This document shows, in pieces, positions 1 through 64,000 of a DNA stretch of 64,000 nt. The notes below the pieces were generated by a model. It was not told where the DNA came from and made no database searches. It was given only the letters and a program-made list of their open reading frames with translations. Source of the stretch: Ensifer sp. LC163 (GTDB taxonomy: Bacteria > Pseudomonadota > Alphaproteobacteria > Rhizobiales > Rhizobiaceae); contig NZ_MBSS01000004.1 of NCBI RefSeq assembly GCF_001695855.1, positions 1 through 64,000 of the forward strand, read 5' to 3'. Both the position numbers and the translations under genes were made by a program. The stretch's first letter is position 1. Every line of letters starts with the position of its first letter.

Positions 1-219
1 GGGCTTATAGACCCCCATCCTCACAGACGTCAACAGACAATTTCAAAAAACCGACAAGATCGAACAACCAACTGAAAACAAACAACAAATTCAAACGGAA
101 GTTATCAACAGACCAATCCAGACCAGCAAAACACCCAAACCAGAACCAGAACCATCGCCCAAATCGGCAAAAAACATCGGGCAGGTCAGGAATCGCGCAG
201 GAACCTGGCAGGCCGTCGA
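1..219. other. A/C-rich non-coding stretch downstream of LysR gene
   Basis: No convincing gene is seen. From about 30 to 180 the plus strand is strikingly rich in A and C and poor in G and T, including a short AACCAG tandem around 157-173. It lies 3' of the minus-strand LysR gene, so its transcript would be G/U-rich. The open frame across it on the minus strand reads as low-complexity Phe/Trp/Leu/Gly sequence without a recognisable family, and I do not call it. Confidence 0.5.
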
Positions 220-1158
220 TCATGGCTGAAGCGCCGGGCCGGCCGGCACCAGCGCTCGCTCGCGGCTGAAACACGCCCAATTCTCCCGCACGATCTGCGT
301 CAGAAACTCGCGCACCGCCCTCACCCGCGGCACGGCAACCAGATCGCGGTGACAGATCATCCAATAGGTCCGCTTCAGTTCGATCTCGTCGGGCAGCACG
401 ATCTCGATGTCCTTTTCCTCGCGCGCCATGAAATGCGGCAGCACGCAGAGGCCAAGCCCCTGGCGCACGGCCTTTAGCTGGGTGAGAATGCTGGAACTCT
501 GGAAATGCGCCCGCAAGCCCGGCTGGATCTCGCCGAGATAATCGAGCCCGGGCGCAAAGATCATGTCTTCGATGTAGCCGACGAAGCGATGGGCGGCGAG
601 ATCGTTGCGGCTCCTGATCGGCGGGTGGCTGGCGAGATAGCTGCGGGAACCATAGACATGCAGCGTATAGGGTGTCAGCACCTCGGAATGATAGGGACCG
701 GCCTTTGGCGCCGTCAGCGCCACCGACAGATCTGCCTCCTTGCGCGACAGCGACATGATCTGCTGGATCGCCACGAGTTCCAGCGAAATGTTCGGGTAGG
801 TCGCCGCAAAGCTCGACAACCTGTCCGACAGGAAGAAATTGCCGAAGCCTTCGAGCGTGCTCAGCCGCACGACGCCGCGCTGCGCCGTCAGGCCGTCGCT
901 GATATCGAGCTGCAGCTGCTCGGTCTCGCGCTCGATGCGTTCAGCGGTCTCGACGAAACGCTGGCCGATCGCCGTCAGCACGTAGCCGCGCGGATTGCGC
1001 TCGAACAGCTTGACCTTGAGCGCGAATTCCAACCGGTCGATGCGACGCGAAACTGTCGCATGGCTGGTGCGCAGCCGTCGCGCAGCCGTCGACAGTTGCC
1101 CCGTGCGCGCCACCGCCAGAAAGAACTGCAAGTCGTCCCAGGTAAAGTTCGGATTCAT
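220..1158 (-). CDS. LysR family transcriptional regulator
   Basis: A 312-aa LysR-type regulator. The winged helix-turn-helix occupies about residues 5-64 (TWDDLQFFLAVARTGQLSTA, then recognition helix SHATVSRRIDRLE), followed by a linker helix and an effector-binding domain of periplasmic-binding fold. The ATG at 1158 is chosen because LysR proteins begin a few residues before this HTH; an in-frame extension to 1287 has no family similarity. It is divergent from the livJ-type operon starting at 1395, the usual arrangement for a LysR activator of its neighbour. A 7-bp-arm inverted repeat at 1172-1191 lies just upstream of its start and could be its operator. The effector is unknown. Confidence 0.93.
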   Translation of the reverse strand: MNPNFTWDDLQFFLAVARTGQLSTAARRLRTSHATVSRRIDRLEFALKVKLFERNPRGYVLTAIGQRFVETAERIERETEQLQLDISDGLTAQRGVVRLSTLEGFGNFFLSDRLSSFAATYPNISLELVAIQQIMSLSRKEADLSVALTAPKAGPYHSEVLTPYTLHVYGSRSYLASHPPIRSRNDLAAHRFVGYIEDMIFAPGLDYLGEIQPGLRAHFQSSSILTQLKAVRQGLGLCVLPHFMAREEKDIEIVLPDEIELKRTYWMICHRDLVAVPRVRAVREFLTQIVRENWACFSRERALVPAGPALQP

Positions 1159-1171
1159 GTCATCGCCCCCA

Positions 1172-1191
1172 TCTGTTCGAAAATGAACAGA
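1172..1191. promoter_or_regulatory. Candidate LysR operator (inverted repeat)
   Basis: Perfect 7-bp arms TCTGTTC and GAACAGA are separated by 6 bases. The repeat sits 14 bp upstream of the lysR start codon, in the 236-bp gap shared with the divergent ABC transporter operon. A further TGAACAG half-site occurs near 1289. Position and symmetry fit an autoregulatory LysR site; binding is inferred. Confidence 0.5.
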
Positions 1192-1394
1192 CCCTGTTTG
1201 CAATTTACGGTCCGTGCCGCTTGCGTCCAAGCGATTTTTTCCGGATTGTACCGTCGGAGCCGGCATCTGAGGAGCATGTCTGGCCAAATTTGAACAGAAC
1301 GGGACCGACTGTCCGGCAACGCCATGCGCTTTGCCGGAGCCGAGCGCGATTTTGCGCGAGACACTCCCGCCTGAAGCCTTTGGAGGAGGACAAG

Positions 1395-2600
1395 ATGACG
1401 AAGAAACTGCTCACCGCATTCGCAATGATGCTTGCCAGCAGCACCGCGGCACTCGCCGACGCATCCGACGGCAAGGTCAAGATCGGCATTCTCAACGACC
1501 AGTCCGGCGTCTACGCCGATTTCGGCGGCAAGTCCTCCTATGAAGCCGCGCTGATGGCGGTGGAGGACTTCGGCGGCAAGGTTCTCGGCGTTCCGGTGGA
1601 GGTGATCACCGCCGACCACCAGAACAAGGCCGACATCGCCTCCAACATCGCCCGTCAGTGGTACGACACCGAACAGGTCGACAGCATCATGGAGCTGACG
1701 AGCTCCTCGGTCGGCCTCGCCGTCCAGGCATTGTCGAAGGAAAAGAAGAAGATCACCATCAATACCGGCGCGGCCACCACCGAACTGACCGGCAAGCAGT
1801 GCTCGCCCTATGGTTTCCACTGGGCCTATGACACCCATGCGCTTGCGGTCGGCACCGGCGGCGCGCTCGTCAAGCAGGGCGGCGACAGCTGGTTCTTCCT
1901 GACCGCCGACTACGCCTTCGGCTACTCGCTCGAGGAAAACACCGGCAACTACGTCAAAGAAAACGGCGGTACCGTCGTCGGCTCCGTCCGCCATCCGCTT
2001 GCGACCACCGACTTCTCGTCCTTCCTGCTGCAGGCGCAGTCTTCGGGTGCCAAGGTCATCGGCCTTGCCAATGCCGGCCTCGATACGTCCAACGCCATCA
2101 AGCAGGCAGCCGAATTCGGCATCGTCCAGGGCGGCCAGCGTCTGGCGGCGCTGCTCTTCACGCTCGCCGAGGTCCACGGCCTCGGCCTCGAAGCGGCACA
2201 GGGGCTGACGCTGACCGAAGGCTTCTACTGGAACCGCAACGAAGAGACGGCAAAGTTCGGCAAGCGCTTCATGGAACGCACCGGCAAGATGCCGAACATG
2301 GTTCACGCCGGCACCTACTCGGCCGTGCTTTCCTATCTCAAAGCGATCGAAAAGGCCGGCAGCGATGACGGCGATGCGGTTTCGAAGGAGTTGCATGTCC
2401 TTCCCGTCAACGACATCTTTGCCGAAAACGGCAAGGTCGCAGAGAACGGCCGCATGGTCCACGACATGTATCTGCTGGAAGTGAAGAAGCCGGACGAAAG
2501 CAAGGAGCCCTGGGACTATTTCAAGGTGCTCGCCACCATTCCGGGTGCCGAAGCCTTCATCGACCCGGCCAAGAGCGGCTGCGAACTCGTAAAATCGTGA
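1395..2600 (+). CDS. ABC transporter substrate-binding protein, branched-chain amino acid/amide type
   Basis: A 401-aa periplasmic ligand-binding protein of the LivJ-like family (Peripla_BP_6). A Sec signal peptide is visible (MTKKLLTAFAMMLASSTAALA, cut near residue 21), then the family start VKIGILNDQSGVYADFGG. The ATG at 1395 has a strong ribosome site (GGAGGA at 1382-1388), so the longer in-frame extension to 1221 is rejected. It is the first gene of a five-gene importer operon and overlaps the next by 4 bp (GTGA). The family imports branched-chain amino acids, amides, urea or aromatic and hydroxy acids; sequence alone does not choose between these. Confidence 0.95.
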   Translation: MTKKLLTAFAMMLASSTAALADASDGKVKIGILNDQSGVYADFGGKSSYEAALMAVEDFGGKVLGVPVEVITADHQNKADIASNIARQWYDTEQVDSIMELTSSSVGLAVQALSKEKKKITINTGAATTELTGKQCSPYGFHWAYDTHALAVGTGGALVKQGGDSWFFLTADYAFGYSLEENTGNYVKENGGTVVGSVRHPLATTDFSSFLLQAQSSGAKVIGLANAGLDTSNAIKQAAEFGIVQGGQRLAALLFTLAEVHGLGLEAAQGLTLTEGFYWNRNEETAKFGKRFMERTGKMPNMVHAGTYSAVLSYLKAIEKAGSDDGDAVSKELHVLPVNDIFAENGKVAENGRMVHDMYLLEVKKPDESKEPWDYFKVLATIPGAEAFIDPAKSGCELVKS

Positions 2601-3397
2601 GCGGTCGGATCGCGATGACCGCTGCCTCGTCAGAACAGAATGGAGCGCCGCGGGTGGTTTTGTCCGCCCGCGGTCTCCGTCGCGATTTCGGCGGCTTCAC
2701 CGCCGTCAACAACGTCAACCTCGACGTCCACCATGCCCGCGTGCATGCGCTGATCGGCCCGAACGGCGCCGGCAAGACGACGGTCTTCAACCTGCTGACA
2801 AAGTTCCTACGGCCGACTGACGGCACGATCACGCTGCTGGGCGAAGACATCACCCGCATGGCGCCCGACAAGGTGGCGCGCATGGGACTGGTGCGCTCGT
2901 TCCAGATCTCGGCGGTGTTTCCGCATATGAGCGTGCTCGACAACGTGCGCGTGGCGCTGCAACGGCCGCACGGCCTTGCGACCCAGTTCTGGAAGCCGAT
3001 GTCGGCACTCGACGGGCTGACGGCCAAGGCCGATCAGCTGATCCGTTCCGTCGGCCTCGACCGGGAGAGAAACGCGATTGCCGCCGACCTTTCCTACGGG
3101 CGCAAGCGGGTGTTGGAGATCGCCACGACCCTGGCGCTCGACCCGAAGGTCCTGCTGCTCGACGAGCCGATGGCCGGCATGGGCCACGAGGATGTCGGCA
3201 TGGTGGCCGAGATCATCCGCGAGGTGGCGCGCGAACGCGCCGTGCTGATGGTCGAGCACAATCTCTCCGTCGTCTCGACGCTCTGCCATCACGTCACCGT
3301 CTTGCAGCGCGGCGAGATCCTCGCCGAGGGCGACTACGCAAAAGTGTCAGCCGACCCGCGGGTGCGCACCGCCTATATGGGCACCGAGGAGGCCTGA
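2597..3397 (+). CDS. ABC transporter ATP-binding protein, LivG-like
   Basis: A 266-aa ATPase of the branched-chain amino acid/amide importer class. Walker A GPNGAGKTT is at about residues 54-62, the signature loop has the LivG form LSYGRKR, and Walker B is VLLLDEPMAG. The GTG at 2597 overlaps the stop of the binding-protein gene (GTGA); an ATG at 2615 would shorten it by six residues and cannot be excluded. It is one of two cytoplasmic ATPases in this operon, forming a heterodimer with the LivF-like subunit at 3399. Confidence 0.94.
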   Translation: MSGRIAMTAASSEQNGAPRVVLSARGLRRDFGGFTAVNNVNLDVHHARVHALIGPNGAGKTTVFNLLTKFLRPTDGTITLLGEDITRMAPDKVARMGLVRSFQISAVFPHMSVLDNVRVALQRPHGLATQFWKPMSALDGLTAKADQLIRSVGLDRERNAIAADLSYGRKRVLEIATTLALDPKVLLLDEPMAGMGHEDVGMVAEIIREVARERAVLMVEHNLSVVSTLCHHVTVLQRGEILAEGDYAKVSADPRVRTAYMGTEEA

Positions 3398-3398
3398 G

Positions 3399-4100
3399 AT
3401 GAAACCGCTTCTGAAAGTCTCCGGCCTCAACGCCTGGTACGGCGAAAGCCACATCCTGCATGGCGTCGACATGACGGTCGGCGAAGGCGAGATGGTCACC
3501 CTGCTCGGACGCAACGGCGTCGGCAAGACCACCACCCTGCGTTCGATCATGGGCATCGTGCGCAATCGCAAGGGCGCGATCGATTTTGCCGGCGAGGACC
3601 TGATCAAGGTGCCGCTGCACCGGGTCGCCCATCGCGGCCTCGGCTTCATCCCCGAGGAGCGCGGCATCTTCTCGACGCTGTCGGTCTACGAAAACCTGCT
3701 GTTGCCGCCGGCCGTGGCCAAGGGCGGCATGACGGTCGACGAGATCTTCGAGCTTTTCCCCAATCTGCACGAGCGCCGCAACAGCCCGGGCACCAAGCTT
3801 TCCGGTGGCGAACAGCAGATGCTGGCGATCGCCCGGATCTTGAGAACCGGTGTGCGCATGATGCTGCTCGACGAGCCGACCGAGGGGCTTGCCCCGGTCA
3901 TCGTCCAGCGCATCGGCGACGTGCTCAAGACATTGAAGGAGCGCGGCATGACCGTTCTTCTGGTCGAGCAGAATTTCCGCTTCGCCAGCAAGGTAGCCGA
4001 CCGCTTCTACCTGATGGATCATGGCCGCATGGTCGGCGAGTTTCCGGTCTCGGAACTCTCCGCCCGCATGGACATGCTGCATGACGTGCTGGGGGTCTGA
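3399..4100 (+). CDS. ABC transporter ATP-binding protein, LivF-like
   Basis: A 233-aa ATPase with Walker A GRNGVGKTT (about 37-45), signature LSGGEQQML and Walker B MMLLDEPTEGL, with length and layout typical of LivF. It begins one base after the LivG-like stop, so the two are translationally coupled. It supplies the second nucleotide-binding subunit of the importer encoded by 1395-5979. Confidence 0.94.
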   Translation: MKPLLKVSGLNAWYGESHILHGVDMTVGEGEMVTLLGRNGVGKTTTLRSIMGIVRNRKGAIDFAGEDLIKVPLHRVAHRGLGFIPEERGIFSTLSVYENLLLPPAVAKGGMTVDEIFELFPNLHERRNSPGTKLSGGEQQMLAIARILRTGVRMMLLDEPTEGLAPVIVQRIGDVLKTLKERGMTVLLVEQNFRFASKVADRFYLMDHGRMVGEFPVSELSARMDMLHDVLGV

Positions 4101-4103
4101 GCC

Positions 4104-4991
4104 ATGACCATGATCTTTGGAATTCCGCTGCAAGCCTTCCTCGGCCAGCTGCTGATCGGTCTGATCAACGGCTCGTTCTATGCACTCTTGAGCCTCGGCC
4201 TTGCGATCATCTTCGGCCTGCTGCGCGTCATCAACTTCGCCCACGGCGCGCAATATATGCTCGGCGCATTCTTCGCCTGGATGCTGCTGTCCTATTTCGG
4301 CATCGGCTACTGGCCGGCGCTGATCGTCGCGCCGCTTGCCGTCGGGCTTGTCGGCGCCGTCATCGAACGCACGATGCTGCGGCGGCTCTATTCGCTCGAT
4401 CCGCTCTACGGCCTGCTCTTCACCTTCGGCCTGGCGCTGACAATCGAAGGCACGTTCCGTTATCTCTATGGCGCTTCGGGCCAGCCCTATGCCACGCCGG
4501 CAGCGCTTGCGGGCGGCACCAATCTCGGCTTCATGTTCCTGCCGGTCTATCGCGGCTGGGTGATCGCCTTCTCTCTCATCGTCTGCATCGGCACCTGGCT
4601 GGTGATCGAGAAGACCAAGCTCGGCTCCTATTTGCGCGCCGCGACCGAAAACCCTATCCTCGTCCAGTCTTTCGGCATCAACGTGCCGTTCCTGCTGACG
4701 CTGACCTATGCGCTTGGAGCCGCACTCGCCGCCCTTGCCGGCGTGCTCGCGGCGCCGATCTACCAGGTCTCGCCGTTGATGGGCTCGAACATCATCATCG
4801 TTGTCTTCGCCGTCGTGGTCGTCGGCGGCATGGGCTCGATCATGGGGGCGATCGTCACCGGCTACCTGCTTGGCGTCGCCGAAGGGCTGACCAAGGTCTT
4901 CTACCCCGAGGCTTCCAACATCGTGATCTTCGTGATCATGGCCATCGTTCTCCTGATACGGCCGGCAGGCCTCTTCGGCCGGGATGTTTGA
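4104..4991 (+). CDS. Branched-chain amino acid-type ABC permease, LivH-like
   Basis: A 295-aa inner-membrane permease with about eight hydrophobic segments. The N-terminal stretch GLINGSFYALLSLGLAIIFG, followed by LLRVINFAHG, is diagnostic of the LivH family. It starts 3 bp after the LivF-like gene and overlaps the LivM-like gene by 8 bp. It pairs with that subunit to form the translocation pore. Confidence 0.94.
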   Translation: MTMIFGIPLQAFLGQLLIGLINGSFYALLSLGLAIIFGLLRVINFAHGAQYMLGAFFAWMLLSYFGIGYWPALIVAPLAVGLVGAVIERTMLRRLYSLDPLYGLLFTFGLALTIEGTFRYLYGASGQPYATPAALAGGTNLGFMFLPVYRGWVIAFSLIVCIGTWLVIEKTKLGSYLRAATENPILVQSFGINVPFLLTLTYALGAALAALAGVLAAPIYQVSPLMGSNIIIVVFAVVVVGGMGSIMGAIVTGYLLGVAEGLTKVFYPEASNIVIFVIMAIVLLIRPAGLFGRDV

Positions 4992-5979
4992 TATGACATT
5001 GACACTCGATATCGATAAGCCCAGGGAAAAGAAGCCAGTCGTCGCGCAGACGATGTTCCTGGCGGCGGGTCTTGCCCTGCTCGTGCTCGCCCCCTTGTTC
5101 TTCTATCCCGTCTTCCTGATGAAGCTCTTGTGCTTCGCGCTGTTTGCCTGCGCCTTCAATCTGCTGCTCGGCTATACCGGTCTGCTGTCTTTCGGGCACG
5201 CGGCCTTCTTCGGCGGGGCCGCCTATTTCACCGCCCATGCGGTCAAGGAATGGGGGCTACCGCCGGAACTCGGCATTCTCGTCGGCGTCGCGGGGGCAGC
5301 ATTTCTCGGTGCGATCATCGGTTATCTCGCAATTCGCAGGCAGGGCATCTACTTCGCCATGATCACGCTGGCGCTGGCGCAGATGTTCTATTTCTTCTGT
5401 CTGCAGGCCGAGTTCACCAAGGGTGAGGACGGCATCCAGTCCGTGCCGCGCGGCCATCTCTTCGGCTTCATCGATCTCAGCCAGTCGACCAACATGTATT
5501 ATTTCGTGCTCGGCGTCTTCATCATCGGCGTCGCGATCATCTGGCGGATCATTCACTCGCCCTTCGGCATGATCCTGAAATCGATCCGTGAGAACGAGAC
5601 GCGCGCCGTCTCGCTCGGCTACTCCGTGCGCAATTACAAGCTTGCGGCCTTCGTCATGTCGGCGGCGCTCACCGGCCTTGCCGGCGGCGTCAAGGCCCTG
5701 GTCTTCCAGTTTGCGACGTTGACCGACGTCAGCTGGCAGATGTCGGGCGAGGTCATCCTGATGACGCTGCTCGGCGGCATCGGCACGCTGATCGGTCCAC
5801 TGTTCGGCGCTGGCCTTGTCGTGACTTTGCAGAACTACCTCGCAACCTCCGAATTCCCGGTCACCATCATCACCGGCCTGGTGTTCATGGTCTGCGTGCT
5901 GCTTTTCCGGCGCGGCATCGTCGGCGAGTTCTACAATTCGAGGCTCGGCCGCAAGCTCGGTTTCGAACATCGCCACTAG
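4984..5979 (+). CDS. Branched-chain amino acid-type ABC permease, LivM-like
   Basis: A 331-aa permease with a short cytoplasmic N-terminus and about nine membrane segments. LivM hallmarks include AFNLLLGYTGLLSFGHAAFF and SPFGMILKSIRENETRAVSL. It overlaps the LivH-like gene, so the importer operon order is binding protein-LivG-LivF-LivH-LivM. A second start (ATG 4993) is possible. The gene is followed after 72 bp by the GMC oxidoreductase, probably in the same transcript. Confidence 0.94.
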   Translation: MFDMTLTLDIDKPREKKPVVAQTMFLAAGLALLVLAPLFFYPVFLMKLLCFALFACAFNLLLGYTGLLSFGHAAFFGGAAYFTAHAVKEWGLPPELGILVGVAGAAFLGAIIGYLAIRRQGIYFAMITLALAQMFYFFCLQAEFTKGEDGIQSVPRGHLFGFIDLSQSTNMYYFVLGVFIIGVAIIWRIIHSPFGMILKSIRENETRAVSLGYSVRNYKLAAFVMSAALTGLAGGVKALVFQFATLTDVSWQMSGEVILMTLLGGIGTLIGPLFGAGLVVTLQNYLATSEFPVTIITGLVFMVCVLLFRRGIVGEFYNSRLGRKLGFEHRH

Positions 5980-6051
5980 AACGTTCCTCGAGGAAGAGAG
6001 CGAGCCCGGTCCCGATTGCGCCGGACCGGGCAACGACACAAGAGAAAGCCT

Positions 6052-7647
6052 ATGGACACGTTCGACTACATTGTCGTCGGAGCGGGTAGCGCCGGTTGCG
6101 TTCTGGCCAACCGCCTTTCCGAAAATCCGGATCACCGCGTCCTGCTGCTCGAAGCCGGCGGCAGCGACAATTATCACTGGATCCACATTCCGGTCGGCTA
6201 TCTCTATTGCATCAACAACCCCCGCACCGACTGGTGTTTCACCACCGCCGCCGAGGAGGGCCTGAACGGCCGCGCGCTCGGCTATCCCCGCGGCAAGGTG
6301 CTCGGCGGCTGCTCGTCGATCAACGGCATGATTTACATGCGCGGCCAGGCGCGAGACTACGACCATTGGCGCCAACTGGGGTGCACCGGCTGGGGCTGGG
6401 ACGACGTCCTGCCGCATTTCCGCAAGTCGGAAGACCACTATCGCGGCGCCGACGAGATGCATGGCGCGGGCGGCGAATGGCGGGTGGAGAAGGCACGCGT
6501 TCGCTGGGCCGTGCTGGACGCCTTCCAGAAGGCAGCGACCGAGGCCGGCATTCCGGAAACGACGGACTTCAACCGCGGCGACAATGAAGGCTCGGGCTAT
6601 TTCGACGTCAACCAACGCTCCGGCATCAGGTGGAACACGGCCAAGGCGTTTCTGCGGCCCGCGCGCAACCGGCACAATCTGACTGTTCTTACGAAGGCGC
6701 ATGTCCGCCGATTGGTGATCGAGGAAGGTCGCATCGCCGGCGTCGAATTCCAGCATGACGGCATGGTCACACAGGCGCGGTCTCGCCGCGAAACCATTCT
6801 TTCTGCCGGAGCCATCGGCTCGCCGCAGATATTGGAGCTCTCCGGTATCGGTCGTGGCGATGTGTTGCGCGACAACGGTATCGAGGTCCGGCACGAGCTG
6901 GTTGGCGTCGGCGAAAACCTGCAGGATCACCTGCAATTGCGCCTCGCCTACAAGGTGACCGGGGTGCCGACACTGAACGAGAAGGCAAGCACACTCCTTG
7001 GCAAGGCGGCGATCGGTCTCGAATATCTCGCGAGGCGCTCGGGTCCGATGGCCATGGCGCCGAGCCAGCTCGGCATCTTCACCCGTTCCGGCCCCGAGAA
7101 GGAGACGCCGGATCTGCAATATCACGTCCAGCCGGTGTCGCTCGAGAAGTTCGGCGAGCCGGTTCATCCCTTCCCGGCGATTACTGCCAGCGTCTGCAAT
7201 CTCCGGCCGGAAAGTCGGGGATCGGTACATCTCAAAGGGCCGGATTTCGCCGCAGCGCCCGACATTCGCCCGCGCTATCTGACGGCTGAGGCCGACCGCG
7301 ATGTCGCGGTCCGCTCCATCCGCCTGACGCGTCGCATCGTCAATCAGCCATCCTTCGCCCGCTTCAACCCGACCGAGTTCAAGCCGGGACCGTCCTATGA
7401 GAGTGACGAGGATCTGCGCCGCGCCGCCGGCGATATCGGCACGACGATCTTCCACCCGGTCGGCACCTGCCGGATGGGGGCGGATCCGGCGAGCGTCGTC
7501 GACGCGGAGCTGCGCCTGCGCGGCCTGCACGGCCTGCGCATCGCCGATGCCTCGATCATGCCGACGATCACCTCGGGCAACACCAATTCGCCGACGATCA
7601 TGATCGCCGAAAAGGCGGCGACGATGATCCTCGAAGCCAACCGCTGA
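6052..7647 (+). CDS. GMC family FAD-dependent oxidoreductase (choline/alcohol dehydrogenase type)
   Basis: A 531-aa flavoprotein. The ADP-binding motif [19 protein letters not shown] lies at the N-terminus, GMC signature 1 is [18 protein letters not shown], signature 2 is [15 protein letters not shown], and the catalytic His and Asn lie in HPVGTCRMG and GNTNSPTIM. Enzymes of this group oxidise primary alcohols such as choline or medium-chain alcohols at the membrane or in the cytosol. The ATG at 6052 begins directly at the FAD motif. It follows a LivJ-type importer, suggesting that the imported compound, or a product of it, carries the alcohol that is oxidised. No choline-specific partner such as betI lies nearby, so calling it betA would be unsafe. 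Confidence 0.92.
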
Positions 7648-7788
7648 GGGTTTTTCCGGCCGATTTCACCGGCGCGATTACGGTAAACCGGACCAAAAGC
7701 GACACGGAAACCTTAAAATCCGGGATCGGAACCTCTATATGAGCCAGCGAAGGCCTTCGTGGGCCCAAGCACAATACAAGGGGTTTGA

Positions 7789-8829
7789 ATGGCAATGCAG
7801 CGTTTTGGACGAGCTCTGGCGATGATGGCGATCGGTCTCACTGTCGCGCTCACAGTTGTGGATGTCGCCGAGGCCCGGCGCTCGGGCGGCGGCTTCGGCA
7901 GCCGTGGCACACGCACCTTTTCGCAGCCGCCCGTCACCCGCACCGCGCCGACAAATGCGGCACCGATCGACCGTACGATGACGCCGCGCCAGGATGCCGG
8001 CCCGACGACGACCAATCCCGGGGCAGCCCAGACGCGCCCGACCGGTGCCAACACGCCCAATGCACGACCCGGCTTCTTCAGCGGCTTCGGCGGTTCGCTT
8101 CTCGGCGGCCTCATGGTCGGCGGCCTGATCGGCATGCTGATGGGCGGCGGCTTCGGCGGCGCCGCCGGCTTCCTCGGCCTGATCGTCCAGATGCTGCTGA
8201 TCGGCGGCCTGATCATGCTGGCGATGCGTTTCTTCGGCCGCAACCGCCAGCCGGCCTATGCCGGCCCGTCTGAGCGGTCGTCAGCGAACGCGCCTTCGGC
8301 CGGTGTGCCCTCGTTCAAGATCCCGAGCATCGGCGGTGGCCAAGCGGGTGGTCAGACGAGTGCGCGCCCCACCGTTGCAGCCGCACCGGCGCCTGCCGCC
8401 GACGGCCCTGCCGACGAAATCGGCATCGGCCAGTCGGACCTCGAGCAGTTCGAGAAGATGCTGAAGGACGTTCAGGCGGCCTACGCGGCCGAGGACTACG
8501 GCACCTTGCGTCGCCTGACGACGCCCGAAGCCATGTCCTATCTCGCCGAAGAACTCAGCGACAACGCCACCAGCGGCGTCAAGAACGACGTCAGCGACGT
8601 CCATCTCGTCCAGGGTGACGTCGCCGAAGCCTGGTCGGAAGACGGTACGGACTACGCAACCGTTGCCATGCGCTACGAGAGCATCGACGTGATGCGCGAC
8701 CGCACCACCGCGCGTGTCGTCAGCGGCGATCCGGACAATCTGACCGAGGCCGTCGAGCTCTGGACCTTCGTACGCAAGGCTTCCGGCGAGTGGCAGGTGT
8801 CGGCGATCCAGGGCGTCGGGCACGCCTGA
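7789..8829 (+). CDS. Tim44-like domain membrane protein
   Basis: A 346-aa protein with an N-terminal signal/anchor (to about residue 29), a Ser/Pro/Thr-rich linker, a glycine-rich double hydrophobic segment (about residues 102-145, with FFGRNRQPAY after it) and a C-terminal Tim44-like domain (about 205-346, beginning DLEQFEKMLKDVQAAYAAED). Bacterial Tim44-domain proteins are widespread in alphaproteobacteria and are related to the C-terminal domain of mitochondrial Tim44; their role is not established. It is a single gene closed by a terminator at 8854-8888. ATG 7795 is an alternative start. Confidence 0.87.
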   Translation: MAMQRFGRALAMMAIGLTVALTVVDVAEARRSGGGFGSRGTRTFSQPPVTRTAPTNAAPIDRTMTPRQDAGPTTTNPGAAQTRPTGANTPNARPGFFSGFGGSLLGGLMVGGLIGMLMGGGFGGAAGFLGLIVQMLLIGGLIMLAMRFFGRNRQPAYAGPSERSSANAPSAGVPSFKIPSIGGGQAGGQTSARPTVAAAPAPAADGPADEIGIGQSDLEQFEKMLKDVQAAYAAEDYGTLRRLTTPEAMSYLAEELSDNATSGVKNDVSDVHLVQGDVAEAWSEDGTDYATVAMRYESIDVMRDRTTARVVSGDPDNLTEAVELWTFVRKASGEWQVSAIQGVGHA

Positions 8830-8853
8830 TAGCGCCAGCGACCTAAACCCTTG

Positions 8854-8888
8854 AGACCCGGCCGGCCCATCCGACCGGGTCTTTTTTT
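8854..8888 (+). terminator. Rho-independent terminator
   Basis: An 8-bp perfect stem (AGACCCGG at 8854-8861 with CCGGGTCT at 8875-8882) is followed by seven T residues, 25 bp after the stop of the Tim44-domain gene. Confidence 0.88.
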
Positions 8889-8988
8889 GCGCTTCAGCCA
8901 CCACCCGATTACACGGCCCGACAGGGTGAAGCGCAGGTTCATTTGGCTCGCACAACGACGGAGGCGAGTGCCACTGCGTCATCGGCTA

Positions 8989-9090
8989 CTGCATAATTCC
9001 TCAAATCGGAATCGATTTAAGGATAAAATTATGCAGCAAGTTTAAAGCGTTACAGCGTCCTTTGCGCGCCATATTTGACGCCCGCTGTAG
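8989..9090. repeat. Two-palindrome intergenic repeat, copy 1 (diverged)
   Basis: About 102 bp matching the copies at 30312 and 60202. The first palindrome has outer arms CTGCATAATT/AATTATGCAG around a TTAAATCGG-type inner palindrome (here with substitutions, TCAAATCGGAATCGATTTAAGG-like). The second, weaker palindrome contains ATATTTGACG. The second half overlaps the 3' end and TAA stop of the minus-strand LysR gene. Architecture resembles the mosaic palindromic elements described in Rhizobium. Confidence 0.85.
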
Positions 9091-10000
9091 TAACCGGTTC
9101 CTCATCGCCGAGAAGGCGCGCGACGAGCGCCCGCAACCAGCGATGCCCCGGGTCGCCGTCGCGGCGACGGTGCCAGATCTGCTCGAAGTCGAACGGCGGA
9201 ATGGCAAAGGGCGGTTCGAAGACGGCAAGCCCGTCGGCGTCTGCCTGCGGAAGGATGCGGCGGGCGACGGTCAGGACGAGATCCGTTCCACGCACCAGGT
9301 CGGGCGCGACGCTCCAGTGCGGAACCGCAAGACAGATGCGGCGTGCATTTCCCGTCGCCGCCAGCGCAAGATCGATCTCATTGCTGGCATCGCCACGCAA
9401 CGACACCAGCACATGCGGCCGGACGAGATATTCGGCAAGATCAATGGCTAGCGATCCGCCAAGCCGCGACGCGTCTGCAAGGCAGGCAAAGCTTTCCCTG
9501 AAAAGCAGCGATGACCGGATGCCTTCACCGTGCGCCGGGAACACGCCCAGGGCCAGATCGATCTCTCCGTCCACCACCTGCGACGCCATGACCTCGCGGC
9601 TCGCCTGGCTGACGATCAGATCGACATGTGGCGCCTCGACCCGCAGGGTCGCCATCAGCCTCGGCAGCAGCACCGCCGCACCATAGTCCGACATCGCCAC
9701 TCGGAACACATGCCGCTCCGTTGCAGGGTCGAAACCTACCGGCGCAAGCAGCGACCGCATCCGAGCCATTGCTTCAGCGAGCCGCGGCGCGATCTCGAGC
9801 GCCCGTATGGTCGGCTCCAGCCGCCCACCATGCCGCACCAGCAGGGGATCATTGAAGAGATCGCGCAAGCGGGCCAGCGCATGGCTGACCGCAGGCTGGC
9901 TCTTGTTCAGGCGCACTGCGGCGCGCGAAACATGGCGTTCGGCCAACAGCGCATCGAGCACAACAAGCAGGTTCAGATCGATTCCAGCGAGGTTATTCAT
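9050..10000 (-). CDS. LysR family transcriptional regulator (NodD/SyrM-like subgroup)
   Basis: A 316-aa LysR-type regulator. The N-terminus LAGIDLNLLVVLDALLAERH followed by KSQPAVSHALARLRDLF is typical of the subgroup that includes NodD/SyrM-like and related regulators, followed by an effector domain. The ATG at 10000 places the HTH at the usual position; an upstream in-frame ATG at 10060 adds 20 unrelated residues. It is divergent from the small transporter at 10090, its likely target. The last residues (GVKYGAQRTL) and the TAA stop lie inside repeat copy 1, so the C-terminus has been remodelled by the element. The effector is unknown, and there is no reason to call it nodD. Confidence 0.92.
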   Translation of the reverse strand: MNNLAGIDLNLLVVLDALLAERHVSRAAVRLNKSQPAVSHALARLRDLFNDPLLVRHGGRLEPTIRALEIAPRLAEAMARMRSLLAPVGFDPATERHVFRVAMSDYGAAVLLPRLMATLRVEAPHVDLIVSQASREVMASQVVDGEIDLALGVFPAHGEGIRSSLLFRESFACLADASRLGGSLAIDLAEYLVRPHVLVSLRGDASNEIDLALAATGNARRICLAVPHWSVAPDLVRGTDLVLTVARRILPQADADGLAVFEPPFAIPPFDFEQIWHRRRDGDPGHRWLRALVARLLGDEEPVTTAGVKYGAQRTL

Positions 10001-10035
10001 CTTACGAATATAGACCGTGCAAACTGCGAATTTCC

Positions 10036-10050
10036 ATTCTTGATTTGAAT
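10036..10050. promoter_or_regulatory. Candidate LysR T-N11-A site
   Basis: ATTC-N7-GAAT occurs in the 89-bp gap between the LysR gene and the divergent YdcZ-like gene. This matches the interrupted dyad seen at many LysR targets. The match is short, so confidence is low. Confidence 0.3.
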
Positions 10051-10089
10051 GATCGACCATAGGGCCGTCAAACAGATCGGAATATCGTC

Positions 10090-10578
10090 ATGCCAAATGC
10101 TGGCCCACTCCTCCTCATCCTCGCAGCCGTCTTCGCCGGAGCGGTCGTGCCGCTGCAGGCCGGCGCCAACGCCGTGCTCGGCCGCCTGATCGGTCACCCT
10201 CTATGGGCGACCGCCGTTTCGCTCGGCGTCAGCCTCGCCCTCATCATCCCCATCATGATCGCCTTTCGCGTGCCGATGCCGAGCCCCGGCGCGGCACTGA
10301 AGGGCCCTTGGTGGATCTGGATCGGCGGCGCAGCCGGCGTCATCTACATCACCGCGGCCCTTCTCCTCGCCCCGAAGCTCGGCGCCGCCAGCTTCATCGT
10401 CGCGGCGATTGCCGGACAGATGGCGGTCTCGATCATCATCGACCACTTCGGCCTGATGGGCTTTCCGGAAAAACAGGTGAGCGTCGCCCGCCTCGTCGGC
10501 GTCGCGCTGATCATCAGCGGCATGGTGATCACGCAGATCGCAAGCACCATGCCCGCACTCGCAAGCCAGGGCCGGTGA
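10090..10578 (+). CDS. Small DMT-superfamily transporter (DUF606/YdcZ family)
   Basis: A 162-aa integral membrane protein with five predicted hydrophobic helices (about 7-27, 40-60, 72-95, 99-120, 132-153). The early motif GAVVPLQAGANAVLGR is typical of the YdcZ/DUF606 family, half-size relatives of EamA drug/metabolite exporters that probably function as dimers. It is divergent from the LysR gene at 9050-10000, which probably controls it. The substrate is unknown. Confidence 0.88.
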   Translation: MPNAGPLLLILAAVFAGAVVPLQAGANAVLGRLIGHPLWATAVSLGVSLALIIPIMIAFRVPMPSPGAALKGPWWIWIGGAAGVIYITAALLLAPKLGAASFIVAAIAGQMAVSIIIDHFGLMGFPEKQVSVARLVGVALIISGMVITQIASTMPALASQGR

Positions 10579-10671
10579 CCATGTGTACCTCCCCGCCACA
10601 ATTCTTGTCGCTGCCCCGCCGCCGTGATAACAAGCGTTCATGTCGACCGAACCACACCTGATGGCGTGACG

Positions 10672-10690
10672 AGCCCCGCAAGGCGGGGCT
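10672..10690. other. GC-rich hairpin, possible weak terminator
   Basis: AGCCCCGC (10672-10679) pairs perfectly with GCGGGGCT (10683-10690) across a 3-base loop, 94 bp after the YdcZ-like gene. There is no T-tract, so function as an intrinsic terminator is uncertain. The rest of 10579-10840 shows nothing recognisable. Confidence 0.4.
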
Positions 10691-10840
10691 TGCAGCAGCG
10701 AGCCCAAAGTCGCCCGTGGTTCACGGGCTGGTCTCCATTGATTCGATTGACCTCTTTCTCCTAGGTTCGCGGCACGGCCCAATCGCAGGCCGGTGCGATG
10801 GTGGGGAGCGCGAGGCAATCGACCGCCATTCGGGCTCGTT

Positions 10841-12049
10841 ATGAAATCGCCATCCCTTTGGAAATCGGCCGTCTTCCGGCGCGTCGGATTCGCTCTTACC
10901 TTTTACTCCTTCTGCTCATGGATGCTGGTCGCAGCGCTGCCGCTTCTCGTCGCGCAGCGGTTCGGCGCCGGCACAGAACTTGTCGACAGCCTCGCGCTGC
11001 GGCTCGCACCGCGCATCCTGTTTGCCCCCGTGGCCGCAGGGCTGATCCGGCGCTTTGGTCCTCGGTTCCCCGTTTGTGCCGGACTGATCGTGACGGCGCT
11101 GTGCCTCATCGCTCTTGCCGTCGTAGAGCATGCCGGCGCGCTGCAGATCGTTGTTCTGGCAATCGGTCTTGCCGACACCATTGTTGTCCCGGGCCTGCTG
11201 GCGCTGCGCGCCGCTACGACGCCTGTCGGTCGCAACATGGAAGCAAACACAACGTTTCAAACGATCGATCGTCTTGCCAAGATCCTTGGCCCGCCGGCGG
11301 CCGGGCTCATGCTGACGATCACATCCCCTGCCCTGGCCTTCCCGGCGCTTGCCGGCGGCCATCTCGTGGCCGCGATCGCCCTTTGCCGGGGCATCGTGGC
11401 ATCGTGGCAGATGTCGCTCGAACCGGAGCTGGCCGCCAGATCGGGTCTTCTTCGAGAAGCCACAGCGACGATGCGAGAGAACCCGATGCTCTGGGCTCTC
11501 GTCCTGCCGGCGCTCGGCTACATGATTTCTCTCGGCGCGCTGCAGCCCTTCCTTTTCTGGCTCAATCACGATCAGTTCGGGCTCGGCCCGGCGATGTGGA
11601 CCGTGCTGCTCGCAGCACAAGGAACGGGCGCCGTCATCGGCGCTCTCGTGTCGAACCGGCTGGCGAAAACGCTGGTCGATGCACAGTCGCTGCTGACCGC
11701 CTATCTCGTCGCAAGCCTTCTCGAAGGCGTGACGACGCTTGCGCTGGTCGTCGCGCCGAACCATGCGCTGGCAACGGCGATGCTGATCATCGGTGGCATA
11801 CCGGAGATGGTCGCCTTCGCCGCCTATTTCACGCTCATCCAGCAACGGCTGAGCCTTGCGCGCCAGGCCGTTTTCTATGCGCTGAGTCTGCCGTTGATGG
11901 ATCTGTTCATGGTCGTTGGCGTCCTGGCGGGCACGCTTTACAGTGACGGCTGGATGACGCTTCGGCAATTCTGGTTCATTGCCGGCGCCAGCGCGATCCT
12001 TCCCGTCCTTCCGTTCCTTGCCTGGAGGCCTCTGAGCCGAGGAACGTAA
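10841..12049 (+). CDS. MFS transporter (efflux type)
   Basis: A 402-aa major facilitator with about 12 hydrophobic segments. The motif-A region is degenerate (LAPRILFAPVAAGLIRRFGP after TM2), and DTIVVPGLLALRAATTP and PPAAGLMLTIT resemble EntS-like and macrolide-type exporters. The ATG at 10841 precedes a basic amphipathic N-terminus; the in-frame extension to 10793 lacks a ribosome site. It is a stand-alone gene 106 bp before the aldehyde dehydrogenase. The substrate cannot be predicted. Confidence 0.88.
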   Translation: MKSPSLWKSAVFRRVGFALTFYSFCSWMLVAALPLLVAQRFGAGTELVDSLALRLAPRILFAPVAAGLIRRFGPRFPVCAGLIVTALCLIALAVVEHAGALQIVVLAIGLADTIVVPGLLALRAATTPVGRNMEANTTFQTIDRLAKILGPPAAGLMLTITSPALAFPALAGGHLVAAIALCRGIVASWQMSLEPELAARSGLLREATATMRENPMLWALVLPALGYMISLGALQPFLFWLNHDQFGLGPAMWTVLLAAQGTGAVIGALVSNRLAKTLVDAQSLLTAYLVASLLEGVTTLALVVAPNHALATAMLIIGGIPEMVAFAAYFTLIQQRLSLARQAVFYALSLPLMDLFMVVGVLAGTLYSDGWMTLRQFWFIAGASAILPVLPFLAWRPLSRGT

Positions 12050-12154
12050 GGGCCTCAGCGAAAAGCAAGATAGCCCAGAAAAAGTATGGCCGGCCGCTGG
12101 CGCGATCCCCATGGAGAGGGCCATACTCTGCCGGGCTGAAATGAGGGTACAGGC

Positions 12155-13633
<1,479 letters not shown>

Positions 13634-13769
13634 AGGCGCCCCCGCAGCAAAGGCGCCGGCCTCGACGGGCGGCGTCAAATTCCCTTCATGCGCCTATGGA
13701 ATAAGCCAGATAACGGTAGCATCATGCCGCGAGCTGCCGCACTGCGCGCTTGTGCGCTGGAGGGATGCG

Positions 13770-14690
13770 ATGAACAGGTTAAACGGCGACTTCGATGGGC
13801 AGGACTGGCTCGAGGCGGAACTCGCCGATACGCTCGATGAAGACTACGAGCTCGAGCTTTCCGAGCCGGCGCTTTCGGAAGAGATCCGCAAGATCTACCG
13901 CAAGAACCACCCGCCGTCGCTTCCGCGCATCGACTATTTCCGCACCCTGATAGGTTTGCAATCCGAACTGATCAAGCTGCAGGACTGGGTCGTGCACCAC
14001 AAGGAGAAGGTCGTGGTGATCTTCGAGGGGCGCGATTCTGCCGGCAAGGGCGGCGTGATCAAGCGCATTACCCAGCGGCTCAATCCGCGCGTCGTCAGGG
14101 TCACGGCGCTGCCCGCCCCGTCGGACCGCGAAAAGACCCAATGGTATTTCCAGCGCTACGTGCCGCATCTGCCGGCCGGCGGCGAGATCGTGCTGTTCGA
14201 CCGCTCCTGGTACAATCGTTCCGGCGTCGAACGCGTCATGGGCTTTGCCAGCGAAGACCAGGTCGAGCAGTTCTTCAACGACGTGCCGGAATTCGAGCGC
14301 ATGCTGGTGCGCTCCGGCATCCGGCTGGTCAAATACTGGTTCTCGATCACTGACGAGGAGCAGCAGATGCGCTTCCTCGTGCGCATCCACGACCCGCTGA
14401 AGCAGTGGAAGCTGTCGCCGATGGATCTGCAGTCGCGCGTGCGCTGGGAGGCCTATACCAAGGCCAAGGAAGAGACCTTCGCCAGAACCAACATTCCCGA
14501 AGCGCCGTGGCACATCGTCGAAGGCAACGACAAGAAGCGGGCGCGGCTGAACTGTATGGATCACCTGCTGCAGCAGATTCCCTATGAGGATGTGCCGCAC
14601 GAGGAGATCACCCTGCCGGAGCGGGTCTTCAACCCCGATTACGAGCGCAAGGTCCTGCCGCCCGAACTCTACGTGCCGTCAAAATACTGA
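13770..14690 (+). CDS. ppk2: Polyphosphate kinase 2 (PPK2) family protein
   Basis: A 306-aa PPK2-family phosphotransferase using polyphosphate to phosphorylate nucleoside diphosphates (or the reverse reaction). Walker A is FEGRDSAGKGG (about residues 85-95), the lid/Walker B region is LFDRSWYNRSGVERVMGF, followed by FEVE-like EFERML and the conserved tail DHLLQQIPYE. There is an acidic N-terminal extension (DTLDEDYELELSEPALSEE). The ATG at 13770 follows GGAGGG at 13759-13764. It is monocistronic; NDP versus NMP specificity cannot be assigned by eye. Confidence 0.93.
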   Translation: MNRLNGDFDGQDWLEAELADTLDEDYELELSEPALSEEIRKIYRKNHPPSLPRIDYFRTLIGLQSELIKLQDWVVHHKEKVVVIFEGRDSAGKGGVIKRITQRLNPRVVRVTALPAPSDREKTQWYFQRYVPHLPAGGEIVLFDRSWYNRSGVERVMGFASEDQVEQFFNDVPEFERMLVRSGIRLVKYWFSITDEEQQMRFLVRIHDPLKQWKLSPMDLQSRVRWEAYTKAKEETFARTNIPEAPWHIVEGNDKKRARLNCMDHLLQQIPYEDVPHEEITLPERVFNPDYERKVLPPELYVPSKY

Positions 14691-14775
14691 CCGCGGCTCT
14701 GGCACGACATGGTGCAAGGCCGGCGCTTTCCGGCCCTGCGCTCTTGCCAAGGTGACGCGGAAATCGGACAGTCCG

Positions 14776-14791
14776 TGAAACGACAGTTTCA
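14776..14791. promoter_or_regulatory. Palindromic operator at rpiR-type gene start
   Basis: TGAAACGACAGTTTCA: perfect 6-bp arms TGAAAC/GTTTCA around four bases, immediately before the RpiR-family start. The same GAAAC-N4-GTTTC core recurs upstream of the MFS gene at 15973, so this is the probable autoregulatory site. Confidence 0.65.
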
Positions 14792-14802
14792 TGGAATTGG
14801 CA

Positions 14803-15645
14803 ATGAGTCCCAAAGAGCGATCCTTCCTCACCCGCGTTCGTCAGGTCCTGCCGGAGCTCCATCCGGCAGAGCGGCGCCTTGGAGATTTTCTCTGCGACTT
14901 TCCGGGCGAAGTCGCCAGCTATTCCGCCCAGGAACTGGCAGCTCTGGCGCATGTGTCGAAGGCCACCGTGTCACGTTTCATCCAGCGGCTAGGCTATGAA
15001 AACTACGAGGAAGCGCGCCGCCATGCGCGTGCCGACAAGCAGACGGGGTCGCGCCTCTTCCTCGCGACAAGCGCGGATACGGCGGGCGAGCAATCCGTCA
15101 CCGCCCATGTCGCGCAAGGGGTCGCCAATATCGAAGCCACGTTTCTCGCGATATCGGAAACCCAGATCAACACCGCGTCTGCAGCGCTGTTGAAGGCGCG
15201 CAAGGTCTGGGTCATCGGCTTTCGCGCCAGCCATTCCTTCGCCACCTATCTGCAATGGCAGCTGACACAGGTGATCGAGAACATCTCGGCCATTCCCGGT
15301 GGCGGACAGACGCTGGGCGAGCATCTCGTCAGCTTCACGCCCGACGACGTCGTCATCGTCTTCGGCCTGCGCCGCCGCATCGCGCTGATGGACGCGCTGC
15401 TCAACCAGGTGGAAAAATCCGGAGCCCGCCTGCTCTACATCACCGACGAAGGCGTACCCTTCCTCAGCCAGGCCGAGTGGCATTTCCGCTGCCAGACGCT
15501 GGCGCCCGGGCCCCTCTTCAACCACGTCTCCGTCATGGCGCTCTGCCATCTCTTGACGACGCGATGCATCGAAACGGCCGGTGTGACCGGTCGCAACCGT
15601 CTGCGCGGCATCGAAGCCCTGAACGACGCGCTCGAAGAACTGTGA
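14803..15645 (+). CDS. RpiR/MurR family transcriptional regulator with SIS domain
   Basis: A 280-aa RpiR-type regulator. The N-terminal HTH (about residues 1-75) contains LPELHPAERRLGDFL and the helix LAALAHVSKATVSRFIQRLG, and the C-terminal SIS sugar-phosphate-like domain has ARKVWVIGFRASHSFATYLQ and LVSFTPDDVVIVFGLRRR. ATG 14803 is preferred because the operator palindrome then lies wholly upstream; ATG 14791 (four residues longer) overlaps it. It precedes the MFS/racemase-fold pair at 15973-18092. The recurring palindromes suggest autoregulation and control of that pair. The ligand is unknown; SIS-domain relatives often sense phosphorylated sugars, but some rhizobial homologues regulate other catabolic genes. 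Confidence 0.92.
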   Translation: MSPKERSFLTRVRQVLPELHPAERRLGDFLCDFPGEVASYSAQELAALAHVSKATVSRFIQRLGYENYEEARRHARADKQTGSRLFLATSADTAGEQSVTAHVAQGVANIEATFLAISETQINTASAALLKARKVWVIGFRASHSFATYLQWQLTQVIENISAIPGGGQTLGEHLVSFTPDDVVIVFGLRRRIALMDALLNQVEKSGARLLYITDEGVPFLSQAEWHFRCQTLAPGPLFNHVSVMALCHLLTTRCIETAGVTGRNRLRGIEALNDALEEL

Positions 15646-15694
15646 CCGTTGTTTGGGCATCTGCCTGAAACTGAGGTGCATTATTCGATCATAA

Positions 15695-15708
15695 GAAATC
15701 ACAGTTTC
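15695..15708. promoter_or_regulatory. GAAAC-N4-GTTTC operator-like site (one mismatch)
   Basis: GAAAT-CACA-GTTTC, 50 bp after the RpiR gene, belongs to the palindrome set in 15646-15972. Confidence 0.45.
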
Positions 15709-15757
15709 ACGCGGCGGATACAGACCGACTTTTGTCCATATATCTGATTATAAACGC

Positions 15758-15771
15758 GAAACTATGGTTTC
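15758..15771. promoter_or_regulatory. GAAAC-N4-GTTTC operator (perfect)
   Basis: GAAAC-TATG-GTTTC ends nine bases before the -24 element at 15780, a position from which a bound repressor could affect promoter use. It is the best-conserved copy of the palindrome upstream of the MFS gene. Confidence 0.6.
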
Positions 15772-15779
15772 TCATCTTT

Positions 15780-15795
15780 TGGCACGAAACCTGCA
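15780..15795 (+). promoter_or_regulatory. Sigma-54-type -24/-12 promoter
   Basis: TGGCACGAAACCTGCA matches the sigma-54 consensus TGGCACG-N4-TTGCA at all but one informative position, with GG and GC dinucleotides separated by exactly 10 bases. Transcription would start near 15805-15808 and read into the MFS gene at 15973. A GGTGCA half-site resembling an NtrC element occurs at 15675-15680. Confidence 0.6.
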
Positions 15796-15857
15796 TTCCT
15801 CGATGGCGTTGTTTCGAAGATGAATTGTGCTGGACGACAAGAGCGCCCGCCAGGCGC

Positions 15858-15871
15858 GAAACGTCCGGTTC
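15858..15871. promoter_or_regulatory. Degenerate GAAAC-N4-GTTTC site
   Basis: GAAAC-GTCC-GGTTC, one mismatch in the right arm, lies within the leader downstream of the putative sigma-54 start point. Confidence 0.35.
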
Positions 15872-15898
15872 GCCCGGTTCGAAGCAAAATTTCAGTAT

Positions 15899-15912
15899 GA
15901 AACTACGATTTC
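15899..15912. promoter_or_regulatory. GAAAC-N4-GTTTC operator-like site
   Basis: GAAAC-TACG-ATTTC, one mismatch, is 29 bp upstream of a second copy at 15928. Both lie between the putative promoter and the MFS start codon. Confidence 0.5.
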
Positions 15913-15927
15913 TTGATGTAGCATCAT

Positions 15928-15941
15928 GAAACTAAGTTTTC
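15928..15941. promoter_or_regulatory. GAAAC-N4-GTTTC operator-like site
   Basis: GAAAC-TAAG-TTTTC, one mismatch, lies 32 bp upstream of the MFS start codon. Confidence 0.5.
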
Positions 15942-15972
15942 ACGCCAGTTAAGCCATAAAGGGGAACAAACC

Positions 15973-17436
15973 ATGGCAGCGGAAAATATGGTGCCGTCCG
16001 GCAAGTCTTCGCCGGTCATTCGACAGTTGGAATCAGCATTCACCAAGATCGGCGTCACCGGCGCCCACAAGCAGATCATCGCCCTCGTTCTGATCGGCTG
16101 CCTGTTCGACAGTTTCGAGCAGAACACCATCGGCGTCGCCGGCCCCATCCTGAAGGAACATTGGGGCCTGACCGGTACGGATATCGGCTTCCTCAACACC
16201 ATCACCTTCGGCAGCGCCGCCATCGGCCGGTTGCTGTCGGGCATCCTCGGCGATCGCTACGGCCGCCGCGTGATGCTGACGATCAACCTTCTGCTCTTCA
16301 CCATCGGCTCGGCCGCCTGCGCGCTCGCACCGAATTTCGCGGCGCTGTGCTTTGCCCGCGCCATTGTCGGCTTCGGCGTCGGCGGTGAAATCTCCACCGC
16401 AGTGACGATGCTGTCGGAATTCTGCTCGCCGAAATTCCGCGGCACGGCCGCCGGCCTCGTCAATGTCGGCGCCGGCGGCTTCGGCAACTTCCTCGCCCCC
16501 GCCTTCGGCCTGCTGATCTTCACGCTCTTCCCGGGGGAAAACAGCTGGCGCTGGCTGTTCGCCGCGCTGGCCCTGCCGGCGCTGCTCGTGGTCTTCTATC
16601 GCCGTTTCGTGCCCGAAACCCCGCGGTTCCTTGCCTCGCAGGGAAAGATCGACGAGGCGAACAAGGTGCTGTCGATCCTCGCCTCCGGATCGCTGCGGCC
16701 GCGCAATCTTAAGGTCGAGGAATATCTGACCAAGGATCACGTCCAGGACGAAGCGCCCGCGAAGAGTGATTGGAAAGAGCTTTTCCGGGCACCGTTCATC
16801 GGCCGGACCATCCCCGTTGCGATCGCCATCCTGATGAGTTACGGCGCCCAGCTGTCGGTGCTGACGCTGATGCCGATCATCTTCGTGTCGATGGGCTACA
16901 CCCTGCAGGGCAGCCTGCTCTACAGCATGATCATCCAGAGCGGCAGCGTGCTCGGCGCCATCGCCGCCTCGATGTTCGGCTACTATTTCCCGCGCAAGAA
17001 GGTGCTGACAACAGGTGCGGTCTTCGCCTGCCTGGCAGCAGTTTCGATCGCCTATCTCGGAACCAACATCTACCTCGTCTTGATGTTCGGAGCGATCTTC
17101 CAGTTCTTCGTGCTCTTGCTCAACACCTCGATCTGGATCTACGCGCCGGAACTCTTCCCGACGCGCATCCGTGCCTTCGGCGTCGCACTCATCCTGGCAA
17201 CGGGATCGGCAGCGGGCTCCTTCGTTCCGACGATCTCCGGCATGCTGTTCGATACCTACGGCATGGTCGGGGTTTTCGGTCTGGCGGCCGGCATGTACGC
17301 GGTCTTCGCATTCTGCATCCAGCTCGGTCCCGAGACCTATGGCATGTCGATGGAAGATCTGGACCAGCCGGCGGACGCCGACCTCGCCAAGGCTGAACCA
17401 AAACAGGTCAATGTCGGCATGGAAGTCAGAACGTGA
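15973..17436 (+). CDS. MFS transporter, metabolite:H+ symporter type
   Basis: A 487-aa permease with 12 hydrophobic helices of the sugar/aromatic-acid symporter branch. Motif A after TM2 is GILGDRYGRRVMLTINLLLF, the TM4 motif is FARAIVGFGVGGEIST, and the mid-loop motif is FVPETPRFL. The central cytoplasmic loop and C-terminus resemble AAHS/metabolite-H+ symporters. A ribosome site AGGGGAA lies about 10 bp upstream. It is translationally coupled (GTGA overlap) to the Asp/Glu-racemase-fold gene, and is probably controlled by the upstream RpiR regulator and sigma-54-type promoter. Confidence 0.92.
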   Translation: MAAENMVPSGKSSPVIRQLESAFTKIGVTGAHKQIIALVLIGCLFDSFEQNTIGVAGPILKEHWGLTGTDIGFLNTITFGSAAIGRLLSGILGDRYGRRVMLTINLLLFTIGSAACALAPNFAALCFARAIVGFGVGGEISTAVTMLSEFCSPKFRGTAAGLVNVGAGGFGNFLAPAFGLLIFTLFPGENSWRWLFAALALPALLVVFYRRFVPETPRFLASQGKIDEANKVLSILASGSLRPRNLKVEEYLTKDHVQDEAPAKSDWKELFRAPFIGRTIPVAIAILMSYGAQLSVLTLMPIIFVSMGYTLQGSLLYSMIIQSGSVLGAIAASMFGYYFPRKKVLTTGAVFACLAAVSIAYLGTNIYLVLMFGAIFQFFVLLLNTSIWIYAPELFPTRIRAFGVALILATGSAAGSFVPTISGMLFDTYGMVGVFGLAAGMYAVFAFCIQLGPETYGMSMEDLDQPADADLAKAEPKQVNVGMEVRT

Positions 17437-18092
17437 CCGCACATATCCTGTTGATCAACCCGAACAGCTCGCACGCAACAAGCAGCATGATGCTCGCCAT
17501 CGCTGAGCGGGCTGTAACCGGACGCTTGGCCGTGGCAATCGCCACGGCCAAGCGGAACCCGCAGATGATCGTCACGCCGGAGCAGTTGACGGCCGCGGCT
17601 GACGAGGTCATCGAGATCGGCACGTCCCATGCCGCGGATTGCCTCGGCATCATCGTCAGCGCTTTCGGCGATCCAGGCCTTGCCGCCCTTAAGGATCGTG
17701 TCGACATCCCCGTCGTCGGCATCTGCGAGGCATCGATGATCGAAGCCGCGCGAAACGGCCGCAAGTTCGGCGTCGCAACCACGACCCCGGACCTGATCGA
17801 AGCGATCGACGAGCGCGCCCACGACCTCGGCCTTGCCGGCCAATACACCGGCATCCGTTGCACGCCCGGCGATCCGCTCGCGCTTGCCGGCGATGAAAAA
17901 CGGCTGCGGGACCAGCTCGGCGAAGCGGTCCGGCACTGCATCGAACTTGATGGCGCCGGGGCCGTCATCATCGGCGGCGGCCCGCTCGGCCAGGCGGCCG
18001 AACAATTGCAGCCCGATTTCACCACGCCGATCATCGCCCCCATCCCTTGCGCGGTGGAGCGCGTGCTCGACCTGATGCGGGTCAACGCCTGA
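17433..18092 (+). CDS. Asp/Glu racemase superfamily protein (hydantoin-racemase-like, catalytic Cys apparently absent)
   Basis: A 219-aa protein with the hydantoin/allantoin racemase N-terminus ILLINPNSSHATSSMM and conserved DIPVVGICEASM. The usual first catalytic Cys in the xxACFGDPG segment is replaced: here IIVSAFGDPGL (Ala at about residue 77). The second, usually GCAGM, reads IIGGGPLGQ. Cys70 and Cys98 exist, but not at the expected places. It starts at GTG 17433, overlapping the MFS stop. The pairing with a permease suggests it acts on the imported compound; true racemase activity is doubtful. Confidence 0.85.
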   Translation: MTAHILLINPNSSHATSSMMLAIAERAVTGRLAVAIATAKRNPQMIVTPEQLTAAADEVIEIGTSHAADCLGIIVSAFGDPGLAALKDRVDIPVVGICEASMIEAARNGRKFGVATTTPDLIEAIDERAHDLGLAGQYTGIRCTPGDPLALAGDEKRLRDQLGEAVRHCIELDGAGAVIIGGGPLGQAAEQLQPDFTTPIIAPIPCAVERVLDLMRVNA

Positions 18093-18192
18093 CTCGCCAC
18101 TTTCGAAGCCCGATCCGGCCGGCAATTTCGCCGGACACATCAGGGCGAACCGGGTAGGCCCGGGCCTGCGCCGGCGACTGACCTTGTTGACG

Positions 18193-18226
18193 GCAAGGAC
18201 TCTGTGATATTTTCGAATGTCCTTGC
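18193..18226. other. Inverted repeat upstream of ankyrin gene
   Basis: GCAAGGAC (18193-18200) and GTCCTTGC (18219-18226) are perfect 8-bp arms with an 18-base spacer, 34 bp before the ankyrin-gene start. It could be an operator or a leader hairpin. Confidence 0.35.
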
Positions 18227-18259
18227 ATGCAAAACCGAAGCTGGGGCGGAGGTGGCGCG

Positions 18260-18850
18260 ATGAACTGTCTTTGTGCTTCGGTCGCCGGGCTGGCGTTTTT
18301 CACCTCGACGGCATTTGCGGGTCCCTTGCATGACGCGGCAAGAGACGGCGACATCAAGCGCGTCACACAGTTGCTGGATCAGGGGACCGACATCACCGCG
18401 CCGGACACGGCCGGCGAGCCGGCATTGCTGATTGCGTCGCTAGCCGGGCAGCCGGATGTGGTCACTCTGCTGCTCGATCGCGGCTGCGACATCGATATCC
18501 GCAACAAAGGCGGGCTGACCGCCCTGCATGCCGCCGCCTATGGCGGCAATCTCGACACCGTCAAGCTACTGCTGGCCAAGGGCGCCGATGTCAACGACAC
18601 CAAGAACTTCTACCATATGTCGCCTCTGCATGCCGCCGCCGAGGAAGGCCACGCCGACGTCGTGGCCTTGCTGCTAACCCAGAAGGCCGAAGTCGAGGCG
18701 AAGGAACGCAATGGCTACACGCCGCTGACGCAGGCCGGCTGGCGCTCGCACTGGGACGCAGCCGAGCTTCTCTTGAAGGCGGGCGCCACCTGCCAGAAGG
18801 CCGACCTCGTCGGCGACTGGCTCTATACCGAATGCACGAAGCGGAAGTGA
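18260..18850 (+). CDS. Secreted ankyrin-repeat protein
   Basis: A 196-aa protein with a signal peptide (MNCLCASVAGLAFFTSTAFA) and about five ankyrin repeats (for example GPLHDAARDGDIKRVTQLLD, GLTALHAAAYGGNLDTVKLL, SPLHAAAEEGHADVVALLLT, YTPLTQAGWRSHWDAAELLL), ending with a Cys-containing tail. ATG 18260 has a strong ribosome site (GGAGGTGG at 18248-18255). Periplasmic ankyrin proteins in proteobacteria act in protein-protein contacts and sometimes pair with catalases; here the partner may be the YHS-domain protein 43 bp downstream. Confidence 0.88.
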   Translation: MNCLCASVAGLAFFTSTAFAGPLHDAARDGDIKRVTQLLDQGTDITAPDTAGEPALLIASLAGQPDVVTLLLDRGCDIDIRNKGGLTALHAAAYGGNLDTVKLLLAKGADVNDTKNFYHMSPLHAAAEEGHADVVALLLTQKAEVEAKERNGYTPLTQAGWRSHWDAAELLLKAGATCQKADLVGDWLYTECTKRK

Positions 18851-18893
18851 CGCCAGAAGCGCGCCACCCGCATCCGGAAATCGGAGAAAAGGA

Positions 18894-19397
18894 ATGTCCT
18901 ACCATCGATACGCATGCGTCATCGGCGTCTCTGCGATGGCGTTTCTGGCGCTGTCCGGTCCCACAATGGCCGAGGACCTCGTCAACACCGGCTATTTCGG
19001 CGATGTCGCCATCAAGGGCTACGACCCGGTCGCCTATTTCACCGAAAGCAAGGCTTTAGAGGGTTCGCCGCAATATTCCTACCGCTGGCTCGGGGCGAAC
19101 TGGCAGTTTGCCAGCGCCGAGAACCGTGAACTCTTCATCCGCGAACCCACCCGCTACGCCCCGCAATATGGCGGCTACTGCGCCGACGGCGTCTCGTTTG
19201 GAACGGTGACCACCAACATCGACCCGAAGGCCTGGCGCATCATCGAGGGCAAGCTGTTCCTGAGCTACGATCCGGGTGCGGCGGAAGGTTTTGAGAAGAA
19301 CCCGAACAAGCTGGTCGATTCCAAGAAGCACTGGTCCGAAGTGGAAAACACGCTCATTTCGGAAAAGCTCGGCACCACCTGGCAGAAGCCGCGCTGA
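18894..19397 (+). CDS. YHS domain-containing periplasmic protein
   Basis: A 167-aa protein with a signal peptide (cut near THR-MAE, about residue 26) and a YHS domain: AIKGYDPVAYFTESKALEGS, then YRWLGANWQFASAENRELF and YAPQYGGYCADGVSFG. The family is common in alphaproteobacterial periplasms and is suspected to bind metals, with no established function. It has the same orientation as the ankyrin gene and is probably co-transcribed. A ribosome site AGAAAAGGA precedes the ATG. Confidence 0.9.
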   Translation: MSYHRYACVIGVSAMAFLALSGPTMAEDLVNTGYFGDVAIKGYDPVAYFTESKALEGSPQYSYRWLGANWQFASAENRELFIREPTRYAPQYGGYCADGVSFGTVTTNIDPKAWRIIEGKLFLSYDPGAAEGFEKNPNKLVDSKKHWSEVENTLISEKLGTTWQKPR

Positions 19398-19421
19398 CAC
19401 TCGGTCCTCACGGTATAGTCG

Positions 19422-21653
19422 TCACTGCGCGATCGAGAAGAATTTCAGCGCCTGCGGCGTCACGTGGATGAACTCGGCGCCGCGCTCGCCCTTGGCCGTG
19501 TTGCGATAGACGTAGCCGCAGACCATTCGGTCGAGAAAATAACCGTCGAACTTCTCGCAGAGCTGGTTGCCCTTCACCTCGGCGCGGCCGGTGATGCTCG
19601 TATTGGCGCTGCGATAGGCGGTATTGCCGGCCTTATCGAAGAATTGCACGAAACTCGTGCCATTCTTGTGCCGCCCGCTCCAGGTCTTGTCGAGGGTCAG
19701 GACGCCAAGTTCCGCGGGACCTATTCGGTCGGCCGCAGCCCCGACGAAACCGAAGGGCCACTCCGGAATGCCCGCGGTGCGCAGGCCGTGTAAATGGCGA
19801 TTGAGGTCCTCTTCGCGCCAATAATCATAGAGATAGCCGTAGTAGGTAAGGTTGGTGTCGGGAAAGAGCCGAAGCAGCTTCTCGCCTTCCGCCACCGCGC
19901 GGGCCCGATCGCCGCGCTGGGCATAGGCAGACGCCAGATATTCCCGTGCAGCCTCTGCGTTCGGCAAGGCCTCGCCCGCGGCTTCGATGAGCGGGATCGC
20001 TCGGTCGTTGTCCCGTGCCGTGTAATAGACGATGCCGGCCAGCAGCCGAAAACTCGGGGATGGCGACGGATCGAGCCTCAATGCCCGCTCCAGATCGGCG
20101 ATCGCCTGTTGGTGGTCTCCGGTCTGCGCGAGGATCAGCGCCAGATTGGCGAAGGCCTCGGCATCGCTCGGCTGCGCCCGGACCGCCCTGGCCGCTGATT
20201 CCCGCGCCTCCGTCTCGCGGCCGTCGACGAGCTGCAGCAATGCCAGCACCGTGTGGGCGCGCGCATTGTTGGCGTCGAGCTTCAGCGCCTCACCCGCAGC
20301 GTCATAGGCGATCTTGCGGGCGACTGCCGCCGACCAGAGATAATTGTAGTCGTTGCGCCAGACGTCGACGGCAACCCGCGCTATCCCCGCATGGGCATTG
20401 GCGAAGCGCGGGTCGAGATCGATCGCCTTTTGATAGAAGGCCAGCGTCTGGCGATAGGTGTCGACGTCGCTGTAGACGAGCCCCTGCTGCTCGGCCCGCA
20501 TGTAATAATCATAGGCCTCGAGATTGTCGGTCGGGATGCGCGCCAGCTGGTCGCGCTCGCCTTCACTGAGCTTGACCTCGAGCGCCGAGATGATCTTGCC
20601 GATGACATCGTCCTGGACCGCGAACAGATCGGCATATTGCCGGTCGTAGCGCTCCGCCCAGAGCGACAGACCGCTCATCGCATCGATCAGCTTGACGTTG
20701 ATGCGCAGGCGCTGATCGGCCCGCTGCAGCGTTCCCTCGAGAATGTAGTGAACCCCGAGTTCCGCTGCCACATCCTGGATCTTCCAGGCGCTGTCCTTCA
20801 TTGCGAACACCGAGTGACGGGCGATGACGAACAGGCCGGACACTTTCGAAAGCTCGGTGATGAGGTCGTCGGTCAACCCTTCGGCCAGATGGTCGTGATC
20901 CCGGTCACCGCTGACATTGATGAACGGCAGGACGGCGACGGAGGGCTGGTCCGGCAGGGGATAGGCAAAGCGCTCGGTCGGCGTCTCCGGCAGAACGAGC
21001 GTCCACGGCTGCCACCAGGCGGCGGCAAATGCGAGGGCCAGCATCACGGCGCCGGCAATGAGTATCCTCCTTCGCGCGGCTCGCCGCTTCGTATCCGTGA
21101 CGATCGTCTTGCCGGCATCGGTCGGGTCGAGCAGCACGCGGTAGACGCGGATGGGCTCGGCGATCCCCCTGACCCTCTGCTCGCCGAGAGAGGCATAACC
21201 GACGCCAACATTCGAGTGGACCTGGTCATAGGCCGTGCCGGATATCGCGATGCCGCCCGGCTCGGCGAGCCCCTGTACCCGATCGGCGGTGTTGACGCCA
21301 TCGCCGTGAATGTCGTCGCCTTCTACGATGATGTCGCCGAGATTGATGCCGATGCGAAAATCGAGCCGCCGATCGGCTGCGGCCTTGTCGGCCTGTTCGG
21401 CCTTTCGCTGCTGGATCTCCACCGCACAGCGAAGCGCGTCGACCACGCTGCGGAATTCCACCAGCAGCCCGTCGCCCATCGTCTTGACTAGACGTCCGTG
21501 ATGTTCGGCAAACTGCGGCTCAAGAATGTCGTGCAGGTCGCTCTGGAATCTGGCGCGCGTTCCCTCCTCGTCGAGCCGGCTCAGGCGACTGTATCCGGCG
21601 ACGTCGGCGATCAGGACGGCTGCGAGGCGGCGCTCCATCGACGGTCTCTTCAC
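19422..21653 (-). CDS. Class III adenylate/guanylate cyclase with TolB-like and TPR domains
   Basis: A 743-aa membrane-anchored protein. The N-terminal cyclase domain (about 8-180) has the metal-binding aspartates D17 (LIADVAGYS) and D61 (LVKTMGDGLLVEF, with adenine-selecting Lys57) and the transition-state Asn/Arg in HGDGVNTADRVQ. It therefore looks catalytically intact and adenylate-type. One transmembrane helix (about 198-218) follows, then a TolB-N/FlgO-like domain (PSVAVLPFINVSGD), tetratricopeptide repeats (about 400-610) and a C-terminal segment of about 110 residues with no family I recognise. Rhizobia carry many such cyclases. It is convergent with the YHS gene. Confidence 0.92.
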   Translation of the reverse strand: MKRPSMERRLAAVLIADVAGYSRLSRLDEEGTRARFQSDLHDILEPQFAEHHGRLVKTMGDGLLVEFRSVVDALRCAVEIQQRKAEQADKAAADRRLDFRIGINLGDIIVEGDDIHGDGVNTADRVQGLAEPGGIAISGTAYDQVHSNVGVGYASLGEQRVRGIAEPIRVYRVLLDPTDAGKTIVTDTKRRAARRRILIAGAVMLALAFAAAWWQPWTLVLPETPTERFAYPLPDQPSVAVLPFINVSGDRDHDHLAEGLTDDLITELSKVSGLFVIARHSVFAMKDSAWKIQDVAAELGVHYILEGTLQRADQRLRINVKLIDAMSGLSLWAERYDRQYADLFAVQDDVIGKIISALEVKLSEGERDQLARIPTDNLEAYDYYMRAEQQGLVYSDVDTYRQTLAFYQKAIDLDPRFANAHAGIARVAVDVWRNDYNYLWSAAVARKIAYDAAGEALKLDANNARAHTVLALLQLVDGRETEARESAARAVRAQPSDAEAFANLALILAQTGDHQQAIADLERALRLDPSPSPSFRLLAGIVYYTARDNDRAIPLIEAAGEALPNAEAAREYLASAYAQRGDRARAVAEGEKLLRLFPDTNLTYYGYLYDYWREEDLNRHLHGLRTAGIPEWPFGFVGAAADRIGPAELGVLTLDKTWSGRHKNGTSFVQFFDKAGNTAYRSANTSITGRAEVKGNQLCEKFDGYFLDRMVCGYVYRNTAKGERGAEFIHVTPQALKFFSIAQ

Positions 21654-21871
21654 GTGCGATGTATTCCAGCAGCGATGTTACCGCAGGTCGCCAGGCGCCG
21701 CTATCGCGTCGGCGGTGAACGGTATCGGCGCCGTCGTAACCGTTACGTACTTGCGGTTTTCGGCCCATCGCTCACCATAGACGAGTTGCTAGCCCGCATG
21801 GCTTTGCGCATACCGCCGGATTATCCGTCGGTCATCTGCTCGGTGCTTGCGTTCACCCGGAGGATTTTGCC

Positions 21872-23290
21872 ATGCTCAGACGACGGACCCTTCTGATGGT
21901 CGGCGCGCTTGCTGCCGCGCTCCCCCATCTGGCAAGCGTGCCAGCGATCGCCGCCGATGCCGCCCTCGCGCCGGATGAAGCACGGGCGATCGCCAAGGAG
22001 GCGACGATCTACGGATTTCCGCTGGTCGACAATTATCGCGTCCAGCACTCCTATTTCGTCGACGCCGGCGGTCCGGAGTTCAAGGCGCCCTGGAACGAAC
22101 TCGTCAACAATGCACGGGTCTATACGCCGGATGACAAGGCGATCCAGACCCCGAATTCCGACACGCCCTACTCCTATGTCGGCGCCGATCTCAGGGCCGA
22201 GCCGCTGGTATTCACGGTGCCGGTGATCGACAAGGAACGTTACTACTCCCTGCAATTCATCGACCTCTACACCTTCAACTTCGCCTATATCGGCAGCCGC
22301 GCCACCGGCAACGAGGCAGGCGGTTACCTGCTGGCAGGCCCGAACTGGAAAGGCGAGACACCGCCCGGGATCAAATCCGTCATCCGCTCGGAGACGGAGT
22401 TCGCCTTCGTGCTCTACCGCACGCAACTCTTCAATCCTGGCGATATAGAAAACGTCAAGGAGATCCAAGCCGGCTACAAGGTCGAGCCCCTGTCGAAATT
22501 CCTCGGCCAGCCCGCACCGGCACCCGCACCCGCCGTCGACTTCATCGCCCCCTTGAGCGCCGCCGACGAAAAGACCTCGCCCGATTTCTTCAGGGTACTC
22601 AACTTCATTCTGCAGTTCTGCCCGACCGATCCTTCGGAGAAGGAGTTGATGGCCCGCTTCGCCGAGCTGAACATTGGTGCCGGCAAGACATTCGACCTCA
22701 AGGCCTTCCCGCCGGAAATCCAGAAGGCGATCACCGACGGCATGGCCGACGGCTGGGCTGCTTTTAGGGAGTACAAGGAAACCATGGTCGATACCGGCAA
22801 GGCTTCGAGCGCCGACAGCTTCGGCACGCGGGCATTCCTGAAGAACGACTACATGCAGCGCATGTCGGGCGCGGTGCTCGGCATCTATGGCAACCTTAAG
22901 GACGAGGCCCTCTATCCCGTCTATTTCATCGACGATCAGAAGAAACTGCTGACAGGCGCCGGCAAATACACGCTGCGCCTCGCACCCGGGCAACTACCGC
23001 CGGTCAACGCCTTCTGGTCCCTCACCCTCTATGATCTGCCTTCCAGCCTGCTCTACGCCAATCCGCTCAACCGTTATCTCATCAACTCGCCGATGCTGCC
23101 CGGCCTGAAGAAGGACGCCGATGGCGGCCTGACGCTCTACATTCAGAACGAAAGCCCCGGTCCTGACAAGGAGGCCAATTGGTTGCCGGCGCCCACAGGC
23201 CCGTTCTTCACGGCGATGCGCCTCTACTGGCCGAAACCGGACGCGCTGGACGGCAAATGGAAGGCCCCGCCGCTGCAACACGTCAACTGA
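21872..23290 (+). CDS. DUF1254/DUF1214 domain-containing periplasmic protein
   Basis: A 472-aa protein with a twin-Arg-containing signal sequence (MLRRRTLLMVGALAAALPHL). DUF1254 (about 45-180) includes TPNSDTPYSYVGADLRAEPL and the C-terminal DUF1214 (about 350-455) includes FWSLTLYD and GLTLYIQNESPG. The family is broadly distributed and uncharacterised. It is followed 17 bp later by a smaller relative, giving a two-gene operon. Confidence 0.9.
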   Translation: MLRRRTLLMVGALAAALPHLASVPAIAADAALAPDEARAIAKEATIYGFPLVDNYRVQHSYFVDAGGPEFKAPWNELVNNARVYTPDDKAIQTPNSDTPYSYVGADLRAEPLVFTVPVIDKERYYSLQFIDLYTFNFAYIGSRATGNEAGGYLLAGPNWKGETPPGIKSVIRSETEFAFVLYRTQLFNPGDIENVKEIQAGYKVEPLSKFLGQPAPAPAPAVDFIAPLSAADEKTSPDFFRVLNFILQFCPTDPSEKELMARFAELNIGAGKTFDLKAFPPEIQKAITDGMADGWAAFREYKETMVDTGKASSADSFGTRAFLKNDYMQRMSGAVLGIYGNLKDEALYPVYFIDDQKKLLTGAGKYTLRLAPGQLPPVNAFWSLTLYDLPSSLLYANPLNRYLINSPMLPGLKKDADGGLTLYIQNESPGPDKEANWLPAPTGPFFTAMRLYWPKPDALDGKWKAPPLQHVN

Positions 23291-23307
23291 GCACCGAGGA
23301 TCACGAC

Positions 23308-24330
23308 ATGACGACATTTCGCATCACCTTCGCTCTGGCGGCGGCTGCCATGATCGGCACAATGCCGGCCAAGGCAGCCGATCCTGCTATCGTCGGGGTC
23401 GACAATTTCATCCGCGCCGAGAGCGACATGTATGCCGCCGCCATGGTCAAGGAAGGGGCGCTGGGCAAGTTCCTGCATCGCCGCGAACCCGCCTCCATCG
23501 ACAACCAGACCGTCATTCGCCTCAACCGCGACACGCTCTATTCGTCGGCGGTGTTCGACCTGGACGCCGGTCCCGTCACGATCACGCTGCCCGATGCCGG
23601 AAAGCGCTTCATGTCGATGCAGGTGATCAACGAGGACCACTACGTGCCGCAGGTGACCTATGATGCCGGCGAGCATAGGCTGACGAAGGAAAGCGTCGGC
23701 ACGCGCTATGCCGTGGTCGGGATCCGGACGCTCGTGGATCCCGCCGATCCCAAAGATCTCGACGAAGTCCACGCGCTGCAGGACGCGATCAAAGTCAGCC
23801 AGCAGAGCATTGGCAGCTTCGAGGTCCCCGCTTGGGATCCGGCGAGCCAGAAGACGGTGCGCGAAGCGCTGCTTGTGCTCGGCTCAACCATGCCGGACTT
23901 CAAGAAGGCCTTCGGGACCAAGGAGGACGTCGATCCGGTTCGCCACCTGATCGGGACCGCCACCGGCTGGGGCGGGAACCCGGACAAGGATGCGACCTAT
24001 CTCAACGTGACACCGGCGAAAAACGATGGCGCAACTGTCTATAAGCTCAATGTGAAGGATGTGCCGGTCGACGCGTTCTGGTCGGTGAGCGTCTACAATG
24101 CGGCGGGATACTACGAGAAGAACCAGTACGGCGCCTACACCATCAACAACATCACCGCGAAGAAAGGCGACGACGGCGCCATCGGGATCCAGTTCGGCGG
24201 TTGCGACGGCAAGATAGAAAATTGCCTGCCGACGACGAAGGGCTGGAATTACACGGTGCGCCTCTATCGGCCGCGGCAGGAAATACTGGATGGAACCTGG
24301 CAGTTTCCAGAGCCGAGCGCGGTCAACTAG
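23308..24330 (+). CDS. DUF1254/DUF1214 domain-containing periplasmic protein, shorter paralogue
   Basis: A 340-aa protein with a signal peptide (cut after MPAKAA, about residue 24) and the same fold signatures as the preceding gene in a shorter form: VIRLNRDTLYSSAVFDLDAG and DAFWSVSVYNAAGYYEKN, then a conserved NYTVRLYRPRQEILDGTW tail. ATG 23308 follows an AGGA site. The gene's TAG stop is part of the left terminal repeat of the element at 24327-24432. Confidence 0.9.
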   Translation: MTTFRITFALAAAAMIGTMPAKAADPAIVGVDNFIRAESDMYAAAMVKEGALGKFLHRREPASIDNQTVIRLNRDTLYSSAVFDLDAGPVTITLPDAGKRFMSMQVINEDHYVPQVTYDAGEHRLTKESVGTRYAVVGIRTLVDPADPKDLDEVHALQDAIKVSQQSIGSFEVPAWDPASQKTVREALLVLGSTMPDFKKAFGTKEDVDPVRHLIGTATGWGGNPDKDATYLNVTPAKNDGATVYKLNVKDVPVDAFWSVSVYNAAGYYEKNQYGAYTINNITAKKGDDGAIGIQFGGCDGKIENCLPTTKGWNYTVRLYRPRQEILDGTWQFPEPSAVN

Positions 24331-24432
24331 AGCATTTCCGGTCTAAACGGAATCGCAGAAACACTATAACTCTTTGTTTTTACGCATTTCCTGACGGAAA
24401 ACCGCTTCGCACTTTTCCTGGAAATGCTCTAG
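24327..24432. repeat. Rhizobial-type palindromic intergenic element (CTAGAGCATTTCC family)
   Basis: A 106-bp element bounded by perfect 13-bp inverted repeats CTAGAGCATTTCC (24327-24339) and GGAAATGCTCTAG (24420-24432), with internal GCATTTCCTGACGGAAAACC. Elements of this form recur in rhizobial intergenic regions (recollection). The TAG of the left terminus serves as the stop codon of the preceding gene. Confidence 0.8.
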
Positions 24433-24578
24433 GCGGCCTTCGGAACCCGGAACCGAAGCAATCACTGGTCGCGCGTCGCGTGGGAAGCGCGGCAGGCAAA
24501 CGAATTATCAGTGAGGTTAGATCTGCGCCTGCCTGACTGGCAGACCGTGGCAGCACCTGGATCGAGCAATGAATGCGG

Positions 24579-24803
24579 TCAGGCGCCTGTGCGCTTGCGT
24601 GCCGGCTGGCGCTTCGGCGCCGGGGAAACCGGTTCGGCATCAGCCTCTTGCAAAAGCCGCTGTGCCCTAAGCTTCTCGGTCTTCTTCTCACGCGCCAGCT
24701 TTTCGGCCGCGACGATACCGCGGGCCGTATGATCGGTCGCGGCGGCCTTGTCGCTTGCCGACAGCCGCTCGGGCTTGAAAAGATCTTTCTTCGTCGACGT
24801 CAT
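24579..24803 (-). CDS. Small basic conserved hypothetical protein
   Basis: A 74-aa Lys/Arg/Ala-rich protein (MTSTKKDLFKPERLSASDKA, tail PKRQPARKRTGA), predicted mostly helical, with no recognised domain. A strong ribosome site (GAGGAGGT) precedes the ATG at 24803. It lies 57 bp downstream of the S21 gene on the same strand, in a group with a DUF-type protein and CspA, suggesting a nucleic-acid-associated or stress role, but none is established. Confidence 0.75.
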   Translation of the reverse strand: MTSTKKDLFKPERLSASDKAAATDHTARGIVAAEKLAREKKTEKLRAQRLLQEADAEPVSPAPKRQPARKRTGA

Positions 24804-24860
24804 GCGTACCTCCTCGCTCGGGCGTGGACCGATGCCGAAATCGGCATCGGTGCCTCAGAT

Positions 24861-25097
24861 TTAGCGGGTGCGGACGGCCTTCTTCGGCGCCGGCAGCAGG
24901 CCTTCGCGCTGAAGCTTCTTGCGTGCGAGCTTGCGCTGGCGACGAACGGCTTCCGCCTTTTCGCGAACGCGCTTTTCCGACGGCTTTTCATAGGCGCTGC
25001 GCGCCTTGAATTCGCGGAACAATCCCTCCCGCTGCATCTTCTTCTTCAGGATGCGGAGTGCCTGGTCGACGTTGTTGTCTCTGACGAGTACCTGCAA
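24861..25097 (-). CDS. rpsU: 30S ribosomal protein S21
   Basis: A 78-aa S21 protein: [20 protein letters not shown], then the conserved [17 protein letters not shown] and a basic tail. It binds the small subunit near the 16S 3' end and assists initiation. The only start fitting the family N-terminus is TTG at 25097, preceded by AAGGATACATC; no in-frame ATG lies close upstream. Rhizobia commonly carry more than one rpsU copy, and copies next to csp genes are typical of cold/stress-linked forms. Confidence 0.95.
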
Positions 25098-25153
25098 GAT
25101 GTATCCTTCCCTTTGGTTGGTGGCCGCACATCGGCGGACCGAAATTGGCGTAG

Positions 25154-25441
25154 CTATCTTCCGATCCGGATGCGCGACGGTTTCAGCCAGGGTTCACCCT
25201 TGGCAATGCTGCGCGACGGTCCCTCTTCGATGGGAGAGGCCGCCTCTGTGGTCTCGACGTCGCTTGCAACGATGCGACGTTCGAAGTTCTCGCCGTCGAA
25301 ACGGACGCGATATTGTGTTTCGCCGTGGTCGGCGGGCAGGACACCGATGATCCGGCACGTCCTCATGGCGGGTGCCAGCTTGGTGAAATCGGCCCTTACG
25401 GTCACCGTGTCGCCAACGGCACAAACTCTGCGGGTCATCAT
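25154..25441 (-). CDS. Conserved hypothetical protein
   Basis: A 95-aa protein, [20 protein letters not shown] then [20 protein letters not shown] and [10 protein letters not shown]. The N-terminal half looks like a small beta-barrel (SH3/KOW-like spacing) of a type often found beside cspA and rpsU in rhizobia; no function is assigned. Two adjacent ATGs (25441, 25438) follow GGGGAAAG. A longer in-frame version to 25666 is rejected because it runs antiparallel through intergenic sequence with no family similarity. Confidence 0.75.
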
Positions 25442-25562
25442 AGTTTCTTTCCCCGGAATGTGCAGGGTCCGGACGCAAAAAGGCCGGGCTTCACCCGACC
25501 TCTTCCCGTCAATCAAACGTCCCCAGCCAGTACATCCGTGGTCGGGGGAGGCAGATGACGAT

Positions 25563-25772
25563 TCATTCCGCCCGGAGATTGTCGGCGGAGTTCTTGCCGG
25601 TCTTGCGGTCGCGGACGATGTCGTAGGTGACCTTCTGGCCTTCCGCCAGCGAGCCCATGCCTGCACGCTCTACAGCGGAAACATGAACGAACACGTCGGT
25701 CGTGCCGTCATCCGGCTGGATGAAGCCAAAACCCTTGGTGCCATTGAACCACTTTACAGTGCCTGAATTCAT
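25563..25772 (-). CDS. cspA: Cold shock protein, CspA family
   Basis: A 69-aa single cold-shock domain with RNP1 [11 protein letters not shown] and RNP2 [10 protein letters not shown], an RNA chaperone. The ribosome site GGAGATCGTT directly precedes the ATG at 25772. A long AT-rich leader region (25773-26060) lies upstream, as usual for csp genes whose translation responds to temperature. It heads a minus-strand group with a DUF-type gene, rpsU and a small basic protein. Confidence 0.96.
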
Positions 25773-26288
25773 AACGATCTCCTTTCAATCGTTGATTTCG
25801 CTCGACGGGTATTCGCCGAGCCGTGTCGATGTTGAGAGGAAATCTGACAACGCTTTTCAGCGCTTTGACAAAGGTCGCAAGCAATATTCGATGGCACCCA
25901 TATAATTCTTTTTTCGGGATTTTCAATGTTTCATTTGGAAAACGACCCGAAATGCAACTGCGTCGTCGAAAGACAACGTTGAATCACATTCATTTCAATT
26001 GGAATCCTTCCGGAATTTCCATCCTATTATTTTTGCACGCCTTAAGAAATATATTGGCGCCACCGGCCGTAAACCACGAATGCAGAGCAATAGGCCAGTT
26101 CAGCGAAGCATAGTGTGGTCAAGAATGGCAATCGCCGGCATCAACAACCGCTCAACGCCGTTTCATCTTGGCTTCAGGCAAGTGGGAAAGACGATTTCGC
26201 CCCGTGGCCGGCCTTGGGACGCACGCCGCTTCAAGAGCGACACTGACGGGCATGATTGCCCGCCAGCGCTATTGTTGGATGCCCGAGA
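25773..26288. other. AT-rich intergenic region between cspA and metH
   Basis: 516 bp without a convincing gene. The part next to cspA (to about 26060) is clearly more AT-rich than the rest of the window and probably contains the cspA promoter and a long 5' leader. A plus-strand open frame at 25823-26113 lacks a ribosome site and family similarity. Confidence 0.6.
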
Positions 26289-29200
26289 TTACTCGGCAGC
26301 CTCTGCTTCGGGCATCGGCACGTAGTTGAGGATCGGCGACAGCCAGCGCTCGACCTCTCGAACCGGCATGCGCTTGCGCGCGGCATAGTCCTCGACCTGA
26401 TCCCGTTCGACCTTGGCAACACCGAAATAATAGGCTTCGGGATGACCGATATAGAGGCCGGAGACGGACGAGCCCGGCCACATGGCGTAGCTCTCGGTCA
26501 GGGTCACGCCGATCGTCTTTTCAGCGTCGAGCAGCCGGAACAGCGTTTCCTTTTCTGTGTGGTCGGGCTGCGCCGGATAGCCCGGTGCCGGACGGATGCC
26601 GGCATAGGGTTCACCGACCAGATCCTGCGGCGAGAACGCCTCGTCGGCGGCGTAGCCCCAGAGCTCCTTGCGCACATATTCGTGCATGCGCTCGGCAAAG
26701 GCCTCGGCAAAACGGTCGGCCAGCGCCTTGACCATGATCGACGAATAGTCGTCGTTGGCGCGCTCGAAGCGCTCGGCGATCGCCACTTCCTCGATGCCGG
26801 CGGTGACGACGAAGCCGCCGAGATAGTCTCGGCTGCCGCTGTCGACAGGTGCCACGAAATCGGACAGCGCCACGTTCGCCCGGCCGTCGCGCTTGCTCAG
26901 CTGCTGGCGCAGCGTGTAGAAGGTGGCAAGCTCCTGGCCGCGCGCCTCATCGGCAAACAGTCGGATGTCGTCACCGACGGTTCCCGCCGGCCAGAAGCCG
27001 ACGACCGCCTTCGGCGCGAACCACTTCTCGTCGATGATCTTGGCAAGCATGGCCTGCGCATCGTCAAACAGCTGGCGCGCGGCCTGCCCCTGCTTCTCGT
27101 CGTCGAGGATCTTGGGATAGACGCCCTTCAGCTCCCAGGTCTGGAAGAACGGCGTCCAGTCGATGTAGCGCGCCAGCTCCTCCAGTTCCCAGCCCTGGAA
27201 AACCCGCGTGCCGAGGAACGAGGGAGCCTTCGCCTGGTGGGCGTTCCAGTCGATCTTGTGGGCATTGGCCCGCGCCTGCGACAGCGGCAGACGGCGCTTT
27301 TCCGCCTCGTTGCGGGCATGGGCGTCGGCGACCTTGCGGTATTCCGCACGGATCGTCTCGACATAGGATGTCTTGGCTTCCGGCGACAGCAGGCTGGAGA
27401 CGACGCCGACCGCACGACTCGCATCGGTGACATAGACCGTCTGGCCGCGGTCGTAGCGCGGATTGATCTTGACCGCCGTATGCACCCGGCTCGTCGTCGC
27501 GCCGCCGATCAACAGCGGGATGTCAAAACCTTCGCGCTCGAGTTCGGAGGCGACATGCACCATCTCGTCGAGCGACGGCGTGATCAGGCCGGAAAGACCG
27601 ATGATATCGACCTTCTGCTCTCTCGCCACCTCAAGGATCTTGGCAGACGGCACCATGACGCCGAGATCGATGATCTCGTAATTGTTGCAGGCAAGCACGA
27701 CGCCGACGATGTTCTTGCCGATGTCGTGCACATCGCCCTTGACCGTTGCCATCAGGATCGTGCCGGCGCTCTGGCGCTCGCCTTCACCGCCGGCGGCCAG
27801 CCGCTCGGCTTCCATGTGCGGCAAGAGCACCGCAACCGCCTGCTTCATCACGCGCGCCGACTTTACCACCTGCGGCAGGAACATCTTGCCCGAGCCGAAA
27901 AGGTCGCCGACGACATTCATGCCGGCCATCAGCGGGCCCTCGATCACGTGCAGCGGCCGGGCGGACGCCAGCCGTGCCTCATCGGTATCGGCTTCGATAT
28001 ATTCGGTGATGCCGTTGACCAGCGCGTGTTCGAGCCGCTTTTCCACCGGCCATTCGCGCCAGGAAAGGTCCTTCTCCTTGCCTTGCGCCCCGCCCTGGCC
28101 GCGATAGCGCTCGGCGATCTCCAGCATGCGCTCGGTCGAATCAGCACGGCGGTTCAGCACCACATCCTCGCAGGCCTCGCGCAGCTCGGCATCGATCGTA
28201 TCATAGACGGCGAGTTGGCCGGCATTGACGATGCCCATGTCCATGCCCGCCTGGATGGCGTGGTAGAGGAACACCGCGTGCATCGCCTCGCGCACCGGCT
28301 CGTTGCCGCGGAAGGAGAACGAAAGGTTGGAGACGCCGCCGGAGATGTGCACATGCGGCAGCGTCGCGATGATTTCGCGCGTCGCTTCGATGAAATCGAC
28401 GCCGTAGTTGTTGTGCTCCTCGATCCCGGTCGCGACCGCGAAGATGTTCGGGTCGAAGATGATGTCTTCGGGCGGGAACCCGGCCTCTTGCGTCAGCAAT
28501 GTGTAGGCGCGGCTGCAGATCTCGACCTTGCGCACCTTGGTATCGGCCTGACCGACCTCGTCGAAGGCCATGATGACGACGGCAGCGCCATAGGCGCGGC
28601 AAAGCCTGGCGTGATGAAGAAACGCCTCTTCGCCCTCCTTCATCGAGATCGAGTTGACCAACGGCTTGCCTTGGACGCATTTCAGGCCGGCCTCGATCAC
28701 GTCCCACTTGGACGAGTCGATCATGACGGGGACGCGGGCGATGTCCGGTTCGGAGGCGACGAGGTTGAGAAACTCGACCATCGCCTGCTTCGAATCGATC
28801 AGGCCCTCGTCCATGTTGATGTCGATGATCTGCGCGCCGTTGGCGACCTGGTCGCGGGCGACATCGAGCGCTGCCGAATAGTCGCCGGCGGTGATCAGCT
28901 TGCGGAACTTGGCCGAACCGGTGACGTTGGTGCGCTCGCCGACATTGACGAAGGGAATGTCCGACGTCAGCGTGAAGGGCTCGAGCCCGGAAAGCCGCAT
29001 CAGCGGCGCGACGTCGGGGATCCGGCGCGGCGGATGCTTGGCAACCGCCTTGGCAATCGCGCTGATATGGGCGGGCGTCGAGCCGCAACAGCCGCCCACG
29101 ATGTTGACGAGGCCGTCGCGGGCAAAGGCTTCGACCTGGGCTGCCATCTGCTCCGGCGTCTCGTCATACTGCCCGAATTCGTTTGGCAGGCCGGCGTTCG

Positions 29201-30062
29201 GATAGGCGCAGACGAAGGTATCGGCAACGCCAGAGAGTTCGTCGATGTGCGAGCGCATGGCATTGGCGCCGAGCGCGCAGTTGAGCCCGATGGTGAAGGG
29301 GTCGGCATGGCGCACGGAATGCCAGAACGCCGTCGGCGTCTGGCCGGACAGCGTGCGGCCGGAAAGATCGGTGATCGTCCCGGAAATCATCACCGGCAGC
29401 TCGATGCCCTTTTCCGCGAACACTTCCTTGGTGGCGAAGATCGCCGCCTTGGCGTTGAGCGTGTCGAAGATGGTTTCGATCAGGATGATGTCGGCGCCGC
29501 CGTCGATCAGCCCGCGGATCTGCTCGGCATAGGCGATCCTAAGATCGTCGAAGGTCACCGCCCGATAACCCGGATTGTTGACATCGGGCGAAATCGACGC
29601 GGTCCGGTTCGTCGGGCCGAGCGCACCAGCGACGAAGCGCCTGCGACTGTCATGCGCTTCGGCGCGCTTGGCGGCGCGGCGCGCCAGGCGGGCGCCATCG
29701 CGGTTGAGGTCATAGACCATGTCCTCCATGCCGTAATCGGCCTGGGCGATGCGGGTCGAGGAGAACGTGTTGGTTTCGAGGATATCGGCGCCGGCGATGG
29801 CGTAGGAATAGTGGATGTCCTCGATCGCCTTCGGCTGGGTCAGCGTCAGAAGGTCGTTGTTGCCCTGTTGATGACAGGCGCAGCCGCCGAACCGATCTCC
29901 GCGGAAATGCTGCTCGACGAAACCCAGTTGCTGGATTTCCGTGCCCATTGCGCCGTCCATGATCAGGATGCGCTCGCTGGCCGCCTGCTTCAGCGCCCGC
30001 ATGACTTCGGAGCCATCCGGCTTGGAGGAAAGGTCGCCGAAAAGGGCGTCGATGGCGGACAT
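26289..30062 (-). CDS. metH: Cobalamin-dependent methionine synthase
   Basis: A 1257-aa full-length MetH that methylates homocysteine with methyl-THF via methylcobalamin. Domains in order: homocysteine-binding (about 15-345, zinc Cys in [10 protein letters not shown] and [10 protein letters not shown]), pterin-binding (about 355-620, beginning [17 protein letters not shown]), cap plus B12-binding (about 650-890, with the cobalt-ligand motif GDVHDIGKN) and the AdoMet reactivation domain (about 905-1257, [20 protein letters not shown]). The ATG at 30062 has the ribosome site GGGAGA; an upstream frame to 30110 is rejected. A perfect palindrome at 30109-30128 lies in its promoter region. No riboswitch was recognised. 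Confidence 0.98.
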
Positions 30063-30108
30063 GGGAAATCTCCCGTTCTGAAAACGACAAACAATTGTCA
30101 AGTCAGTC

Positions 30109-30128
30109 ACATAAAGATATCTTTATGT
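30109..30128. promoter_or_regulatory. 20-bp palindrome upstream of metH
   Basis: ACATAAAGATATCTTTATGT is a perfect 20-bp palindrome 47-66 bp before the metH start. Its form fits a dimeric ArsR-type regulator such as SahR, which controls S-adenosylhomocysteine/methionine cycle genes in proteobacteria; assignment to SahR is inference. The rest of 30129-30250 shows nothing more. Confidence 0.65.
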
Positions 30129-30251
30129 CAACATATCAGCGGACTTATTTTGCCGCATGGACGCTGGCTCAAGAGCCGATGTTTGCGCCGTTTCAGTCTG
30201 CGCACAGGCTTGGCCGAAAAGCGATTCCACTTTTCGGCTGACATGCAAGCC

Positions 30252-30288
30252 AAAGAAAATGGCCCGTCGCGACTGCGACGAGCCATTT
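30252..30288 (-). terminator. Rho-independent terminator of the sugar-kinase operon
   Basis: On the minus strand, an AAATGGC...GCCATTT stem with an internal CGTCGC/GCGACG continuation ends in TTTTCTTT (plus-strand AAAGAAAA at 30252-30259). It lies about 100 bp past the AGE-epimerase stop, beyond repeat copy 2. Confidence 0.75.
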
Positions 30289-30311
30289 GATGCTTCAAGC
30301 GGAAAAACTTA

Positions 30312-30412
30312 CTGCATAATTCCTTAAATCGGATCCGATTTAAGGATGAAATTATGCAGCAAATTTAAAGCATTACAGCGCCGCGCGTCATATTTGACGC
30401 GCGGCGCTGTAG
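30312..30412. repeat. Two-palindrome intergenic repeat, copy 2
   Basis: A 101-bp element. The first palindrome has outer arms CTGCATAATT/AATTATGCAG and a perfect inner 24-bp palindrome at 30322-30345. The second is a long hairpin, ACAGCGCCGCGCGTCA with TGACGCGCGGCGCTGT around four bases (30375-30410). It provides the last seven codons and the TGA stop of the AGE-epimerase gene. It is nearly identical to copy 3 at 60202, with a 4-bp difference in length. Confidence 0.92.
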
Positions 30413-31587
30413 AGGCGCGCGAGGCAATCCCGTGTTTCATAGATCGCACAAAGGATGTGATAGAAGCTGCTGGCCGGCGCCGGTTCATCGACGAACGAGC
30501 CATCGGCCTTCTGCTTGTCGCGCCACAACCCGGCAACGGGCGTCTCCAGGAACAATCCAAGCGCGGCCGCAGCACGCGCGGCCGAGGCGAGATAGCGCTC
30601 GCGCTCGGCACCGTCTGTGAGGGCTGCAAACCGGACGGAAGCCTTCAGCCATTCCGTCTGCGGCCACAGCCGCGCAATCGGATCGGCAACCGAGAAATCA
30701 TCAAGCAGCGTCATGACAGCGACATTGCGGTTCGGGCAGATCCCATGCGCTTCGCCGATCTCGAAGAGCCGCCGCGCCTTGACAATGGCTTCGGCATTGC
30801 CGCGCCGCTCGGCCCAGCGCAACAGCAGCCAGGCCCATTCGAACAGATGGCCCGGCTCGACGATGTGTCCCTTGTCGCCGGGGAACGGCGCCCAGTCGTG
30901 GTCGAAAAACTCCCGCAGCGCGCCGGTATCGCCGTCGATGAAGTGATCCATCGCCAGATGAGCGATCTCGTCGGCAAGGTTGGACCAGGCGACACGGTCA
31001 AAGCCCTCGACCTCTTCGCTGGCCAGGCATGCTTCGAACAGGTGCATGTGCGGATTGGAGCACAGCGGCAGCCGCGACGGATCATCCTCCTCGAAGCCGA
31101 CGAGCGGATGCTTGCAATGGGCTTCGAGACGCTGGCGCAAACCGTTGCTGCGCTCGACCATCTCCGGCTTGCGCTCCGGGAAGACCTCGGCCAGATAGGC
31201 GAAGGCCAGCAGCGCGAAAGCCTGATTGTAGAGATCGAAGGAAGCATCGATGGGGTTGCCATCGGCATCCGCAAGCGCGCCGTAAAAACCTGTCGGCTGC
31301 AGATAGACGCGATCGAAATAGCCAAGTCCGCCCTCGGCGGCCCCCTGCCAGTCGCCGCTCCAGCCGCGCCTGCCGGCCTCAGCGAAACAATAGACCTGGC
31401 GCGGCTGCACCCGCGCCCGGCGGTTGGCGCGCGTCGGCTCGCCCTGCATGTCGATGGTCTCGACGAAACCGCCGCCGCCAGCATCGACGCCCTTTTCGCG
31501 CCAAAGCGGCAGGGCCTTTTCAGCCAGCCACGCCGACAGGGTGGCGGATTGCGAGAAAATATCCTGCGGCAACGGTTCAGCCCTCAA
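30388..31587 (-). CDS. AGE family epimerase/isomerase (mannose isomerase-like)
   Basis: A 399-aa (alpha/alpha)6-barrel enzyme of the N-acylglucosamine 2-epimerase/mannose isomerase family. Family blocks include GGFVETIDMQGEPTRANRRA, RQVYCFAEAGRRGW, LYNQAFALLAFAYL, NPHMHLFEACLA and EPGHLFEWAWLLLRW, with conserved active-site His/Glu. It overlaps the UPF0303 gene by 11 bp and lies downstream of a ROK kinase, so it probably interconverts mannose/fructose or a phosphate form. Its final residues YSAARQI and stop come from repeat copy 2, so the native C-terminus has been replaced. Confidence 0.9.
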   Translation of the reverse strand: MRAEPLPQDIFSQSATLSAWLAEKALPLWREKGVDAGGGGFVETIDMQGEPTRANRRARVQPRQVYCFAEAGRRGWSGDWQGAAEGGLGYFDRVYLQPTGFYGALADADGNPIDASFDLYNQAFALLAFAYLAEVFPERKPEMVERSNGLRQRLEAHCKHPLVGFEEDDPSRLPLCSNPHMHLFEACLASEEVEGFDRVAWSNLADEIAHLAMDHFIDGDTGALREFFDHDWAPFPGDKGHIVEPGHLFEWAWLLLRWAERRGNAEAIVKARRLFEIGEAHGICPNRNVAVMTLLDDFSVADPIARLWPQTEWLKASVRFAALTDGAERERYLASAARAAAALGLFLETPVAGLWRDKQKADGSFVDEPAPASSFYHILCAIYETRDCLARLYSAARQI

Positions 31588-32071
31588 GCTTCAGTTCATC
31601 ATGGTTCTTGCCGAGCAGTTCGGCCAGCGCCTCGACCACCATGTTGTGGTCCTCGCGCTGCGGCAGGCCGGACACGGTCACCGCACCGATGCAACCCGTG
31701 CCCTTGACGACGATGGGGAAGCTGCCGCCATGGGCGGCATAGTCAGCATCCGAAAGCCCGAGCTTCGCCTGCAGATTGGTCTGCTGCTTCAACAGCCCAA
31801 GGCCTGTCGAATAGCTGCTCTTGAACAGGCGAAAAACGGTGTTGCGCTTGCGGCGCACCCAGTTCGGATTGTCAGGCGTCGCGCCTTCAAGCGCGGCATA
31901 GAACACCTGCATGGAAAACAGCGTGATGTCGATGACGACGCCGAGCTTGCGTTCGGCGGCCATGCGGCGCAGCGTCGAGCCGAGCTGCCATGCGGCTTCC
32001 AGGTCGAAACTGTCAAACTGCAGTTCGTGCTCCTGGTGGGCGATGCGCTTGAGATCACTGTCAATATTCAT
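31577..32071 (-). CDS. UPF0303 / heme-degrading-domain family protein
   Basis: A 164-aa protein of the UPF0303 family (HbpS/GlcG-like fold, often labelled heme-degrading domain). Conserved blocks are FDSFDLEAAWQLGSTLRRMA, VVIDITLFSMQVFYAALEGA and HGGSFPIVVKGTGCIGAVTV. The ATG at 32071 has the ribosome site GGAGG. It sits 11 bp after the ROK kinase gene and overlaps the AGE gene, making it the middle gene of a three-gene operon. Its role in sugar metabolism is unknown. Confidence 0.9.
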   Translation of the reverse strand: MNIDSDLKRIAHQEHELQFDSFDLEAAWQLGSTLRRMAAERKLGVVIDITLFSMQVFYAALEGATPDNPNWVRRKRNTVFRLFKSSYSTGLGLLKQQTNLQAKLGLSDADYAAHGGSFPIVVKGTGCIGAVTVSGLPQREDHNMVVEALAELLGKNHDELKLEG

Positions 32072-32082
32072 GAAGCCTCCGC

Positions 32083-32979
32083 TCAATCCTTCCAGAGCCA
32101 AGCCGCACCGCGCACGCCGGAGCTGTCCCCGTGCACCGCCTTGCGGATCGGCGTTTCGAAACTGTCGCCAAAGAGATAGTTGACCACCAGCGGTGGGACG
32201 TCCTCATAGATCTCGTCAACATTCGACATGCCTCCGCCGAGCACGAAGACATCGGGGTCGACGATGTTGGTCAATAGCGCAAGGCTGCGCGCCAGCCGGT
32301 CGACGAAACGGTCATAGACGCCTGACGCCACCGGATCGCCCGCCCGCTTTGCTTCGATGATATCGCGCCCACGCTTTTCGACGCCGGTGGTCAGGCGATA
32401 GTCGAGCTCGACCCCGGTGCCGCAGGCATACATGTCGAGGCAGCCGTGTTTGCCGCACCAGCATTTGTGGCCGGGATATTCGTCCTTCGTCATCCACGGC
32501 AGCGGATAATGGCCGATCTCGGCGGCGACGCCCTGATAGCCGGCATGCACCCTCTTGCCGATCGCAAGGCCGCCGCCATGCCCCGTGCCGACGATCACGC
32601 CGAACACGGTCTGCGCGTCCTTGCCAGCGCCGTCGACCGCCTCCGACACCGCCAGGCAATTGGCGTCGTTGGCAAGACGCACCTTGCGGCCGAGCGCCAG
32701 CTCGAGATCCCGCCCGAGCGGCTTGCCGTTGATCAGCACGGCGTTGGAGTTGCGCACGATGCCGGTGCGCGGATTGGGACTGCCGGGAATGCCGATGCCG
32801 ATCGAGCCCTGTTCGCCCGCCGTCTTTTCGGCGGCGGCCACGAGGTCGAGAACGGCCCGAATACAGTCGTCATAGCCGCTGGTCGGCGTCGCGACACGGT
32901 GGCGGGCGCGCGTTTCGCCATCGCGATCGAGCGCGATGACTTCCATTTTCGTGCCGCCCCAATCAATTCCGATGAACAT
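32083..32979 (-). CDS. ROK family sugar kinase (mannokinase/fructokinase type)
   Basis: A 298-aa ROK kinase. The phosphate-binding N-terminus is FIGIDWGGTKMEV, the substrate/catalytic region NDANCLAVSEA, VIVGTGHGGGLAIG is the ATP loop, and the zinc site KCWCGKHGCLDMYACG follows the CxCGxxGCxE pattern, with Asp in place of the last Glu. First gene of an operon with UPF0303 and an AGE epimerase, suggesting a mannose/fructose entry route. The ATG at 32979 has a weak ribosome site; an in-frame extension to 33033 is rejected. Confidence 0.92.
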   Translation of the reverse strand: MFIGIDWGGTKMEVIALDRDGETRARHRVATPTSGYDDCIRAVLDLVAAAEKTAGEQGSIGIGIPGSPNPRTGIVRNSNAVLINGKPLGRDLELALGRKVRLANDANCLAVSEAVDGAGKDAQTVFGVIVGTGHGGGLAIGKRVHAGYQGVAAEIGHYPLPWMTKDEYPGHKCWCGKHGCLDMYACGTGVELDYRLTTGVEKRGRDIIEAKRAGDPVASGVYDRFVDRLARSLALLTNIVDPDVFVLGGGMSNVDEIYEDVPPLVVNYLFGDSFETPIRKAVHGDSSGVRGAAWLWKD

Positions 32980-33244
32980 GTCTGGATCAGGTCTCTGGGT
33001 GAGGGTCGCATGAGGGAGCGCCAACCTCCTCAAGCCGGCGCCAATCCCTGCTTAGCATTCGAAAGACCGGAAACGCCAGCCCCCGATTTCGGCACGCATC
33101 GGTAGAGGGGGAGCACGTCATCGGGCCGGCGCGATCCGCCATCCCGAGCATCGCCGGCACCGCGCGCCGCGCCCGATTTCGCGAAGGGACCGTGCAAAAA
33201 CACTTGGCGAAGACGCCTTGCTTTTGTATGGGTGCTATCCGAGT

Positions 33245-33321
33245 GGTCCCGTAGCTCAGCAGGATAGAGCACCAGATTCCTAATCTGGGGGTCGCGCGTT
33301 CGAATCGCGCCGGGATCACCA
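33245..33321 (+). tRNA. tRNA-Arg (anticodon CCT)
   Basis: A 77-nt cloverleaf. Acceptor GGTCCCG pairs with CGGGATC, the D-arm begins GCTC, the anticodon stem CCAGA/TCTGG encloses loop TTCCTAA with anticodon CCT, and the T-arm GCGCG/CGCGC encloses TTCGAAT. Discriminator A and an encoded CCA end at 33321. It reads AGG codons. There is no integrase or att duplication next to it. Confidence 0.95.
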
Positions 33322-33779
33322 TTCTTCTCGTCAGCAAGACAACGCACAGGCACACCGCTCTGCCCGGCCGGCGGGCGTGGGACAATACCAATCAGTCATC
33401 TTGCGGCTCCCGCCGCGCCTGCCATTCGCCTTTCCGGTGATCGGGGCGTGCGTCCGTTCGCCTGCAACGGTGACGGGGCGCCGCGCATAAACATCTGAAA
33501 AGTTGGAATTTTCTTCGGCGCTCCGCCACCGATGTCGCCGTGCCCAGGCGTCGAGCACCGCGCTCCACTTCATCGCCGCGCCTCTCCATAGCTCACACGT
33601 CGATTCTCTCCTCGAGACGTCGCTCTTGCGTCCATCGCCTCGGTTGGTTGCCAGACGCCTGCCACCGCACCGGCTGCTTTTTTGCTGCGGCTTGACATTT
33701 CCGTAAGCTCGACCTTATCATTCCAATATAAAGTATCTTAGTACATAACTATGAAATAAAAATAAGAGAGGAACATACG
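33322..33779. other. Intergenic region between tRNA-Arg and the peptide-type ABC operon
   Basis: 458 bp with no supported gene. The promoter-proximal third (33680-33779) becomes AT-rich and carries the promoter at 33692-33721. No duplicated tRNA 3' end or insertion remnant is visible. Confidence 0.55.
33692..33721 (+). promoter_or_regulatory. Sigma-70-type promoter of the ABC/amidohydrolase operon
   Basis: A -35 TTGACA (33692-33697) and a -10 TATCAT (33716-33721) are separated by 18 bp (17 bp if TTATCA is used). They lie about 60 bp before the binding-protein start in AT-rich sequence. Confidence 0.6.
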
Positions 33780-35309
33780 ATGAAATCAGCAAGGATCGCA
33801 CTGCTTCTGGGAACGGCGCTTATCGCCTCCTCGTCATTCGCCTTCGCGCAGGAAAAGGGTGGGGTCATCAACGTCGCCACGGTTGGCGAGCCGCCGACGC
33901 TCGATCCGATGGCGTCGACCGCAGACCTGGTCGGCATCGTCTCGCAGCATATGTTCGAGACGCTCTACACCTTCGACAAGGATTGGAAGCCGACGCCGCT
34001 TCTGGCCGCCGCCCTCCCGGAGATCAGCGCCGACGGCAAGACCTACACGATCAAGCTGCGCTCCGGCGTCAAGTTCCATGACGGCACCGACATGGATGCA
34101 ACCGATGTCATCGCTTCGCTCGAGCGCTGGACGAAGACGGCGTCGCGCGGCAAGCAGACGGCAACGACGATTGCCGGCATCGAGGCCGTCGACCCGACCA
34201 CAGTGAAAATCTCGCTCAACTCGCCCTATGCGCCGCTGGTCTCGCTGCTCGCCTTCAACAATTCCGCCGCGATCGTGCTGCCTTCGGAAAGGCAGGCCGA
34301 GCCGATGGTCGATTTTGTCGGCACCGGCCCCTACCAGCTCAAGGAGCGCAAGGCCGACCAGTACATCCAGCTGACCCGTTTCGACGCCTACAGGTCGCCG
34401 GAAGGTGAAGCCAATGGCTATGGCGGCGCCCGCCACCAATATGCCGACGAGATCCGCTTCGTGCCGGTGCCGGACCCGAACACCCGCGTCGAGGCCGCCG
34501 TCTCGGGCCAGTACGACTATGTCGATTCGCTGCCGGTCGAATCCTTCGATCGGGTGAAGGGCTCGAGCGCCTCCGAGCCGGTGATGCTGCAGCCCTTCGG
34601 CTGGCCTGTCTTCGTGCTCAACTCCGGCAACGGCATGACCAAGAACCTGGAGCTGCGCAAGGCGATCCGCGCAGCCCTCAGCATGGAAGACATGATGGCG
34701 GCGGCCTTCGGCAGCACCGACTTCTACGCCCTCGATGCTGCTCTCTACCCCGCGCAATATGTCTGGCGCACCGAGGCCGGCACCGAAGGCGGCTACAATA
34801 TCGCCGATCCGGAAAAGGCGGGCGAACTGCTGAAGGCCGCTGGCTACCAGGGCGAGCCGCTGCGCATCCTGACCAGCCGCCAGTACGAGTTCCACTACAA
34901 GATGGCCCAGGTTGCCGCCGAATATCTCAAGCTTGCCGGCTTCACCGTCGACATGCAGGTGGTGGATTGGGCGACGCTCACCCAGCGCCGCGCCGATCCG
35001 ACGCTCTGGGATATCTACATCACCCACAGCCCGTTCCTGCCCGAACCGGCGCTGATCGGCATGATGTCGACGAAGGCGCCCGGGAACTGGGATACGCCGG
35101 CCCGCGCCAAGGCGGTCGATGCCTTCAACGCCGAATCGGATGCAGGCGAGCGCGTCGCCCGCTGGGCCGATGTTCAGAAGGTGATCTACGAGGAAGTGCC
35201 GTTCATCAAGATCGGCGATTTCAATGCCCTGTCGGCCAAGACCAAGACGCTTGACGGCGTCTCTCCCGCGCCGTGGCCCTACTTCTGGAACGCTTCGATC
35301 AAGAAGTAA
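33780..35309 (+). CDS. ABC transporter substrate-binding protein, peptide/opine/nickel type (SBP_bac_5)
   Basis: A 509-aa periplasmic binding protein with a signal peptide (cut at AFA-QE, about residue 23) and the cluster-C fold (GVINVATVGEPPTLDPM, then KTYTIKLRSGVKFHDGTDMD). It has the size and type of DppA/OppA relatives. It is the first gene of an operon with two permeases, an amidohydrolase and a RidA protein; the ATPase is encoded 6 kb further on. Context suggests an acylated amino acid or small peptide ligand. Confidence 0.95.
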   Translation: MKSARIALLLGTALIASSSFAFAQEKGGVINVATVGEPPTLDPMASTADLVGIVSQHMFETLYTFDKDWKPTPLLAAALPEISADGKTYTIKLRSGVKFHDGTDMDATDVIASLERWTKTASRGKQTATTIAGIEAVDPTTVKISLNSPYAPLVSLLAFNNSAAIVLPSERQAEPMVDFVGTGPYQLKERKADQYIQLTRFDAYRSPEGEANGYGGARHQYADEIRFVPVPDPNTRVEAAVSGQYDYVDSLPVESFDRVKGSSASEPVMLQPFGWPVFVLNSGNGMTKNLELRKAIRAALSMEDMMAAAFGSTDFYALDAALYPAQYVWRTEAGTEGGYNIADPEKAGELLKAAGYQGEPLRILTSRQYEFHYKMAQVAAEYLKLAGFTVDMQVVDWATLTQRRADPTLWDIYITHSPFLPEPALIGMMSTKAPGNWDTPARAKAVDAFNAESDAGERVARWADVQKVIYEEVPFIKIGDFNALSAKTKTLDGVSPAPWPYFWNASIKK

Positions 35310-35423
35310 GCTTTCACCCACTTGAAGCCTTCGGCGGGTGGTCTTTCCCTTCAGGGATTGCTGCCCGCCGGATAGCCCGGCGCTGCTTTGTCGGCGCCCG
35401 TGCGGAAGAAGTTCGAGGCACTC

Positions 35424-36365
35424 ATGATACGCTATATCCTCCAGCGCCTGTTCGGCATGATCGTGGTCATGGCGCTTGTCGTCACCATTGTCTTCGTCAT
35501 CGTGCGCGTGACGCCCGGCGATCCCGCCGCCGTCATGCTCGGGCCGGAAGCAACCCAGCAAGACATAGCCGACTTGAGAACCAAGCTTGGCCTCGATCAG
35601 TCGCTCGGCCTGCAATATGTCTACTATATCGGGCAGTTGCTGCAGGGCGATCTCGGCCAGTCGATCTTCCTCAACCAGCCAGTCACCTCGGCGCTTGCCG
35701 AACGGGCCGAGCCGACCTTCTTCCTCACCCTGTTTTCGATCCTGATCGCCAGCGCCATTGCGCTTCCGATCGGCATCTACGCCGCCTACCGGCGCGGCTC
35801 CTTCGTCGACCAGGCCGCCACCACGCTGGCAATGCTCGCCGCCAGCATTCCGAGCTTCTGGCTCGGCCTCATCCTCATCCAGATCCTCGCCGTGCGCCTC
35901 GGCTGGTTCCCGGTTTCGGGTTACGGCGGCCCGGGCGCGTCCTTTGTCGAGCGCATGTACCATCTCACGCTGCCGGCAATTGCGCTCGGGGTCGTCTCCT
36001 CGGCACTGATCCTGCGTTTTACCCGTGCCTCGATGCTCGACGTTCTCGGCGACGACTTCATCCGCACCGCCCGCGCCAAGGGCCTGGGCGAGCGCCGCGT
36101 GGTGATGAAACACGCCCTGAAGAACGCCCTTATCCCGATCCTGACGATCATCGGCCTGACCGCTGCCGTCCTGATCTCCGGCGCCGTCGTCACCGAAACC
36201 GTCTTCGGCCTTCCCGGCGTCGGCAATCTCGTCGTCTCGGCCGTGCTCAGGCGCGACTACCCGGTGATCCAGGGCGCGCTTCTGGTGATCGCCGCTCTGT
36301 ACGTGCTGATCAATTTCGCGATCGACATGCTCTACCTCCTCGTTGATCCAAGGGTTCGCTACTGA
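35424..36365 (+). CDS. Peptide-type ABC permease, DppB-like
   Basis: A 313-aa permease with six membrane segments. N-terminal MIRYILQRLFGMIVVMALVV, the periplasmic loop motif VTPGDPAAVMLG and the coupling helix RFTRASMLDVLGDDFIRTAR (EAA-type motif) are typical of DppB. ATG 35424 follows GAGG; an extension to 35388 has no ribosome site. It is coupled to the DppC-like gene (TGATG). Confidence 0.94.
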   Translation: MIRYILQRLFGMIVVMALVVTIVFVIVRVTPGDPAAVMLGPEATQQDIADLRTKLGLDQSLGLQYVYYIGQLLQGDLGQSIFLNQPVTSALAERAEPTFFLTLFSILIASAIALPIGIYAAYRRGSFVDQAATTLAMLAASIPSFWLGLILIQILAVRLGWFPVSGYGGPGASFVERMYHLTLPAIALGVVSSALILRFTRASMLDVLGDDFIRTARAKGLGERRVVMKHALKNALIPILTIIGLTAAVLISGAVVTETVFGLPGVGNLVVSAVLRRDYPVIQGALLVIAALYVLINFAIDMLYLLVDPRVRY

Positions 36366-37234
36366 TGACCGTCACCGTATCAACCCCTGTCGAAAGCGAA
36401 CGAGCCAAGTTCCTGCGCCGCCTGCTCAAGCGCAAGACCGTGGCCTTCGGTCTCTTCATTCTCCTCGTCTTCGTGCTTTTGGCCGTCTTTGCGCCGCTGA
36501 TTGCGCCCTACGCACCGGGCAAGCTGTCGATCGTCAACCGTCTGTCGCCACCGAGCATGCGATGGTTCTTCGGCACCGACGAATTCGGTCGCGACGTGTT
36601 TTCGCGCACGATCTATGCCGGCCGGCTGTCGCTGCTGGTCGGCGCTGCCGTCGTCACGCTCGCGACGATCGTCGGCGTCGTCATGGGGCTTCTCGCCGGC
36701 TTCTTCCCGAAGCTCGACGCGCCGATTGCCCGCCTGATCGACGCGATGATGGCCTTTCCCGATATCCTGCTGGCGATCGCGCTTGTCGCTGCCCTCGGCC
36801 CGTCGCTGACGACGGTGATCGTTGCGCTCAGCGTCGTCTACGCGCCGCGGCTGGCGCGGGTGGTGCGCGCCTCGACGCTGGTAATCCGCGAACTGCCCTA
36901 TGTCGAGGCGGCCCGGGCACTCGGCATCTCGACGCAGCACATCATGACGCGGCATGTGCTGCGCAACCTGCTCTCGCCGCTCCTGGTGCAGGGCACGTTC
37001 CTGTTTGCCCATGCCATGCTCGCCGAAGCCGGGCTTTCCTTCCTCGGTGTCGGCGTCAGCCCGGAAATCCCGACCTGGGGCACGATGATCGCCTCGGGTC
37101 GGCAATATATCGGACAGGCCGATTGGGTGACGCTGTTTCCCGGCATCGCCATCGTGCTTTCGGTCCTGTCCCTGCAGATGGTTGGCGACGGTTTGCGCGA
37201 CATGCTCGACCCCCGCCTCAGAAAGGACCTGTAA
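36365..37234 (+). CDS. Peptide-type ABC permease, DppC-like
   Basis: A 289-aa permease with a cytoplasmic N-terminus, an OppC-type N-terminal helix and the family motif FFGTDEFGRDVFSRTIYAGR, and the EAA loop LPYVEAARALGISTQHIMTR. It overlaps the DppB-like stop by one base and is followed after 3 bp by the amidohydrolase, showing tight co-expression of transport and hydrolysis. Confidence 0.94.
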   Translation: MTVTVSTPVESERAKFLRRLLKRKTVAFGLFILLVFVLLAVFAPLIAPYAPGKLSIVNRLSPPSMRWFFGTDEFGRDVFSRTIYAGRLSLLVGAAVVTLATIVGVVMGLLAGFFPKLDAPIARLIDAMMAFPDILLAIALVAALGPSLTTVIVALSVVYAPRLARVVRASTLVIRELPYVEAARALGISTQHIMTRHVLRNLLSPLLVQGTFLFAHAMLAEAGLSFLGVGVSPEIPTWGTMIASGRQYIGQADWVTLFPGIAIVLSVLSLQMVGDGLRDMLDPRLRKDL

Positions 37235-37237
37235 TCC

Positions 37238-38449
37238 ATGCCCACCGCAAACCGTAGCACCAGCCCCGTGCTGATCAGCAACGTGAAGCCCGTCACCTTC
37301 GGCATGGCGGCGCCGGCCGAAACCGTCGATATCCTCATCGGAGGCGACGGCATCATCGCCGGCATTGGCAGCCAACTGGCAGCACCTGAAGGCGCCACGC
37401 GCATCGACGGCAACGGCGCCTGGATCTCGCCCGGCTGGATCGACCTTCACGCCCATGTCTGGCATGGCGGCACCGATATCTCGGTCAGGCCGCAGCTCTG
37501 CGGCATGGAGCGCGGCGTCACCACGATCGTCGATGCCGGTTCGGCCGGCGAAGCCAATTTTCACGGCTTTCGCGAATACATCATCGAGCCGGCGCGCGAG
37601 CGCATCAAGGCCTTCCTCAATCTCGGCTCCATCGGTCTCGTCGCCTGCAACCGCGTCAGCGAACTCAGCGACATCCGTTCGATCGATATCGACCGCATCA
37701 TCGCCTGCTACCAGGAAAACCGCGAGCATATCGTCGGCCTGAAAGTGCGCGCCAGCCACGTGATCACCGGCTCCTGGGGCGTGACCCCGGTCAGGCTCGG
37801 CAAGAAGATCGCCAAGATCCTGAAGATCCCGATGATGGTGCATGTCGGCGAACCGCCGGCACTCTATGACGAGGTGCTGGAAATCCTCGGCCCCGGCGAC
37901 ATCGTCACCCATTGCTTCAACGGCAAGGCCGGCTCGAGCATCATCGAGGACGAGGATCTGTTCGAACTCGCCGAGCGCTGCGCCGGCGAAGGCATCCGCC
38001 TCGATATCGGCCATGGCGGCGCATCCTTCTCGTTCCGCGTCGCGGAAGTCGCCATCGCCCGCGGCCTGCTGCCCTTCTCGATTTCCACCGATGTGCATCT
38101 GCGCAGCATGAACCAGTCGGTCTGGGATCTCGGCACCACCATGTCGAAGCTGCTCAGCGTCGGCATGCCGTTCGAAAAAGTCGTCGAGGCCGTGACCCAT
38201 GCGCCGGCCTCGGTCATTCGCCTGCCGATGGACAACCTTCTGAGCGTCGGCGCTCGCGCCGAATTCACCCTCTTCGATCTCGTTGATTCCGATCTGCGCG
38301 TCTTCGATTCGCTGGGAACCGAAGCGCATCTCAATCGCCTATTCGAGCCGCGCTACGCCGTCATGGGCACCAACGTCGTGGCGGCAAACCGATACCAGCC
38401 GCAGCATGTCGAATGCCCCGACCACAGCCACGGCTACAGCTACCGCTGA
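37238..38449 (+). CDS. Amidohydrolase/deacetylase family metallohydrolase (cog3964 type)
   Basis: A 403-aa amidohydrolase-superfamily enzyme with a complete binuclear metal site: H71 and H73 (DLHAHVWHGG), bridging Lys169 (VGLKVRASHV), H202 (MMVHVGEPP), H225 (VTHCFNGK) and D285 (ISTDVHLRS). It belongs to the group often mislabelled dihydroorotase/D-aminoacylase. As I recall, characterised cog3964 members from Agrobacterium and Ochrobactrum hydrolyse acetyl-(R)-mandelate, with natural substrates unknown. Enterococcal relatives are encoded beside SelA-like PLP enzymes, as here. Likely role: removing an acyl group from the imported compound. Confidence 0.92.
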   Translation: MPTANRSTSPVLISNVKPVTFGMAAPAETVDILIGGDGIIAGIGSQLAAPEGATRIDGNGAWISPGWIDLHAHVWHGGTDISVRPQLCGMERGVTTIVDAGSAGEANFHGFREYIIEPARERIKAFLNLGSIGLVACNRVSELSDIRSIDIDRIIACYQENREHIVGLKVRASHVITGSWGVTPVRLGKKIAKILKIPMMVHVGEPPALYDEVLEILGPGDIVTHCFNGKAGSSIIEDEDLFELAERCAGEGIRLDIGHGGASFSFRVAEVAIARGLLPFSISTDVHLRSMNQSVWDLGTTMSKLLSVGMPFEKVVEAVTHAPASVIRLPMDNLLSVGARAEFTLFDLVDSDLRVFDSLGTEAHLNRLFEPRYAVMGTNVVAANRYQPQHVECPDHSHGYSYR

Positions 38450-38484
38450 ACCATCACAGACCACATAAACTGGCAGGATATCGC

Positions 38485-38985
38485 GTGAACAGTTTGGACC
38501 ACAAGACAAAGGGCCATGCGCCGGCTTCGCCCTACCAAAGGCTCGCCGCCCTCGGCATCGACCTGCCGCCGGCGCCGCCGCCGATTGCCAACTTCGTCAC
38601 CCACGTCCAGGAGGGCAACATCCTCTACCTCTCCGGGCAGGGCCCGCGCGAAGTCGACGGCCACCTGCATGCCGGCAAGGTCGGCGCCGACGTCGACATC
38701 GAAAGCGCCTACGAGCACGCCCGGCTGACGGGCATCAATCTGCTTGCGGTGATGCACGACGCGCTGGGCGATCTCGGTCGCGTCAAGCGCGTCGTCAAGA
38801 TCCTCGGCATGGTCAACGCCGTGCCGGAATTCGCCGATCACCCGCAGGTGATCAACGGCTGCTCGGACCTGATGATCGACGTCTTCGGTGACGCGGGACA
38901 GCATGCCCGTTCAGCCGTCGGTTTCGGGTCGCTTCCCGGCAACATCACCGTCGAGATCGAAGCGATCGTCTCGCTTCACGCGTGA
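38485..38985 (+). CDS. RidA/YjgF family protein
   Basis: A 166-aa RidA-family protein with the longer YjgF form: SPYQRLAALGIDLPPAPPPI, NILYLSGQGPREVDG and a C-terminal half including ARSAVGFGSLPGNITVEIEA. The family hydrolyses reactive enamine/imine intermediates released by PLP enzymes; the RidA-type active-site Arg is replaced by Gly-Phe-Gly-Ser-like residues in this subgroup, so activity may differ. The start is GTG 38485 with GGCAGGAT upstream. Its position between the amidohydrolase and a PLP lyase supports intermediate clearance in that pathway. Confidence 0.88.
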   Translation: MNSLDHKTKGHAPASPYQRLAALGIDLPPAPPPIANFVTHVQEGNILYLSGQGPREVDGHLHAGKVGADVDIESAYEHARLTGINLLAVMHDALGDLGRVKRVVKILGMVNAVPEFADHPQVINGCSDLMIDVFGDAGQHARSAVGFGSLPGNITVEIEAIVSLHA

Positions 38986-39004
38986 CGGTCCAAGGGAGCT
39001 CGGA

Positions 39005-39784
39005 TCAATGGCTGCGCCAGCCCATCATCTTCTCGATCCGCTCGGCGGAAACCCTGACGTGATCGGCGTAGAAGTCGCGATCGTCGAGGATCTTCTGTTC
39101 GGGCAGAACGATGGAGATGGTCGCGACGCAACTCCCCTTGTCGTCGAGGATCGGTGCGGCGACGCAGGCGACCGCATAGTCGGATTCACCAGCCTGGATC
39201 GAAAGCTTGGCGGCAAGCGCCGTCTCGGCCTGGCTCGACAGTGCCGCCGGATCGATATCGGCCCGTCCGGTCGGCGACGTGCGGGCGCAACGGCGGAAAA
39301 GTTCCAGCCGTTCGTCGGAGGGCAGATGGCCGACCAGCAATCGTCCCGACGCCGTCCAGTTGAGCGGCACCCGGGTGCCGACCCTGGATGTCACCTGAAA
39401 ATGCCCGGGACCGTCGGCCATGGCAAGCACCTGCATATAGTCGCCGTCGCGGCCGCAGAGCTGGATGGTTTCGGCAACCTCGCGGCCGAGATCGTGCATC
39501 TCCCGCGTCGCGACCCCGAGGAAATCGAGCGAGCGCGCATAGGCAAGACCATAGTGATAGAGCCGGTCGCCGAGCCAGACCTGGCCGTCGGCGTCGCGGC
39601 TGAGCAGGTTCTTTTCCACCATGTCGTCGACGATGACATAGGCCGTCGACAGCGGTGCACCCACCGCCTTGGCGATGGCGTAGACGCCACTCGGAGAGCC
39701 GGTCTCGTAGAGAAAGTCGAGCACCTGCAGTGCCCGATCCATACCGCTCACGCGCGAGCGGCGGGTTTTTGCGGTCGGCTCCAT
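39005..39784 (-). CDS. IclR family transcriptional regulator
   Basis: A 260-aa IclR-type regulator. N-terminal winged helix (about 12-75: SGMDRALQVLDFLYETGSPS, then LSTAYVIVDDMVEKNLL) and a C-terminal GAF-like effector domain (RVGTRVPLNWTASGRLLVG, ASCVAAPILDD-like AVACVAAPILDDKG). The ATG at 39784 is preceded by GAGGCGAGG. It is divergent from the SelA-like gene and faces the RidA gene, placing the regulator at the centre of the cluster it probably controls. Confidence 0.92.
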   Translation of the reverse strand: MEPTAKTRRSRVSGMDRALQVLDFLYETGSPSGVYAIAKAVGAPLSTAYVIVDDMVEKNLLSRDADGQVWLGDRLYHYGLAYARSLDFLGVATREMHDLGREVAETIQLCGRDGDYMQVLAMADGPGHFQVTSRVGTRVPLNWTASGRLLVGHLPSDERLELFRRCARTSPTGRADIDPAALSSQAETALAAKLSIQAGESDYAVACVAAPILDDKGSCVATISIVLPEQKILDDRDFYADHVRVSAERIEKMMGWRSH

Positions 39785-39952
39785 GTCCTCGCCTGGCTCG
39801 GCGGCAATTGTCGTCTTGTCCAAGGGTCTGCTCCCGCGCAATTCGAAATTCGCAACAGATGGGCGGGCAGCGGCGGCTTCCCGCCTCACCCGCGACAACG
39901 GCCGGCTCGTCACTCCGAAACCGCCCGTTCATATCTCATTACTATGGTAGAT

Positions 39953-39970
39953 ATTCCGCGAAAACGGAAT
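39953..39970. promoter_or_regulatory. Candidate IclR operator
   Basis: ATTCCG-N6-CGGAAT, perfect 6-bp arms, lies 44 bp before the SelA-like gene and in the 229-bp divergent gap with the iclR-type gene. The spacing and TTCC/GGAA core resemble known IclR-family sites. Confidence 0.6.
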
Positions 39971-40013
39971 AGCTTACCTATTTCGACTGCCAGAAAAACA
40001 TATGGAGACCACC

Positions 40014-41213
40014 ATGCCTGACCGCGACATCCGCGAAGCTCTCGGACTTCGCCCAGTTATCAACGTATCCGGCACGATGACCAGCCTCGGCGCATCGATC
40101 GTGGTCCCGGAAGCGATCGCCGCGATGACAGGCATACTGCCGCAATTCGTCGAGATCAACGACCTGCAGCGCAAGATCAGCCCGGTGATTGCCCGGCTGA
40201 CCGGCGCTGAGGCCGGCTTCGTCACCGCCTCCTGCTCCGCGGGCATCAGCCTTGCCGTCGCCGGCACAATGACCGGCGACAACATCGCGGCGATCGAGCG
40301 CCTGCCCGACGCGACCGGGCTGAAGAACGAAGTCATCATCCAGATGGGCCATGTCGTCAGCTATGGCGCGCCGGTCGATCAGGCAATCCGCATTGCCGGC
40401 GGCAAGCCGATCCTTGTCGGCCAGGCGACATCGGCCTATCGCTATCACCTCGAAGGTGCCATCAACGAGCGCACGGCGGCCGCTGTCTACGTCGTCTCCC
40501 ACCATGTCGTGCAATACGGCCTTGTCGGTCTCAAGGAATTCGCCGAAGCCTGCCATGCCAAGGGCGTGCCCGTGATCGTCGATGCGGCCTCCGAATACGA
40601 CCTGAAGATCTTCCTTGAGCAGGGCGCGGATATCGTCCTCTATTCCGGTCACAAGTTCCTGGGCGGCCCGACCTCGGGCATCGTCGCCGGCGAGAAGACG
40701 CTGGTGCGCAACGCCTTCCTGCAGAACCTCGGCATCGGCCGCGGCATGAAGGTCGGCAAGGAAAGCATGCTCGGCGTGATGGCAGCGCTGCTCGCCTGGG
40801 AAACGCGCGACCACCAGGGGATCCGCGACCGCGAGACCGGCTATCTCCATCTCTGGCGCGACACGCTTGATGGCCGCCCGGGCATCAAGCCGGTGATCGA
40901 AGCCGATCCGACCGGAAATCCGCTTGATCGCCTGCGCGTCACCATCGATCCGCAGGAAGCCCACATCACCGCCTGGGATCTCGCCGATGCATTGGCCCGA
41001 GGTCAACCGCCGGTGATCGTGCGCGACCACGAAGTCGAGCATAACTACTTCTACCTCGACCCCTGCAATCTGCACCCCGGCCAGGAAACCATCGTGGCGA
41101 ACCGCCTTTCCGAGGAACTGACGACGGCGCGCGGCTCCAACGAGATCATCGCCACGCCGCTGGCGGACCGCAACGCCCGCCGTTTCACCAGCCTGTTGCG
41201 CTGGCCCGACTGA
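40014..41213 (+). CDS. SelA-related PLP-dependent enzyme (DgaE-like)
   Basis: A 399-aa fold-type I PLP enzyme related to selenocysteine synthase SelA. The Schiff-base Lys214 lies in [14 protein letters not shown], Asp190 in [11 protein letters not shown], and the N-terminus is [18 protein letters not shown]. Relatives include D-glucosaminate-6-phosphate ammonia-lyase (DgaE) and uncharacterised proteins next to cog3964 amidohydrolases. ATG 40014 uses ribosome site GGAGACC, so the upstream ATG 40002 is less likely. No selB/selC lies nearby, so Sec synthesis is unlikely; an alpha,beta-elimination on an amino acid is the likeliest reaction. Confidence 0.9.
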
Positions 41214-41258
41214 GACCGATCCGCCACCATCCGCGCAGAACGACAAGGAATGTGAGAC

Positions 41259-43091
41259 ATGACCCGCACCGACGCTGCCACTGACCCATTGAGAGCCCCC
41301 GTGCTTTCGGTCGAGAACCTGACGACCTCGTTTCTGGTCGACGGCACCTGGAAGCCGGTGGTGCGGGACATCTCGTTTTCGGTCATGCCGGGAGAGACGG
41401 TGGCGATCGTCGGCGAATCCGGCTCCGGCAAGAGCGTCACGTCGCTGTCGATCATGCGCCTCTTGCAGAAGGACATGAGCCGGACCGAGGGGCGTGTCAT
41501 GCTCGGCGGCCGCAACATCCTCGACCTGCCGGAAAGCGACATGCGACGCGTGCGCGGCAATGACGTGGCGATGATCTTCCAGGAGCCGATGACCAGCCTG
41601 AACCCGCTGTTCACCATCGGCGACCAGATCTCCGAAGCGCTGCTTTGCCATCGGCCGATGAGCAAGGCGGAGGCGAAGGCGGAAACCATTCGCCTGCTCG
41701 ACAAGGTCAGGATCCCGTCGGCGGCGTCCCGTTTCGACGAATACCCGCATCGCTTCTCCGGCGGCATGCGCCAGCGCGTCATGATCGCCATGGCGCTTGC
41801 CAGCCGTCCGAAGCTCCTGATCGCCGACGAACCGACGACCGCGCTCGATGTCACAATCCAGGGGCAGATCCTCGACCTGATCAAGGTGCTGCAGGAGGAG
41901 GAAGGAACCTCCGTCCTGTTCGTCACCCATGACATGGGCGTGGTTGCGGAGATTGCCGACCGCACGGTGGTGATGTTCCGCGGCGAAGCGGTGGAGACCG
42001 GCCGGACGGACGACATCTTCCTGCGCGCGAAACATCCCTATACCCGCGCGCTTCTCTCAGCCGTGCCCATGCTCGGCTCTATGAAGGGCAGGCCGCAGCC
42101 GCTGCGCTTTCCTGTTATCGACAGCATCACCGGCCTGCCGGATACGCCGGCCGAGGGAACAAGCACGGTCGCGGCGGCCCGCCCGATCCTTGAGGTGAAG
42201 AACCTCGTCAAGCGCTTCGACATTCATGCCGGCCTCCTCGGCAGACTGCAGGGCCGCGTGCACGCCATCGAGAACGTGTCCTTCAGCCTGCAGCCAGGCG
42301 AGACGCTGTCGCTCGTCGGCGAATCCGGCTGCGGCAAATCGACGACCGGTCGCGCCATCATGCGCCTGATCGAGCCGCAGAGCGGATCGGTCGTTCTCAA
42401 CGGTCAGGACGTACTTGCCATGGATCGCAAACGCTTGCGCGAAATGCGCCGGACCATGCAGATGATCTTCCAGGATCCCTTTGCCAGCCTCAACCCGCGC
42501 ATGACCGTGGGCGCCGCGATCGCCGAACCCTATCTCGAGCACAAGCTCGGCACCGCGAGCCAGGCCCGAGACAAGGTCGCCGACCTGCTCGAGCGCGTCG
42601 GCCTGCAGGCCGACATGGCCGCGCGCTATCCGCACGAATTCTCCGGCGGACAGCGCCAGCGCGTCTGCATTGCCCGGGCGCTGGCGCTCGATCCGAAGGT
42701 CATCGTTGCCGACGAGTCGGTCTCGGCGCTCGACGTCTCGATCAAGGCGCAGGTCATCAATCTCCTGCTCGACCTGCAGGCGAGCCTCGGCCTTGCCTAT
42801 CTCTTCATCTCGCACGACATGGCCGTCGTCGAGCGCGTCAGCCATCGCGTCGCGGTGATGTATCTCGGAGAGATCGTCGAGATCGGCCCGCGCGCCGACA
42901 TCTTCGAGAACCCGCAGCACCCTTATACTCGCAAGCTCATGGCTGCCGTGCCGATCGCCGACCCGACCCGGCGTCACACCAGGCGCAATGTCGCCAGCGA
43001 CGAGATCAAGAGCCCGATGCGGGCGCCCGATTACGTCGTTGCCGCACGGGAATACCGCCAGATTTCGGCCGAACACTTCGTGCAGGTGTAA
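41259..43091 (+). CDS. Fused double ATP-binding protein of peptide-type ABC transporter (DppD-DppF fusion)
   Basis: A 610-aa protein with two complete nucleotide-binding domains. First: Walker A GESGSGKSV (about 52-60), signature FSGGMRQRV, Walker B LLIADEPTTALDV. Second: Walker A GESGCGKST (about 353-361), signature FSGGQRQRV, Walker B VIVADESVSALDVS, followed by the oligopeptide-transporter C-terminal segment. It supplies both ATPase units for the DppB/C-like permeases at 35424-37234, and no other ATPase is near. It is separated from them by the metabolic genes and the IclR gene. Confidence 0.95.
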   Translation: MTRTDAATDPLRAPVLSVENLTTSFLVDGTWKPVVRDISFSVMPGETVAIVGESGSGKSVTSLSIMRLLQKDMSRTEGRVMLGGRNILDLPESDMRRVRGNDVAMIFQEPMTSLNPLFTIGDQISEALLCHRPMSKAEAKAETIRLLDKVRIPSAASRFDEYPHRFSGGMRQRVMIAMALASRPKLLIADEPTTALDVTIQGQILDLIKVLQEEEGTSVLFVTHDMGVVAEIADRTVVMFRGEAVETGRTDDIFLRAKHPYTRALLSAVPMLGSMKGRPQPLRFPVIDSITGLPDTPAEGTSTVAAARPILEVKNLVKRFDIHAGLLGRLQGRVHAIENVSFSLQPGETLSLVGESGCGKSTTGRAIMRLIEPQSGSVVLNGQDVLAMDRKRLREMRRTMQMIFQDPFASLNPRMTVGAAIAEPYLEHKLGTASQARDKVADLLERVGLQADMAARYPHEFSGGQRQRVCIARALALDPKVIVADESVSALDVSIKAQVINLLLDLQASLGLAYLFISHDMAVVERVSHRVAVMYLGEIVEIGPRADIFENPQHPYTRKLMAAVPIADPTRRHTRRNVASDEIKSPMRAPDYVVAAREYRQISAEHFVQV

Positions 43092-43095
43092 AGGA

Positions 43096-43114
43096 CGGCG
43101 CTGAAATCGCGCCG
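43096..43114 (+). terminator. Possible weak terminator hairpin
   Basis: CGGCGC and GCGCCG (6-bp arms, 7-base loop) lie 5 bp after the fused ATPase stop. No T-tract follows, so this may be a Rho-dependent end or an RNA-stabilising hairpin. Confidence 0.3.
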
Positions 43115-43246
43115 GCACTCGTCGGGCTTCCGCCACGCCGGATGCAGCCGCTCGACTTTGGCAACATCCTTGACCATGAAAGCGATCTCCGGTGGCGTAC
43201 GACTGCCTCGCCCGCGTCCATTGCCTGGAAGGTCGGGATGAGCGTG

Positions 43247-43972
43247 TCAGCCGGCCGCCTTGCAGGCGATCCCGGCATCATTCTCGCCCTTCGTCGCGTC
43301 GTAGAGCGTTGCCTCGTTGCCCTTCGTCCACCAGATGTACTGGCCGCCGGCATATTTGGCGCCCGATCCGGAGATCACGTTGGAGGCGACGATGAAGTTG
43401 CCGTCGATGGTAAAGGTCACCAAGGAGACCGGGCCGGCATTGATGTATTCGGCTTCGACCGTCTTGCCGCCGCAATCATAGCGAACCGCTTGGCGATCGA
43501 CCGTCTCGGCATCCGGAATGGAGATCGTGACATCGACACTGCCTGATCCGCCCGCCGTCATCGACGCGAGTGTCAGTGCCGGCGCACCGGTCGGCTTGGC
43601 GAGGATCAGTTTGGAGCTTTCGACTGCCCAGGAAAGCTCGGTGCGCAGCGCCTCGAAGAACTTCTGCTCCTGGTCCATCACCGCCGGCACGCACATCTTG
43701 CGCGTCGAGGCCGCCGGCCCGAAGGTGATCTTCGCGCCCGAAAGGCTGAACGTTCCGGTGAAATGGTTGCAGCCGGCCATGCCGCCATAGGTCCCGTCGT
43801 CACGGATCTCCAATGTTGACTGAAGGTTGTCGATGACCCCGCGACCGGCGATGTCTTCGGCAAGCCAGGTGCCGACAAGTTGCTGCGGCACGTTCTCGGC
43901 GGCGACCGTCTGCATCGAAGCCATTTCGATCAGCACGCAGGCGCAGGAAAGGGCGGCGGCGACTTTCAGCAT
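43247..43972 (-). CDS. META domain-MliC domain fusion, secreted
   Basis: A 241-aa exported protein with a signal peptide (about 1-25) and two domains. A META/HslJ domain (about 30-130: LVGTWLAEDIAG, GGMAGCNHFTGTFSLSGAKI, STRKMC) and a C-terminal MliC-type lysozyme-inhibitor domain (about 158-241: VRYDCGGKTVEAEYINAGP, YAGGQYIWWTKGNEATLYD). MliC proteins protect peptidoglycan from C-type lysozyme, and META domains occur in stress-linked envelope proteins. It is convergent with the ABC operon and divergent from dxr. Confidence 0.88.
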   Translation of the reverse strand: MLKVAAALSCACVLIEMASMQTVAAENVPQQLVGTWLAEDIAGRGVIDNLQSTLEIRDDGTYGGMAGCNHFTGTFSLSGAKITFGPAASTRKMCVPAVMDQEQKFFEALRTELSWAVESSKLILAKPTGAPALTLASMTAGGSGSVDVTISIPDAETVDRQAVRYDCGGKTVEAEYINAGPVSLVTFTIDGNFIVASNVISGSGAKYAGGQYIWWTKGNEATLYDATKGENDAGIACKAAG

Positions 43973-44199
43973 CGGGAACTCCTTCGCGCTTCGACTCGTG
44001 ATCCGATTCTTAGCCCGATCACACGTCGGATTGAAGACCGCGCCCTTGTTGCACGTCGATTTCGGCTGTAGAGCCTAGCGCATATCCTGAAGATCGGCAT
44101 CGGTTTTCGGCAAAACCTAAACGCGCCTTCCATCCGTCGGAACGAGCGTTCGACGCCCGGCCGGGCGCTTGCGCCCCCACTGGAAGAGCGAACAAGAAT

Positions 44200-45387
44200 A
44201 TGGGAATTGGCATGGCATCCCGCGAAAACGCGAAGCGCCGACTGACGATCCTGGGCGCTACCGGCTCCATCGGCACCAACACGCTCGATGTCGTCGAGCG
44301 GCTGGGTGGTCGCGACAGTTTCGAAATCGTTGCACTCACCGGCAACGGCAACATTCCGCTGCTGGCACAGCAAGCGATCACCCACGGCGCAGAGCTTGCC
44401 GTCACCGCCGACGACAACCACTACGCCAGCCTGAAGGCAGCGCTTTCCGGCACCGGTGTAGCCGTTGCATCCGGCAAGAGCGGCCTGATCGAGGCGGCGG
44501 AGCGCGACGCCGGCTGGGTGATGGCGGCAATCGTCGGCAATGCCGGGCTGGCCCCGACGCTGGCCGCCGCAAGCCGCGGTGCCGACATCGCCCTTGCCAA
44601 CAAGGAATGCCTGGTTTCCGCCGGCAGCCTGTTCATCGAAGCGGTGAAGAAGGGTGGCGGCAGATTGTTGCCGGTCGATAGCGAACACAACGCCATCTTC
44701 CAGGTGCTGGAAGAACATCAGCGCCATGCCGTCGAGCGCATTATCCTGACAGCCTCCGGCGGTCCTTTCCGCACCAAGACGCTGGAAGAGATGCGCCACG
44801 TGACCGCCGACGTCGCCCGCGCTCATCCGAACTGGTCGATGGGGCTGAAGATCTCGATCGACAGTGCCTCGATGTTCAACAAGGCGCTGGAGATGATCGA
44901 GGCCAAGCACCTGTTTGGCCTCAGGCCGGAGCAGATCGAGGTGATCGTGCATCCGCAGTCGGTGATCCACTCGATGGTCGGCTATACCGATGGTTCGGTG
45001 CTGGCACAGCTCGGCTGCCCCGATATGCGCACCGCCATCGGTTATGCGCTCTCCTATCCCAGCCGCTGCGATCTGCCGATCGAACGGCTAGACTTCGCCA
45101 AGCTGTCGCGCCTCGATTTCGAAGCGCCCGATGAAGTGCGGTTTCCGGCGCTCCGACTGGCGCGCCGCGCCATGGAACAGGGCGGCGCGCAGGGGGCCGT
45201 GCTGAATGGCGCCAAGGAGACGGCGCTGGAAGCCTTCATCGCCGGTCGGACCGGGTTCCTGGCCATGGCCGAAATCGTCGAGCAGGTGATGGACAAGCTG
45301 TCGGACCTGCCGGCGGCCGTTACCATGGACGATGTTTTCGCCGCCGACGAAAAAGCCCGACAGTTGGCTGCCGGGCTGATCCGATAG
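44200..45387 (+). CDS. dxr: 1-deoxy-D-xylulose 5-phosphate reductoisomerase
   Basis: A 395-aa enzyme converting DXP to MEP with NADPH, the committed step of the non-mevalonate isoprenoid pathway. NADPH motif GATGSIGTNTLDVV, metal/substrate motifs ALANKECLVSAG and PVDSEHNAIFQ, flexible-loop SMGLKISIDSASMFNK and C-terminal MEGNGAKET-like VLNGAKETALEAF are present. ATG 44212 is an alternative start. It is monocistronic, outside the usual frr-uppS-cdsA cluster, and convergent with hemA. Confidence 0.96.
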   Translation: MGIGMASRENAKRRLTILGATGSIGTNTLDVVERLGGRDSFEIVALTGNGNIPLLAQQAITHGAELAVTADDNHYASLKAALSGTGVAVASGKSGLIEAAERDAGWVMAAIVGNAGLAPTLAAASRGADIALANKECLVSAGSLFIEAVKKGGGRLLPVDSEHNAIFQVLEEHQRHAVERIILTASGGPFRTKTLEEMRHVTADVARAHPNWSMGLKISIDSASMFNKALEMIEAKHLFGLRPEQIEVIVHPQSVIHSMVGYTDGSVLAQLGCPDMRTAIGYALSYPSRCDLPIERLDFAKLSRLDFEAPDEVRFPALRLARRAMEQGGAQGAVLNGAKETALEAFIAGRTGFLAMAEIVEQVMDKLSDLPAAVTMDDVFAADEKARQLAAGLIR

Positions 45388-45407
45388 TTTTCTGATCGGA
45401 CGTTCCC

Positions 45408-45525
45408 GCCCCTCATCCGGCCTGCCAGCCACCTTCTCCCCGCACGCGGGGCGAAGGGGACACGCGGACGCGCCTCTTTCCAAATCCCCTCTCGCCGCTT
45501 GCGGGGAGAGGGTTAGGTGAGGGGC
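45408..45525. repeat. Palindromic repeat between dxr and hemA
   Basis: About 118 bp with outer arms GCCCCTCA/TGAGGGGC and internal GC-rich stems (TTCTCCCCGC-type and CCCCTCTCGCC...GCGGGGAGAGGG). It matches a family of highly repeated rhizobial intergenic palindromes (recollection). It fills the gap between the convergent dxr and hemA genes and could terminate both transcripts. Confidence 0.75.
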
Positions 45526-45555
45526 AATTCCCTCGAAAGAAAAGTGAGCCGTTCG

Positions 45556-46773
45556 TCAGGCGACCGCCCGTGCCAGCGCACAGCGCGACCACAGCGAATG
45601 CAGTGCACCGACCAGATGGTCGATATCGGCATCCGAATGCAGCGGCGTCGGGGTGATGCGCAGGCGTTCGGTCTTCTTCGGCACCGTCGGATAGTTGATC
45701 GGCTGCACATAGACGCCGAAGTGGTCAAGCAGCAGGTCGGAGATCCACTTGCACTTGGCCGCATCGCCGACCATGACCGGCACGATATGGCTCGGGTTCG
45801 GCATATGCGGGATGCCGCGCTGGTCGAGCAGCGAGCGCAGCCGGCGCACGCGCTCCTGGTGGGCGAAGCGTTCGACCTGGCTTACCTTCAGGTGGCGGAT
45901 GGAGGCGAGCGCCCCGGCAGCAAGCGTCGGCGGCAGCGCCGTCGTGAAGATGAAGCCCGAGGCAAACGAACGGATGAAATCGCAAAGCGCCGTCGAGCCG
46001 GTGATGTAGCCGCCCATGACGCCGAAGGCCTTGCCGAGCGTGCCTTCGATGACGGTCAGGCGATGCATCAGGCCTTCGCGCTCGGCAATGCCGCCGCCGC
46101 GCGGACCATACATGCCGACGGCGTGCACTTCGTCGAGATAGGTCATCGCGCCGTATTTGTCGGCGAGATCGCAGAATTCCTTGATCGGGGCAATGTCGCC
46201 GTCCATCGAATAGACGGACTCAAAGGCGATGATCTTCGGCGCGCGCGGGTCGGCAGCGGCAAGCTTGGCCTCGAGGTCGGCCACCGAATTGTGCTTGAAG
46301 ATGACGCGTTCGCACTTGGAATGACGGATCCCCTCGATCATCGAAGCGTGATTCCCGGCGTCCGAAAAGACGATGATACCGGGAATCTTCGAACAGAGCG
46401 TTCCAAGCGCAGCCCAGTTGGACACGTAACCCGAAGTGAACAGCAGCGCCGATTCCTTGCCATGCAGATCTGCGAGCTCGCGCTCCAGCAGCACATGGTA
46501 GTGATTCGTTCCGGAAATGTTGCGGGTTCCGCCGGCACCGGCACCGCATTCGTCGATCGCGCGCTTCATCGCTTCGGTGACGATGGGGTGCTGGCCCATT
46601 CCGAGATAGTCGTTGGAACACCAGACCGTGACTTCCTGGATGCCTTCGGCCGTGTGGCGCGCAGCCTTCGGGAAGTTGCCGCGATGGCGAGCGATATCGG
46701 CGAAAACCCGGTAGCGACCTTCCTGATGCAGCCCGTCCAGCTCGGTTTTAAAGAAATTCTCGAAATCCATCAT
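45556..46773 (-). CDS. hemA: 5-aminolevulinate synthase
   Basis: A 405-aa PLP enzyme condensing glycine with succinyl-CoA, the alphaproteobacterial entry to heme. Lys248 (EGTLGKAFG) is the Schiff-base residue; [20 protein letters not shown] and [10 protein letters not shown] are family blocks. The ribosome site GGAGA precedes two adjacent ATGs; the second (46770) has better spacing. An FNR/FixK-like palindrome lies about 150 bp upstream, consistent with oxygen control of heme synthesis known for this gene in related bacteria. Confidence 0.97.
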
Positions 46774-46911
46774 CTTCTCCAGTGCCCTGCCGCTTTTCTT
46801 GATTCAAAGCGACCTGGGGTCAACCCCGCATTGCGCTGCGCCCACCGCCTGCGGCAAAAGGCCTCTAGTTTTGAACCGTTCCAAAGAAAGCCTTAGCGCA
46901 TGTAAATCCCT

Positions 46912-46937
46912 CCAAGCTTGATCGAAGTCAAGCTTGG
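46912..46937. promoter_or_regulatory. Extended FNR/FixK-type palindrome upstream of hemA
   Basis: Perfect 10-bp arms CCAAGCTTGA and TCAAGCTTGG with a 6-base spacer contain TTGATCGAAGTCAA, one mismatch from the FNR/FixK consensus TTGAT-N4-ATCAA. It lies 139-164 bp upstream of hemA. Regulation by FixK/FnrL is inferred. Confidence 0.6.
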
Positions 46938-46940
46938 ACG

Positions 46941-46969
46941 AAAAAAGGGCGGCCGAAACCGTCCTTTTT
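46941..46969 (-). terminator. Terminator of the cox-type operon
   Basis: On the minus strand AAAAAGGACGG pairs with CCGCCCTTTTT (one mismatch) and ends in a T-run, 27 bp after the FAD-subunit stop. The symmetrical A/T flanks could also work in the other direction. It abuts the hemA upstream palindrome by 4 bp. Confidence 0.7.
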
Positions 46970-46995
46970 GACGCATCAAGCGGGGTGCGCATTGC

Positions 46996-47793
46996 TCATG
47001 CCGCGGCCACCGCGCGTTTTGCCATCACCTTCACCAGATTGGCGCGATAGGTGGCATCCGCATGGATATCGGAAAGCAGGTCGGAAGCGTCGACCGGCAC
47101 ATTGGCAAGCGCATCCGGCGACCAGTTGGACGAAAGCGCTGTCTCCATGCCCTTGTGCCGGAAGACGCCGCTCGAGCCGGCCCCCGTCACCGCGACGCGA
47201 ACATCGCCATTGTCCCGCCTTGCGACGAAGACGCCGGCCATGGCGTAGCGCGAGGCCGGGTTGGCGAACTTCTGATAGGCCGCCTTCGCCGGCGCTTCGA
47301 AGGTGATCGCTGTCACCAGCTCGCCGTCCTCGAGGGCAGTCTCGAAAAGACCGGTGAAGAAATCGCCGGCGGCAATCTCCCGCCGGTCAGTGACAATGGT
47401 CGCGTCGAGCGCCAGCATTGCCGAGGGATAGTCGGCCGCCGGATCGTTGTTGGCGAGCGAGCCGCCGATCGTGCCCATGTGGCGCACATGCGGGTCGCCG
47501 ATATGGCTGGCGAGCCCGCAGATTGCCGGGCATACGGCCGCAAGCTCGGCGGAGGACGCCACCTCGAAATGGGTGGTCGCCGCAGCGATCCTCACGGTTT
47601 TCCCCGTCACCTTGATGCCCCTCATTTCGGAGACATGCCTGAGATCGATGAGATCGGTCGGTGCGGCAAGCCGCTGCTTCATGGTGGGTATCAGCGTCAT
47701 CCCACCGGCGAGATATTTGCCCTCCCCCGCGGCCTGCTTGAGCTTGACGGCATCCTGGATAGAGGACGCCCGGTGATAATGGGTCTCGTACAT
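46996..47793 (-). CDS. coxM: Molybdenum hydroxylase FAD-binding subunit (CoxM-like)
   Basis: A 265-aa FAD-binding subunit of the xanthine dehydrogenase/CO dehydrogenase family. FAD motifs are YLAGGMTLIPTMKQRLAAP and HMGTIGGSLANNDPAADYP, and the C-terminal CO_deh_flav_C domain follows. Last gene of a coxS-coxL-coxM-like operon (minus strand). It relays electrons from the 2Fe-2S subunit to an acceptor. The name reflects homology only. Confidence 0.93.
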   Translation of the reverse strand: MYETHYHRASSIQDAVKLKQAAGEGKYLAGGMTLIPTMKQRLAAPTDLIDLRHVSEMRGIKVTGKTVRIAAATTHFEVASSAELAAVCPAICGLASHIGDPHVRHMGTIGGSLANNDPAADYPSAMLALDATIVTDRREIAAGDFFTGLFETALEDGELVTAITFEAPAKAAYQKFANPASRYAMAGVFVARRDNGDVRVAVTGAGSSGVFRHKGMETALSSNWSPDALANVPVDASDLLSDIHADATYRANLVKVMAKRAVAAA

Positions 47794-47808
47794 GACACGT
47801 CCTCCCGT

Positions 47809-50157
47809 TCAGTTTGCGGCATGGGCGGCAGCCCACACCTTTTGCGGCGTCGCCGGCATAGTCAGCCGGTTGTTGCCGATGGCGTCGGTGATGGCGTTGA
47901 TCAGCGCCGGCGGCGAGCCGATGGCGCCGGCCTCGCCGCAGCCCTTGATCCCGAGCGGATTGTTCGGGCAGGGCGTGTTCGAGGTCGATACCTTGAACGA
48001 CGGCAGATCGTCGGCGCGCGGCATGGCGTAGTCCATGTAGCTCGCCGTCAGCAGCTGGCCGTTGGCCGGATCGTAGTGAACGCCCTCGAGCAGCGCCTGG
48101 CCGATGCCCTGCGCCAGGCCGCCGTGCACCTGCCCCTCGACGATCATCGGATTGATGATGTTGCCGAAATCGTCGGCAGCCACGAACTGGATGATCTTGG
48201 TGACGCCGGTCTCCGGATCGACCTCGACTTCGCAGATGTAGCAGCCGGCCGGGAAGGTGAAGTTGGCCGGATCGTAGAAGGCGCCCTCCTTCAGCCCCGG
48301 CTCCATGCCGGGCGGCAGGTTGTGGGCGGTATAGGCGGCAAGCGCCATCTGGAACCACGGCACGGCCTTGTCGGTACCGGCGACCTTGAGCTCGCCGTTC
48401 TCGATGACGATGTCGCTTTCATCCGCCTCCATCAGGTGGGCGGCGATCTTCTTCGCCTTGGCTTCGACCTTGTCGAGCGCCTTGACGACGGCCGACATGC
48501 CGACCGCGCCCGAGCGCGAGCCGTAGGTGCCCATGCCCATCTGCACCTTGTCGGTATCGCCATGCACGATGTTGACGCTGTCGATCGGCACGCCGAAGCG
48601 ATCGGCGACCAACTGGGCGAAGGTGGTTTCATGCCCCTGTCCGTGGCTGTGCGACCCGGTCAGAACCTCGATCGTGCCGACGGCGTTGACGCGGACCTCC
48701 GCCGACTCCCAAAGACCGACGCCCGCGCCAAGCGAGCCGACCGCAGCCGACGGCGCGATGCCGCAGGCCTCGATATAGCAGCTCATGCCGATGCCGCGCT
48801 TCATCCCGCGTTTGGCTGCTTCCGCCTTGCGGGCGGCAAAGCCGTTCCAGTCGGAGGCCTGCATCGCGGCATTGAGCGAGGCTTCGTAGTCGCCGGCATC
48901 GTAGTTCATGATGACGGGCGTCTGGTGCGGGAAGGAGCGGATGAAATTCACCCGCCGGAGTTCCGCCGGCGAAACCCCAAGTTCACGCGCCGCCGTCTCC
49001 ATGGTGCGCTCCAGGAGATAGGTCGCTTCCGGCCGGCCGGCACCGCGATAGGCATCGACCGGGGCGGTGTTGGTGTAGACGGTGCGCACATTGGCGTGGA
49101 TCGCCGGGATGTCGTACTGGCCGGACAGCAGCGTCGCATAGAGATAGGTCGGCACCGCCGAGGAGAACAGCGACATGTAGGCGCCGAGATTGGCTGTTGT
49201 GTCGACCTTGAGACCGATGATCCGGTTGTCGGCATCAAAAGCCATCTTCACCGTCGAAAGGTGGTCGCGGCCATGCGCGTCGGTCAGGAAGGCCTCGGTT
49301 CGGTCCGACGTCCATTTCACCGGCACGCCGGTGCGCTTGGAGGCCCAGAGACAGACGATCTCTTCGGGATAGATGTAGATCTTCGAGCCGAAGCCGCCAC
49401 CGACATCCGGCGCGATGACGCGCAGCTTGTTTTCCGGCGCGACATTGTAGAAAGCGCTCATCACCAGCCGCGCCACATGCGGGTTCTGGCTGGTGGTGTA
49501 GCAGGTGTAGTGATCGTCGCCGCCGTCATAGATGCCGAGCGTGGCGCGCGGCTCCATCGGGTTTGGCGACAGGCGGTTGTTTTGGATGGTGATCTCGGTC
49601 ACATGCGCCGCCGAGGCGATCGCCTTGTCGGTGGCGGCGGGATCGCCGATCTGCCAGTCGAAGATCAGATTGTTCGGCGCCTCCGGGTGCAACTGCGGCT
49701 GGCCCGGTTCCAGTGCCTTCGTCGCATCGGTGACGACGGGCAGTTCCTGGTAGTCGACAACGACGGCTTCGGCCGCATCCTTCGCCTCGGCGATGCTGTC
49801 GGCAACGACGATCGCGACCGCATCGCCGACATAGCGCACCGTTTCATGGGCGAGCGGCCTCCAGGCGCCCATCTTCATCGGCGATCCGTCCTTGGAATGG
49901 ATCATCCAACCGCAGATGAGATTGCCGATACCGTCGGCGAGCAGCTGCTTGCCGTCGAGCACGTCGATCACGCCGGGCATGGCCCTGGCCGCCGCGGCGT
50001 CGATCGACCTGATTTTCGCATGCGCATAGGGACTGCGCACGAAGATCGCATACTTCATGCCCGGCACCGACATGTCGTCGGTATAGCGTCCCTTACCGGT
50101 CAGGAACCGCTTGTCTTCCTTGCGCGCCACCCGCGCGCCAATACCTTCAACGCCCAT
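47809..50157 (-). CDS. coxL: Molybdenum hydroxylase large subunit (form II CoxL-like)
   Basis: A 782-aa molybdopterin-cytosine-dinucleotide subunit. Active-site motif AYRGAGRPEA marks form II; form I CO dehydrogenases have AYXCSFR instead. Other blocks are the Mo-binding PDVGGGFGSK, NPMEPRA and the catalytic Glu in KGCGEAGAIGSP near the C-terminus. Form II enzymes have uncertain substrates, so CO oxidation should not be assumed. It lies between the small 2Fe-2S gene (83 bp upstream) and the FAD gene (15 bp downstream). Confidence 0.95.
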   Translation of the reverse strand: MGVEGIGARVARKEDKRFLTGKGRYTDDMSVPGMKYAIFVRSPYAHAKIRSIDAAAARAMPGVIDVLDGKQLLADGIGNLICGWMIHSKDGSPMKMGAWRPLAHETVRYVGDAVAIVVADSIAEAKDAAEAVVVDYQELPVVTDATKALEPGQPQLHPEAPNNLIFDWQIGDPAATDKAIASAAHVTEITIQNNRLSPNPMEPRATLGIYDGGDDHYTCYTTSQNPHVARLVMSAFYNVAPENKLRVIAPDVGGGFGSKIYIYPEEIVCLWASKRTGVPVKWTSDRTEAFLTDAHGRDHLSTVKMAFDADNRIIGLKVDTTANLGAYMSLFSSAVPTYLYATLLSGQYDIPAIHANVRTVYTNTAPVDAYRGAGRPEATYLLERTMETAARELGVSPAELRRVNFIRSFPHQTPVIMNYDAGDYEASLNAAMQASDWNGFAARKAEAAKRGMKRGIGMSCYIEACGIAPSAAVGSLGAGVGLWESAEVRVNAVGTIEVLTGSHSHGQGHETTFAQLVADRFGVPIDSVNIVHGDTDKVQMGMGTYGSRSGAVGMSAVVKALDKVEAKAKKIAAHLMEADESDIVIENGELKVAGTDKAVPWFQMALAAYTAHNLPPGMEPGLKEGAFYDPANFTFPAGCYICEVEVDPETGVTKIIQFVAADDFGNIINPMIVEGQVHGGLAQGIGQALLEGVHYDPANGQLLTASYMDYAMPRADDLPSFKVSTSNTPCPNNPLGIKGCGEAGAIGSPPALINAITDAIGNNRLTMPATPQKVWAAAHAAN

Positions 50158-50240
50158 TGCCGATCTCCTCCCGAGATATCCAGCGAAAGTCCTGCGGTGA
50201 AATGTGATCGCGGCGAGAAGTCATCGCCGCGGGCCGGACG

Positions 50241-50729
50241 TCATTCGGCGGCGACGCGCGCGCCGCCCATCTCGGCCGAGGCCGCAAGAATCGCCTTGAC
50301 GATGTTGTGGTAGCCGGTGCAACGACAGATATTGCCTTCGAGCTCGGCGCGCACGGTCGCCTCGTCGAGCTGACCGCCATGTCGGCGGATCATGTCGACG
50401 GCCGTCATCACCATGCCGGGGGTACAGAAACCGCATTGCAGGCCGTGATTGGCCTTGAAGGCCGCCTGCACCGGATGCAGCTCGCCATTTGCGGCCAGCC
50501 CTTCGATGGTGGTGATCTCAGAGCCCGCCGCCTGCGCGGCGAGGGTGGAACAGCTCTTGATCGACATTCCGTCCATATGCACGACGCAGGCGCCGCATTG
50601 CGACGTGTCGCAGCCGACATGGGTGCCGGTCAGTCCAAGGTTCTCGCGAATGAAATGCACCAGCAACGTCCGGTCATGGCACTGACCGCTCACCTGACGG
50701 CCGTTGACCGTCATTGTAATTTTCGCCAT
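50241..50729 (-). CDS. coxS: Molybdenum hydroxylase 2Fe-2S subunit (CoxS-like)
   Basis: A 162-aa iron-sulfur subunit. The plant-type ferredoxin cluster ligands lie in CDTSQCGAC plus the following Cys (SIKSCS), and the second cluster motif is [10 protein letters not shown] and [13 protein letters not shown]. First gene of the three-gene operon. There is no coxD/coxE/coxF-like maturation gene in the window, unlike form I cox clusters. Confidence 0.95.
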
Positions 50730-51165
50730 TTCGCTCCTCCGGGTGGGTCAATGCCAACACGAGCGCGAACGGTAAGCCGGGTGATGATCTGTCCACGCGA
50801 CTTGAGAAACGCGCCAACTGCTATCGATGCCCTTCGCCTCGAGACCCGCTCCTCCGGATACTCGTGGCTTGTCTGTATCATTGTCTTTTTTTGGAATGTC
50901 GCAACCATCCGAGGGCTAGGTGCGATAAAAAATTTGCGTGATGGTTGTGTTGGCCGGAATGGCGCCTTCATGTCCCGTTCAGGAACGATATCATTATGTT
51001 GGCGGCGAAGAGAATCCGCCGGACCTCCTGTAGACTTTCACAGCGGCCGGTTTATTTTCTGAAATTGCAAGTTCAAGTGGTGAAAGACATCTCGTCTTTG
51101 CGCCAATCACGTAAGGGACGGACGAGGCGACAGGCTGAGATCCGTAGAGATCGGAGAGAACAACA
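50730..51165. other. Divergent intergenic region, coxS and lipoprotein gene
   Basis: 436 bp, divergent between the coxS-type gene (minus) and the glycine-zipper lipoprotein gene (plus). The middle (about 50870-51070) is relatively AT-rich and must hold both promoters. No clear operator or small gene was found. Confidence 0.5.
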
Positions 51166-51423
51166 ATGAAGAAAGCCATCGCACTTGTGCTGGTTGCCTT
51201 GTCGGTTGCAAGCTGCACCCAGACTGAAAAGGGTGCCGGCATCGGCGCCGTTTCGGGCGCGATCATCGGCGGCGCGATCACCGGCGACGTCCGTGGTGCT
51301 GCTGTCGGTGCTGCCATCGGCGGTGTCTCGGGCGCGGTCATCGGCAATGTCACCGAACAGCCGGGCCAGTGCTACTACCGCGACCGCTACGGCCGCCGCT
51401 ACATCGACTCCTGCCCGCGCTAA
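51166..51423 (+). CDS. Glycine-zipper lipoprotein
   Basis: An 85-aa lipoprotein with signal and lipobox LSVASC (Cys17), followed by glycine-zipper repeats (GAGIGAVSGAIIGGAITGDV, then GAAVGAAIGGVSGAVIG) and a C-terminal CYYRDRYGRRYIDSCPR segment with two Cys. This SlyB/YMGG-like type sits in the outer membrane and is stress-linked in other bacteria. The ribosome site GAGAGAACA precedes the ATG, and a strong terminator follows at 51491. Confidence 0.9.
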   Translation: MKKAIALVLVALSVASCTQTEKGAGIGAVSGAIIGGAITGDVRGAAVGAAIGGVSGAVIGNVTEQPGQCYYRDRYGRRYIDSCPR

Positions 51424-51490
51424 GCCGCCGGGACAGTCGATAACATCGACATGACGTCCGCCTGTCGAGTGACGGAGCGGACGAGACACC

Positions 51491-51524
51491 ACCCCTCATG
51501 GCCGCCTGCCGTGAGGGGTTTTTC
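51491..51524 (+). terminator. Rho-independent terminator
   Basis: ACCCCTCA (51491-51498) pairs with TGAGGGGT (51512-51519), followed by TTTTTCGTTTT, about 70 bp after the glycine-zipper gene. Confidence 0.85.
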
Positions 51525-51665
51525 GTTTTCCTGCCCCTCTCATCAATCTGACGGTCAAATTCTGAGCCCAGCAGTCACACCAAATGCGGTGACGCAGGAA
51601 CTGGGTGGCTCGCGGTAGCGCAATCCTGTCAGGTGCCTCGAAACAGCATGATCGAGGACATTTCC

Positions 51666-52895
51666 ATGCCGAAACCGCCTGCCGCCACCCTGCCGTCCGC
51701 TTTCAAGCGCATCGCCTGGTCCAACCTGTTTGCGCAGTTCTCCGAGCAGATCGCCCTGGCGGCAGCGCCACTCGCTGCCGTTCTTCTGCTTTCGGCTGGC
51801 CCGGCCGAAACCGGCTGGCTGCAGATGGCCCAGACGCTGCCGTTTCTACTGCTGTCGATACCGGCCGGCCTGCTCGTCGATCGCGCCTCGCGGCGAACCC
51901 TCATGGTTTTCTCCGAAGTGCTGCGCGCGTCGTCCCTCGTCACCACCTTGTTTTTGATGGCAAGCGGCCACCTCACCCTGGCGCTTCTGGCGATCATGGG
52001 CTTTGTCGGCGCGATCGGAACGGTCTGCTACAATGTCGCCGCACCGGCACTGATCCCCGCCATCGTTCCGCGCGCCCAACTCGCCGACGCCAATCGCTGG
52101 CTGGAACTTGCCCGCAGCCTCGCCTATTCCGGAGGGCCGGCGATCGGCGGGGCGATCGTTGCCTCGACCGGCACCTCGCTTGCCTATGTCGCGGCCACCA
52201 CGCTTTCCCTTCTCGCTGTCGTCTTGCTCTCCGGCCTCAGCGAACAGGAGCAATCGACCCGGCCACAACGCAAACTGCTGCACGATCTGATCGAAGGCGC
52301 GCGTTTCCTCGCCGGCCATCCGCTCCTGCGGCCGATACTCGTCACCGCGATCGTGTTCAACACATCCTGGTTCGTGCTGCAGGCAGTCTATGTCGCCTAT
52401 GCCGTCCAGACGCTCGGGCTGACGGCAACGGGGGTTGGCATCACGCTCGGCATCTATGGAGCCGGGATGATGATCGGAGCCTATGCCGCCCCTGCCCTTG
52501 CGCACCGTATCCCGTTCGGCGTCATGATCGCGCTCGGTCCGCTCGGCGGTCTCCTCGCGGCCGTGGTGATGCTGCTGACGGTGTGGTTTCCCTTCGGCAC
52601 CCTTGCCGGATTGAGCTTCTTTCTGTTCGGCGCGGGGCCGGTTCTCTGGTCGATTGCGACCCTCACGCTCAGGCAGGCCATCACCCCGAACGCAATGCTT
52701 GGGCGGGTTTCGGCCTTCATCACCACGGCCACGTTCGGCGCAAGACCGATTGGCGCAGTGATCGGCGCCATCGTCGCCACTCACTTCGGCGTCAAGGCTT
52801 GCCTCCTGGTCGCCACAGTCGGTTTCCTCGTCCAGTTTCTGGTGATCCTCGTTTCCCAGGTACCCAGGCTGCGGGCCTTGCCCGAGGCCGCCTGA
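51666..52895 (+). CDS. MFS exporter (EntS-like)
   Basis: A 409-aa major facilitator of the TIGR00900/EntS-like exporter group with 12 hydrophobic helices. Motifs are FSEQIALAAAPLAAVLLL, the motif-A variant PAGLLVDRASRRTLMVFSEV, and ARSLAYSGGPAIGGAIV. The ATG at 51666 has GAGGA seven bases upstream; GTG 51633 and ATG 51648 are poorer choices. It is related in type to the MFS at 10841 but not adjacent to any clear substrate pathway. Confidence 0.88.
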   Translation: MPKPPAATLPSAFKRIAWSNLFAQFSEQIALAAAPLAAVLLLSAGPAETGWLQMAQTLPFLLLSIPAGLLVDRASRRTLMVFSEVLRASSLVTTLFLMASGHLTLALLAIMGFVGAIGTVCYNVAAPALIPAIVPRAQLADANRWLELARSLAYSGGPAIGGAIVASTGTSLAYVAATTLSLLAVVLLSGLSEQEQSTRPQRKLLHDLIEGARFLAGHPLLRPILVTAIVFNTSWFVLQAVYVAYAVQTLGLTATGVGITLGIYGAGMMIGAYAAPALAHRIPFGVMIALGPLGGLLAAVVMLLTVWFPFGTLAGLSFFLFGAGPVLWSIATLTLRQAITPNAMLGRVSAFITTATFGARPIGAVIGAIVATHFGVKACLLVATVGFLVQFLVILVSQVPRLRALPEAA

Positions 52896-53164
52896 CCTGG
52901 TGGAGTTGCCTCGACGCAACCATTCGACGCCCTGCAAACGGCGACCGAGAGCCTCGCGCCGCCACCGACATCCTGGCCGAGGCGCCCGGATTTTGTGCTG
53001 CGTTGACAACATTCCGGCTCTTTTTCAAAGGAATCGACGCGGAATCCGGGCCTCGGGGGTGGATGCGGGCGGCCGTCATCGTTAACAGATGGAAAACCTT
53101 AGGCATGCAATAGTGACCCCCGCCGCATATGAAGGCAGTTTGTATTGGGTCGCCTTAAGACGGG

Positions 53165-55090
53165 ATGCGGAAGCGAATGTCCCCACCACGGTCGAGTATT
53201 GCGTACTGGAAGGCAGCGACTGCGCTTGCGGTTGCCGTCTCGTGCGCGCTCGGCCCCATGTCCGCCACCAAGGCCTATGCGTTCAAGATCTTCGGCATGA
53301 AGTTTTTCGAGGGCGACGAGGACGAAGCCCAGGTCATCGACCCGGTCAACTATACCCTCACCTTCGACGCCGGCACCGACGACAAGGAACTGAAAGAGGC
53401 GCTGGAGAACAGCTCGCAGCTGGTCCAGGGCCAGGAAAAACCCGTTTCCGGCAACCTTGGCCTTGCGATCCGCGCCCGCGACGACCGCGACCGCCTGCTG
53501 GCCGCACTCTATGAGAAGGCGCGTTACGGCGGCACGGTCGCAATCCGGATCAACGGCCAGGACATCGACAGCCTGCCGCCCGATCCGGCCTTCCCCGACG
53601 GCCAGGCCATACCCGTCACCGTCAATGTTACGCCGGGCCCGGTGTTTTCGCTCGGCTCGGTCAAGTTCGAAGGCGATGCCGCCGGTCTCAACCCAGCCGA
53701 CTACGATCTCGCGCTCGGGACAAGGGCGGATTCGACGCGGATCATCAAGGCCGGCGAAAAGGTCGTCAACGATCTGCGCGAGCAGGGACGGCCGCTTGCC
53801 AAGCTGACCGAGCGCAGCGTCGTTGCCGATCACGCGGATTCGACCGTCGACGTGGTGATATCAGCCGAAAGCGGGCCGGTGGCGCCCGTCGGCGAGGTCA
53901 GCGTTTCCGGAACCAAGACCGTCGATCCCGGTTTCGTGCGCGACTATTCGCGCCTCAACGAAGGCCGCCCCTATTCGCCCGAGGACATCCGCAGGGCTTC
54001 CGAGCGGCTGCGCCAGCTCGGCGTATTCTCGAGCGTGACCATCAAGGAAGCCAACACGCTTTCGCCCGATGGCTCCATTCCGATGAAGATCGAGGTGTCC
54101 GAGGGCAAGCATCGCTATTTCGGCTTCGGCGCCCAGGTCTCGACCACGGATGGCCTCGGGCTTTCGGGCTATTGGGGACACCGCAACCTGTTCGGCCAGG
54201 CGGAATCGCTGCGTGTCGAAGGCTCGATCGACCGTATCGGCGAGACCCAGGAGCTCGACAAGCTCGACTATTCCGCCGGCATCCTCTTTGCCAAGCCGGG
54301 CGCCTTCGGTCCGGCCTCGACCTTTACGGCAAGCCTCAAGGCCAACATCCAGGATCCGGACGCCTATCGCGCCAAGATCCTGACCGGTGCGGCAGGTGCT
54401 ACCTTCGAGCTGTCGCCGACAGACACCTTTTCCGGTGGCGGCGAGTTGAGCTGGGCGGATGTCGACGACGCCTTCGGCTCGAACTCCTACCTGACCGCCG
54501 CCATTCCGCTCGAATATGTGCGCGACACCCGCGACGACAAGTTGAACGCGACCGAGGGCTACCGCGCGCTCATCAACGCCAAGCCAAGCTACGAGATCAA
54601 GGGCCAGACCTTCTTCTCGTCCTTCGAGGCGTCCGCTTCGGGTTATCACGCGCTTGGCGACGAGAAGCGCTTCGTTCTTGCCGGCAAGATCGGTGCTGGC
54701 GTGCTGGTCGGCGGCGACGGCCTTGCCGACATTCCCGCAAACCGCCGCTTCTATCTCGGCGGCGGCGGCTCGGTGCGCGGCTATTCCTACCAGGAGATCA
54801 GCCCGCGCAACAGCAACAACGACCTGACCGGCGGTCGCTCCTATGTCAACGCTTCGGTCGAGGCGCGCATCGCCATCACCGACACGATCGGCATCGCTCC
54901 CTTCATCGATGCCGGCACGGTGTCAACCAGCACCACGCCTGATTTCTCCGACATTCGCGCCGGTGCCGGCATCGGCCTTCGCTATCAGACGCCGTTCGGG
55001 CCGATCCGTCTCGATGTGGCCATGCCGCTCAACAAATACCCCGGCGGCACCAGCTACGGCATCTATGCCGGTATCGGCCAATCCTTCTGA
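53165..55090 (+). CDS. tamA: Outer-membrane translocation assembly protein TamA (BamA family)
   Basis: A 641-aa Omp85-family protein: signal peptide (to about residue 39), three POTRA-like domains (about 55-320; PVFSLGSVKFEG, PVGEVSVSGTKTVDPGFVRD) and a C-terminal 16-strand barrel (about 330-641) with the substrate-gating VRGY motif (GGGSVRGYSYQE) and a terminal Phe (GIGQSF). It is followed 114 bp later by tamB, the classic TamAB pair that links inner and outer membranes for envelope assembly and lipid transport. ATG 53177 is an alternative start. Confidence 0.93.
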   Translation: MRKRMSPPRSSIAYWKAATALAVAVSCALGPMSATKAYAFKIFGMKFFEGDEDEAQVIDPVNYTLTFDAGTDDKELKEALENSSQLVQGQEKPVSGNLGLAIRARDDRDRLLAALYEKARYGGTVAIRINGQDIDSLPPDPAFPDGQAIPVTVNVTPGPVFSLGSVKFEGDAAGLNPADYDLALGTRADSTRIIKAGEKVVNDLREQGRPLAKLTERSVVADHADSTVDVVISAESGPVAPVGEVSVSGTKTVDPGFVRDYSRLNEGRPYSPEDIRRASERLRQLGVFSSVTIKEANTLSPDGSIPMKIEVSEGKHRYFGFGAQVSTTDGLGLSGYWGHRNLFGQAESLRVEGSIDRIGETQELDKLDYSAGILFAKPGAFGPASTFTASLKANIQDPDAYRAKILTGAAGATFELSPTDTFSGGGELSWADVDDAFGSNSYLTAAIPLEYVRDTRDDKLNATEGYRALINAKPSYEIKGQTFFSSFEASASGYHALGDEKRFVLAGKIGAGVLVGGDGLADIPANRRFYLGGGGSVRGYSYQEISPRNSNNDLTGGRSYVNASVEARIAITDTIGIAPFIDAGTVSTSTTPDFSDIRAGAGIGLRYQTPFGPIRLDVAMPLNKYPGGTSYGIYAGIGQSF

Positions 55091-55204
55091 TATCCGCACC
55101 GGTTCGAACCGATTTCTGCGCGCAGCCGGTAAATTTCGCCCAATCGCCTGGAGTTTCGGTCTCCAAAGATTCCGCAGCGGCGCAAGTTGCGTTATGGGTA
55201 GATC

Positions 55205-58200
55205 ATGAATCAGGTCGTCCGCTTTCTTCGCGCGACGCTGCGCTTTGGCCTCTATGTGCTTGGCGCTCTCGCGGTCGCAGCCCTTCTTCTCGTCGCCTTC
55301 GTGAGCTTCACGACACCCGGCGCCCGCCTTGTCGCCTGGGCGATCGAGAAATATGCAGCGACCCCCGACCAGATCGTCCGGATTGCCGACCCGAGCCCGC
55401 TCCTGACCGGCCAGTTTACCGCCGGCAGCGTGACGCTGTTCGATGGCGAAGGCATCTATGCGGAGGTTCGCGACCTCTCGCTCAACTGGTCGCCCGCAGC
55501 CCTCTTCTCCTTCCGCTTCGACGCCGCGGCGATATCGGCCGGCTCTGTCCGCGTCGAGCGCATGCCCGTACCTTCGACGGAAACCAAGGAGGTGCGTTCG
55601 ACCTTCGCGCTGCCGGTCGACGTCAAGATCGACGCGATCGATCTGAAGGAAATCGTCATCGGCAAGGCGATCGCCGGCGAGGACCAGTTCCTGACGGCGA
55701 GCGGCAAGGTGAATGCCACCAACGAGAGCATCGCACTCGGGCTAACGGCAGCACAGCGCGATCGGCCCGAGGCCCGCGCCGTTGCCGACATCGTCTTCAA
55801 TCCGGCCGGCAACGAGCTGAAGCTCGAGGCGACCGTCGATGAGCCCGCCAATGGCGTGCTGGCCAAGCTGCTGAGCCTGCCGAACGAACCCGCCGTCAAT
55901 ATCAAGGTGACCGGCGAAGGGCCGCTTTTGGACTGGACCGGAACCGGCACGGCGGCGCTCGACGGCGCCGAGATCCTCAAGCTCGACGGCCGCCATGTCC
56001 AGACGGCCGATGGCATGCACCGGCTCACGCTTTCGGGCGGCGGCGGCTTCGGTTCGCTGGTGCCGCCGGCACTTCGGCCGATGTTCGAGGGTCAGACCAG
56101 CATCGATCTCGCTGCCGTCTTCGACGGCAAGGGCATGGTGCGCGTCGACAAGGGGCATGTGGCGACCGGTGCGCTCGCCTTCGCTGCCTTCGGCACCTTC
56201 GACAGCAAGGGCGAGAACAATTTGCAGGCAAGGCTCGCCGGCACCAACGGCGCCATCGACTTCCGCTGGCCGCTGGAAAAGGGCGAAGCCCGCACCCTGA
56301 TCAACACCGTCAATCTGTCGCTGATCGGCGACGCTCAGTCGGCAATCCTCGACGTGGCGGCCGATGTGGCCTCCGTGGCATTGCCGGACGTGGCGCTCGG
56401 CGCCATCAAGCTGTCGGCCCGGAGCGACGGCTTCAACCTGGCGACACAGTCGGGTCCGATCAAGACGACGATCGAGGTCGGTCAGGCCGGCTTCGACAAT
56501 GCCGATCTCGCCCGGCTGGTCCAGGCGCCGATGAAGATCGTCGGCGATATCTCGGTTGCCGAGGACAGCATCGCCTTTGCGCCGGTGACGCTCGAAAGTC
56601 CCGGCATCGGCGGCACGGTCGAAGGCGCCTTCTCCCGCGAGACCAACACCGTCGCGGCAACCTTCAAGCTCTTTACGGTCCCAGCCGCCCTGCCGCCGGC
56701 AGCCGCGGAAAAATTCGACGGCACTATCGCGCTTGCGGGAAGCCTCAAGACCGGCGCCAACGGCAGCGTCACCGTCGAGAATATCGATCTCAAATCCGGG
56801 ACGATCGAGGCTGCCGGCTCCGTCGCACTCGCCGACGGCAATCTGACCGCAGACCTCAAGGGCGTTCTGCCGGATCTCGGCAAACTGCTGGCCGATGCCA
56901 AGGGCAAGGCCGATTTCACCGCCGCCGTAACCGGACCACTCGCCGAGCTTGGCATCGAGGCGGAGCTGTCCTCGAGCGGCGCGACGCTCGCCGGCCGCAC
57001 GCTCAGCGACCTGACGATCAACGCCGACGCCACCGCCAACCAGAGCAGCCCGCAGGCCAAGCTGACGGCAACCGGTGCGCTCGACGGCCAGCCGATCGAC
57101 GTGCGTGCCGACGTCGTCTCCAGGGATGGCCGCACATCGATCCCGGTGCTTGAAGCCAAGATCGGTGAGAACACGCTGACCGGCGCAATCAACTTCACCC
57201 CCGACTTCAAGCCCGACGGCACCGTCGACTTCAATCTTCCCGACCTCGGGCTGCTTGCCGCGATGGCCGGCCAGAAAGCCTCCGGCGACCTCTCGGGATC
57301 GGCCGCTATCCGGACGACCAACGGCATCACCTCCATCGTTCTCAAAGCTGGCGGCAGCGGCATCAAGCGCGACGACCTGACGATCGCCAAGCCGACGGCC
57401 GACATCACCATTGCCGACCTTTCGGCGCTGGCGATCAAGGGCAGCGTCCGGGCAGAGACGATTGCCCAGGGGGCCAACCGGGTCTCTGGGTTGAGCCTCG
57501 ATTTCACCCAGCAGGCGGGCAAGACGGGCTTTGCCATCGACGGCAAATATGATGGCGGGCCGCTAACGGCCAAGGGCGATCTGACGAGTTCGGGCGGCCG
57601 CACGGAAATCCGTCTTTCCTCTTTCGGCGCCACGCCGAAGCGGATTGCGCTGAAGCTCGCGGCGCCGACCGTGATCGTGATCGAGAAGGGCACCGTGCGC
57701 CTGAATGCTCTCACGATCCAGGCATCGAAGGGCACGATCGCGGTGAGCGGTACTGCCGGCCAAAAGCTTGATATCACCGCGAAGCTCAACGCCCTGCCGG
57801 CAGCCCTGGTCAACGCCTTCGCCCCGGGCCTCGGCGCGGAAGGAGCGATCGGCGGCACCGTCGACATCGACGGAACGGCGGCAGCACCGGTGGTCGCATA
57901 TAACCTCAAATGGTCGGGCGCTTCGCTGGCCGCAGCGCGCACCGCCGGCGTCGGCGCCTTCGACATTTCGGCCGCCGGCAAGTTCGTCAACAACCGTGTG
58001 ACGCTCGATACCACCCTCTCCGGCGCCGGTGGCCTTGCCTTCAAGGGCGGCGGCAACGTCGACATCGGCGGCAACATGCCGATCGCCATGAAGTTCAACG
58101 GCAATGTGCCCTTCGCGCTCGTTGCCAATCTGATGGCCCAGCAGGGCTTCACGCTCACGGGGCAGGCTGCCGTCGATCTGTCGATATCGGGTTCGGCAAA

Positions 58201-59380
58201 AGCGCCGCAGATTGCCGGCACGATCACCACATCAGGCGGACGCCTCGTCGACGTCCGGCGCAACCTCGCGCTCAACAACCTGACGGCCAATGTCGCGCTC
58301 GACGGCAAGCAGGCGACGATCTCCAAGCTTTCCGCCAACCTTGCAACCGGCGGCTCGGTCGAGGTCACCGGCACGGTCGGCACCGTTCCCGGCTCCGGCT
58401 TCCCCGCCAACCTGACGATCCGGCTCAACAACGCCAGCTATGTCGACGGCACGCTGTTCAACGCGCAGCTTGCCGGCGAGATGACCTTGACGGGCCCGCT
58501 GGTTGCCACGCCGACGCTCGGCGGCAAGGTGACGATCCGCAAGGCAGCGATTACCATTCCCGAGAAGCTGCCGACCTCGCTTTCGGCCATCGACATCAAG
58601 CACAAGAACGCGCCGGCCAAGGTGCAGCAGATGGCCAAGGACCTGCGCAAGGACGAGAAGCCGGCAGGCGCCAATGCCAGCGGCGTCATCGCCTTCGATC
58701 TCGGCGTCACCGCCAACCAGGTCTTCGTGCGCGGGCGCGGCATCGATGCCGAGCTCGGCGGCGATCTGACGATCCGCGGCACGGCGGTGCAGCCGACCAT
58801 CTCCGGCGGTTTCGAGATGCGCCGCGGCCGTCTGGAAATCCTCGGCAAGCGCCTGACCTTTACCGATGGCACCATCGGTTTTGGCGGCGACCTGATCCCG
58901 ACGCTCGATCTCAAGGCGACGTCGACCGCCGGCGCGACGACCATCACCGTCAACGTCGCCGGTCTTGCCAACAACCCGCAGATCACCTTCTCGTCGTCAC
59001 CCGCTTTGCCCCAGGACGAAATTTTGGCGCAGCTGATCTTCAACCGCTCGCTGTCCAACCTCTCGGCGTTCCAGATTGCCCAGCTTGCCTCTGCCGTCAG
59101 CCAGCTGGCAGGCGGCGGCTCGACCTCGCTGCTCGACGGCCTGCGCAACAAGCTCGGCGTCGACGATCTCGACGTCACCACCGACGAGAACGGCGGCGCC
59201 TCGGTGCGTGCCGGCAAGTATCTCAACGACCGCACCTATATCGAACTGCAGCAGGGCTCGGATTCAAGCTCCAGCAAGGCTGTGATCAATCTCGATGTCG
59301 GCAAGGGCGTCAAGCTGAAGGGCTCGGCCGCCGGCGACGGCTCGGCATCGGGCGGCATCTTCTTCGAAAAGGAATATTGA
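55205..59380 (+). CDS. tamB: Translocation/assembly module protein TamB
   Basis: A 1391-aa AsmA-like/TamB protein with an N-terminal membrane anchor (about 8-33: LGALAVAALLLVAFVSF), a long repetitive beta-groove of Ala/Gly/Asp-rich repeats and the C-terminal DUF490/TamB domain (about 1080-1391, with FTDGTIGFGGDLIPTLDLKA and SSPALPQDEILAQLIFNRSL). It spans the periplasm and is thought to move phospholipids between membranes. It is coupled to tamA and closed by the hairpin at 59432-59475. Confidence 0.95.
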   Translation: MNQVVRFLRATLRFGLYVLGALAVAALLLVAFVSFTTPGARLVAWAIEKYAATPDQIVRIADPSPLLTGQFTAGSVTLFDGEGIYAEVRDLSLNWSPAALFSFRFDAAAISAGSVRVERMPVPSTETKEVRSTFALPVDVKIDAIDLKEIVIGKAIAGEDQFLTASGKVNATNESIALGLTAAQRDRPEARAVADIVFNPAGNELKLEATVDEPANGVLAKLLSLPNEPAVNIKVTGEGPLLDWTGTGTAALDGAEILKLDGRHVQTADGMHRLTLSGGGGFGSLVPPALRPMFEGQTSIDLAAVFDGKGMVRVDKGHVATGALAFAAFGTFDSKGENNLQARLAGTNGAIDFRWPLEKGEARTLINTVNLSLIGDAQSAILDVAADVASVALPDVALGAIKLSARSDGFNLATQSGPIKTTIEVGQAGFDNADLARLVQAPMKIVGDISVAEDSIAFAPVTLESPGIGGTVEGAFSRETNTVAATFKLFTVPAALPPAAAEKFDGTIALAGSLKTGANGSVTVENIDLKSGTIEAAGSVALADGNLTADLKGVLPDLGKLLADAKGKADFTAAVTGPLAELGIEAELSSSGATLAGRTLSDLTINADATANQSSPQAKLTATGALDGQPIDVRADVVSRDGRTSIPVLEAKIGENTLTGAINFTPDFKPDGTVDFNLPDLGLLAAMAGQKASGDLSGSAAIRTTNGITSIVLKAGGSGIKRDDLTIAKPTADITIADLSALAIKGSVRAETIAQGANRVSGLSLDFTQQAGKTGFAIDGKYDGGPLTAKGDLTSSGGRTEIRLSSFGATPKRIALKLAAPTVIVIEKGTVRLNALTIQASKGTIAVSGTAGQKLDITAKLNALPAALVNAFAPGLGAEGAIGGTVDIDGTAAAPVVAYNLKWSGASLAAARTAGVGAFDISAAGKFVNNRVTLDTTLSGAGGLAFKGGGNVDIGGNMPIAMKFNGNVPFALVANLMAQQGFTLTGQAAVDLSISGSAKAPQIAGTITTSGGRLVDVRRNLALNNLTANVALDGKQATISKLSANLATGGSVEVTGTVGTVPGSGFPANLTIRLNNASYVDGTLFNAQLAGEMTLTGPLVATPTLGGKVTIRKAAITIPEKLPTSLSAIDIKHKNAPAKVQQMAKDLRKDEKPAGANASGVIAFDLGVTANQVFVRGRGIDAELGGDLTIRGTAVQPTISGGFEMRRGRLEILGKRLTFTDGTIGFGGDLIPTLDLKATSTAGATTITVNVAGLANNPQITFSSSPALPQDEILAQLIFNRSLSNLSAFQIAQLASAVSQLAGGGSTSLLDGLRNKLGVDDLDVTTDENGGASVRAGKYLNDRTYIELQQGSDSSSSKAVINLDVGKGVKLKGSAAGDGSASGGIFFEKEY

Positions 59381-59431
59381 GGAGGCGCGCCACCAATGCC
59401 TGCCCCGGCAGACCCTGCTGATTTCGCGACA

Positions 59432-59475
59432 ACGAACAAGCCCGCGGATCGAAAACGATCCGTGGGCTTGTTCGT
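59432..59475 (+). terminator. Strong hairpin after tamB
   Basis: 20-bp arms (59432-59451 and 59456-59475, with one G-U pair) enclose an AAAA loop, 51 bp after the tamB stop. The T-tract is weak, but the stem is unusually stable and can terminate either strand, including the pseudogene from the right. Confidence 0.75.
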
Positions 59476-59522
59476 CATTGCTTCCGTCTGCGAACGCTCG
59501 GGGCCGCATCGCAGCCCGCTCG

Positions 59523-60207
59523 TTACAGCGCCGGGCGAAAATAGATCCCGCTGAGCTTGCCATCAGGGGCAAGCGTCAGACCGCATTCCAGCGTCCCCTT
59601 GTCGAACCGCACATCATAGACATCCGAGCCTTCCTGCAGCACGCCCTTGAACGCCACGCCCTGCAGCAAGCCCAGACGGTCGAACTCCGACTTGACGAGG
59701 GGCGCCTGCGCGCGCGCCAGGGCAGCGAGCGGCGGCGTCATTGCGTCGTAGTCGGGCTCGCCGCGCTGGTGCTCGGCAATGATGCGGCGAAGCAGTGCCT
59801 CGCTGTTCGGAAACGGGATCTTGTTCTTCACCCGCCTCTCCGGGTCGTCGGCAACGGCGCGCGCCTTCGTCTCGTCGATGCGCTTCGCCGCCTGTTCGTA
59901 GCCGCCCTGGTGCAGAACCACACTTTCCGCGTCACCACGCTCGTTGCGGCTGAAGGACAGCTGCGTCACCACGCTCGTTGCGGCTGAAGGACAGCTGCGC
60001 CTGAACGATCCGGTAGAAGAAGACGCCCTCCGTTTCCGGGTAGATTTCGATGGCGCTCTGTCCGGTAAGTTGAGCCATCAGTCCGCCGTCGCGACGGGTT
60101 ATGCTGAGCACGTCGCCGCTGTCGAATTGAAAATCGCCCACCACAGAGCCATGCCTTTCGGGATCGAAACGAACCTCCGTTCGGGGCCGCGCCTGCTCAT
60201 ACTGCAT
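59523..60207 (-). pseudogene. Serine-hydrolase C-terminal remnant, frameshifted
   Basis: A broken gene in two frames. The upstream part (59932-60207) reads a DUF3471-like beta-lactamase-associated domain (GDFQFDSGDVLSITRRDGGL, then AIEIYPETEGVFFYRIVQAQ); the downstream part (59523-59972) continues ESVVLHQGGYEQAAKRIDE and ends VYDVRFDKG...GIYFRPAL. A 34-bp tandem duplication (59929-59996) causes the frameshift; removing one copy restores a 216-aa reading frame. Family members have an N-terminal serine beta-lactamase domain, which is absent. The 5' end abuts repeat copy 3, whose TGCATAAT supplies the apparent ATG. Probably a deletion remnant. Confidence 0.8.
59929..59996. repeat. 34-bp perfect tandem duplication
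   Basis: Two identical adjacent 34-bp units (59929-59962 and 59963-59996; beginning GCGTCACCACGCTCGTTGCG), with identity continuing 3 bp further. Since 34 is not a multiple of three, it shifts the reading frame of the enclosing gene remnant. Confidence 0.95.
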
Positions 60208-60306
60208 AATTCCTTAAATCGGATCCGATTTAAGGATAAAATTATGCAGCAAGTTTAAAGTGTTACAGCGTCCTTTGCGCGTCATATTTGACGCGCGGCG
60301 CTGTAG
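60202..60306. repeat. Two-palindrome intergenic repeat, copy 3
   Basis: A 105-bp element. Outer arms CTGCATAATT (60202-60211) and AATTATGCAG (60240-60249) enclose a perfect inner 24-bp palindrome (60212-60235), then the second palindrome built around GCGTCATATTTGACGC. It is nearly identical to copy 2 at 30312. Its right half encodes the last seven codons and TGA stop of the MerR gene; its left end bounds the serine-hydrolase remnant. Confidence 0.93.
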
Positions 60307-60746
60307 CGTCGCCATGCGACGGTATCCGGCGACAGGTCGGTCATCTTGGTCTCCTTGGCGAGAGTGATGAGTTCATTGATCGAGACGGCCTGACCGCTCG
60401 ATATCTTCTGCAGCGCCGCACCGATCAGCGACAGGCTGTGTTCGACCCGGTCGCGCAGATCGACGAGCGCGGATTGCTGTATCGTCAGCGTCTGACCGAG
60501 GTCCGGTGCGGCCCCGGCAAGCAGGATGGTGATCCTGGTCAGGCTGAGGCCGAGACGCTTCAATGCGAGGATTTCGGTCAGCCGGGCGATTTCCGCGCCG
60601 CCATAGAGCCGCCAGTTCTTTTCCGTCCGGCGCGGCGCGATCAGGCCACGATCCTCGTAGACGCGCAGCGCCCGCACGGTAAGGCCAAGACGATCGGCGC
60701 ATTCGGCAGCGGACAAAAGGGGGTCATGGTTTCGCTTGTCGCTCAT
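60282..60746 (-). CDS. MerR family transcriptional regulator
   Basis: A 154-aa MerR-type regulator: HTH at about residues 10-60 (LSAAECADRLGLTVRALRVY, EDRGLIAPRRTEKNWRLYGG), then a coiled-coil effector region. It lacks the Cys ligands of metal-sensing MerR proteins, so it probably senses something other than a metal. The C-terminal YSAARQI and stop derive from repeat copy 3. A textbook MerR operator/promoter lies just upstream (60766-60796). It is divergent from the APH-type gene. Confidence 0.9.
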   Translation of the reverse strand: MSDKRNHDPLLSAAECADRLGLTVRALRVYEDRGLIAPRRTEKNWRLYGGAEIARLTEILALKRLGLSLTRITILLAGAAPDLGQTLTIQQSALVDLRDRVEHSLSLIGAALQKISSGQAVSINELITLAKETKMTDLSPDTVAWRRYSAARQI

Positions 60747-60765
60747 GGAAGCCTCCTGGAACTAT

Positions 60766-60796
60766 CTTCTAAGGTATGACCTTAGGTTCGGCTCAA
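60766..60796 (-). promoter_or_regulatory. MerR-type autoregulated promoter
   Basis: Minus-strand -35 TTGAGC and -10 TAGAAG are separated by exactly 19 bp, with the palindrome CTAAGGTATGACCTTAG (60769-60785) in the spacer. The overlong spacer with a central dyad is the hallmark of MerR-controlled promoters; the site serves the merR-type gene itself. Confidence 0.75.
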
Positions 60797-60860
60797 GCGG
60801 TATTTTGTGTGGGTAGCATCAAGATTTCGCGCAGGGCGATCGCGCCTGGGTCGGGTTGAC

Positions 60861-61736
60861 ATGGATTCTGCACAATGCCGTCCCTACATGCTCTTTCGCG
60901 CACAGGATGCATTTTCAGCACAACTCGTATTTTCAGGTGAATCTTTGTCTCTTCAGTTTCTCGATATCGATCTTCCGCCGGGACTGGCACCGCTGCTTAA
61001 AGGTTATGACTGGCGAAAGGATAGCCTTGGCCAGTCGGAATCGAGCGTCTTCCTGTTCGACGCCAAAGACCGCCCGCCCCTGGTGCTCAAGGTCGAAGAG
61101 ACCGGCCCCTTTGACGAACTTGTCGATGAGGCCGAACGGCTCGAATGGTTGGGCAGGCACGGCATGCCCTGCCCGCGCATCGTTGCCCGCGAGGTGCATG
61201 CACGACAGAACTGGTTGCTGATGGAGGCTGTCGACGGTGTTGATCTTGCCTCCGGCACCCTTCTTGCTTCGGAGCAGATTGTCCTCATTGCCGAGGCGCT
61301 GCGCCGCATGCATGCGCTCGATGTCGATGCCTGTCCGTTCGATCACCGGATCGGCGCGCGTATCGCGATCGCCAAGCTCAGGGCGGACGCAGGAATAGTC
61401 GACGAGACCGACTTCGACGCGGAGCGTCTCGGCAAGACCGCCGAAGAACTGTTCGTCGAGCTTCAGGCCAGGATCCCGCGGGAGGGAAAGCTGGTCGTCA
61501 CCCATGGCGACGCCTGCCTTCCAAACATCATCGTCAGGGATGGTCGCTTCGCCGGCTTCATCGACTGCAGCCGCCTGGGGGTCGCCGACCCCTATCAGGA
61601 TCTCGCACTGACCTGCCGCAGCATTGCCTACAATCTCGGGGAGGAATGGGTACAGCCGTTTCTCGATCTCTACGGCATCCGCCGCGCCGATCCCGAAAAA
61701 CTCGACTTCTATTGCCTTCTCGACGAATTTTTCTGA
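60861..61736 (+). CDS. Aminoglycoside 3'-phosphotransferase-like kinase (APH family)
   Basis: A 291-aa APH-fold phosphotransferase resembling APH(3'). The N-lobe GYDWRKDSLGQSESSVFLF lines up with APH(3')-II, catalytic loop VVTHGDACLPNIIV holds the active Asp, and the metal site is GFIDCSRLGVADPYQDLAL. An N-terminal extension of about 40 residues precedes the family start. The start at ATG 60861 is tentative (ATG 60888 also possible). It is divergent from the MerR gene. Chromosomal rhizobial homologues need not confer resistance; the substrate is unproven. Confidence 0.85.
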   Translation: MDSAQCRPYMLFRAQDAFSAQLVFSGESLSLQFLDIDLPPGLAPLLKGYDWRKDSLGQSESSVFLFDAKDRPPLVLKVEETGPFDELVDEAERLEWLGRHGMPCPRIVAREVHARQNWLLMEAVDGVDLASGTLLASEQIVLIAEALRRMHALDVDACPFDHRIGARIAIAKLRADAGIVDETDFDAERLGKTAEELFVELQARIPREGKLVVTHGDACLPNIIVRDGRFAGFIDCSRLGVADPYQDLALTCRSIAYNLGEEWVQPFLDLYGIRRADPEKLDFYCLLDEFF

Positions 61737-61773
61737 CGTCGCGGAAAGCGAACGCAAGGTGGCCCGCGCCGCC

Positions 61774-62271
61774 TTATGCGGCGTCGCGGGCCTCGATATC
61801 AAGATCGATGATATCCGCATCACCCATGTCGATGTCTTCCATGGCGTTGAACAGCGCCCAGATATGGCCGAACGGGTCGATGAAGGCGCCGACGCGGTCT
61901 CCGGTCGACAGCGTCTCGGCCGGGTTTCTGAGCGCGGCACCCGCACCGATCGCCCGGCCGATGACCCGGTCGACATCTTTCACATGCAGTTCGAGAATGA
62001 CCGCCGTCGTGCCAAGCGCATGCGGCGATCTCGGCCCGCCAAGCTTCGGCTCGGCGTCCCGGCGCGGATTGGCGCCGGCGATCCGGAAGACGGATTCGCC
62101 GATCCTGAGGTCGGCGCTGGTCAGGATACCGCTCGGCCATTCGTGCCGCTGCACCAGTTCGGCACCCAGCACATCGCGATAAAAGGCAATGGCGCGGTCC
62201 TCATCGCCATGCCTGACAAAAAGCTTCACACAGATCTGCCGATCGGCCAGCCTGCCGCCATTGATGACCAT
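61774..62271 (-). CDS. VOC family protein (PhnB/glyoxalase-like)
   Basis: A 165-aa vicinal-oxygen-chelate fold protein with two betaalphabetabetabeta modules: CVKLFVRHGDEDRAIAFYRD at the start and AVILELHVKDVDRVIGRA with DPFGHIWALFNAMEDI at the end. This arrangement is typical of PhnB-type VOC proteins of unknown substrate. ATG 62271 has the ribosome site GGAGGAT; a TTG further upstream is unlikely. Confidence 0.85.
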   Translation of the reverse strand: MVINGGRLADRQICVKLFVRHGDEDRAIAFYRDVLGAELVQRHEWPSGILTSADLRIGESVFRIAGANPRRDAEPKLGGPRSPHALGTTAVILELHVKDVDRVIGRAIGAGAALRNPAETLSTGDRVGAFIDPFGHIWALFNAMEDIDMGDADIIDLDIEARDAA

Positions 62272-62384
62272 GACATCCTCCAATCTCGGGTGAGGCGCAC
62301 ATCATATACAAAGACGAGAACAAATCAAGAACAATTGGCTCGCAACGCGCTTTTTCACGCTTGCCGGGACGTGGAAAGAAGTCG

Positions 62385-62819
62385 CTAAAATGCGCCCGTC
62401 AGCTTGCTCGTTTTCAACAGGATGTTCGTCTCCGTCACGGTGATGCCGTCGATCAGCCGGATCCGCCGCAAGGTCTCGTCGAACGACACCAAATCGCGGT
62501 CCTCAAGTTCGGCGATGAAGTCCCAGCGGCCGTTGGTACTGTGCAAGGCCCTGACCTGGGGCAAGCCGCGCAACTGCTCGGCAACCCGGTCGGCCATCTT
62601 GCCGTGAACCTCGATCATCACCACGGCGCGCACGCCGGACGCCGGGATTTCCGATCCGGTGCGAATGGTAAAGGCGGCGATCGTGCCGTTAGCGACCAGC
62701 CGGTCGATGCGCGCGGCAACGGTTGCGCGAGATACGCCGGTGCGCGCCGAAAGCGTCGAAACAGGCAGGCGGGCATTCTGGCGCAAGGCACTGATCAGCG
62801 CCTGATCGAGGTCGTCCAT
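62385..62819 (-). CDS. Lrp/AsnC family transcriptional regulator of arginine catabolism
   Basis: A 144-aa Lrp/AsnC regulator: HTH (about 2-60: DLDQALISALRQNARLPVST, GVSRATVAARIDRLVANGTI) and RAM effector domain (AVVMIEVHGKMADRVAEQLR, TETNILLKTSKLTGAF). It is divergent from arginase and rocD, and relatives in agrobacteria and rhizobia activate arginase/ornithine genes in response to arginine. The ATG at 62819 is preferred over GTG 62828. Confidence 0.92.
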   Translation of the reverse strand: MDDLDQALISALRQNARLPVSTLSARTGVSRATVAARIDRLVANGTIAAFTIRTGSEIPASGVRAVVMIEVHGKMADRVAEQLRGLPQVRALHSTNGRWDFIAELEDRDLVSFDETLRRIRLIDGITVTETNILLKTSKLTGAF

Positions 62820-62851
62820 AGCTCTCACTTTGTAAAATTGGACTTGGCAAT

Positions 62852-62879
62852 CTGTCGATCTTATCTTTCCAATCGACAG
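62852..62879. promoter_or_regulatory. Candidate Lrp operator between lrp and arginase
   Basis: CTGTCGAT and ATCGACAG (perfect 8-bp arms, 12-base spacer) lie in the 140-bp divergent gap, in an AT-rich context typical of Lrp-type sites. Binding by the adjacent Lrp is inferred. Confidence 0.5.
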
Positions 62880-62959
62880 TTTTCCATCTTTTTGCTGTCA
62901 CGCCTTTTGACGATAATCCGCGCAACTCACGGGAATCATCAGGAAGGAACAGGGCGGAT

Positions 62960-63883
62960 ATGACGACCATCACGCTGATCGGCGCACCCATCGAGGAAGG
63001 CTCTGGACGACGCGGCGCGGCCATGGGCCCGACGGCGCTTCGTATTGCCGGTATCGACACGGTTCTGCGCGACCTCGGTCACACGGTTTACGACGAAGGC
63101 GACGTCAAGCCGTTGCCGGCGCGTGACCTCGCCAACCACTCCGGCGCCAACAACCTGCAGATCGTCGCCGCCTTCGCCCGCGCGCTGCACGATTCGGTCC
63201 ACGACACCGTGCGCAAGGGCCATTTCCCGATCATTCTGGGTGGCGACCACGCCCTGTCGATGGGCAGCGTTTCCGGCATGGCGCGCTACGCCGCCGAAGT
63301 CGGCCGCCCGCTGTTCGTGCTCTGGCTCGACGCCCATGCCGACTTCAATTCGCCGGCGACCTCGCCGTCGGGCAACATGCACGGCATGCCGGTCGCCTTC
63401 TTCTGCGGCAAGGCCGAGTTCACCCCGATCCTGCCCGCGGACCGGCCGATGGTCGATCCGACCAGGGTCTTCCAGGTCGGCATCCGTTCGGTGGACGACC
63501 GCGAACGCGAAGAGATCGCCGAACATGGCGTGCGCGTCTACGACATGCGTGCAGTCGATGAGCTCGGCATGGCGCACATCATGCGTCAGATCCTCGACGA
63601 AGTGCGCTCGGCCAACGGCCTGCTGCATGTCAGCCTCGACGTCGACTTCATGGATCCGGAGCTGGCACCAGGCGTCGGCACCACGGTTCCGGGCGGCGCC
63701 ACCTTCCGCGAAGCGCACCTGATCATGGAAATGCTCTGGGAAAGCGATCTCGTCTCCTCCCTCGACGTCGTCGAACTGAACCCCTTCCTCGACGATCGCG
63801 GCAAGAGCGCGCGTGTCCTGGTCGAGCTGACCGCGAGCCTTTTCGGCCGCCGCGTCCTTGACCGCCCGACCCGAAGCGCCTGA
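62960..63883 (+). CDS. rocF: Arginase
   Basis: A 307-aa manganese enzyme hydrolysing arginine to ornithine and urea. All metal ligands are visible: H97 (GGDHALSMGS), D124, H126 and D128 (LDAHADFN), and D227/D229 (SLDVDFMDP), plus H141 (GNMHGMP). It is followed 25 bp later by rocD, so the pair converts arginine to glutamate semialdehyde. It is divergent from the Lrp regulator. Confidence 0.96.
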   Translation: MTTITLIGAPIEEGSGRRGAAMGPTALRIAGIDTVLRDLGHTVYDEGDVKPLPARDLANHSGANNLQIVAAFARALHDSVHDTVRKGHFPIILGGDHALSMGSVSGMARYAAEVGRPLFVLWLDAHADFNSPATSPSGNMHGMPVAFFCGKAEFTPILPADRPMVDPTRVFQVGIRSVDDREREEIAEHGVRVYDMRAVDELGMAHIMRQILDEVRSANGLLHVSLDVDFMDPELAPGVGTTVPGGATFREAHLIMEMLWESDLVSSLDVVELNPFLDDRGKSARVLVELTASLFGRRVLDRPTRSA

Positions 63884-63908
63884 GATAGAAAACAACGGAG
63901 GACGACGG

Positions 63909-64000
63909 ATGAACACCACGGCAGACCTGATCGAAACCGAATACCGGCTCGGCGCGCACAACTATAAACCGCTCGACGTCGTGCTTTCGCGCGGCGAAGG
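63909..64000 (+). CDS. rocD: Ornithine aminotransferase (start only, cut by window end)
   Basis: The first about 30 codons: MNTTADLIETEYRLGAHNYK then PLDVVLSRGEG, the characteristic RocD/OAT N-terminus (GAHNY-xPL). The ribosome site GGAGGACGACGG precedes the ATG. It is partial because the window ends at 64000. Placement after arginase confirms the arginine catabolic operon. Confidence 0.88.
   Translation, partial: MNTTADLIETEYRLGAHNYKPLDVVLSRGE

Follow-up and report, generated by a model that had tools for sequence, protein, structure and literature searches.

Eight genes at positions 33780 to 43091 of a 64,000-nucleotide stretch from Ensifer sp. LC163 (contig NZ_MBSS01000004.1; the whole stretch is hereafter the window) form a real co-inherited unit, beyond what chance would produce, and this set is common to many soil and root bacteria. 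We consider it reasonably probable that the cassette serves the inducible catabolism of a capped amino acid, in which import, decapping, PLP-dependent elimination, and Rid-assisted hydrolysis would proceed under IclR control. The original prediction of eight genes, including their order and strands, was upheld, as an open reading frame (ORF) listing and family scans recovered all of them as ORFs. Abbreviations are AH (cog3964 amidohydrolase), SBP (solute-binding protein), PLP gene (SelA/DgaE-like gene), and DppDF (fused DppD-DppF ATPase). The features are as follows:

33245..33321, + strand: tRNA-Arg (CCT), identified with ARAGORN; the cassette starts directly 3' of this tRNA
33692..33758, + strand: promoter/operator-like region ahead of the SBP operon; conservation seen across an alignment of 63 upstream regions, with the sites in the window scored
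33780..35309, + strand: periplasmic solute-binding protein, SBP_bac_5 (family scan)
35424..36365, + strand: DppB-type permease, BPD_transp_1 (family scan)
36365..37234, + strand: DppC-type permease, BPD_transp_1 (family scan)
37238..38449, + strand: cog3964 amidohydrolase/deacetylase, a close relative of PDB 2OGJ (family scan, alignment)
38485..38985, + strand: Rid-family protein, Rid1-like, predicted imine deaminase (PF14588/PF01042)
39005..39913, - strand: IclR-family regulator; start uncertain, the true one may be 39784
39932..39971, no strand assigned: operator-like iclR-PLP intergenic stretch with a motif match and an inverted repeat
40014..41213, + strand: SelA/DgaE-like PLP enzyme, a putative ammonia lyase; the ORF opens at 40002
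41259..43091, + strand: fused DppD-DppF ATPase (family scan)

Gaps between ORFs are 114 nucleotides for SBP-DppB, -1 for DppB-DppC, 3 for DppC-AH, and 45 between the PLP gene and the ATPase gene. Judging by eye from the upstream sequence, the Rid gene probably starts at the GTG at 38485 rather than at 38413, and the PLP gene at 40014. The best NCBIfam match of the fused ATPase was GsiA (852.2, under the cut-off of 1077).

To evaluate conservation of the unit, genome contigs were scanned with the PLP protein of the window as sole query, which yielded 72 loci; the scan favors close relatives because exact peptide patterns were used. Partners were scored as present at thresholds of 45% identity and 11 kb. 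All seven were present at 62 of the 72 PLP-gene loci, which confirms the co-location in other genomes that the original prediction had called for. Individually, SBP was present at 66 loci, DppB at 66, DppC at 68, AH at 68, Rid at 68, IclR at 68, and DppDF at 64, and genes from outside the cassette recurred rarely (ROK at 4 loci, META at 5, and DXR at 5). Two loci without all seven partners are short contigs (L040 and L041); at four others (L065, L077, L088, and L091) the contig continues but the fused ATPase is missing. At L087, L095, L100, and L101 the set was missing at the 45% identity threshold; AH identity is 38% in L100 and 33% in L101.

Of 151 genomes sampled from the family, 23 have an AH homolog with at least 50% identity and 25 have the PLP gene. 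The PLP gene was present in all 23 AH genomes, and AH in 23 of the 25 PLP-gene genomes; the two without AH comprise one with a variant locus encoding an amino-acid ABC transporter (G042) and one that is 76% complete and carries a partial gene (G043). Pairwise distances of AH and the PLP enzyme were correlated across 68 loci (r 0.93), which shows only the common descent of the unit because those of DppB and IclR are equally so. These observations support the original reading of these genes as a single import-and-catabolism unit, in that they are co-inherited and probably co-regulated. No paper on the full cassette was found among the titles listed in searches of the open PMC literature.

Co-occurrence within one genome is not always adjacency. 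On pRL11 of R. johnstonii 3841 the set is split, with SBP-B-C-Rid-PLP-ATPase at 489451-496567 and AH and iclR at 455265-457344, and both there and in G029 these two genes lie ~30 kb from the other cassette genes.

The boundaries of the cassette were evaluated by comparison with a genome from the same genus (G071) that lacks 33323-43245. Positions 30412-33322 of the window and, piecewise, those from 43246 onwards match a locus in this genome (L215), where the flank-matching stretches are 1.7 kb apart and nothing between them aligns to the window; on the left, the break falls one base beyond tRNA-Arg(CCT). In five close relatives (L031-L035) the cassette sits between tRNA-Arg(CCT) and META. The left flank is the same as that of the window in four of these, while L031 shares just part of the tRNA there. 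All five carry 0.8-0.9 kb between the ATPase gene and META, most of which the window lacks, and a small ORF in this stretch resembles a VOC protein by eye. A mobile island with an integrase and flanking repeat was considered and rejected: the final 18 bases of the tRNA were not found again as an exact copy within the window, and there was no shift in composition.

AH scored 433.9 bits against NF006689 (cut-off 371), which places it within this amidohydrolase/deacetylase family. The residues predicted to form a binuclear metal site (H71, H73, K169, H202, H225, and D285) are all at the predicted positions and reproduce the HxH, Lys, His, His, Asp ligands of the cog3964/2OGJ group. Among 78 relatives with at least 50% identity, the first five ligands are kept in every sequence and D285 in 77, with a gap in the other. 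AH is identical to PDB 2OGJ, which we take to be Atu3266, at 303 of 395 aligned residues (77%) with all metal ligands kept, and the claim that no described enzyme matches was not supported. The two differ in the loop after D285 (L288, R289, Q293, and S294 in the window), which also differs in part of the relatives. Atu3266 reportedly prefers acetyl-(R)-mandelate, an ester, to N-acetyl-D-serine by several orders of magnitude, and a simple N-acetyl amino acid is thus a poor fit as the AH substrate. To our knowledge, neither a natural substrate nor an operon role has been assigned to Atu3266. PMC12524618 describes 2OGJ as an A. fabrum protein and cites Ornelas et al. (2013) on a misannotated dihydroorotase of cog3964; dihydroorotase and adenine deaminase labels for AH were ruled out by family scores and by this discussion of 2OGJ.

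The PLP enzyme scored 318.8 bits against TIGR01437 (cut-off 385.3), indicating a relative of selA_rel that is not a formal member, and 308.7 against the DgaE equivalog NF047797, far under the cut-off of 600. DgaE proper was therefore rejected, as was a true selenocysteine synthase (TIGR00474, 57.2 bits versus 267.9). Among solved structures, the best matches are 7LC0 (E 1.1e-77) and 8T7J. The predicted Schiff-base Lys214 was recovered, as K214 when counted from the likelier start at 40014 and as K218 from the ORF start at 40002; on the latter count, K218 and H168 are the equivalents of the catalytic Lys and His-163 of DgaE. Across 89 relatives with at least 50% identity, the DgaE lysine is kept in all 89 and the equivalents of H162 and H163 in 89 and 87, respectively. 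Equivalents of R301 and R332 are kept in the window and in 89 of 89 relatives. The third phosphate-site arginine of DgaE, R346, is C355 in the window and Cys in 88 of the 89, such that the DgaE phosphate cluster is incomplete, and the equivalent of R226 is E231 in the window and variable among relatives. In PMC9529869, H163 is the proton donor and manual docking in DgaE placed R301, R332, and R346 at the phosphate and R226 at or near the alpha-carboxylate. The loss of R346 suggests that the PLP enzyme is a lyase for a substrate without phosphate, and the variability at R226 suggests that the docking is not simply transferable to it.

A RidA-type partner had been claimed, and this is borne out by a Rid protein in which the arginine of HARSAVG is invariant in 81 of 81 aligned rows; this residue may correspond to Arg105 of RidA. 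The arginine rule for Rid imine deaminases derives from PMC4433059. Solved Rid relatives include PA0814 and ACIAD3089, which PMC5619798 reports as Rid1 proteins with measured imine deaminase activity.

The genes that accompany the PLP gene are not constant. At nine loci (L087, L095, L162, L164-L166, L182, L183, and L194) it occurs with two small permeases and an ATPase, and the binding protein is SBP_bac_3 in all seven of those tested (L087, L095, L162, L164, L165, L182, and L183). The AH of the window was not matched at E 1e-5 by tblastn in these nine amino-acid-ABC loci (9.5-21 kb each), key absences at relative loci having been rechecked by tblastn. Rid and IclR were unmatched in six of the nine by tblastn, with a Rid match next to the PLP gene in L182, L183, and L194, which indicates that the link to Rid is not universal. 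Two genomes (G073 and G083) carry both kinds of locus, with AH and with the amino-acid ABC transporter.

A PLP tree was reconstructed from 52 rows after 54 of 106, all at least 76% identical to the window, were thinned out; L170, which has AH, and L194 fall outside this tree. Within a single supported clade lie both the deacylase and the amino-acid-ABC labels, which require 5 and 4 changes, respectively, at least 3 of each being forced by well-supported branches. Because AH with a peptide ABC transporter alternates with a polar amino-acid ABC transporter without AH, the substrate of the PLP enzyme is probably a free amino acid, which would be the simplest common element across partner sets.

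Still other partners were identified in relatives. At L167, gamma-glutamyltranspeptidase and oxoprolinase-type genes lie beside the PLP gene, together with an SBP-like gene 26-27% identical to that of the window. L171 and L176 carry M81/MlrC, distant AH, and FMN_dh genes, and L168 has a distant AH with Dpp genes. L087 adds a gene with a D-serine-dehydratase/alanine-racemase fold, for which the best NCBIfam match is 3-hydroxy-D-aspartate aldolase (288 bits, under the cut-off of 690).

The 63 aligned regions upstream of SBP come from the window and 62 of the 72 loci and share a TTGACA together with two TATTC-type half sites that form an inverted pair; in the window these are located at 33692-33697 (TTGACA), 33719-33732 (left half), and 33743-33758 (right half). 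The ten loci outside the motif set (L040, L041, L087, L090, L092-L095, L100, and L101) had unfit gene order or orientation. A right-half matrix matches the iclR-PLP intergenic region in 63 of 63 cases, with the score reached by at most 10 of 200 dinucleotide shuffles, these being regions from related loci and thus not independent tests. Shuffles replaced a control based on random genomic segments because the latter was confounded by A+T content. The match of the window itself before the PLP gene (39932-39947) is weak, with 6 of 200 shuffles reaching its score, and adjoins a perfect inverted repeat, TATTCCG-CGAAAA-CGGAATA, at 39952-39971. At the level of sequence, one operator-like motif precedes both operons, and IclR may control both via this shared site.

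The observed gene content, co-location, residue conservation, shared motif, and partner exchange lead us to propose the following reactions, their order and stereochemistry, and a role for the regulator. SBP, DppB, DppC, and DppDF would import an amide-capped, probably N-acylated, amino acid, and AH would take off the cap. The freed amino acid, probably D-configured, would then lose its beta substituent (a hydroxyl being the likeliest) through PLP-dependent alpha,beta-elimination by the SelA/DgaE-like enzyme. With the aid of the Rid1-like protein, hydrolysis of the enamine/imine would yield a keto acid and ammonia, while IclR would sense a pathway compound and control both operons through the shared site. 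Removal of a cap ahead of PLP-dependent deamination, as originally proposed, is the best reading of the cassette. The substrate that we favor by inference is an N-acylated (rather than O-acylated), D-configured beta-hydroxy amino acid with a presumed beta-leaving group. A more specific version is tentative, and we would not expect it to hold in full: a hitherto undescribed pathway by which root-associated bacteria would use N-acylated D-beta-hydroxy amino acids whose side chain is perhaps bulky, with the SelA-like enzyme as a novel ammonia lyase that would act on non-phosphorylated D-beta-hydroxy amino acids and pass its imine to a dedicated Rid1.

Several alternatives were weighed against this reading. 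AH might be an esterase for acylated (R)-2-hydroxy acids, as its close relative reportedly is in vitro, with the PLP enzyme serving another branch or a released amino part of the same larger ligand. The 303 of 395 residues shared with 2OGJ, the ester preference reported for that protein, and the retention of all metal ligands are consistent with such an activity, whereas the co-occurrence of AH and the PLP gene in 23 of 23 AH genomes argues against it, and we consider it quite improbable. Alternatively, AH could act as a peptidase instead of a deacylase, on a dipeptide or an opine-like conjugate that contains a D- or beta-substituted amino acid. This might be suggested by SBP_bac_5 with Dpp/Gsi-type permeases and by relatives in which genes of this PLP family have gamma-glutamyltranspeptidase or M81/MlrC genes nearby. 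However, AH belongs to the amidohydrolase/deacetylase equivalog NF006689, for which we know of no peptide activity, and we give this alternative comparably little weight.

It is also conceivable, but unlikely, that the substrate is N-acetyl-D-glucosaminate (GlcNAc1A), the C1-oxidized monomer of chitin, a special case of the preferred reading in which AH would yield D-glucosaminate and the DgaE-like enzyme 2-keto-3-deoxygluconate, which would then enter the Entner-Doudoroff pathway. In favor of this, D-glucosaminate-6-P ammonia lyase is the closest relative of the PLP enzyme that is both solved and named, AH and DgaE-like genes are known to cluster with KDGP aldolase, the genome has two matches to the KDPG-aldolase family, and the ong cluster runs such chemistry with a RidA protein, as described in PMC9537276. 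Against this, LPMO_10 was not matched in the genome, a sugar kinase and an aldolase are absent among the eight genes, the transporters are of peptide and amino-acid classes, the third phosphate-site Arg is lost, and OngB and OngC belong to other families in that same source.

Under the preferred reading of a unit for a capped amino acid, the cassette places a close relative of a solved enzyme (2OGJ) in a physiological context and predicts a class of soil or root metabolite that many Hyphomicrobiales can consume, while partner exchange narrows an unnamed SelA/DgaE branch to free amino acids. The cassette is a sound module around that relative, built of known kinds of enzymes. It has the wider family, lysine, loop histidines, R301, and R332 in common with DgaE and differs in its score under the equivalog cut-off, in the Cys at R346, in an ABC rather than a PTS transporter, and in the lack of a KDGP aldolase gene.

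The pairing of AH and SelA-like genes that was expected in other bacteria was recovered, including in a Bacillota genome (L100) and on a Bartonella plasmid (L203), both of which also carry KDGP aldolase. Such clusters, in which AH and DgaE-like genes occur with KDGP aldolase (by name the EF_0837-type group), resemble the cassette in that homologs of AH and the PLP gene are clustered, the two lying side by side in L203 and five genes apart in L100. They differ in having DUF4310-4312/SFCGS genes and PRD regulators, and no ABC, Rid, or IclR gene is annotated in the L203 stretch.

The ong pathway of Pseudoalteromonas provides a further parallel. In PMC9537276, OngB, OngC, and KdgK act sequentially on GlcNAc1A, an oxidized chitin monomer; OngC also acts on D-serine and D-threonine, and the RidA protein OngD is essential, its role being left unexplained there. 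Both systems, the cassette by prediction, combine a deacetylase, a PLP deaminase, and a RidA protein for an imported N-acetylated amino-acid-like compound, and the claim that no described pathway matches the cassette was therefore not sustained. By that account, the ong cluster differs in its SSS importer, its MurR/RpiR regulator, and the presence of KdgK, and its OngB is D-aminoacylase-like and its OngC of fold type III, whereas AH is cog3964 and the PLP enzyme SelA/DgaE-like. By analogy with the pathway as described in that source, the cassette appears to follow the ong logic with enzymes of other families.

The import-and-catabolism cassette lies directly 3' of a tRNA-Arg(CCT) gene (window 33245-33321), and in one genome of the same genus the cassette site, lying between window positions 33245-33321 and 43092-43246, is occupied by different DNA. 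Downstream of the cassette, a single protein (window 43247-43972) fuses META and MliC lysozyme-inhibitor domains.

The gene set also occurs in split form. On replicon pRL11 of R. johnstonii 3841 (loci L201 and L214), about 30 kb separates the cog3964 amidohydrolase gene and iclR from the remaining cassette genes, and a likewise ~30 kb separation was observed in one other genome (L189 and L190). The cassette at locus L093 is similar to that of Inquilinus limosus; the record is titled Mycobacterium sp. KBS0706, a label that we consider doubtful.

Relatives of the amidohydrolase and the SelA/DgaE-like PLP enzyme genes were identified in other settings. Genes for gamma-glutamyltranspeptidase, a protein resembling solute-binding proteins, and hydantoinase A/B adjoin the PLP enzyme gene at locus L167 (6335-14542), and DUF4310-4312 genes occur together with amidohydrolase, DgaE-like, and KDGP aldolase genes on a plasmid of Bartonella sp. 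HY406 (L203, 2961-5935).
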